21,010 nt of DNA from the IMG/VR virus record IMGVR_UViG_3300008267_002127, positions 1 through 21,010 of that record, one strand, 5' to 3'. How positions within the stretch are numbered: position 1 is the first letter of the stretch; every line of letters begins with the position of its first letter. Below, one piece after another: positions 1 through 21,010 of this stretch. The DNA comes from a virus. Both the position numbers and the translations under genes were made by a program. The notes under the pieces were generated by a model. That model saw only the letters and a list, made by a program, of their open reading frames with translations. It was not told where the DNA came from and made no database searches.

Positions 1-1614
1 GGATCTTTTAGTGGATCATTATTTGGTACTTCGAGTTGGGCAGTGAGTGCATCGAGAGCTATAAGCAGTTCTTTTTCCAACACAGCCTCTTTTGTAGTAA
101 CTGCTCAAACAGCATCATATGCGTTAAATGCTGTGAGTGCTTCCTACTCACTAAGTTCATCTCAAGCTCAAAATGCTCAAACAGCATCATATGTATTAAA
201 CGCTATAAGTAGTTCTTTTGCAACAACAGCATCACATAATCCAAACGCAGTAGTAACAGCGTCAGTTTCTACAAACACTATAACTTTTACAAAAGGAGAT
301 GGTAGCACATTCCCCATTACAGTAGACACTGGAAGTGGTGGAGGTAGTACAACTCCTGGAGGATCTGATCAACAAATACAATTTAATAGTAGTAGTGCTT
401 TTGAAGGAAATAGCAGTTTCGTGTTTGTGTACGATTCTCAAAGCTTGCAACAAGGAAACAATGTACTAGCATCAGGTCCATGGTCACACGCAGAAGGTAA
501 TTCTACAGTGGCATTAGGAACAGGATCTCACGCAGAAGGTGATAGTACCACAGCTCAAGGAAACTACTCTCATGCAGAAGGTGTGGGAGGAACAGCTACA
601 AACTCCTATTCACACGTGGAAGGTGGTTATACCAACACATATGGTGATTATGCTCACGCAGAAGGTTATGGATCAGCAGCGTCAGGAAGTTATTCGCATG
701 CTGAAGGATATGGTACACAAGCTAATGGGATAGCCTCACATGCAGAAGGCTTTACCACTAAAGCTTGGGGAATCTATTCACACGCAGAAGGCGATCAGAC
801 ACAAGCAACTGGAAGTGTTTCACACGCAGAAGGAAAAAACACAATAGCATCTGGAACAGGATCTCACGCTGAAGGGTATGCATCGAAAGCATCTGGTAGC
901 TACTCTCATGCTGAAGGTGGTGGTGATATTGGACCATTAGCTGGAAATTATTCCAATGCAAAAGGTGGATACACAATAGCATCAGGATCTTATCAATTAA
1001 CTTGTGGTAAATATAATACTCACGGAAACACAACCTCTTTATTCGTAGTTGGTAATGGTACTAATAATGCTAATAGAAATGACTTGGCATTGTTTAATCA
1101 AAGTAACATTCAATTTAATGCACCAGTAACAGGCTCTACTTTTACAGGTTCCTTTATAGGTGATGGCAGTGGATTAACTGGAATACCAGCAACTAATGAT
1201 GTGTACTATGTAAGAATGCAGATAACTGGATTGAATCCCTCAGATAATACTAGTTACTATGGTTCTGTTATCACATTAGTATCAACTGATGCTAATTTTC
1301 ATAAGTACGCAGTACCATATAATTCAACCTTAAACAGAGTTAGTATAGTATCGTACACAAATGTCACATCAGGATCGGCTGAAAGCTCTAGTTTATTCTT
1401 AAGAATAAACAACTCTACAGAAGTGTTGATAAGTGATCAGATACAATTTTCAGGTAGTAGTGGGCAAACTATGAATACGGTTTTAGCAACAGGATTATCA
1501 CAATCTTTAAATGCAGGTGACATTATACAAATAAGATGGTTAACACCAACATGGTCAACAAACCCAGCATCTGCTGGTGTGTTTGTAGATTTCTTCTTAC
1601 TTAAAACAAGTTAA
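1..1614 (+). CDS. Tail fibre / adhesin-like protein with YadA-type head repeats (5' truncated)
   Basis: The frame is open from base 1, so the gene begins before the window; the GTG at 43 is only an internal codon. The visible part (about 537 residues) starts with GSFSGSLFGTSSWA, then Ala/Ser-rich repeats of the TASYALNA type, a Gly/Ser linker, twelve SHAEG-type repeats, a GDGSGLTGIPA linker near 1161-1193, and a roughly 140-residue C-terminal domain rich in beta-type sequence that ends in FFLLKTS. SHAEG repeats with intervening Thr/Ala/Gly are typical of the left-handed beta-roll heads of trimeric adhesins and occur in phage fibres. The likely role is a trimeric, surface-exposed fibre or tip for host recognition. 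A tail location is inferred from the downstream sheath and tube genes; a head fibre is possible. Confidence 0.75.
   Translation, partial: GSFSGSLFGTSSWAVSASRAISSSFSNTASFVVTAQTASYALNAVSASYSLSSSQAQNAQTASYVLNAISSSFATTASHNPNAVVTASVSTNTITFTKGDGSTFPITVDTGSGGGSTTPGGSDQQIQFNSSSAFEGNSSFVFVYDSQSLQQGNNVLASGPWSHAEGNSTVALGTGSHAEGDSTTAQGNYSHAEGVGGTATNSYSHVEGGYTNTYGDYAHAEGYGSAASGSYSHAEGYGTQANGIASHAEGFTTKAWGIYSHAEGDQTQATGSVSHAEGKNTIASGTGSHAEGYASKASGSYSHAEGGGDIGPLAGNYSNAKGGYTIASGSYQLTCGKYNTHGNTTSLFVVGNGTNNANRNDLALFNQSNIQFNAPVTGSTFTGSFIGDGSGLTGIPATNDVYYVRMQITGLNPSDNTSYYGSVITLVSTDANFHKYAVPYNSTLNRVSIVSYTNVTSGSAESSSLFLRINNSTEVLISDQIQFSGSSGQTMNTVLATGLSQSLNAGDIIQIRWLTPTWSTNPASAGVFVDFFLLKTS
484..966 (+). repeat. SHAEG beta-roll repeats (12 units, protein level)
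   Basis: Twelve units with a period of about 13-16 residues: nine exact SHAEG plus the variants SHVEG, AHAEG and SNAKG, separated by Thr/Ala/Gly-rich spacers. The DNA has diverged between units, so this is an old protein-level repeat array and not a fresh tandem duplication. The pattern matches the YadA/Hep_Hag head repeat type. Confidence 0.8.
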
Positions 1615-1616
1615 AT

Positions 1617-1820
1617 ATGAGAATTGAATATGAATATGGCTTAAAAAAGCCTGATGGATCACCTAAAGCCGGGTGCAATAAAGTTACATATGATATCAAT
1701 GATGCGATAATCATGAAAGAATATCTCCCTGATGGAGAACCAAAAGGAGATGCTTTGCAAGCTGTTTTAAAAGCAACACCTGAGGAATTATTACAAATAA
1801 AGCAGCTTTTAGGATTATAA
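1617..1820 (+). CDS. Hypothetical small protein (67 aa)
   Basis: The ATG lies 2 nt after the fibre stop, so the gene is probably co-transcribed and translationally coupled with it. The product is small and charged, with no signal peptide or membrane segment. It begins MRIEYEYGLKKPDGSPKAG and ends with a helical, Leu-rich tail (ATPEELLQIKQLLGL). I do not recognise a family. Its place right after a fibre gene would suit a fibre-assembly or attachment accessory, but that is only contextual inference. Confidence 0.6.
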   Translation: MRIEYEYGLKKPDGSPKAGCNKVTYDINDAIIMKEYLPDGEPKGDALQAVLKATPEELLQIKQLLGL

Positions 1821-1846
1821 ACTAGATACTTATATAAAAACAGGTT

Positions 1847-2122
1847 ATGGAAAACAAGCAGTTTACTCAAGACGAACTTAGTCAAATTAAGGCATTACAA
1901 GACAAGTATAGTGCATCTGGATCACAATTAGTTCAATTAAAACTATCCAGAAAAAGTGCAGAAGAGTTTTTACAATCTTTAAATAGGCAGGAATCTGAGA
2001 TTGAAAATCAGATATTACAAGCTAATGAAGAAGAAAAAAAGTTAGCACAAAGTTTAAATGCAAAGTATGGAGCAGGTTCTCTTGATTTGGAATCAGGAGT
2101 ATTTACTCCAAAAACAGCTTAA
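1847..2122 (+). CDS. Hypothetical coiled-coil protein (91 aa)
   Basis: The ATG at 1847 follows an A-rich leader without a Shine-Dalgarno sequence, 26 nt after the preceding stop. Residues 8-70 are rich in Gln, Glu, Lys and Leu with heptad-like spacing (LSQIKALQDKY, then NRQESEIENQILQANEEEKKLAQSL), so a helical or coiled-coil protein is likely. The last 20 residues are Gly/Ser-rich and non-helical. No enzymatic motif is visible. It sits between fibre and sheath and is probably structural or an assembly factor; no specific function can be assigned. Confidence 0.6.
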   Translation: MENKQFTQDELSQIKALQDKYSASGSQLVQLKLSRKSAEEFLQSLNRQESEIENQILQANEEEKKLAQSLNAKYGAGSLDLESGVFTPKTA

Positions 2123-2255
2123 ATTTTAGGTTTCGAGTTACGTTGTGATATTTATATGTAAACTAATAAAATAAAACAACAACTTTAACGACTTTATTGC
2201 TAAATTCGGAAATCTAAGCGAAGATACTTACGTACCTTATGCAGTTAGCTCTTAT
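2123..2255 (+). other. Leader before sheath plus upstream coding sequence lacking a start
   Basis: This stretch holds a TATTTATA motif (2149-2156) and an A-rich leader, after which sheath-like coding sequence begins abruptly. The sheath frame is open from 2175, just after an in-frame TAA at 2172, and reads FNDFIAKFGNLSEDTYVPY. That resembles the segment about 45 residues into T4-type sheaths. There is no ATG, GTG or TTG before 2256, so the segment coding the usual N-terminal arm is absent. Confidence 0.55.
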
Positions 2256-4430
2256 TTGCAAGCTGCAGGTAGTGTAACTGTTATTAGAGTATTGCAAGAA
2301 GGTGGATATAATGCTGACAGTATACAGATCGTAGCAAGCAGTTCTTTAGGATATAAGTTAGTTGGTGTAATGATGCCAACAACTGCAGTAGGAAGTTCAA
2401 CTGGAAACGGATTTACAAAATCAGACTTTGTAGCATCTGGATTTAATGGAGGTAGTATCACTGGATCTTATGGATTTACTTTATCAGGATCAGGTGTAAC
2501 AGCACAAGCTTTAACAGCATCAGTAAGCTACACAAGCGTAGATTCTCTTGCTAATGTACTAGGAACTTCTCCTAAAGGCTCTAAAAAAGCTTATATGTAT
2601 AGTTGGTTTGGTGAATATGTAACATCAATTTCATCTTTGTCTGGATCAATTGTAAATTTTGTATCGCAATCAGCAAACGCATTTGTTAATCTATCAGGTT
2701 CAGCAGGAGAATTTAGTCCAGCTTCAACACCTTGGATTCAATCACAAATCATTGGTAGTGAAAAATTAAACTTATTTAAAATCCACACTCTAGCTGATGG
2801 TGACGACACCAACAAGTCTTACAAAATTGGTATCATAAACAATATTCTACCAGGAACAGATCCAGGATCTGATTATGGTTCTTTTACTTTATTAGTTCGT
2901 GATTATAACGACACAGATAACAGACCAGTTGTATTAGAAACCTATTCTAACTTAAATTTAGATCCAGACTCAACAAATTATATTGCTCGTAGAATTGGAG
3001 ATAGATATCATATTGTTAGTGATGAGGGTGAGGTAACAATTGTAGGTGACTACACAAACACATCTAAATATATTAGAATAGAAGTTGACACAGCAGTATC
3101 TGCAAAGGCAATTACCACAAACGTAAAACCTTATGGATTTGAGGCAATTATACAACCAATTTCTTCAAGCTACACATTCCCAACACCAGTTTATGTGAAT
3201 CAATTCACACAAATTAATAATGCTTACAACAGAAAAGCTTATTATGGATGGGATTATACTTCAACAGATAATGCTAACTACTTAAAACCATTAGCAGCAG
3301 GAACTGTAACAAATGGAAATGCGTTCAACTTAGATGAATGTTTTATTCATCCAAGTGCATCAACATTAAACACAAACACATCAATCCCAGCAGGCAGAAG
3401 TATATCAGGTTCTAGCTTTGAAGGATTAGATATATCAACATTCTTGAAATTTACAGCACCTTTACAAGGCGGTTTTGATGGCATGGATCCAGCAATTGTT
3501 AAAAATACTGGAGCTAATATCACATCAGGCAATTTATTCGGCATGAACTGTAACGGATCTACAGCACCAGGTACTGTAGCATACAACAAAGCTTTGAGTG
3601 TAATTGCTAATGCTGATGAATATGACATCAACATAATCGCAGTACCAGGTGTTACCATATTAGATCACTCAAATATCGCTAACAAAGCTATTGAGGTAGC
3701 TGAAGATAGAGGTGATGCATTTGTAATTTTAGATCCAGTAGTACAGGGACGTACAGCAGCAGAAGCAGTAGCTTCAGTAGCAGACAGCGGAATTGATACT
3801 AACTACGCAGCAGTTTACTGGCCATGGGTTAAAATTATCGATACAAACAAAAACAAACCAATCTGGGTACCACCTTCAGTAGTTGTACCAAGAGTAATGG
3901 CGTACAATGATACAGTAGCTTACGAATGGTTTGCACCAGCAGGTTTAAACAGAGGTGGTATAGCTGATGCAGTAGATGTTGAAACAAAATTAAGTCAATC
4001 AACTCGTAATGATCTTTACTTAAACAAGATTAATGCAATTGCATCTTTCCCTAACCAAGGAGTTTGCATCTGGGGTCAGAAAACATTACAAGCTAAACCT
4101 TCAGCGTTAGATAGAATTAACGTAAGACGTTTGTTAATCACTTTGAAGAAATATATTGCAAGTGCAAGTCGTTACTTAGTGTTCGAAAACAACACTACAG
4201 CAACTCGTCAAAGATTTATTAACATTGTAACTCCTTACTTAGAAACTGTAAAAGCTCGTCAAGGTTTATATGCTTTCAGAGTGGTAATGGATGAAACAAA
4301 CAATACTCCTGATGTAATCGATAGAAATCAGATGTATGGTCAAATCTACTTACAACCAGCTAAGTCAGCAGAGTTTATAATTTTAGATTTCAATATCTTA
4401 CCTACAGGAGCATCTTTTACTAACGCATAA
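2256..4430 (+). CDS. Contractile tail sheath protein (N-terminus missing or non-canonical start)
   Basis: The product is a gp18-like sheath subunit that polymerises around the tail tube and contracts during infection. Supporting sequence: LQAAGSVTVIRVLQ near the start (the T4-like NFLQYGNDLRVVR position), a large variable middle, a conserved region DEYDINIIAVPGV...AFVILDPV around residues 450-490, KIINTNKNKPIWVPPS-like and NQGVCIWGQKTL segments, and a C-terminal MYGQIYLQPAKSAEFIILDFN typical of sheath ends. The first canonical start is the TTG at 2256, but homologous coding appears to extend to 2175. The roughly 40-45 residue N-terminal arm that links neighbouring subunits is not present. The tube gene follows after 21 nt. 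Confidence 0.85.
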   Translation: MQAAGSVTVIRVLQEGGYNADSIQIVASSSLGYKLVGVMMPTTAVGSSTGNGFTKSDFVASGFNGGSITGSYGFTLSGSGVTAQALTASVSYTSVDSLANVLGTSPKGSKKAYMYSWFGEYVTSISSLSGSIVNFVSQSANAFVNLSGSAGEFSPASTPWIQSQIIGSEKLNLFKIHTLADGDDTNKSYKIGIINNILPGTDPGSDYGSFTLLVRDYNDTDNRPVVLETYSNLNLDPDSTNYIARRIGDRYHIVSDEGEVTIVGDYTNTSKYIRIEVDTAVSAKAITTNVKPYGFEAIIQPISSSYTFPTPVYVNQFTQINNAYNRKAYYGWDYTSTDNANYLKPLAAGTVTNGNAFNLDECFIHPSASTLNTNTSIPAGRSISGSSFEGLDISTFLKFTAPLQGGFDGMDPAIVKNTGANITSGNLFGMNCNGSTAPGTVAYNKALSVIANADEYDINIIAVPGVTILDHSNIANKAIEVAEDRGDAFVILDPVVQGRTAAEAVASVADSGIDTNYAAVYWPWVKIIDTNKNKPIWVPPSVVVPRVMAYNDTVAYEWFAPAGLNRGGIADAVDVETKLSQSTRNDLYLNKINAIASFPNQGVCIWGQKTLQAKPSALDRINVRRLLITLKKYIASASRYLVFENNTTATRQRFINIVTPYLETVKARQGLYAFRVVMDETNNTPDVIDRNQMYGQIYLQPAKSAEFIILDFNILPTGASFTNA

Positions 4431-4451
4431 TAATTATTATAAAAAGGCAAA

Positions 4452-4940
4452 ATGGCAAATTTAATAGAAAACGAACAAATGTTTTACACACCTTACGAAC
4501 CAAAGGTGCAAAACAGATTTATATTACAGATTGATGGTATTCCATCTTTCTTGTGTAAAAAAGTATCTCGCCCACAAATTGAGTGTGGCGAGGTAGTTTT
4601 AAGCCACATCAACATTATACGTAAGTTAAAAGGTATCTGTAAATGGAATGATATCACTTTGACGATGTATGATGCTATTGTACCTTCTGGAGCTCAAGCA
4701 GTAATGGAGTGGGTTAGAACTTCACATGAGTCAATAACTGGAAGAGATGGATACGCAGACTTCTACAAAAAGAATTTTGATATCTTTGTATTAGGACCAG
4801 TAGGTGATAAAATTGAAAACTGGAGAGTTCACGGAGCTTACATTAAAACAGCTCAATTTGGTGATATGGACTGGGCAACTGAAACTGCTGTAGAGATTCA
4901 GTTAACCTTAGGTCTAGATTACTGTGTATTAGAATACTAA
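4452..4940 (+). CDS. Tail tube protein (gp19-like)
   Basis: The 162-residue product matches the usual size of T4-type tube subunits, which stack as hexameric rings inside the sheath and guide DNA ejection. Visible hallmarks are NRFILQIDGIPSFLCKKVSRP near the N-terminus, the KLKGICKWNDITLTMYDAI beta-strand region, and the C-terminal segment DWATETAVEIQLTLGLDYCVLEY. ATG follows an A-rich leader. It lies directly downstream of the sheath and ahead of a strong terminator, so sheath and tube probably form one late transcription unit. Confidence 0.87.
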   Translation: MANLIENEQMFYTPYEPKVQNRFILQIDGIPSFLCKKVSRPQIECGEVVLSHINIIRKLKGICKWNDITLTMYDAIVPSGAQAVMEWVRTSHESITGRDGYADFYKKNFDIFVLGPVGDKIENWRVHGAYIKTAQFGDMDWATETAVEIQLTLGLDYCVLEY

Positions 4941-4964
4941 TAGTAAAACGGATTAGGACCGTTG

Positions 4965-4978
4965 TTAGCTACGGCTAA
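4965..4978 (+). other. Small hairpin with UACG tetraloop
   Basis: A perfect 5-bp stem (TTAGC/GCTAA) closes a TACG loop with a C-G closing pair, which is the UNCG class of extra-stable RNA tetraloops. It sits 24 nt after the tube stop and just before the terminator hairpin. It may protect the mRNA 3' end or pause polymerase; the role is inferred. Confidence 0.5.
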
Positions 4979-4981
4979 AAG

Positions 4982-5024
4982 AACCACTCCAAAGTGTCGC
5001 TACCAAGGAGTGGTTTTATTTTTT
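4982..5024 (+). terminator. Rho-independent terminator after tail tube gene
   Basis: Perfect 9-bp stem AACCACTCC (4982-4990) / GGAGTGGTT (5007-5015), 16-nt loop, followed by TTATTTTTT. It ends the sheath-tube unit. Confidence 0.85.
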
Positions 5025-5031
5025 ATATATG

Positions 5032-5063
5032 TTGCATATCTTTTTTATTAGTGTATATTTATA
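5032..5063 (+). promoter_or_regulatory. Promoter candidate (TTG-N19-TATATTTATA)
   Basis: TTG at 5032-5034, then 19 nt, then TATATT at 5054-5059. The spacing is that of Bacteroidota vegetative promoters, and the same arrangement occurs before the replication genes. The 3' half also contains TATTTATA (5056-5063). It lies between a strong terminator and the ATG at 5095, where a new promoter is needed. Confidence 0.5.
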
Positions 5064-5094
5064 CTAAACAAGTTATTATTTAATAGTTTCAAAC

Positions 5095-5307
5095 ATGAGC
5101 AAAGTTGTAAACGATAGTTACCCAAATCCAAACCGTCAATTAACAGACGACGAAATCAAAGCAAAGTTTTTAGCAGAAGCAAACAAGTTTAACACTGCAC
5201 CAACTACAAACACTAACACACCAAAGTTAGATGTTCCAACAGAAGTAATTGACTTACCCTCCAAAGGATATTTTTATCCAGAAGGACATCCATTAGCATC
5301 AAATTGA
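5095..5307 (+). pseudogene. T4-type baseplate/tail-assembly protein, N-terminal part (frameshifted)
   Basis: A polar, Asn/Thr-rich N-terminus is followed by VIDLPSKGYFYPEGHPLAS, a hallmark of the T4 baseplate-protein family (gp26-like). In that family this motif runs straight into EMKYMTAKEEDIL, which here lies in the next frame from 5303. The frame stops at TGA 5305-5307. One missing base around TCAAATTG (5299-5306) explains the break, as would a +1 ribosomal shift at AAT-TGA. Together with the following ORF this is probably one gene. Context between tube and tape measure suggests a tail-assembly role. Confidence 0.7.
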
Positions 5308-5308
5308 A

Positions 5309-5980
5309 ATGAAGTACATGACTGCTAAAGAGGAGGATATACTAGCATCTCAAACTTTAATCAAACAAGGTGTAGTGATAGACAAACTAATACAGTCTTT
5401 AATTGTAACTCCATTTGATTATAACGAACTATTAACCGTAGATAAGAATGCCATCTTTATAGCAGCTAGAGTGCTAGCTTATGGAGCTGACTATGAGATA
5501 GAAATTACTTGTCCAGCTTGTGGTGAAAAATCTACTAAGCATGTGGATTTGCAATCTTTTGAAAATAAAGAAATTAATTGGAATGCTTTTACAAAGGGTA
5601 GTTCTACATTCAACTTCACACTACCAGCAGCAGGTAAAAATAAATTAACCTTAAAATTACTTACTCATGGAGATGAAAGAGCTATTGAAGAGGAACTAAA
5701 GTCTCTTAAAAAGTTTACAAAAATAACAGGTGTAGATCCAGAACTAACAACAAGACTAAAACACTTGATTGCTGCAGTAGACGATAACTCAGATAAAAAC
5801 TATATCAGTAAATTTGTAGATTCCATGCTGTCAGTAAACTCTTTAGCATTACGTAAATACTTGAAAGAAGTAACACCTGATATTGACACTACATTTGAAT
5901 TCACTTGTCCACATTGTGGTCATGAGCAAGATAAAATGGCATTACCTATCAACGTAGGATTTTTTTGGCCTAGCCTCTAG
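5309..5980 (+). CDS. T4-type baseplate/tail-assembly protein, main part (gp26-like, zinc ribbon)
   Basis: Residues 1-35 (MKYMTAKEEDILASQTLIK onward, VIDKLIQSLIV) are the conserved core of the T4 baseplate-protein family. Two CPxC knuckles, C68/C71 and C200/C203, look like a split zinc ribbon. The frame is open upstream to 5297, and the ATG at 5309 is probably an internal Met of a longer gene whose N-terminal part is at 5095-5307. Its place between tube and tape measure is where tail-assembly chaperones sit in many tailed phages. It ends in GFFWPSL at TAG, next to a T7 run where a +1 shift would enter the following ORF. Confidence 0.78.
   Translation: MKYMTAKEEDILASQTLIKQGVVIDKLIQSLIVTPFDYNELLTVDKNAIFIAARVLAYGADYEIEITCPACGEKSTKHVDLQSFENKEINWNAFTKGSSTFNFTLPAAGKNKLTLKLLTHGDERAIEEELKSLKKFTKITGVDPELTTRLKHLIAAVDDNSDKNYISKFVDSMLSVNSLALRKYLKEVTPDIDTTFEFTCPHCGHEQDKMALPINVGFFWPSL
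5960..5966 (+). promoter_or_regulatory. Candidate +1 ribosomal frameshift site (T7 run)
   Basis: Zero-frame codons read GGA TTT TTT TGG CCT AGC CTC TAG. A Phe tRNA on TTT can move forward one base and re-pair perfectly. The +1 frame then reads GGC CTA GCC TCT AGT CAT AGG GGC ATG and continues without a stop into the 60-residue ORF at 5991. The arrangement resembles tail-chaperone recoding (lambda G/GT, P2 E/E'), though those use -1 shifts. The assignment is inference. Confidence 0.45.
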
Positions 5981-5990
5981 TCATAGGGGC

Positions 5991-6173
5991 ATGTTGCAGG
6001 ATGAGATATTTGATCTCATGTATTATGGAAAGATGGGCTTTTCGTATTGGGATTTATGGAACTTGCCTACTCACATAAGAAGATATTTCTATAGAAAATT
6101 AGCTGATACCAAGAAAAAAGAGCATGAGGCTGAAAAAGAAGCCTATGATAAAGCTAAATCAGGAAAAAAATAA
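5991..6173 (+). CDS. Short tail-assembly ORF, possibly a frameshift extension of the upstream gene
   Basis: The product begins MLQDEIFDLMYYGKMGFSYWDLWNLP, then THIRRYFYRKLAD, and ends in a Lys/Glu-rich helical tail. Short proteins of this pattern commonly follow the T4-type baseplate gene in related phages, as far as I recall. The ATG at 5991 lies 10 nt after the upstream TAG, with no Shine-Dalgarno sequence. The frame is open upstream to the T7 run, so it may be made independently, as a +1 fusion, or both. It lies upstream of the tape measure, consistent with a chaperone role. No catalytic motif is seen. Confidence 0.65.
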   Translation: MLQDEIFDLMYYGKMGFSYWDLWNLPTHIRRYFYRKLADTKKKEHEAEKEAYDKAKSGKK

Positions 6174-6197
6174 AAAATGGAGCTTTTGCAGTTTACA

Positions 6198-6218
6198 GAC
6201 TATTTATAGGAAATAGTC
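6198..6218 (+). promoter_or_regulatory. Inverted repeat containing TATTTATA before the first leader-peptide gene
   Basis: A perfect 8-bp inverted repeat GACTATTT (6198-6205) / AAATAGTC (6211-6218) with a 5-nt spacer holds TATTTATA at 6201-6208. It ends 8 nt before the ATG at 6227. It could be a promoter/operator in DNA or a hairpin near the start in mRNA; the sequence does not decide which. Confidence 0.4.
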
Positions 6219-6226
6219 TTAAAAAA

Positions 6227-6574
6227 ATGAAAACAACAGAATTAAGAAAACTAATTAGAGAAGAAATTAGAAAGGTGATCAAAGAAGAAGATTCTTTTGG
6301 AGACGACATAGCAAAACAAATACAAGTAGAACGCTTAGCACAACAGCGCAAGTTTATTGCTTGGGCCAAAGCCACAGCTGCAAAAAAGAATATTAAAAGC
6401 TTGAGTTTCCAAGGAGATGCTATGGTGACTGTTTCATTAAGTAAGCTTCAGAGGAAGAATATATTAACAAAAGAGCTTGTAGATAAGTGGAAAGCCGCTG
6501 CAGAAGGTTCAATGGAAAATGATTTATATCAAGGATTGTCAGTATTGCTTACTAGATATAAAATTTTAGCTTAA
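6227..6574 (+). CDS. Small protein with shared N-terminal leader, copy 1 (candidate internal/packaged protein)
   Basis: The first 20 residues (MKTTELRKLIREEIRKVIKE) align without gaps to the N-termini of the genes at 6592 and 7083; after residue 20 the three proteins are unrelated. The leader is an amphipathic basic/acidic helix ending I-K-E|E. T4 prohead protease (gp21) cuts after [L/I]-x-E and removes similar N-terminal capsid-targeting peptides from internal proteins. The 95-residue remainder is Lys-rich and helical (AQQRKFIAWAKATAAKKN) with no known enzyme motif. The start follows seven A residues and the TATTTATA dyad. Internal-protein function is inference; a leader-mediated binding role is an alternative. 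Confidence 0.65.
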   Translation: MKTTELRKLIREEIRKVIKEEDSFGDDIAKQIQVERLAQQRKFIAWAKATAAKKNIKSLSFQGDAMVTVSLSKLQRKNILTKELVDKWKAAAEGSMENDLYQGLSVLLTRYKILA

Positions 6575-6591
6575 TTAAACAATCAAACACA

Positions 6592-6948
6592 ATGACAAAG
6601 TCAGAATTTAAAAAATTAATCAAAGAAGAAATTAAAAAAACTCTAAATGAAGCTAAAACATTTCCAATTGGGTTAGAAGAAATCCTTACTATGGACGATG
6701 ACCTTATAATTGTAATAGGCAATTCATCAGCTGATTTAATTGGATACAAACCAGAACCTGATCAATTAAAAAAACTTGATGATATAATGCGTAAGTATGA
6801 CTTTGTCCCTTATAAAAAACCAGTCGGAGGAATGTTCACTGCAGGTAAGATAAAATACAGACTTCTTGGAGGTGGTACCACTTACATGAGTCATTTGCTA
6901 GATATATATAAACAAGTTAAAGCTTTAAAATTAAGTCATAGTTACTAA
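6592..6948 (+). CDS. Small protein with shared N-terminal leader, copy 2 (candidate internal/packaged protein)
   Basis: The leader MTKSEFKKLIKEEIKKTLNE is followed by A, giving L-N-E|A, the form closest to the classical T4 gp21 cleavage site of the three. The 98-residue remainder differs from its neighbours. It has a hydrophobic strand DDLIIVIGNSSADLIG, a charged segment PEPDQLKKLDDIMRKYDF, and a Gly-rich GGMFTAGKIKYRLLGGG. No family is recognised. It lies 17 nt after the preceding gene, probably in the same transcript, and ends just before a perfect 10-bp hairpin. Confidence 0.65.
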   Translation: MTKSEFKKLIKEEIKKTLNEAKTFPIGLEEILTMDDDLIIVIGNSSADLIGYKPEPDQLKKLDDIMRKYDFVPYKKPVGGMFTAGKIKYRLLGGGTTYMSHLLDIYKQVKALKLSHSY

Positions 6949-6957
6949 TAAATAATG

Positions 6958-6984
6958 ATGCCTCGAACTAATAATTCGAGGCAT
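6958..6984 (+). other. Perfect 10-bp hairpin between leader-peptide genes
   Basis: ATGCCTCGAA (6958-6967) / TTCGAGGCAT (6975-6984) with a 7-nt loop. No T run follows on the + strand, so it is not a standard intrinsic terminator. It may be an mRNA-stabilising 3' hairpin, a factor-assisted terminator or a protein-binding dyad. Confidence 0.55.
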
Positions 6985-7023
6985 TCAACTAAATATAAAC
7001 AACATCAATCTTTCAACAAAGAT

Positions 7024-7050
7024 AAGGCCAGTAGAAATACTGGCTTTTTT
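7024..7050 (+). terminator. Rho-independent terminator before the third leader-peptide gene
   Basis: Stem GCCAGTA (7027-7033) / TACTGGC (7038-7044) with a GAAA tetraloop, followed by six T residues; flanking A-T pairs extend the stem. It separates the first two leader-peptide genes from the third. Confidence 0.85.
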
Positions 7051-7068
7051 ATTTATAAACTATTTATA
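7050..7068 (+). promoter_or_regulatory. Two tandem TATTTATA motifs (late-promoter candidate)
   Basis: TATTTATA occurs at 7050-7057 and again at 7061-7068, right after a terminator and 14 nt before the ATG at 7083. The same octamer precedes the sheath, baseplate and first leader-peptide genes. Its promoter role is inferred from position only; AT-rich background is a caveat. Confidence 0.4.
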
Positions 7069-7082
7069 TCAAAGCTATCTCC

Positions 7083-7391
7083 ATGAAGAAGTCAGAATTG
7101 CATAAAATTATTAGAGAGGAAATACAAAATCACATGATAGAGGAGGGTATTGTGAACTGGATGTTAGATAAAGCAGCTACATTTGTTAAAAACCATTTTA
7201 ACCACGTAGCCGACTATCAGTATGCTAGACTGATAGCATCACCTGATTTTAGATCACTACACAAAAAATTTAATATGAGTGAAAAGGACTTTTTAGCAAA
7301 AGCCACAAGTCTAATAAAACAAAACCCTAAAAAGTTTGCAGATATATTAGCTTATGATGCATCAAAATCACGATATGCAAAATTTTTCTAA
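7083..7391 (+). CDS. Small protein with shared N-terminal leader, copy 3 (candidate internal/packaged protein)
   Basis: The leader MKKSELHKIIREEIQNHMIE matches the two upstream genes at M1, E5, K8, I10, E12, E13, I14 and E20. Possible cleavage sites are M-I-E|E or I-E-E|G. The remainder (82 residues) is basic and aromatic, rich in His, Phe and Tyr (TFVKNHFNHVADYQYARL, ending SKSRYAKFF). It has its own upstream terminator and TATTTATA pair, so it looks like an independently expressed cassette just before the tape measure, whose ATG lies 6 nt after this stop. No family is recognised. Confidence 0.65.
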   Translation: MKKSELHKIIREEIQNHMIEEGIVNWMLDKAATFVKNHFNHVADYQYARLIASPDFRSLHKKFNMSEKDFLAKATSLIKQNPKKFADILAYDASKSRYAKFF

Positions 7392-7397
7392 TGTTAG

Positions 7398-8417
7398 ATG
7401 GCTGGTAACAAACTAAACATAGATCCAAACGAATTTCAGAATCTAACTAAACAGATTGCTGATGCTATTGGTGCAGGGATGAAGCAAGGTGCAGAAAAAG
7501 GTAAAAAGGCTTTTGGAGGTGCTGATCTGCTGAGTGAGATGAAGTCTCAATTAGATGAGATAGGTAAAGCAGAAAAAGCTAACAACTTTGCCGCACAAGT
7601 TAAAAATAAAATGCTCAATGAGGGTATATCATCTCAACGTGCAGAAGTCCAAATACTAGCTCAACAGCAGATTGCAAAAAACAATCTAGTTAAAAAGGCG
7701 GCTGAAGAAAATATGCTTCAAATGGGTCTGCTTAAACTTCAAGCACAACAAGCGGGTAACACAGACCTTGTTAAACACTATGATAACAGAATTCAGAAAT
7801 CTCAAGAGTTTGTTAAAGGTATCGAAAACGAAAACAATGCAATCAAAGGTACTTCAAAACTAATAGATAAAAAACTCAAACAGCAAGACGAAGAAAAGGA
7901 GTCTATTAAAACACAGAATGAAATTAATGATAAGTTTAAGGAGATAAATAAAACATTAAAAGAGCGTATAGGTATAACAGAGGAAGTTATAGATCAATTA
8001 AGGACACCAGAAATGGCAAAAGCTGTTTTCTTTCAACAAATGGTTTCCAAAGGTGAACAAGTCCTTGAGACATTCGAAAAACTAGATCAGTCAGGATTAT
8101 CCCTTGGACAACGAGTAGATTACATGAGAAAGAGCTTTAGCATGATGTCGGTCATGGGACTATCAGATACTAAAGGTGTTTTAGATGGTATGGTGGAGAG
8201 CTATGGTACCTTAAACGCTATGACAGAGGATCAAGTGGATCATGTTGGTCACTTAGCAAAGCAGATGGGTGTGAGTGGTCAAGAAGCTTTTGGAATGGTT
8301 GATGCCTTTTCAAAAATGCCAGGTGAAACAATGGAAACTGCTGCAAACACAGCAGACTTTGTTAACAACTTAGCTAAAGCAAACGGCATTGCACCAGGAA
8401 AAACAAGCTGCTGTTGA
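7398..8417 (+). pseudogene. Tape-measure-like tail protein, N-terminal part (frame broken)
   Basis: The product is helical and Gln/Lys/Glu-rich, with long coiled-coil stretches around residues 50-190, then a more globular part (FFQQMVSKGEQVLETF..., MTEDQVDHVGHLAKQMGVSGQEAFGMV). It ends at NNLAKANGIAPGKTSCC before TGA. The following ORF, in the +1 frame, continues with the remainder of the same protein type. From memory of related phage proteins, about 25 residues normally lie between the APGK and AVEL segments, so a deletion plus frameshift is likely. Position after tube and assembly genes supports a tape-measure role, setting tail length and running inside the tube. Confidence 0.68.
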
Positions 8418-9861
8418 ATTACACAAAATGGGTGTTGAAATCGGGACAGCAAGTAAAATGGCTCAAGGCTTGCTAAATTTTGAAGATAGTATCAACAAGC
8501 AGATGGAAGCTTCTGTATTGCTTGGTAGAGAAATTAATTTAGATAAAGCAAGAGAGTTATCTCTAAATGGTGACTTGGAAGGTGCCACAAGAGAGGTAAT
8601 GAATAACATTGGAGGAGCTGCAGAGCTTGAAAAAATGAATGTTTTGCAGAAGCAAGCATTAGCTCAAGCAACAGGCATGACAGTTGAAGACTTAGCTAAG
8701 GCTGTTGATGCACAACAAGAAAAAAATAAATATACTGGAGAAGAAGCCTCTGCGTTAAATAGATCGTTAGGCTTTATCATGGAAATGGGTGGTGGTGTAA
8801 AAAATCTAATAAAAGATTATGGCATGGCAGCTCTGTCAGTATTACAAATGGTAGCTCAGCTAAGATTAGCAAAAGCTCTACAAGGAGACACTGCTAAGAG
8901 TGGTAAAGGATTCTTTTCAAAGATGTTTGGTGGTGGTGAAAAAATGCCAGAGACCAAAACACCAGAAGTCAAAACAGAGGCTTTAGATAAAGCAGATAAA
9001 ATGAAAGGCAAAGGTGGTGGTTTTATAGATTCCATGAAAGGATTAGCAGATGGTTTAAAACAAATGGCTGGAAGCAAGGTATTTCAAGGTATACTAAACA
9101 CAGCACTAGCAGGACCAGCACTAGTACTATCCTTATCAGCAATACCGTTTTTACTCTTCATGGGAATGGTTCCACTTAAACAACTTGGAAACAACTTTAT
9201 GAATCTAGCAATAGGTTTAGAGTTTATGGGTAGTGGCAAAGTTGCACTAGGTTCATTAAACACAATGTTATTTGCAGCAGCCGGTGTTATTGGATTAGCA
9301 GCAATACCTTTTATGCTTGCTATAGCACTTGGCGGTGCTTTAGTAGGTAGTGGATTAATGGGATTAGCTTCTGGCTTAACTGCAATGGGTAATCCAATGG
9401 TAGCACTTGGAGCAGGTATATTAGCTATGGTGTTATTATCAGCAGGAGCTTCCATGTTAATGTTTGGAGCAGGAGTTGGCATAGCAGCAGCAGGAATGTC
9501 GCTATTAGTAGCATCTTTAAAAGACGTACCATTTGAAAATTTATTAGCATTACCAGTAGCCTTTTTAGGTATTGGAGCAGGATTATATTTAATGGCAGCA
9601 GCAGGATTAGCAGCATTGCCTATATTAGGAGCATTAACAGCATTTGCATTAGTAGCACCAGCATTAACAGGTCTAGGTTCAGCTATTGGTGGAATGTTTG
9701 GAGGAGGTGGAGAAGGTGAGAAAGAAGATACATCAAAACTACTATTAGAAGAAATTAAAGGATTGAGAGCAGACTTAAATAAAGGTGGCATTATCAATAT
9801 GGATGGTAAAAAAGTTGGTGATGTAATAAGACTAGCGTTGAACACAGCAGGAACAAGATAA
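8389..9861 (+). pseudogene. Tape-measure-like tail protein, C-terminal part (frame broken)
   Basis: The frame is open from 8374; the TTG at 8389 is only the first possible start, and homologous sequence really begins near QAAVELHKMGVEIGTASKMAQGL. Next come a conserved helical segment (QMEASVLLGREINLDKARELSLNGDLEGA), a Gly/Lys linker, and a long hydrophobic region from about residue 225 to 435 rich in Ala, Leu and Gly with several membrane-helix-like stretches. Such hydrophobic segments are typical of tape-measure proteins and may form a channel in the host inner membrane on ejection. The C-terminus (EEIKGLRADLNKGGIINMDGK) is a short helix plus strand. Confidence 0.7.
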
Positions 9862-9867
9862 ACTATT

Positions 9868-10935
9868 ATGGCAAACGAGTTTAAAACAATAAGTCTTGAA
9901 GAGCGTTGGAAAAACAGCATTCACAATAGACAACCACTACCACCACAACCGGTAAGTCAAGGTAGTTCTAATATCATATTGCCAGAAGAAGTTAGTCAAG
10001 GTAGTGTGGATTTAAAAATTCCAAAAAGAGATCCTATACAAGAACAGATTAGCTTAAAGCAAATACCAATAGGTCCAAAAAAAGAACCAACAACTTTAAA
10101 ACTAACTGGTCAAAGTCTTATTGCTAATACAATACCAAATCCAGTAATAGTTCAAGCACCATTATTAGAATCTCGTGAAAGACCTTTTGTAAATACAGAC
10201 TATAGAACAGCTATAAGTCTTAGAAATAGATTGGAGCAGTCAACAACATTAGGCTCAACAAATCATTTAGCACAATATTTTCTATCGGATCAATACGCAG
10301 ATTACATTAAAGTAATACCTTTTGGAATCTTTAATCACACAAGTACAATAATCTTAGAAGATGGTGCATTTACACCTAATCAAGGTGGATTAGATCCAAC
10401 AGTATTTTTGTTTGATAGTTTACTTTTTCAAGGCGTAATTGTTAAAAATGGAGAGATAGTTTCCATACCAAACATAGAAACACCATTACAAAACATATTA
10501 AATTATCAAGGTGCTATACAAGTTAATGGTAATTATGTATCTTTTACGAATGTAGAACAAAGCATACCAACTTCCCAACTACAACAAGATCTTAACGTAA
10601 CAGTAACTAACCCAGCAGACGTAAACACGATCGGATTTTCTCAGGGATTAATACAAGTGCCTAATGGAGAAATAGGTAGTATATCTATAATAGATAGTCC
10701 AAGACCAACACCATCACAAGGTGGTACAAGTGTCCTTCCGTTTACTTACGAACCAAATAGAACACCAGTCAATCCAAGTGTACTACGATATGCTGCTGAT
10801 AGAGCATTAGCTTATTTCACACCAAGAATAAAACACGGTAGTGTTTATGTAGAACCATTACCAAACTATTATGGTACAAATCCTAATCCGGATCAGGAGG
10901 GTTCACACACAAATACAAGATGGTTACACGATTAA
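9868..10935 (+). CDS. Hypothetical virion-associated protein with internal QG-x-I repeats (355 aa)
   Basis: ATG lies 6 nt after the tape-measure stop. The N-terminal third is Pro/Gln-rich and looks disordered, with two short VSQGS repeats (residues 29-33 and 42-46). The middle carries three degenerate repeats of about 22 residues (QGVIVKNGEIVSIPNIETP, QGAIQVNGNYVSFTNVEQS, QGLIQVPNGEIGSISIIDSP), suggesting a beta-strand repeat fold. The end is SVYVEPLPNYYGTNPNPDQEG. No known family is recognised. Its place between tape measure and baseplate genes suggests a structural tail or baseplate protein. Confidence 0.65.
   Translation: MANEFKTISLEERWKNSIHNRQPLPPQPVSQGSSNIILPEEVSQGSVDLKIPKRDPIQEQISLKQIPIGPKKEPTTLKLTGQSLIANTIPNPVIVQAPLLESRERPFVNTDYRTAISLRNRLEQSTTLGSTNHLAQYFLSDQYADYIKVIPFGIFNHTSTIILEDGAFTPNQGGLDPTVFLFDSLLFQGVIVKNGEIVSIPNIETPLQNILNYQGAIQVNGNYVSFTNVEQSIPTSQLQQDLNVTVTNPADVNTIGFSQGLIQVPNGEIGSISIIDSPRPTPSQGGTSVLPFTYEPNRTPVNPSVLRYAADRALAYFTPRIKHGSVYVEPLPNYYGTNPNPDQEGSHTNTRWLHD
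10426..10704 (+). repeat. Three degenerate protein repeats in the 355-aa protein
   Basis: Repeats at residues 187-207, 213-234 and 258-279 share QG-[V/A/L]-I-x-V-x-[N/P]-G plus an I/V-x-S/N strand. The DNA is diverged. They probably correspond to repeated beta-hairpins. Confidence 0.5.
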
Positions 10936-10966
10936 CAATTTTTCAATTCTAAGATACATATAATAT

Positions 10967-12409
10967 ATGTTCGCAAACTACAGATACAGTGCAATTTTGA
11001 GAAGAGTAAATCCTTCTTCAGAAGCAAATCCCAAAAACGATCCAGTATTAATTGGAGAATTGCAGGGTGTTTCTGGTCTAAAACCTGATCAGGTTACCAA
11101 AGGATACTTTGGAGATAGTAGTACTTTGAGGTTTTTACAAAAAGATTCAACAGAAGCAAACAAATATACTGGTAAAAAACTTGAGTTTACAGGTGATAGT
11201 TGGAGTGGTTATGGAGAGTTGATACCAGCAGAATCACTAAAGACTTATTCTATCAATGCTCAAGGTACTTACTCAGATCCAAGTAGCATTGAGGGTATTA
11301 GAGAATCCTTTTATGTTATTACAAACGTCGATGATGAGGAACAGAGTAGTTTAACTAAAATATACAACATACACATAGGTAATGTGTTAGGAGACTTGGA
11401 AGTAAATAGACCCTTTACTACAATTGATATTGATGGCACAAAGCTTGTGAGTGGTGTGAGAGCCACTGATAGTTTTGGATCATTAAAGTATATAAACACT
11501 TTTGATGAGGGGGTAACTAAAGTATATCTTGGTTTCTTATCGAGGTCTAGTCCAAATGCAACACCAAGTGTTGAGGACACAATAGGTGTTTTAAAAACAA
11601 AAAATGTTTCGTTGAGTGGCAACACAACACAAGAGCTACCAATTTATATCTCAGACAAAGATCCAGCTGGCAAACAGGGGAGCATTGATTTATCTGATAG
11701 TCGTGTACACAACAGGAGTTTATCAGACTACACTACAATGTCCTATGAAAAGATACTGCAAAAGAGTACTAAACAAATATCAGGAGATTTTAGAAAGTTT
11801 GTAAGAGATCCAACTAAATTAAGAGATGGTGCTGGTAGAGTTATCAAGATTGTAGATAAGCCAACCGTTGAACAAAGAGCTCCAAACAGTGGTAAAGATT
11901 TTGTAAACTTGTCCATAGAATCTATATCAATGGGCACCACAGTAAACTTCACAACTTTTTTAACAAGCTTCAATGATAGTTTTAGTCCAAGTTGGGGTGA
12001 TATAAAATATGTTGGAAGGCAAGACACATTAAAGTATTTTACAGGTGTTACAAGAACAGTTGGCCTTGGCTTCAAGTTGGCTGCTTTTAAGAAAGCAGAT
12101 TTAGGTACTATATACAGTAAGTTATCTACTTTAGTAAAAGGTAGCGCTATTGGTGGAGTAAATAAAGGTGGAAAGATAATTACAGCTCCAGTATCTAAAC
12201 TAACTTTTGGAAGTTGGTTTTATGGAACACCTTGCGTAATAACTTCTATGAAGTTTGATATACAAGCAACAGAATATTCTTGGGATGTGGATAATCAAAT
12301 GCCTCATCTGGTGGATGTTTCATTAGATTTCTTTATATTAGGAGATGTGACTGGAAAAGCTTTAGATTCAAAAAATAACGATTACTTTAGATACACTATA
12401 CCAAGATAA
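10967..12409 (+). CDS. Putative baseplate/tail structural protein (480 aa)
   Basis: Residues about 1-130 form a beta-rich N-terminal part. The C-terminal region from about residue 315 carries NFTTFLTSFNDSFSPSWGDI, YVGRQDTLKYFTGVTRTVGL and FKLAAFKKADLG. That motif series (F-x-DSF-x-P-x-W, GR-x-D, Y-x-x-x-x-R) recurs in large-myophage tail-tube/baseplate proteins, as I recall, and suggests a tube-like domain. It may act at the baseplate-tube junction (gp48/gp54-like role), but that equivalence is inferred. The stop overlaps the next ATG by 1 nt (TAATG), so translation is probably coupled to the wedge gene. Confidence 0.65.
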   Translation: MFANYRYSAILRRVNPSSEANPKNDPVLIGELQGVSGLKPDQVTKGYFGDSSTLRFLQKDSTEANKYTGKKLEFTGDSWSGYGELIPAESLKTYSINAQGTYSDPSSIEGIRESFYVITNVDDEEQSSLTKIYNIHIGNVLGDLEVNRPFTTIDIDGTKLVSGVRATDSFGSLKYINTFDEGVTKVYLGFLSRSSPNATPSVEDTIGVLKTKNVSLSGNTTQELPIYISDKDPAGKQGSIDLSDSRVHNRSLSDYTTMSYEKILQKSTKQISGDFRKFVRDPTKLRDGAGRVIKIVDKPTVEQRAPNSGKDFVNLSIESISMGTTVNFTTFLTSFNDSFSPSWGDIKYVGRQDTLKYFTGVTRTVGLGFKLAAFKKADLGTIYSKLSTLVKGSAIGGVNKGGKIITAPVSKLTFGSWFYGTPCVITSMKFDIQATEYSWDVDNQMPHLVDVSLDFFILGDVTGKALDSKNNDYFRYTIPR

Positions 12410-12708
12410 TGACATCAAGATACGATAACATACCAACAAAGGTTAATGAAAATAAAAAACAAGTAACAAAACCTGTTCTATATCCAACTATACCAAGAGC
12501 TGTTGGAGACATATATGTACAAACGTCACCTGCAGACAGACTTGACTTACTTGCTTACAAATATTACGGCAGTCCTGGTTATTATTGGATATTGGCAGAA
12601 GCAAATGGAATTGGCAAAGGATCTATGAATATACCAGTTGGAATGCAACTAAGAATACCACAAAACTTTACAGAGATCTTGAGAGAATATCAATTAATAA
12701 ATACATAA
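12409..12708 (+). CDS. Baseplate wedge protein, gp53/LysM-like (99 aa)
   Basis: The start overlaps the previous stop in TAATG. The core DRLDLLAYKYYGSPGYYWILAEANGI, followed by IPVGMQLRIP, fits the LysM-like fold of T4-type gp53 wedge proteins: a KYYG turn, a Trp/Ile helix, then a G-x-x-LRIP end. In T4, gp53 ties wedges together around the hub. The N-terminal 30 residues are polar with Pro-rich LYPTIPRA, a likely extended arm. It is shorter than T4 gp53 and is closer to the minimal LysM-only version found in many myophages. Confidence 0.72.
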   Translation: MTSRYDNIPTKVNENKKQVTKPVLYPTIPRAVGDIYVQTSPADRLDLLAYKYYGSPGYYWILAEANGIGKGSMNIPVGMQLRIPQNFTEILREYQLINT

Positions 12709-12711
12709 GTT

Positions 12712-14751
12712 ATGGCAAGCATTTTCAGTAAGAAGGATCTTCCAGAACCTTTGAAAAAAGAAATAATACAAAGAACAACTAAAGCTGGAATAGTATGGAG
12801 TGCTAAAAGATTTCCTTGGATACACATCACTAGTTTAAGTAGTACTTGCAATAAAAAAAATAGTAGACTCAAAACCTTGTCAAGCGTACCAAACAACACC
12901 ACTTCTATATCAAGCAACATCTTGCTCAGCACCTATGAAAAGGTAGGAGCATCAATTAGACCAGTTGCAGTTGTAACGAATGTACAAGTAAAGAAGCAAG
13001 GTGAGTTAGGAACTACAAGAAAAGTAACTATAAATTTATCAGCTTTCAGTGACGAACAACTTATAGAATTACAAACATGTTACTTCGTACCTGGTTTAAG
13101 TTGTAGAGTAGAGTGGGGATGGAACGAAGATTGCTTTGGTAACAAATCCACAGGTCCAATTGGATTAAGCTTAGAGTTACCAGATGCAGAAATTATAGCT
13201 GCAATGAGAAAAAGAGCTTCCCAAGAAACCCACTATGATGGTATACAAGGATTAGTAACAAACTTTAGCTATGGTTTAACCAAAGATAATATATGGGAAT
13301 GCTCATTAGAAATTATCGCAGCAGCAGAATCTTTTGGTAGATCAAGTGTAGTTGTGCAAAATAGTGACTGTGCCAACTGTGCAAGAAAATATAAATCAGA
13401 AGACACAGGAAAAGAAAAAGTAGAAACAAAGTCTTTGTTATATACATTCTTTAAAGATATGTATGATGACTTTGACAAGTGCTACTCGGTAATGAAACCA
13501 AGGATTGATAAAATTTTAGCTATACCAAATTGGACTGGTGAAGGAGAACCAGTGAATGTATCTTGTTTATCTGAGTGGGAATATGAAGGAAATCAAAGAT
13601 TAGATTCTGGTGAAGAAGATAATAGTTTACTTGCTAATGTTCTTGGTGATGTTCAAGAGGGTTTTGTATCATGGCCCACATTAGAAGCTTTAATTAATCT
13701 GCGTGCTATACCATATAGTAAAAATGGTGAGTATGTGGTGGGTAGAATCGTAAGTCCCATGCATACACCAATAACATACCATCCCGCAGTATTCTCAACT
13801 GATCCTAGAGTTTGTATAATACTAGGACCACAAAGAGGTAAGACAGAGAGATATATAGCACATCAAAAAGGAGATACTACAGAAGCACCAACACCACCAG
13901 ACAATGAATCGACATTGACACTACAACATATACACTTAAACATTGTTTTTGTTATGAGTGTTTTAAAGTCTTTAGAAAAAGATGTACCAGAAAACATGAG
14001 TATTCATAATTTTGTTATGACTCTTTTAAACAGAGTTAATGAGGTTTGTGGTAGCTTGTGGCAATTTGAACTTATAAATAGAACTGATGTAAATCTTAAA
14101 GGAGGTCCTTGTGTGGCTGTAATTGATGCAAAATCATCCACAGGCAGTAAACCATTAGAAGCTTTTTCCTTACCAGCATTACCAGAAGATTCTATTCTTA
14201 GAGAAATGAAGTTAGATATGAAGATGACAGATTCTATGAAATCACAAGCTTTATATTCAAATGCAAATCAACAATCTACAAAAACAGTTGGTGGTGGTGG
14301 ATGTGGATCGAACGTGTTTAAACCCTTTGGACTAAACAAAGCTCAAAGTTTAAATATGAAACAAAAAGCTACTGAAGATCCTGATTGTTCATGTGATGAA
14401 AGCTCTAACGATGCACTACCAGAACTAACTGTTGACGAGTGGATTGATGATGAGTTGTATAGCCATGTTGATGATTCATCTACATCAGGTGCGAGAAATG
14501 CATTGATAAACATATTTTCAAAAGATATAAAAAAAGGTACTGATACTCACTGTAAAGGAATGATACTACCTTTTGAGTTTTCATTTACTTTAGATGGGAT
14601 AGGTGGATTTGGATTTGGTCAAATGGTTTCTTGTAATAGAATACCAGAAAGTGTGCGTGAAGGCTATGAGTGGCAAGTAACAACAGTAGAACATAGTATT
14701 ACTCCAAACGATTGGTCAACAACAGTAAGTACAGTGTGTAGATACAAATAA
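12712..14751 (+). CDS. Large baseplate hub-like protein (679 aa)
   Basis: Residues 83-137 hold RPVAVVTNVQVKKQGELGTTRKVTINLSAFSD... and FVPGLSCRVEWGW, a segment I recall from hub-like virion proteins of T4-related phages. The last 65 residues (PFEFSFTLDGIGGFGFGQM, then WQVTTVEHSITPNDWSTTVS) resemble the C-terminal domain of gp27/late-control-D-type hub proteins. The middle is unrecognised. Cysteine is unusually frequent, with C220/C223 in CANC, a GGGGCGS loop and a DCSCD motif, so metal binding or disulphides are possible. ATG is 3 nt after the wedge gene; the next gene follows after 1 nt. Confidence 0.7.
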   Translation: MASIFSKKDLPEPLKKEIIQRTTKAGIVWSAKRFPWIHITSLSSTCNKKNSRLKTLSSVPNNTTSISSNILLSTYEKVGASIRPVAVVTNVQVKKQGELGTTRKVTINLSAFSDEQLIELQTCYFVPGLSCRVEWGWNEDCFGNKSTGPIGLSLELPDAEIIAAMRKRASQETHYDGIQGLVTNFSYGLTKDNIWECSLEIIAAAESFGRSSVVVQNSDCANCARKYKSEDTGKEKVETKSLLYTFFKDMYDDFDKCYSVMKPRIDKILAIPNWTGEGEPVNVSCLSEWEYEGNQRLDSGEEDNSLLANVLGDVQEGFVSWPTLEALINLRAIPYSKNGEYVVGRIVSPMHTPITYHPAVFSTDPRVCIILGPQRGKTERYIAHQKGDTTEAPTPPDNESTLTLQHIHLNIVFVMSVLKSLEKDVPENMSIHNFVMTLLNRVNEVCGSLWQFELINRTDVNLKGGPCVAVIDAKSSTGSKPLEAFSLPALPEDSILREMKLDMKMTDSMKSQALYSNANQQSTKTVGGGGCGSNVFKPFGLNKAQSLNMKQKATEDPDCSCDESSNDALPELTVDEWIDDELYSHVDDSSTSGARNALINIFSKDIKKGTDTHCKGMILPFEFSFTLDGIGGFGFGQMVSCNRIPESVREGYEWQVTTVEHSITPNDWSTTVSTVCRYK

Positions 14752-14752
14752 A

Positions 14753-15313
14753 ATGGCATTAAGTAGATTTTCTTCAAGAAAAAACAACAACACATACCTT
14801 TACACAAAAGGTGGAGAGTTTAGCTTGTCTGGTCGGAATTATGTTGGAGAGTATCATTATGATGGTACTATACCAAAAACAGGACCAATAACGAGTGATA
14901 CTTCACAAGTACTAACAAGGTTTTACACCATAGGTGATCATTACATTTACGATAAAACTTTTGATTTTGATATTAAGGTGCTGAAGTTTACCAACCCAAT
15001 ACCGTACTTGTATCGACCAAAAGATACAGTCTATTTAGCTGGATACGATTCAAGATTCTTTGTTGAGAAGATTGACGATGAAAATAGCTACGCTATGGAA
15101 ATAGATCAAATACAATACCAGGGTATGGGTAAGCAAGGTGGCATAGATAATGGATTATACTTAGCAGCAACTTTAAATTGGAGGTTTACTGGAAGGCGTG
15201 AAGATATAATAAAACATAATGAACTAGAGTTACAAAAAGCTTCTACAAAATTACCAACTATCATATACGCAGTAAGAAGTACTTTAGAATTTGCAAGGAT
15301 AACCTTGGTTTGA
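14753..15313 (+). CDS. Conserved tail/baseplate-cluster protein of unknown function (186 aa)
   Basis: It follows the hub gene by 1 nt. The N-terminal segment YLYTKGGEFSLSGRNYVGEY, followed by HYDGTIPKTGP, is one I associate with uncharacterised proteins in T4-like phage tail clusters. A central beta-rich region (IPYLYRPKDTVYLAGYDSRFF) and a C-terminal helix follow. No enzymatic motif, signal or membrane segment is seen. It is the last gene of the structural block; its TGA is followed at once by a promoter-like element and the replication genes. A structural role is inferred from context. Confidence 0.65.
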   Translation: MALSRFSSRKNNNTYLYTKGGEFSLSGRNYVGEYHYDGTIPKTGPITSDTSQVLTRFYTIGDHYIYDKTFDFDIKVLKFTNPIPYLYRPKDTVYLAGYDSRFFVEKIDDENSYAMEIDQIQYQGMGKQGGIDNGLYLAATLNWRFTGRREDIIKHNELELQKASTKLPTIIYAVRSTLEFARITLV

Positions 15314-15337
15314 TTTTACAAATTAATTTAGTATATT
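15310..15337 (+). promoter_or_regulatory. Promoter candidate at the start of the replication block
   Basis: TTG (15310-15312, within TTTG), 19-nt spacer, TATATT (15332-15337). It overlaps the end of the structural block and lies just before the polymerase ATG at 15344, so a transcript from it would have a very short leader or begin inside the gene. Spacing is identical to the element before the SSB gene. Confidence 0.5.
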
Positions 15338-15343
15338 ATTTGT

Positions 15344-16633
15344 ATGATAATAGATAATATACATCAGTTACAATCTTTAAAGGAGCGTACTGTGTTCCTA
15401 TATCCAATTAGTAGAGATAGCAGATTACACAACCACAACAATCTTATAATAGGTTTTGTTATAATAGACACGAGTACAAAAGAAGTATTCACAATAAGCA
15501 ACGGTCATCCAGACGGAATCTTTAACACAAGTAATTTGGATTTTCTTGATAGTTGCATTGTATATGGTTATAATATTGAACTGCTCAAGTATTGTGGTTA
15601 TAATATAGACAAATACATTAATGTAAAATTACAGTATTATTTGCAAACAAACAAAGGGTATGATTTAGAGTGTAGTCCTTTAGAACAACAATACTCAAGA
15701 CAGTATCAAAGTTGTTATAAAATTAATGAGTTGATACCATTATATAAACATGAAGAGTCAGCCTATCAGATTTTCGCGGATTGTTGGATAAGGGATAAAC
15801 AAGAGGGTTTAACTTTTTATCAAGAAAAAATATTTAATGTTTTTCATAATATAGAAAAGCAGGGAATTAAAATCAATGAAAGTTTGTTTGAGGAAAGGTT
15901 TGGTCAAAGTTTTAGTAGAAATAAAGATCACTGTCACACTCAATACAACTACTATACAACAACCGGAAGACCTAGCAATAGATTTGGAGGAATAAACTTT
16001 GCAGCACTAAATAAAGAAGATATTACAAGAGAGTGCTTTATCAGTGAGTTTGGTACATTACTGGAGATAGATTTTAACTCCTATCATCCAAGATTGATAG
16101 CTTCATTGATAGGATATGACTTTGGTAGTGATAATGTGTACGAGCATTTGGCTAAACATTATCACAATACCACCACACCTACACCACAACAAATCTTAGA
16201 CGCAAAGGAAGGAACATTTAAACAATTGTATGGAGGTATACAAAAACAATATATACACATTCCATTCTTTGCAATGACAGACATGTTAGCACAAATGTTT
16301 TGGAAAGAGGCAAATGAGTGTGGATACATTACAAGTCCATTATCAGGTAGGAAACTGGTATTAAGCAATTACCAGGATGTAAACTGTTATACATTGTTTA
16401 ACTACTTTATACAAATGTATGAAACTGAGATGAATGTGTTGATGTTGAACGATCTTTTTGACAAGTTGGATAGTGACATAGTACCGATACTATACACATA
16501 TGATAGTATTTTATTTGATTTGCCTATCCACAAAATAGATTCCTTAAAGAGTTCATTACAACAAGCAATACCAAAAGAATTTCCCTACAAGCTAAAAACT
16601 GGCGCAAACTATAAGATTTTATCAGATGTGTGA
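15344..16633 (+). CDS. Compact family A DNA polymerase (429 aa)
   Basis: The palm/fingers region is recognisable. TGRPSNRFGGINFAALNKED (residues 207-226) precedes motif A (LLEIDFNSYHPRLIASLIGY, metal ligand D243), motif B (K288 with Y296-G297, AKEGTFKQLYGG), and motif C (ILYTYDSILFD, D387). It lacks a 5' nuclease domain; residues 1-150 may be a degenerate 3'-5' exonuclease-like domain (FLYPISRDSRLHNHNNLIIG) without clear catalytic DxE. At 429 residues it is much shorter than Pol I or T7 polymerase. In motif C the usual D-E pair is D-S, and the fingers Arg of Pol I motif B appears to be Ile. It probably copies the phage genome with the SSB, helicase and nuclease encoded just downstream. Confidence 0.8.
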   Translation: MIIDNIHQLQSLKERTVFLYPISRDSRLHNHNNLIIGFVIIDTSTKEVFTISNGHPDGIFNTSNLDFLDSCIVYGYNIELLKYCGYNIDKYINVKLQYYLQTNKGYDLECSPLEQQYSRQYQSCYKINELIPLYKHEESAYQIFADCWIRDKQEGLTFYQEKIFNVFHNIEKQGIKINESLFEERFGQSFSRNKDHCHTQYNYYTTTGRPSNRFGGINFAALNKEDITRECFISEFGTLLEIDFNSYHPRLIASLIGYDFGSDNVYEHLAKHYHNTTTPTPQQILDAKEGTFKQLYGGIQKQYIHIPFFAMTDMLAQMFWKEANECGYITSPLSGRKLVLSNYQDVNCYTLFNYFIQMYETEMNVLMLNDLFDKLDSDIVPILYTYDSILFDLPIHKIDSLKSSLQQAIPKEFPYKLKTGANYKILSDV

Positions 16634-16653
16634 CTATTTATTAGAAAATCACA

Positions 16654-16725
16654 ATGAGCAAATCTTTAAAACAACAAAAGAAAGCTGCTTTACAAAAGCA
16701 GATTGACGCAATTGAGAAAAAATAA
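16654..16725 (+). CDS. 23-residue Lys-rich peptide
   Basis: The ORF encodes MSKSLKQQKKAALQKQIDAIEKK and stops in TAATG, sharing one base with the next gene's ATG, which is the coupling style used elsewhere in this window. It lies 20 nt after the polymerase TGA, behind TATTTATT and an A-rich leader. The peptide would be a single basic amphipathic helix, possibly nucleic-acid binding or simply a coupling leader. It is too short for homology-based assignment. Confidence 0.45.
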   Translation: MSKSLKQQKKAALQKQIDAIEKK

Positions 16726-17105
16726 TGAGATCACAATTACTTTGCACATTCACTTTTTTGGATAGATTACCAACATGTATTGGTTTAATATACAAATCCT
16801 ACGAGATTGATAACATATCAAACATGAAATGTTATTCCTATATGGAGAGTCCCAATCACGTCATATGTGTATATAACACAACATCGGTTGACAGAAGATT
16901 AAAAGATACAATCTCAATCAATAGAAAAAAAGAATCCAACACCTATTATAGCATTAATGCTTTAAATAGCTTAATAAGAGATCTAAACAATGGCGTTTTA
17001 GATAAAACCTTAGTAATAGATTGGAGTAATTACGTTGACATGATTTTGCTAGCAGATCCACAAAACGGATACAAACAAATAAAAATAAAAGAATTGGCAG
17101 TTTAA
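16725..17105 (+). CDS. Hypothetical protein in replication block (126 aa)
   Basis: ATG overlaps the stop of the 23-residue ORF by 1 nt. The N-terminal half is beta-type and Cys-containing (LLCTFTFLDRLPTCIGLIYKSYE). The C-terminal half (TYYSINALNSLIRDLNNG, then IDWSNYVDMILLADPQN) is helical with a conserved-looking Trp. No known motif is recognised. Placed between the polymerase and SSB genes, it may be a replication accessory or a translational regulator, but nothing in the sequence shows which. Confidence 0.6.
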   Translation: MRSQLLCTFTFLDRLPTCIGLIYKSYEIDNISNMKCYSYMESPNHVICVYNTTSVDRRLKDTISINRKKESNTYYSINALNSLIRDLNNGVLDKTLVIDWSNYVDMILLADPQNGYKQIKIKELAV

Positions 17106-17251
17106 GTTTGCAGCCAGAGAAAAAAGTAGTATATTAAGTTAAGTAAAAGACTAATAAGGGAAGTAAAAAAAGTTTAGCAACATAGTTGCAAGTAATAAAA
17201 AAAGTCCCTATAGTAATAGAGTTAAGTAGTAACAATTAAAAACAAGTAAAA
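17106..17251 (+). promoter_or_regulatory. Structured A-rich 5' leader of the SSB gene (candidate autoregulatory operator)
   Basis: This 146-nt leader holds a promoter-like element, five AAGTA-starting A-rich repeats (17141, 17161, 17190, 17224, 17244), and a 5-bp hairpin GCAAC-ATA-GTTGC (17177-17189). The hairpin is nested inside a possible AGGGA (17157-17161) / TCCCT (17205-17209) pairing. T4 gp32 represses its own mRNA by nucleating at a pseudoknot and spreading over an unstructured AU-rich leader. The similarity in plan is inference. Confidence 0.45.
17108..17135 (+). promoter_or_regulatory. Promoter candidate upstream of SSB-recombinase-nuclease genes
   Basis: TTG (17108-17110, within TTTG), 19-nt spacer, TATATT (17130-17135). 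It has the same spacing as the polymerase promoter candidate and shares TAGTATATTA with it. Confidence 0.5.
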
Positions 17252-18028
17252 ATGGCTATCAATTTAGACCAAATCAAACAGAAGTTGCAACAGATGCAAC
17301 AAACAAGCAGTGGTGGTGGAAACAAAGCAAATGATCACATTTGGAAACCATCAGTAGGGAAATCACAAATTCGTATTGTTCCTTACGCATTCGACAAAAA
17401 CAATCCATTTCAAGAATTGTACTTTCACTATGAAATTGGAAAGAGAACTATGATCTCACCAAGCTCATTCGGACGTCCAGATCCAATCATGGAGTTTGCT
17501 GAAAAGTTAAAAAAATCAGGAGACAAAGATGATTGGAAGTTAGGTAAAAAGATTGAGCCTAAGTTTAGAGTGTATGCACCAGTTATTGTTCGCGGTGCTG
17601 AGCACGAAGGTGTTAAGTTCTGGGCTTTCGGTAAACAAATCTATACTGAGTTATTAGGTATCATCTCAGATCCTGATTATGGTGATATTACAGATTTAAT
17701 GAATGGTAGAGATTTAACTGTAGAGTATACAGCAGCAGAGAAAGAAGGAGCTTATCCAACTACAACAGTTCGCATTAAACCAAATCAAACTCCAGCAACA
17801 ACTGATAAGGAAATCGCTGAGAAGATTGTAGGTGGTCAAAAGGATTTAAAAGATCTGTTTAGTGAGTTAAGCTACGAAGAAATGCATGATGCATTACAAA
17901 AATGGTTAGATCCAAGTAATGATACTTCTAATGGTACAAAAGCTGCAAGCAAACCTATCACAGGAGCTACAACAGCAACCAAGTCAGAAGACATTACATC
18001 AGCATTTGATTCATTATTTAATACTTAA
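17252..18028 (+). CDS. Single-stranded DNA-binding protein, gp32-like
   Basis: The layout follows T4 gp32: a basic N-terminal segment for cooperativity (NLDQIKQKLQQMQQ), an OB-type core starting HIWKPSVGKSQIRIVPY, with NPFQELYFHYEIGKRTMISP and SFGRPDPIMEFAEKL, and a C-terminal Ser/Thr-rich linker ending in an acidic-hydrophobic tip EDITSAFDSLFNT. At 258 residues it is somewhat shorter than T4 gp32. The core contains no cysteine at all, so the zinc-binding site of T4 gp32 is absent. It coats ssDNA and should cooperate with the adjacent recombinase, polymerase and helicase. Start: ATG after AAGTAAAA, no Shine-Dalgarno. Confidence 0.85.
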   Translation: MAINLDQIKQKLQQMQQTSSGGGNKANDHIWKPSVGKSQIRIVPYAFDKNNPFQELYFHYEIGKRTMISPSSFGRPDPIMEFAEKLKKSGDKDDWKLGKKIEPKFRVYAPVIVRGAEHEGVKFWAFGKQIYTELLGIISDPDYGDITDLMNGRDLTVEYTAAEKEGAYPTTTVRIKPNQTPATTDKEIAEKIVGGQKDLKDLFSELSYEEMHDALQKWLDPSNDTSNGTKAASKPITGATTATKSEDITSAFDSLFNT

Positions 18029-18033
18029 AATTT

Positions 18034-19182
18034 ATGGCAAAGCAGGCAAAAATTGCACCTGATGAGATATCAGGAAGGGACGAACTAGCTTCCCTATTAG
18101 CGGATAGCTTAAACAAAAAGTTCAAAGATTTTAAAGCTGCACATTTCTTGGGAGGTCAAGAAGAAACGCCAACAGATTTAACAGAGTGGATTGGAACAGG
18201 ATCCACTCTCTTAGATCTTGCAATCTCAAATAGACCTAATGGAGGTCTCCCAGTTGGTCGTATTGTTGAACTCCAAGGTATGGAGGCATCAGGTAAAAGT
18301 TTAATTGTAGCACACACTTTAGCAAATACACAGAAGAAGGGTGGGTTAGCAGTTTACATTGATACTGAGAATGCTTTAAGTGAAGAATTTTTAACAGCAG
18401 TTGGAGTTGATGTGGCTAACATGTTATACGTTCCATTAGAAACTATTGAAGATGCTTTTGAAGCTGTAGAGAACATTATTGAGACAGTTCGCAAGTCATC
18501 AAAGGACAGATTAGTTACAATTGCATTAGACTCAGTGTCAGCAGCAACAACTAAGATAGAACAAGATGCTGACTATGATAAAGATGGTTGGGCAACTTCA
18601 AAAGCTATCTTAATGTCAAAAGCAATGCGTAAGATTACAAATATCATTGCTAAGCAAAGAGTGTTGTTGATCTGTACGTCACAGTTGCGTGAAAAGATGG
18701 GTGTGATGTTTGGAGACAAATATACTACTTCTGGTGGTAAAGCATTAGGGTTTCATGCAAGTTGTAGAATTAGATTGAAAGGTGTTGGTAAACTAAAAAG
18801 TGGATCTGGTAAGACTGAACAGATTATTGGAGTGCAAACTGAAGCACAAGTAATCAAAAACAGAATGGGACCTCCTTTCAAGAAAGCCACATTTGATATC
18901 TATTTCAGCTCTGGTATAGATGATTATAATAGCTGGTTGACTTTAATGAAAGATTATGGTATATTAAAACAAGCAGGAGCATATTACACTTTGGTGAATG
19001 AAGATACTGGAGAAGAGATTAGATTCATGTCTAAAGATTGGAAAGGTATGCTTTCAGCAGATCCAAGTTTAAAAGATTACTGTTACAATAAGATCTGCGA
19101 TATATTCATTATGAAGTACAAAGCTCAACAAGAGATTGACCCAGATGAAGTATCGGTAGATGAAGATGACTTAGTTGACTAA
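18034..19182 (+). CDS. uvsX: RecA/UvsX-type recombinase
   Basis: This 382-residue RecA-fold ATPase has Walker A GMEASGKS (82-89), the YIDTEN segment with catalytic Glu (E112), Walker B LVTIALD (D166), the CTSQLREK switch (Q217) followed by a loop-2-like segment GVMFGDKYTTSGGKALGFHA, and an acidic C-terminal tail (DEVSVDEDDLVD). It forms filaments on ssDNA for strand exchange and recombination-dependent replication. It starts 5 nt after the SSB stop, matching the functional pairing of gp32 and UvsX. Its stop overlaps the nuclease ATG by one base. A RecA-type name would be equally acceptable. Confidence 0.88.
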   Translation: MAKQAKIAPDEISGRDELASLLADSLNKKFKDFKAAHFLGGQEETPTDLTEWIGTGSTLLDLAISNRPNGGLPVGRIVELQGMEASGKSLIVAHTLANTQKKGGLAVYIDTENALSEEFLTAVGVDVANMLYVPLETIEDAFEAVENIIETVRKSSKDRLVTIALDSVSAATTKIEQDADYDKDGWATSKAILMSKAMRKITNIIAKQRVLLICTSQLREKMGVMFGDKYTTSGGKALGFHASCRIRLKGVGKLKSGSGKTEQIIGVQTEAQVIKNRMGPPFKKATFDIYFSSGIDDYNSWLTLMKDYGILKQAGAYYTLVNEDTGEEIRFMSKDWKGMLSADPSLKDYCYNKICDIFIMKYKAQQEIDPDEVSVDEDDLVD

Positions 19183-20231
19183 TGATAAATAAATATCAAA
19201 AACTAATTAACGAGCTTAGGTTACGACAAGGTGAAAATGAGACCACCAACAAAAACTCAAGGGTTTTAATTGTTGATGGTCTCAACACTTTTATTAGAAG
19301 CTATGCTGCAAGTCCAACAACTAACGGAGACGGAGTTCATGTTGGAGGTATATCAGGATTTCTGATGAGTGTAGGTGCTGCAATCAAATCAATTAATCCA
19401 ACAAGAGTTATTATTGTGTTTGACGGCAAAGACGGCTCAGCAAGAAGAAGATCCCTTTATCCTGAATATAAAGCTAATCGCAAAGTAAAAATAAGATTGA
19501 ATAGAAGTGAAACCGTTGATAAAGAGGACACTCAACTTATGCAACTAATGAGATTAGTAGAGTACTTAGAGATATTACCCTTTACAACAATTACCATTAG
19601 TGGTTCAGAGGCTGATGATGTTATAGCTTATATCTCAAATGACTACTTAGCTAATAAAGACTCACAAGTTTTTATAATGTCCTCGGACAAAGATTTTATG
19701 CAACTTGTTAATGATAGTGTACATGTCTGGAGTCCAACAAAAAAGGCAATGTTTTATACTGAGGATGTTCAATCTACTTATGGAATACCACCAACAAACT
19801 TTGCATTGTTTAGAGCTTTGATAGGCGACGACAGTGACAATATACCTGGTGCTTCAGGAGTAGGAGCTAAAACTCTTTATGAAAAATTTCCAAAGTTTTG
19901 TGCAGAGCCAATGAATATAGATGAATTCTTTGAGTACACAAAAGAGTTAGCAGCAGATAGTAAAGCTAAAATATACCAGAAGGTATTAGATGCAGAGCAA
20001 GATGTGCGACTATACTTTGAGATCATACAGTTGGGGGTTAGCAACATCAATATGAGCAATAAAATGAAAATCATAGAGATGATGGAACAACCAATTCCAA
20101 GATTAGCAAAGATTAAATTTCACACCATGTTGATTGAAGATAAAATGACCACTGCAATTAAAAACGTTGAAATGTGGTTAAGAGAAGTTACAACAAAATT
20201 AGATCAGCAAGCCTTGCTAGATTCAAAATAA
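19182..20231 (+). CDS. 5'-3' exonuclease (FLAP/RNase H type)
   Basis: The product has the acidic metal-binding set of 5' nucleases: VLIVDGLN (D32), VIIVFDGKDGSARRR (D81) with a basic clamp, SGSEADDVIAY (E143, D145, D146), MSSDKDFMQL (D169, D171), and GDDSDNIPGASGVGAKTL (residues 215-232), which is the helix-3-turn-helix DNA-binding region. It is equivalent to the nuclease domain of Pol I or T4 RNase H and would remove RNA primers and flaps, which the compact polymerase upstream cannot do alone. The start overlaps the recombinase stop in TAATG. The N-terminal 25 residues are an extra charged extension. Confidence 0.87.
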   Translation: MINKYQKLINELRLRQGENETTNKNSRVLIVDGLNTFIRSYAASPTTNGDGVHVGGISGFLMSVGAAIKSINPTRVIIVFDGKDGSARRRSLYPEYKANRKVKIRLNRSETVDKEDTQLMQLMRLVEYLEILPFTTITISGSEADDVIAYISNDYLANKDSQVFIMSSDKDFMQLVNDSVHVWSPTKKAMFYTEDVQSTYGIPPTNFALFRALIGDDSDNIPGASGVGAKTLYEKFPKFCAEPMNIDEFFEYTKELAADSKAKIYQKVLDAEQDVRLYFEIIQLGVSNINMSNKMKIIEMMEQPIPRLAKIKFHTMLIEDKMTTAIKNVEMWLREVTTKLDQQALLDSK

Positions 20232-20242
20232 TTTAGTATTAT
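20214..20242 (+). promoter_or_regulatory. Promoter candidate upstream of helicase gene
   Basis: TTG (20214-20216), 20-nt spacer, TATTAT (20237-20242). It overlaps the end of the nuclease gene and is 6 nt before the helicase ATG. It is weaker than the other candidates. Confidence 0.35.
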
Positions 20243-20248
20243 ACATAC

Positions 20249-21010
20249 ATGCAAACAAACCAAGATACTTTACAGTTCTACGGCACAACCTTTCAAAATA
20301 AGGTTATAGCTGTTTTATTAAAGGATAGACCATTCCTACAACAGGCACATGACATAATCGATCCAAAATACTTTTCATCAGATGCAGGTCAGTGGCTTGT
20401 TAAAACTATTTTAGAATACTTCAATCATTACAAATCACCACCAACATTAGAAGTGTTGAAAGTGAATTTGGATAAGATTGATGTGGATCTATTAAAGACA
20501 ACTGTAGTAGAGAATATCCGAGAGGTGTTGAAGTTTGCTGAGGCAGAAGACTTACAATTCATAAAAGATAAAACATTAGACTTTTGTAAAAATCAAAAAC
20601 TTAAAGGAGCAATACTCAAATCAGTACAATTACTACAATCTGGTAAGTATGATGAGATTAAAAGCAATATAGATGAGGCAATGAAAGCAGGAGCTGATAA
20701 AAATATTGGTCATGACTATATTGATGATATTGCTTTACGTTTTGTTGAGAATAAAAGAAACACTGTGGAAACACCATGGGATGTTATAAATGAAATAATG
20801 GATGGAGGACTTGGCACCGGTGAGATGGGAGTATTCGTAGCACCAGCAGGTATTGGAAAATCTATGGCGTTAGTAAACATTGCAGCCTATGCAGCCAAGA
20901 AAGGACTCAATGTCATTTACTACACATTAGAATTATCCGAGACCTACGTAGGAGCACGTTTTGACTCCCACTATACCGGCATACCATCACAAGATCTAAA
21001 GTTTCATCAA
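20249..21010 (+). CDS. DnaB-like replicative helicase (3' truncated by window)
   Basis: The frame is open from ATG 20249 to the window end (254 residues). The N-terminal domain is helical (QFYGTTFQNKVIAVLLKD, then DPKYFSSDAGQWLVKTILEY), as in DnaB/gp41-type helicases. The RecA-like ATPase domain starts with ETPWDVINEIMDGGLGTGEM and has Walker A APAGIGKS (198-205). The segment YYTLELSETYVGARFDS matches the DnaB signature that follows. It would unwind DNA ahead of the polymerase. The remaining motifs (Walker B, arginine finger) lie beyond the window. Confidence 0.83.
   Translation, partial: MQTNQDTLQFYGTTFQNKVIAVLLKDRPFLQQAHDIIDPKYFSSDAGQWLVKTILEYFNHYKSPPTLEVLKVNLDKIDVDLLKTTVVENIREVLKFAEAEDLQFIKDKTLDFCKNQKLKGAILKSVQLLQSGKYDEIKSNIDEAMKAGADKNIGHDYIDDIALRFVENKRNTVETPWDVINEIMDGGLGTGEMGVFVAPAGIGKSMALVNIAAYAAKKGLNVIYYTLELSETYVGARFDSHYTGIPSQDLKFHQ

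What the first reader, a model, noticed from the sequence alone, without database searches (positions are those of the whole stretch)
5940..6000. Candidate programmed +1 frameshift on a T7 run between tube and tape-measure genes
GGA TTT TTT TGG lets a Phe tRNA shift +1 with perfect re-pairing. The +1 frame is open across the TAG at 5978 straight into MLQDEIFDLMYYGK. The pair sits between tube and tape measure, where tail-assembly chaperone pairs (lambda G/GT, P2 E/E') use recoding. A +1 shift in a T4-type system would be unusual. TAG is otherwise not used as a stop by the other genes I call here.
Basis: partly seen in the sequence, partly recalled or inferred. Interest (0 to 1): 0.7.

Follow-up and report, generated by a model that had tools for sequence, protein, structure and literature searches.

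The report
+1 frameshift in T4-type tail chaperone
[quoted passage not shown] the same trick, slipping backward or forward, turns up across relatives of phage T4, which was thought to lack it.

Summary
The gene at 5309-5980 belongs to the T4 gp26/gp51 family (PF12322). It ends ...FFWPSL* in frame 0. Of 123 distinct homologous junctions, 121 keep a C-terminal extension in the +1 frame, entered at YUU_U(GG) or another UUU site (TTT TTT TGG in 95). In the first set, 29 of 73 have no start codon anywhere in the open +1 frame before the conserved core. The extension is under protein-level selection. A subclade that includes the window adds a 7-bp stem-loop right after the slip site, with compensatory changes.

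Best explanation: a phage tail-assembly-chaperone pair (lambda G/GT-like) made by +1 ribosomal frameshifting, probably Phe-tRNA slippage. Beyond the finding, cyanophage-type T4 relatives encode the same pair with a canonical -1 heptamer (T_TTT_TTC, 63/63). T4 itself carries the short and long forms as paralogues gp26 and gp51. This would explain why T4 was listed as the exception to conserved G-T frameshifting, and why cyanophage gp51 was reported as missing its first ~200 residues. No expression data exist; frameshift efficiency and chaperone function are inferred.

The parts
4452..4940 (+). tail tube gene (gp19-like), upstream neighbour
   Evidence: phrog_4542 6e-27; Pfam PF06841 6e-6, just below its cut-off
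5095..5307 (+). N-terminal part (70 codons, ...LPSKGYFYPEGHPLAS) of the short-form chaperone, out of frame with the rest in this contig only
   Evidence: relatives read through in one frame (...EGHPLSSGKIEMKYMTAKEED); the window lacks 5 nt here
5309..5980 (+). short form, frame 0: gp26/gp51-family protein ending FFWPSL*
   Evidence: PF12322 T4_baseplate 5.5e-16, phrog_150 baseplate hub 4.9e-16
5960..5968 (+). slip site TTT TTT TGG; +1 re-pairing of tRNA-Phe from UUU to UUU
   Evidence: TTT TTT TGG in 95 of 123 distinct junctions; nearly all variants keep a +1-slippable YUU_U or UUU_C; 0 of 143 Phe codons at the site are TTC against 23% TTC elsewhere in the same genes
5973..5990 (+). stem-loop GCCTCTA-GTCA-TAGGGGC, 7 bp, starting 4 nt after TGG; contains the frame-0 stop TAG 5978-5980
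   Evidence: same position in 18 of 73 loci with 7/7 pairs, 0 with 7/7 when slid; 4 of 7 pairs with two-sided changes, covariation 0.456 vs 0.233 shuffled
5964..6173 (+). +1-frame extension (long-form C-terminus), FGLASSHRGMLQDEIFDLMYYGKMGFSYWDLWNLPTHIRRYFYRKLADTKKK...; includes the ATG-initiated ORF 5991-6173
   Evidence: open in all close relatives, 61% of substitutions at codon position 3, stops in the other frames; profile match of the family to cyanophage gp51, E 1e-5
7398..9861 (+). tape-measure gene, downstream neighbour, interrupted in this contig near 8405
   Evidence: relatives continuous across the break

Best explanation
The pair is a tail-assembly-chaperone gene of a T4-superfamily phage that makes two products. 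Most ribosomes terminate at TAG 5978, giving a short protein ending FFWPSL (G-like). A minority carry peptidyl-tRNA-Phe in the P site on UUU, slip forward one base onto the overlapping UUU while the next codon (UGG) is waiting, and continue in the +1 frame to give a long protein with a ~69-residue C-terminal domain (GT-like). In the window's subclade a short stem-loop immediately 3' of the site, which also contains the frame-0 stop, probably stimulates the shift. By analogy with lambda, the short form would coat the tape measure and the extension would recruit tube or hub subunits; both act in assembly and leave. Shown here: conserved site, open and selected +1 frame, absence of start codons in many relatives, stem covariation, homology to T4 gp26/gp51. 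Inferred: ribosomal slippage itself, its efficiency, the exact codon, and the chaperone function.
For: 121 of 123 distinct junctions have the +1 layout; in the first set the frame-0 stop always falls 6 or 8 codons from the first Phe codon. No TTC among 143 Phe codons at the site against 23% elsewhere. 29 of 73 relatives have no ATG/GTG/TTG anywhere in the open +1 frame before the conserved core, and 60 of 73 none between site and core. Extension: 61% third-position substitutions, 76% aa identity in the +1 frame against 47-49% in the others, no stop in 70 sequences. Cultured phages: immuto TTT CTT TGG, Mel-JY01 T7GGCC, SP-15 TTT TTT CAC, LIS04 TTT TTT AGT, GXN1 TTC TTT CGT; all keep the extension in +1. 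Stem covariation. Pfam PF12322 hits T4 gp26 9e-64 and gp51 4e-52 as well as the window protein; extension to cyanophage gp51 to T4 gp51 C-terminus by profile. Best VIA matches of the AF2 model are YqbN (Z 4.9) and HK97 tail assembly chaperone (Z 3.6), 2ob9 also second in Foldseek.
Against: No mass spectrometry, ribosome profiling or reporter data. The window itself has ATG 5991 ten bases after the stop, so independent initiation is possible there. The stem is limited to a subclade; most relatives have no obvious stimulator. Structural matches to tail assembly chaperones are weak (Foldseek E 0.93, Z below 5). The contig carries two other frame breaks (5304-5309, ~8405), so it is not a clean genome. 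Re-pairing would be imperfect at the second codon in LIS04 (UUU_A), and in LR756508 only the first codon (UUU_CUA) offers it.
Confidence: 0.83

Rival explanations
1. Two ordinary overlapping genes: the extension is translated on its own by termination-reinitiation or internal initiation, and the T run is incidental.
For: ATG 5991 in the window, with purine-rich sequence just 5'; L208 and L211 seem to have the extension as a separate ATG-started ORF; most cyanophage extensions have an ATG near their start.
Against: 29 of 73 relatives have no start codon in the open +1 frame before the conserved core; the run is invariant where Phe codons elsewhere vary; the +1 frame stays open across the overlap in 121 of 123. 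L208 and L211, which appear to have own starts, are exactly the two without the +1 overlap.
Confidence: 0.07
2. Transcriptional slippage on the T7 run makes mRNAs of altered length, giving the fused protein without ribosomal shifting.
For: A seven-base homopolymer in most members.
Against: Variants that break the run keep the layout: TTT CTT TGG (immuto, L063, L078), TTC TTT TGG (11 loci, only four Ts), TTC TTT CGT, TTT CTA. Each still has a codon that can re-pair one base downstream.
Confidence: 0.04
3. Genuine +1 frameshifting, but the products are baseplate-hub assembly factors that do not chaperone the tape measure, so the lambda G/GT analogy is functional convergence only.
For: T4 gp26/gp51 are classed as hub assembly chaperones (PMC3004832); in cyanophage Sf-FS3 the pair sits next to a tail lysozyme gene rather than between tube and tape measure.
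Against: In immuto, Mel-JY01, SP-15, LIS04 and the window the pair lies between tube and tape measure; the model resembles HK97 TAC and YqbN, weakly.
Confidence: 0.15
4. Sequencing error or decayed gene in this contig.
For: Two other frame breaks exist in the contig.
Against: The +1 layout is present in over 110 distinct junctions from other contigs and in several cultured phages.
Confidence: 0.01

Closest known systems
Lambda G/GT, HK97, SPP1 17.5/17.5* and P2 E/E' tail-assembly-chaperone frameshifts
   Same: Gene between tube and tape measure with a C-terminal extension in an overlapping frame; two products sharing an N-terminus. SPP1 17.5 uses UUUUUUC (PMC6316719), as do the cyanophage-type relatives here.
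   Different: Those are -1; here the shift is +1 at YUU_U in the window's branch, and the protein family is PF12322. The 2016 review lists T4 as the exception to this conserved frameshifting (PMC5009743).
T4 gp26 and gp51 (hub assembly chaperones)
   Same: Same Pfam family; gp51 carries the extension-like C-terminal domain.
   Different: T4 encodes short and long forms as two separate genes with no frameshift; the window's phage would make both from one gene.
Cyanophage gp51 (reported as reduced, missing ~200 N-terminal residues; PMC3037559)
   Same: Homologue of the extension, directly after the gp26-like gene.
   Different: Lies in the -1 frame behind an invariant T_TTT_TTC, not in +1.
HF1-group haloviruses and HSTV-2: proposed +1 shift between tube and tape measure (PMC7230728, PMC5009743)
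   Same: +1 direction, TTT-containing site, same gene position, myovirus.
   Different: Archaeal viruses; site TTT-CGC; relationship of the proteins not tested here; few genomes compared.
RF2 (prfB) CUU_UGA and influenza PA-X UCC_UUU_CGU +1 sites
   Same: P-site tRNA reading YUU slips onto an overlapping UUY; phage GXN1 has UUC_UUU_CGU.
   Different: RF2 uses a stop codon and an upstream SD-like element (my knowledge); neither is at the shift here.

Membership tests
Phage tail-assembly-chaperone frameshift pair (G/GT type) | Gene pair between tail tube and tape measure | tested here: met
   Window; not so in cyanophage Sf-FS3
Phage tail-assembly-chaperone frameshift pair (G/GT type) | Downstream ORF in an overlapping frame with conserved slip site, extension selected as protein | tested here: met
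Phage tail-assembly-chaperone frameshift pair (G/GT type) | Fused product made at low ratio to the short product | not testable with these tools
   Needs proteomics or reporter
Phage tail-assembly-chaperone frameshift pair (G/GT type) | Products absent from virion and bind tape measure | not testable with these tools
   T4 gp51 is reported absent from the particle (PMC3004832); not known for this phage
Phage tail-assembly-chaperone frameshift pair (G/GT type) | Fold of known tail assembly chaperones | tested here: inconclusive
   HK97 TAC 2ob9 Foldseek E 0.93, Z 3.6; YqbN Z 4.9
PF12322 T4_baseplate (gp26/gp51) | Score above the curated cut-off | tested here: met
   59.4 bits against a cut-off of 24.5
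+1 programmed ribosomal frameshift | Slip codon that re-pairs in +1, conserved at nucleotide level | tested here: met
+1 programmed ribosomal frameshift | Stimulatory element | tested here: inconclusive
   Covarying 3' stem only in a subclade; no shared upstream SD-like element seen
+1 programmed ribosomal frameshift | Measured shift above background | not testable with these tools
   Reporter or mass spectrometry required

The most novel reading that the evidence does not exclude
Across the T4 superfamily the gp26/gp51 chaperone pair is one ancient recoded gene. It is read -1 at U_UUU_UUC in cyanophage/proteobacterial lineages and one huge phage, +1 at YUU_U or UUU_C in Bacteroidota, Microcystis and Firmicutes phages, has lost recoding in a few, and in T4 recoding was replaced by duplication into gp26 (short) and gp51 (long). 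T4 is then not an exception to conserved G-T recoding but a lineage that escaped it, and the direction of shift has switched at the same Phe codon pair during evolution.
Probability: 0.75. Interest if true: 0.82.

Novelty: new variant of a known kind. Interest (0 to 1): 0.76.

Why it matters
T4 is the textbook contractile phage, and a major review lists it as the exception to the near-universal tail-chaperone frameshift. This gives a direct, testable reason, recasts T4 gp26 and gp51 as short and long forms of one chaperone, explains the 'reduced' gp51 of marine cyanophages, and supplies a large natural series in which the same gene pair is recoded backward, forward or not at all. It also shows that current annotation misses the long product in the records looked at.

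Tried and rejected
Sequencing error: rejected by conservation in more than 110 other junctions and in cultured phages. A shared upstream Shine-Dalgarno-like stimulator as in RF2: the 12 nt upstream vary freely. A universal 3' RNA structure: most relatives have none; the stem is subclade-specific. Rfam: no family at gathering threshold, only a chance-level hit near the site. No tRNA gene in the window. PDB by sequence: nothing useful for the window protein or gp51. The extension itself has no Pfam or PHROG match in the window's family. hhalign of the window-type family against single T4 gp26/gp51 sequences was not significant; the link runs through Pfam PF12322 and through the cyanophage family. 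Literature searches for a T4-type tail-chaperone frameshift found none in the open library; subscription papers, including the full Xu 2004 article, could not be read.

Full report
Observation. The sequence at 5957-5980 is GGA TTT TTT TGG CCT AGC CTC TAG. The T7 run (5960-5966) lies close to the end of a 223-codon ORF (5309-5980), and the +1 frame is open through it to TAA at 6171-6173, giving ...NVGFFGLASSHRGMLQDEIFDLMYYGKMGF.... T7 is common on both strands by composition, but this is the only one on the coding strand of the 21-kb window, and this is the only one of 21 genes checked that ends in TAG. The upstream neighbour is a gp19-like tube gene and the downstream neighbour, after three small ORFs, the tape-measure gene.

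Identity. The 5309-5980 product matches Pfam PF12322 (T4 baseplate, 59.4 bits against a cut-off of 24.5) and phrog_150 'baseplate hub'. T4 gp26 (9e-64) and T4 gp51 (4e-52) match the same Pfam family, so they are paralogues. T4 gp26 and gp51 are listed as hub assembly chaperones, and gp51 is absent from the finished particle (PMC3004832).

Conservation of the +1 layout. Among 80 IMG/VR relatives (44-70% identity), every scorable one has the frame-0 stop 6 or 8 codons from the first Phe codon of the site and a long open +1 frame across the same site. In 73 distinct junctions the site is TTT TTT TGG CCT in 64; variants are TTT TTT TAY, TTT CTT TGG and CTT TTT TGG. None of 143 Phe codons at the site is TTC, while 23% of Phe codons elsewhere in the same genes are (the sequences are related, so no probability is claimed). 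Further relatives add TTC TTT TGG (11 loci), where only the second Phe codon can slip. Altogether 121 of 123 distinct junctions keep the +1 layout; the two that do not, L208 and L211, are sisters in the tree, and both seem to carry the extension as a separate ORF with its own ATG. Cultured phages agree: Flavobacterium phage immuto (TTT CTT TGG), Microcystis phage Mel-JY01 (T7GGCC), Bacillus phage SP-15 (TTT TTT CAC), Listeria phage LIS04 (TTT TTT AGT), Streptococcus phage GXN1 (TTC TTT CGT). None of these records annotates a joined product; in immuto the extension is represented only by a ~36-residue hypothetical protein. Bacteroidota hosts are likely for the window's branch: the relatives in GTDB genome contigs are binned with Winogradskyella, Flavobacteriales and Sphingobacteriales.

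The extension is a real protein part. Between relatives, 61% of substitutions fall at the third codon position of the +1 frame; identity is 76% in that frame against 47-49% in the others, and no stop occurs in 70 sequences where the other frames are full of them. In 29 of 73 loci there is no ATG, GTG or TTG anywhere in the open +1 frame before the conserved core, and in 60 of 73 none between the site and the core. The window is one of the minority that have an ATG (5991), so for the window alone independent initiation cannot be excluded; for the family it fails.

Mechanism. Nearly all +1 sites offer a tRNA reading YUU that can re-pair with an overlapping UUU or UUC one base downstream: UUU_U, CUU_U as in RF2, or UUU_C as in influenza PA-X and the motif proposed for HF1 haloviruses (PMC7230728). 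LIS04 and LR756508 need the first rather than the second codon. Variants that interrupt the T run while keeping a slippable codon (TTT CTT TGG, TTC TTT TGG, TTC TTT CGT) argue against transcriptional slippage. In the subclade that includes the window, a 7-bp stem with a 4-nt loop begins four bases after TGG (window 5973-5990). All seven pairs form in 18 of 73 loci and in none when the partner is slid by up to four bases. On 15 distinct sequences four of seven pairs show two-sided changes, including C-G/C-G in the window where relatives have G-C/G-C; the covariation score is 0.456 against 0.233 +/- 0.032 after shuffling and at most 0.156 when slid. It is probably a stimulator. Most other relatives have no such stem, so it is not required in general.

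The wider family. In the cyanophage-type branch the gp26-like gene ends ...FF plus one residue, and the ~60-residue 'gp51' follows in the -1 frame. The site is T_TTT_TTC, a canonical -1 heptamer, in 63 of 63 distinct junctions, although 74% of other Phe codons in these genes are TTT. The same arrangement is seen in Aeromonas phiAS5 and its relatives, Rhizobium IC12 and RL38J1 (TTTTTTG in the latter), and the huge phage LR756511. Most of these have a nearby ATG, so -1 recoding rests on the invariant heptamer and on L138, L162 and L164, which lack a standard start. The window-type extension matches the cyanophage extension by profile (E 1e-5); the cyanophage extension matches T4 gp51 residues 202-244 (E 3e-5) and phrog_634 'baseplate hub assembly catalyst', which also matches T4 gp51 147-246. 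T4 gp51 therefore looks like an in-frame fusion of the family domain with the extension, and T4 gp26 like the short form. In a tree of the shared domain the -1 members and the two T4 paralogues form one clade (support 1.0) and the +1 members the other, with LR756511 (-1) at the base of the SP-15 group (midpoint root, long branches). A 2010 comparison noted that cyanophage and marine vibriophage gp51 lack the first ~200 residues yet resemble the T4 C-terminus (PMC3037559); recoding from the adjacent gp26 gene would supply those residues.

Function. Tail assembly chaperones of the lambda G/GT kind lie between tube and tape measure, share an N-terminus, and use frameshifting; the 2016 review calls this conserved 'except T4' and lists HSTV-2 as probably +1 (PMC5009743). 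Position is met in the window, immuto, Mel-JY01, SP-15 and LIS04, not in cyanophage Sf-FS3. The AlphaFold2 model of the short form (L002, pLDDT 91.6) has as its two best structural matches YqbN (Z 4.9) and HK97 tail assembly chaperone (Z 3.6; Foldseek rank 2, E 0.93). That YqbN belongs to the phage tail-assembly-chaperone family is my own knowledge. These values are below what would show a shared fold, so structure is suggestive only. Function as a tape-measure or hub chaperone, and the low ratio of long to short form, are inferred.

State of this contig. Compared with relatives, the window lacks 5 nt near 5304-5309 in the same chaperone gene and roughly 70 nt near 8405 in the tape-measure gene, both breaking the frame. 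These do not affect the junction at 5960, whose layout is shared by all close relatives, but they show that the contig is either an imperfect assembly or a defective variant.

Novelty. The kind (tail-chaperone recoding) is known. Three things were not found in the open literature searched: the +1 direction at YUU_U in a large bacterial T4-type clade, the same gene pair recoded in opposite directions in sister clades, and the reading of T4 gp26/gp51 as duplicated short and long forms. Subscription papers could not be checked.

Noticed in passing
window 5295-5310: The N-terminal and main parts of the chaperone gene are out of frame; relatives are continuous and the window lacks 5 nt. Assembly error or defective variant.
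   Followed up: partly
window 8395-8425: Tape-measure gene frame break; about 70 nt present in relatives are missing, between short GGAAA repeats in a relative (L002).
   Followed up: partly
L095-L174, L177-L180, L088, L090-L092, L094: Invariant -1 heptamer T_TTT_TTC (TTTTTTG in L092) at the end of gp26-like genes of cyanophage and other T4-type phages, leading into the short gp51; apparently unannotated recoding.
   Followed up: yes
window 6227-6574, 6592-6948, 7083-7391: Three small consecutive ORFs between extension and tape measure start with similar leader-like N-termini (MKTTELRKLIREEI, MTKSEFKKLIKEEI, MKKSELHKIIREEI); no family match.
   Followed up: no
window 450-1000: ORF 1-1614 has repeated SHAEG motifs, reminiscent of trimeric adhesin head repeats, in a probable tail fibre or appendage protein.
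   Followed up: no
L208, L211: Two relatives in which recoding seems lost: slip site changed or +1 overlap closed, extension apparently given its own ATG.
   Followed up: partly

Follow-up and report, generated by a model that had tools for sequence, protein, structure and literature searches.

A 20-residue N-terminal leader shared by otherwise unrelated phage proteins, a probable capsid-targeting propeptide

Three small genes in the tail cluster of a viral sequence fragment begin with closely similar 20-residue peptides and have nothing in common beyond them, which raises the question of what such a leader does and how far it extends. The DNA analysed, here called the window, is the whole stretch of 21,010 nucleotides. 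On its + strand, gene 1 (6227–6574, 115 aa) opens with the leader MKTTELRKLIREEIRKVIKE (6227–6286), gene 2 (6592–6948, 118 aa) with MTKSEFKKLIKEEIKKTLNE (6592–6651) and gene 3 (7083–7391, 102 aa) with MKKSELHKIIREEIQNHMIEE (7083–7145). As had been claimed in an earlier, sequence-only reading, residues 1–20 of the three open reading frames (ORFs) form a gapless alignment in which M1, E5, K8, I10, E12, E13, I14 and E20 are identical. Seven three-way identities besides M1 were reached in none of 200,000 random draws, where the maximum was three. The divergence past the leader was also confirmed, BLASTP similarity being confined to residues 1–24, 1–21 and 1–20. Similarity extending further, which would indicate ordinary paralogy, was looked for among the three window proteins and none was found.

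The same reading had described the genes as unrelated. This is correct as regards their bodies. Gene 3, however, is no stray small gene; it is a conserved, syntenic member of the tail cluster, located between the genes for the baseplate hub and the tape measure. Orthologues of gene 1, approximately 80% identical, were found at another locus, upstream of a gp32-like gene, with the leader retained (L409–L411). Relatives of the gene 2 body were sought and none was found. AlphaFold models of genes 1 and 3 were of low confidence (pLDDT 59 and 65, respectively) and contained only a leading helix, at residues 3–19 and 3–15, followed by a break. A Foldseek search of the gene 3 model against the PDB returned nothing, and a profile search of PDB sequences returned nothing convincing.

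The search for the leader beyond the window went far past three genes. A degenerate DNA pattern covering residues 1–14 matched at least 119 stretches in IMG/VR and, when the relatives of the window were included, at least 162 leader proteins with non-redundant and otherwise unrelated bodies were recovered from viral contigs, with up to 12 per genome. The consensus is MKKSELRQIIREEISKVLNE, written out MKKSEL[RK][QK][IL]I[RK]EE[IV]xK[VA]LNE, with nothing in common afterwards. Residues 15–20 lay outside the selection, which was made on residues 1–14 only, and residues 16–20 nonetheless converge on K-V-L-N-E. Conservation ends at residue 21, with the KL information dropping from 1.82 bits at residue 20 to 0.36 at residue 21 and about 0.1 from residue 22 onward, and a MAFFT alignment of 123 full-length leader proteins had the same abrupt end. 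The 162 proteins thus have the arrangement expected of a capsid-targeting propeptide, a short N-terminal segment on unrelated mature parts. A different type of leader, marked by a conserved W (MDKKLWNRLLYKNSLVNE, MDKKRWYKLLGKELKESILTE and MDKSLWNKILKYNKLVTE), was seen beside the standard one in a single genome (L224–L225 in G001, bases 254230–265545).

The leader is nearly confined to phages. Across 257 Gb of genomes from bacteria and archaea, the pattern occurred in only three contigs, all of them short, and the leader profile had no match in 681 kb of random viral contigs or in two shuffled genomes. The reversed pattern had no viral match in IMG/VR, and a random 14-mer was therefore chosen to draw control records. 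As expected with a query of 20 residues, a tblastn search of named phages with the consensus leader found nothing.

The end of the leader resembles the site cut by a phage prohead protease. E20 was present in 111 of the 162 leaders and L or I at residue 18 in 94 of these 111, so that 94/162 end exactly at residues 18–20 in the motif [L/I]-x-E, one that is somewhat likelier to arise by chance in a helix rich in L, I and E. In the leaders with E20, residue 21 favours A. Among the 51 leaders that lack E20, 40 had [L/I]xE within residues 16–34, compared with 34 of 260 control spans (13%), and 11 had no such motif in that interval. The motif stays while the length of the leader varies, which is more than a mere helix would require. 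Within the leader, I10-[R/K]-E12 is nearly invariant; being an I-x-E too, it may serve as a back-up cut site.

In the window, cuts are predicted after I18-K19-E20 in gene 1 and after L18-N19-E20, before A21, in gene 2. The proposal that residues 18–20 form such a site in all three genes failed for gene 3, where M-I-E does not fit the T4 rule. The fitting triplet there is I19-E20-E21, placing the predicted cut one residue later, and both E20 and E21 are invariant across the four gene 3 orthologues. Members of the wider gene 3 family, which many relatives have between the hub and the tape measure, differ at the N-terminus, some having the canonical leader and others different helices of approximately 20–28 residues. 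Despite this variation, [L/I]xE was retained in 17 of 19 members, compared with 1 of 36 control spans, which points to the site, and not the helix alone, as the selected feature. This also suggests that gene 3 encodes a conserved protein of the virion or of its assembly, not an accessory or exchangeable effector.

The leader proteins are small (median 107 aa including the leader) and nearly all are orphans. Pfam matches were obtained for only 3 of 123 leader proteins, and no Pfam, PHROG or PADLOC family recurred among them or was found for gene 3. The suggestion that the genes encode anti-defence effectors gained no support, as no body had a convincing match to a defence or counter-defence family.

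In T4, N-terminal propeptides of 10–19 residues target internal proteins to the prohead core, and the protease gp21 cuts after L/I-X-E (PMC9026906). A protease of this type, S77 (Pfam PF03420, T4 gp21), was found in 15 of the 32 leader records. All 15 were among the 29 records of at least 30 kb, compared with 4 of 30 random records of that size (Fisher p 0.002), and the S78 protease was found in none of the 29. A Gp23-type capsid gene was visible in 12 leader records and S77 was present in all 12. Because no leader record had the Gp23 capsid gene without S77, its absence elsewhere is well explained by fragmentation. The window, as a 21-kb fragment, includes neither S77 nor a recognisable head gene, and the S77 gene of its phage would lie outside the fragment. 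A search for a gp21-like protease, as the sequence-only reading had proposed, was successful in the nearest relatives, G064 (122 kb) and G066. Both have hub proteins 68–69% identical to that of the window, and in both S77 belongs to a T4-like head cluster. The proteases of these two relatives group in a single clade with the proteases of the leader phages and with those of Flavobacterium phage immuto and Microcystis phage Mel-JY01, apart from the type found in the control records and phage C48C1 (100/100). Immuto, a cultured phage, encodes one protein with a leader (QQO92108.1) and another with a close variant (QQO92116.1), and Mel-JY01 has the head module in common. The protease clade also includes phages without the canonical leader, namely G064 and G066. 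In one leader-bearing record (G028, L467–L468, bases 31008–31436), the S77 frame spans three TGA codons, suggesting that TGA is recoded in this phage.

Other head genes of these phages carry similar sites. In 16 genomes, the capsid protein contains an ENQA[KR]QL-like sequence followed at about residue 55–63 by [VIL]xE, mostly with A, G or S next, and in most of these 16 genomes the presumed end of the capsid propeptide reads AKQL[VIL]xE before A, G or S. T4 gp23 loses 65 residues, and by analogy the capsid [VIL]xE would be a cut site. Most of the S77 proteases also have an [L/I]xE of their own near residue 20. The gene directly before S77, which has a body with the motif TTGxVxGYxTPxAF, occupies the place of T4 core genes 67/68; in G011 it opens with the standard leader, in G027 with a closely similar one and in immuto with a looser version. 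In G001, S77 is flanked on either side by leader genes, ten of which are no more than 10 kb away. Clustering of leader genes near S77 was strong in G001, G011 and G023 and borderline overall (257/5000 rotations). The location of 90/90 leader genes on the S77 strand was dropped as evidence, as the genomes are nearly one-stranded.

The leader genes of the window sit in the tail cluster, and this counts against a role in the capsid. The leader could instead be a docking helix for another late assembly, such as the tail, the baseplate or a tape-measure complex, with the terminal E a mere feature of the helix. In the window as in its relatives, leader genes lie between the genes for hub and tape measure, with gene 3 fixed there, and this would fit such an explanation. 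We nevertheless regard it as unlikely, given the crowding of leader genes around the prohead protease in the three genomes named above, the presence of the leader on a head-core gene and the persistence of [L/I]xE at the end of leaders of differing length.

The leader is probably a capsid-targeting propeptide, of the same kind as those of T4 but apparently with a different sequence. The idea that these proteins are packaged and processed, which the sequence-only reading had raised, is favoured by the protease-type site, the co-occurrence with S77 and Gp23, the matching end of the capsid propeptide and the leader on the head-core gene; the part of it that made gene 3 an effector was not sustained. 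In the infected cell, an amphipathic N-terminal helix (approximately residues 3–19) would attach the leader proteins to the prohead's internal core. The S77 protease would then cut after [L/I]-x-E, mostly at residue 20, at residue 21 in gene 3 and elsewhere in a minority, and the mature body would remain loose in the head during DNA packaging, from where it might be injected into the next host. With tag and body independent of each other, an unrelated protein could be recruited by acquiring the tag.

A variant of this, in which the leader binds the core and the protease leaves it uncut, so that the targeting signal is retained, is very unlikely. A precedent exists in DarB of phage P1, which has an N-terminal capsid signal within its first 30 residues and for which the parts of the source consulted describe no removal (PMC9024508), and the 11 leaders with neither E20 nor [L/I]xE at residues 16–34 would be consistent with it. 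The strongly conserved position of [L/I]xE and the co-occurrence with S77 argue against it.

As a capsid-targeting propeptide, the leader most resembles the capsid-targeting sequences (CTS) of T4 IPI–III and the propeptide of Alt, which are likewise short N-terminal segments on differing bodies, end in L/I-x-E and occur with S77 and Gp23. It differs from them in length, with 20 residues compared with the 10 that are sufficient for T4 IPIII, and apparently in sequence; a 10-residue CTS has been described for IPII and IPIII. There are up to 12 leader proteins per genome, compared with four in T4, and the leader proteins are known here from sequence alone. In T4 IPIII, targeting and processing rest on different residues (PMC9026906). 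Phages phiKZ and SPN3US also have many internal head proteins with propeptides that are removed by a gp21-like protease (gp175 and gp245, respectively), and in phiKZ there is more than one site per propeptide. However, the phiKZ motif is S/A-x-E (PMC9026906), whereas here it is L/I-x-E at the end of one common leader sequence. P1 DarB likewise has an N-terminal signal, which is sufficient to bring a foreign protein into the head, a role that the leader may share. The authors of the DarB study found no consensus among the Dar proteins (PMC9024508), whereas one consensus is found here on more than 100 proteins.

The text of the leader was not found in the relevant open-licence literature, nor was any link between the term 'capsid targeting sequence' and metagenomes found there. 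A review has already suggested that T4-like phages take in various proteins by such sequences. The kind of signal is therefore already known, and the tag, its clade and its scale appear to be new. The T4 targeting peptide is known from few internal proteins. If the reading as a capsid-targeting propeptide is true, the leader would be a new tag with which proteins could be packaged into the heads of phages, and the loading of cargo by a detachable address, here a consensus tag on more than 160 unrelated proteins, would be a general and much used strategy. It would also provide a sequence handle on the head-carried proteins of uncultured phages, nearly all of which are without a known family. 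We tentatively extend this to the possibility that, across the clade, a single standard and exchangeable tag resembling MKKSELRQIIREEISKVLNE, cut chiefly at E20 and perhaps also, as a back-up, at E12, brings a large and rapidly changing repertoire of orphan proteins into the head for delivery to the next host, in which case N-termini alone would be enough to identify the injected proteome.

Simple paralogy, or a DNA element common to these genes that has no protein function, such as a mobile start cassette carrying a promoter and spread by recombination, would account for the same 18 bases ahead of the start codons of two leader genes in L014 and for TATTTATA at about −30 in a third of leader genes, but is extremely improbable because similarity is absent past residue 20, the bodies do not form a single family and codons at most of the conserved leader positions are about as mixed as those of the bodies (somewhat less for E and L at 5 and 6 and for L at 18), placing the constraint mainly on the protein.

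The sequence TATTTATA preceded 21 of 103 leader genes and 146 of 1224 other genes (p 0.02), and precedes many structural genes in related phages. On the + strand of the window, it is a candidate late promoter at 6201–6208, 19–26 nt before the start of gene 1 and also inside an inverted repeat (6192–6224), and at 7061–7068, 15–22 nt before the start of gene 3, with a second copy at 7050–7057. In the window it is no more frequent than expected by chance, and its role as a common late promoter therefore stays a lead only. The interval between genes 2 and 3 contains a strong stem-loop (6958–6984) and, on the + strand, a hairpin with a T tail resembling an intrinsic terminator (7024–7047). The sequence ATATTTATA was found approximately 20–40 nt before many structural genes, including those for the sheath, tube, hub, tape measure and portal (L246–L249 in G014, L241–L245 in G005 and L454–L456 in G017), and is a candidate late promoter of this phage clade.

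Three other genes in the window have interrupted or shortened reading frames. The hub gene and the 60-aa ORF that follows it (5309–6173) are probably translated as one by way of a −1 frameshift, where seven T occur in a row at about 5960; in the relative L413, the downstream reading FFGLGSNYR..LQDQIFDLMYYGKMG is one ORF overlapping the hub gene. The tape-measure gene (7398–9861) is in two frames, split at 8389–8417, and a one-base indel is likely as the relatives L412–L414 have a single ORF of 861–901 aa. At 2149–2300, the sheath gene is approximately 50 N-terminal residues shorter than that of G066 and its reading starts just past TATTTATA with no start codon; a deletion or an error in the assembly may be the cause.
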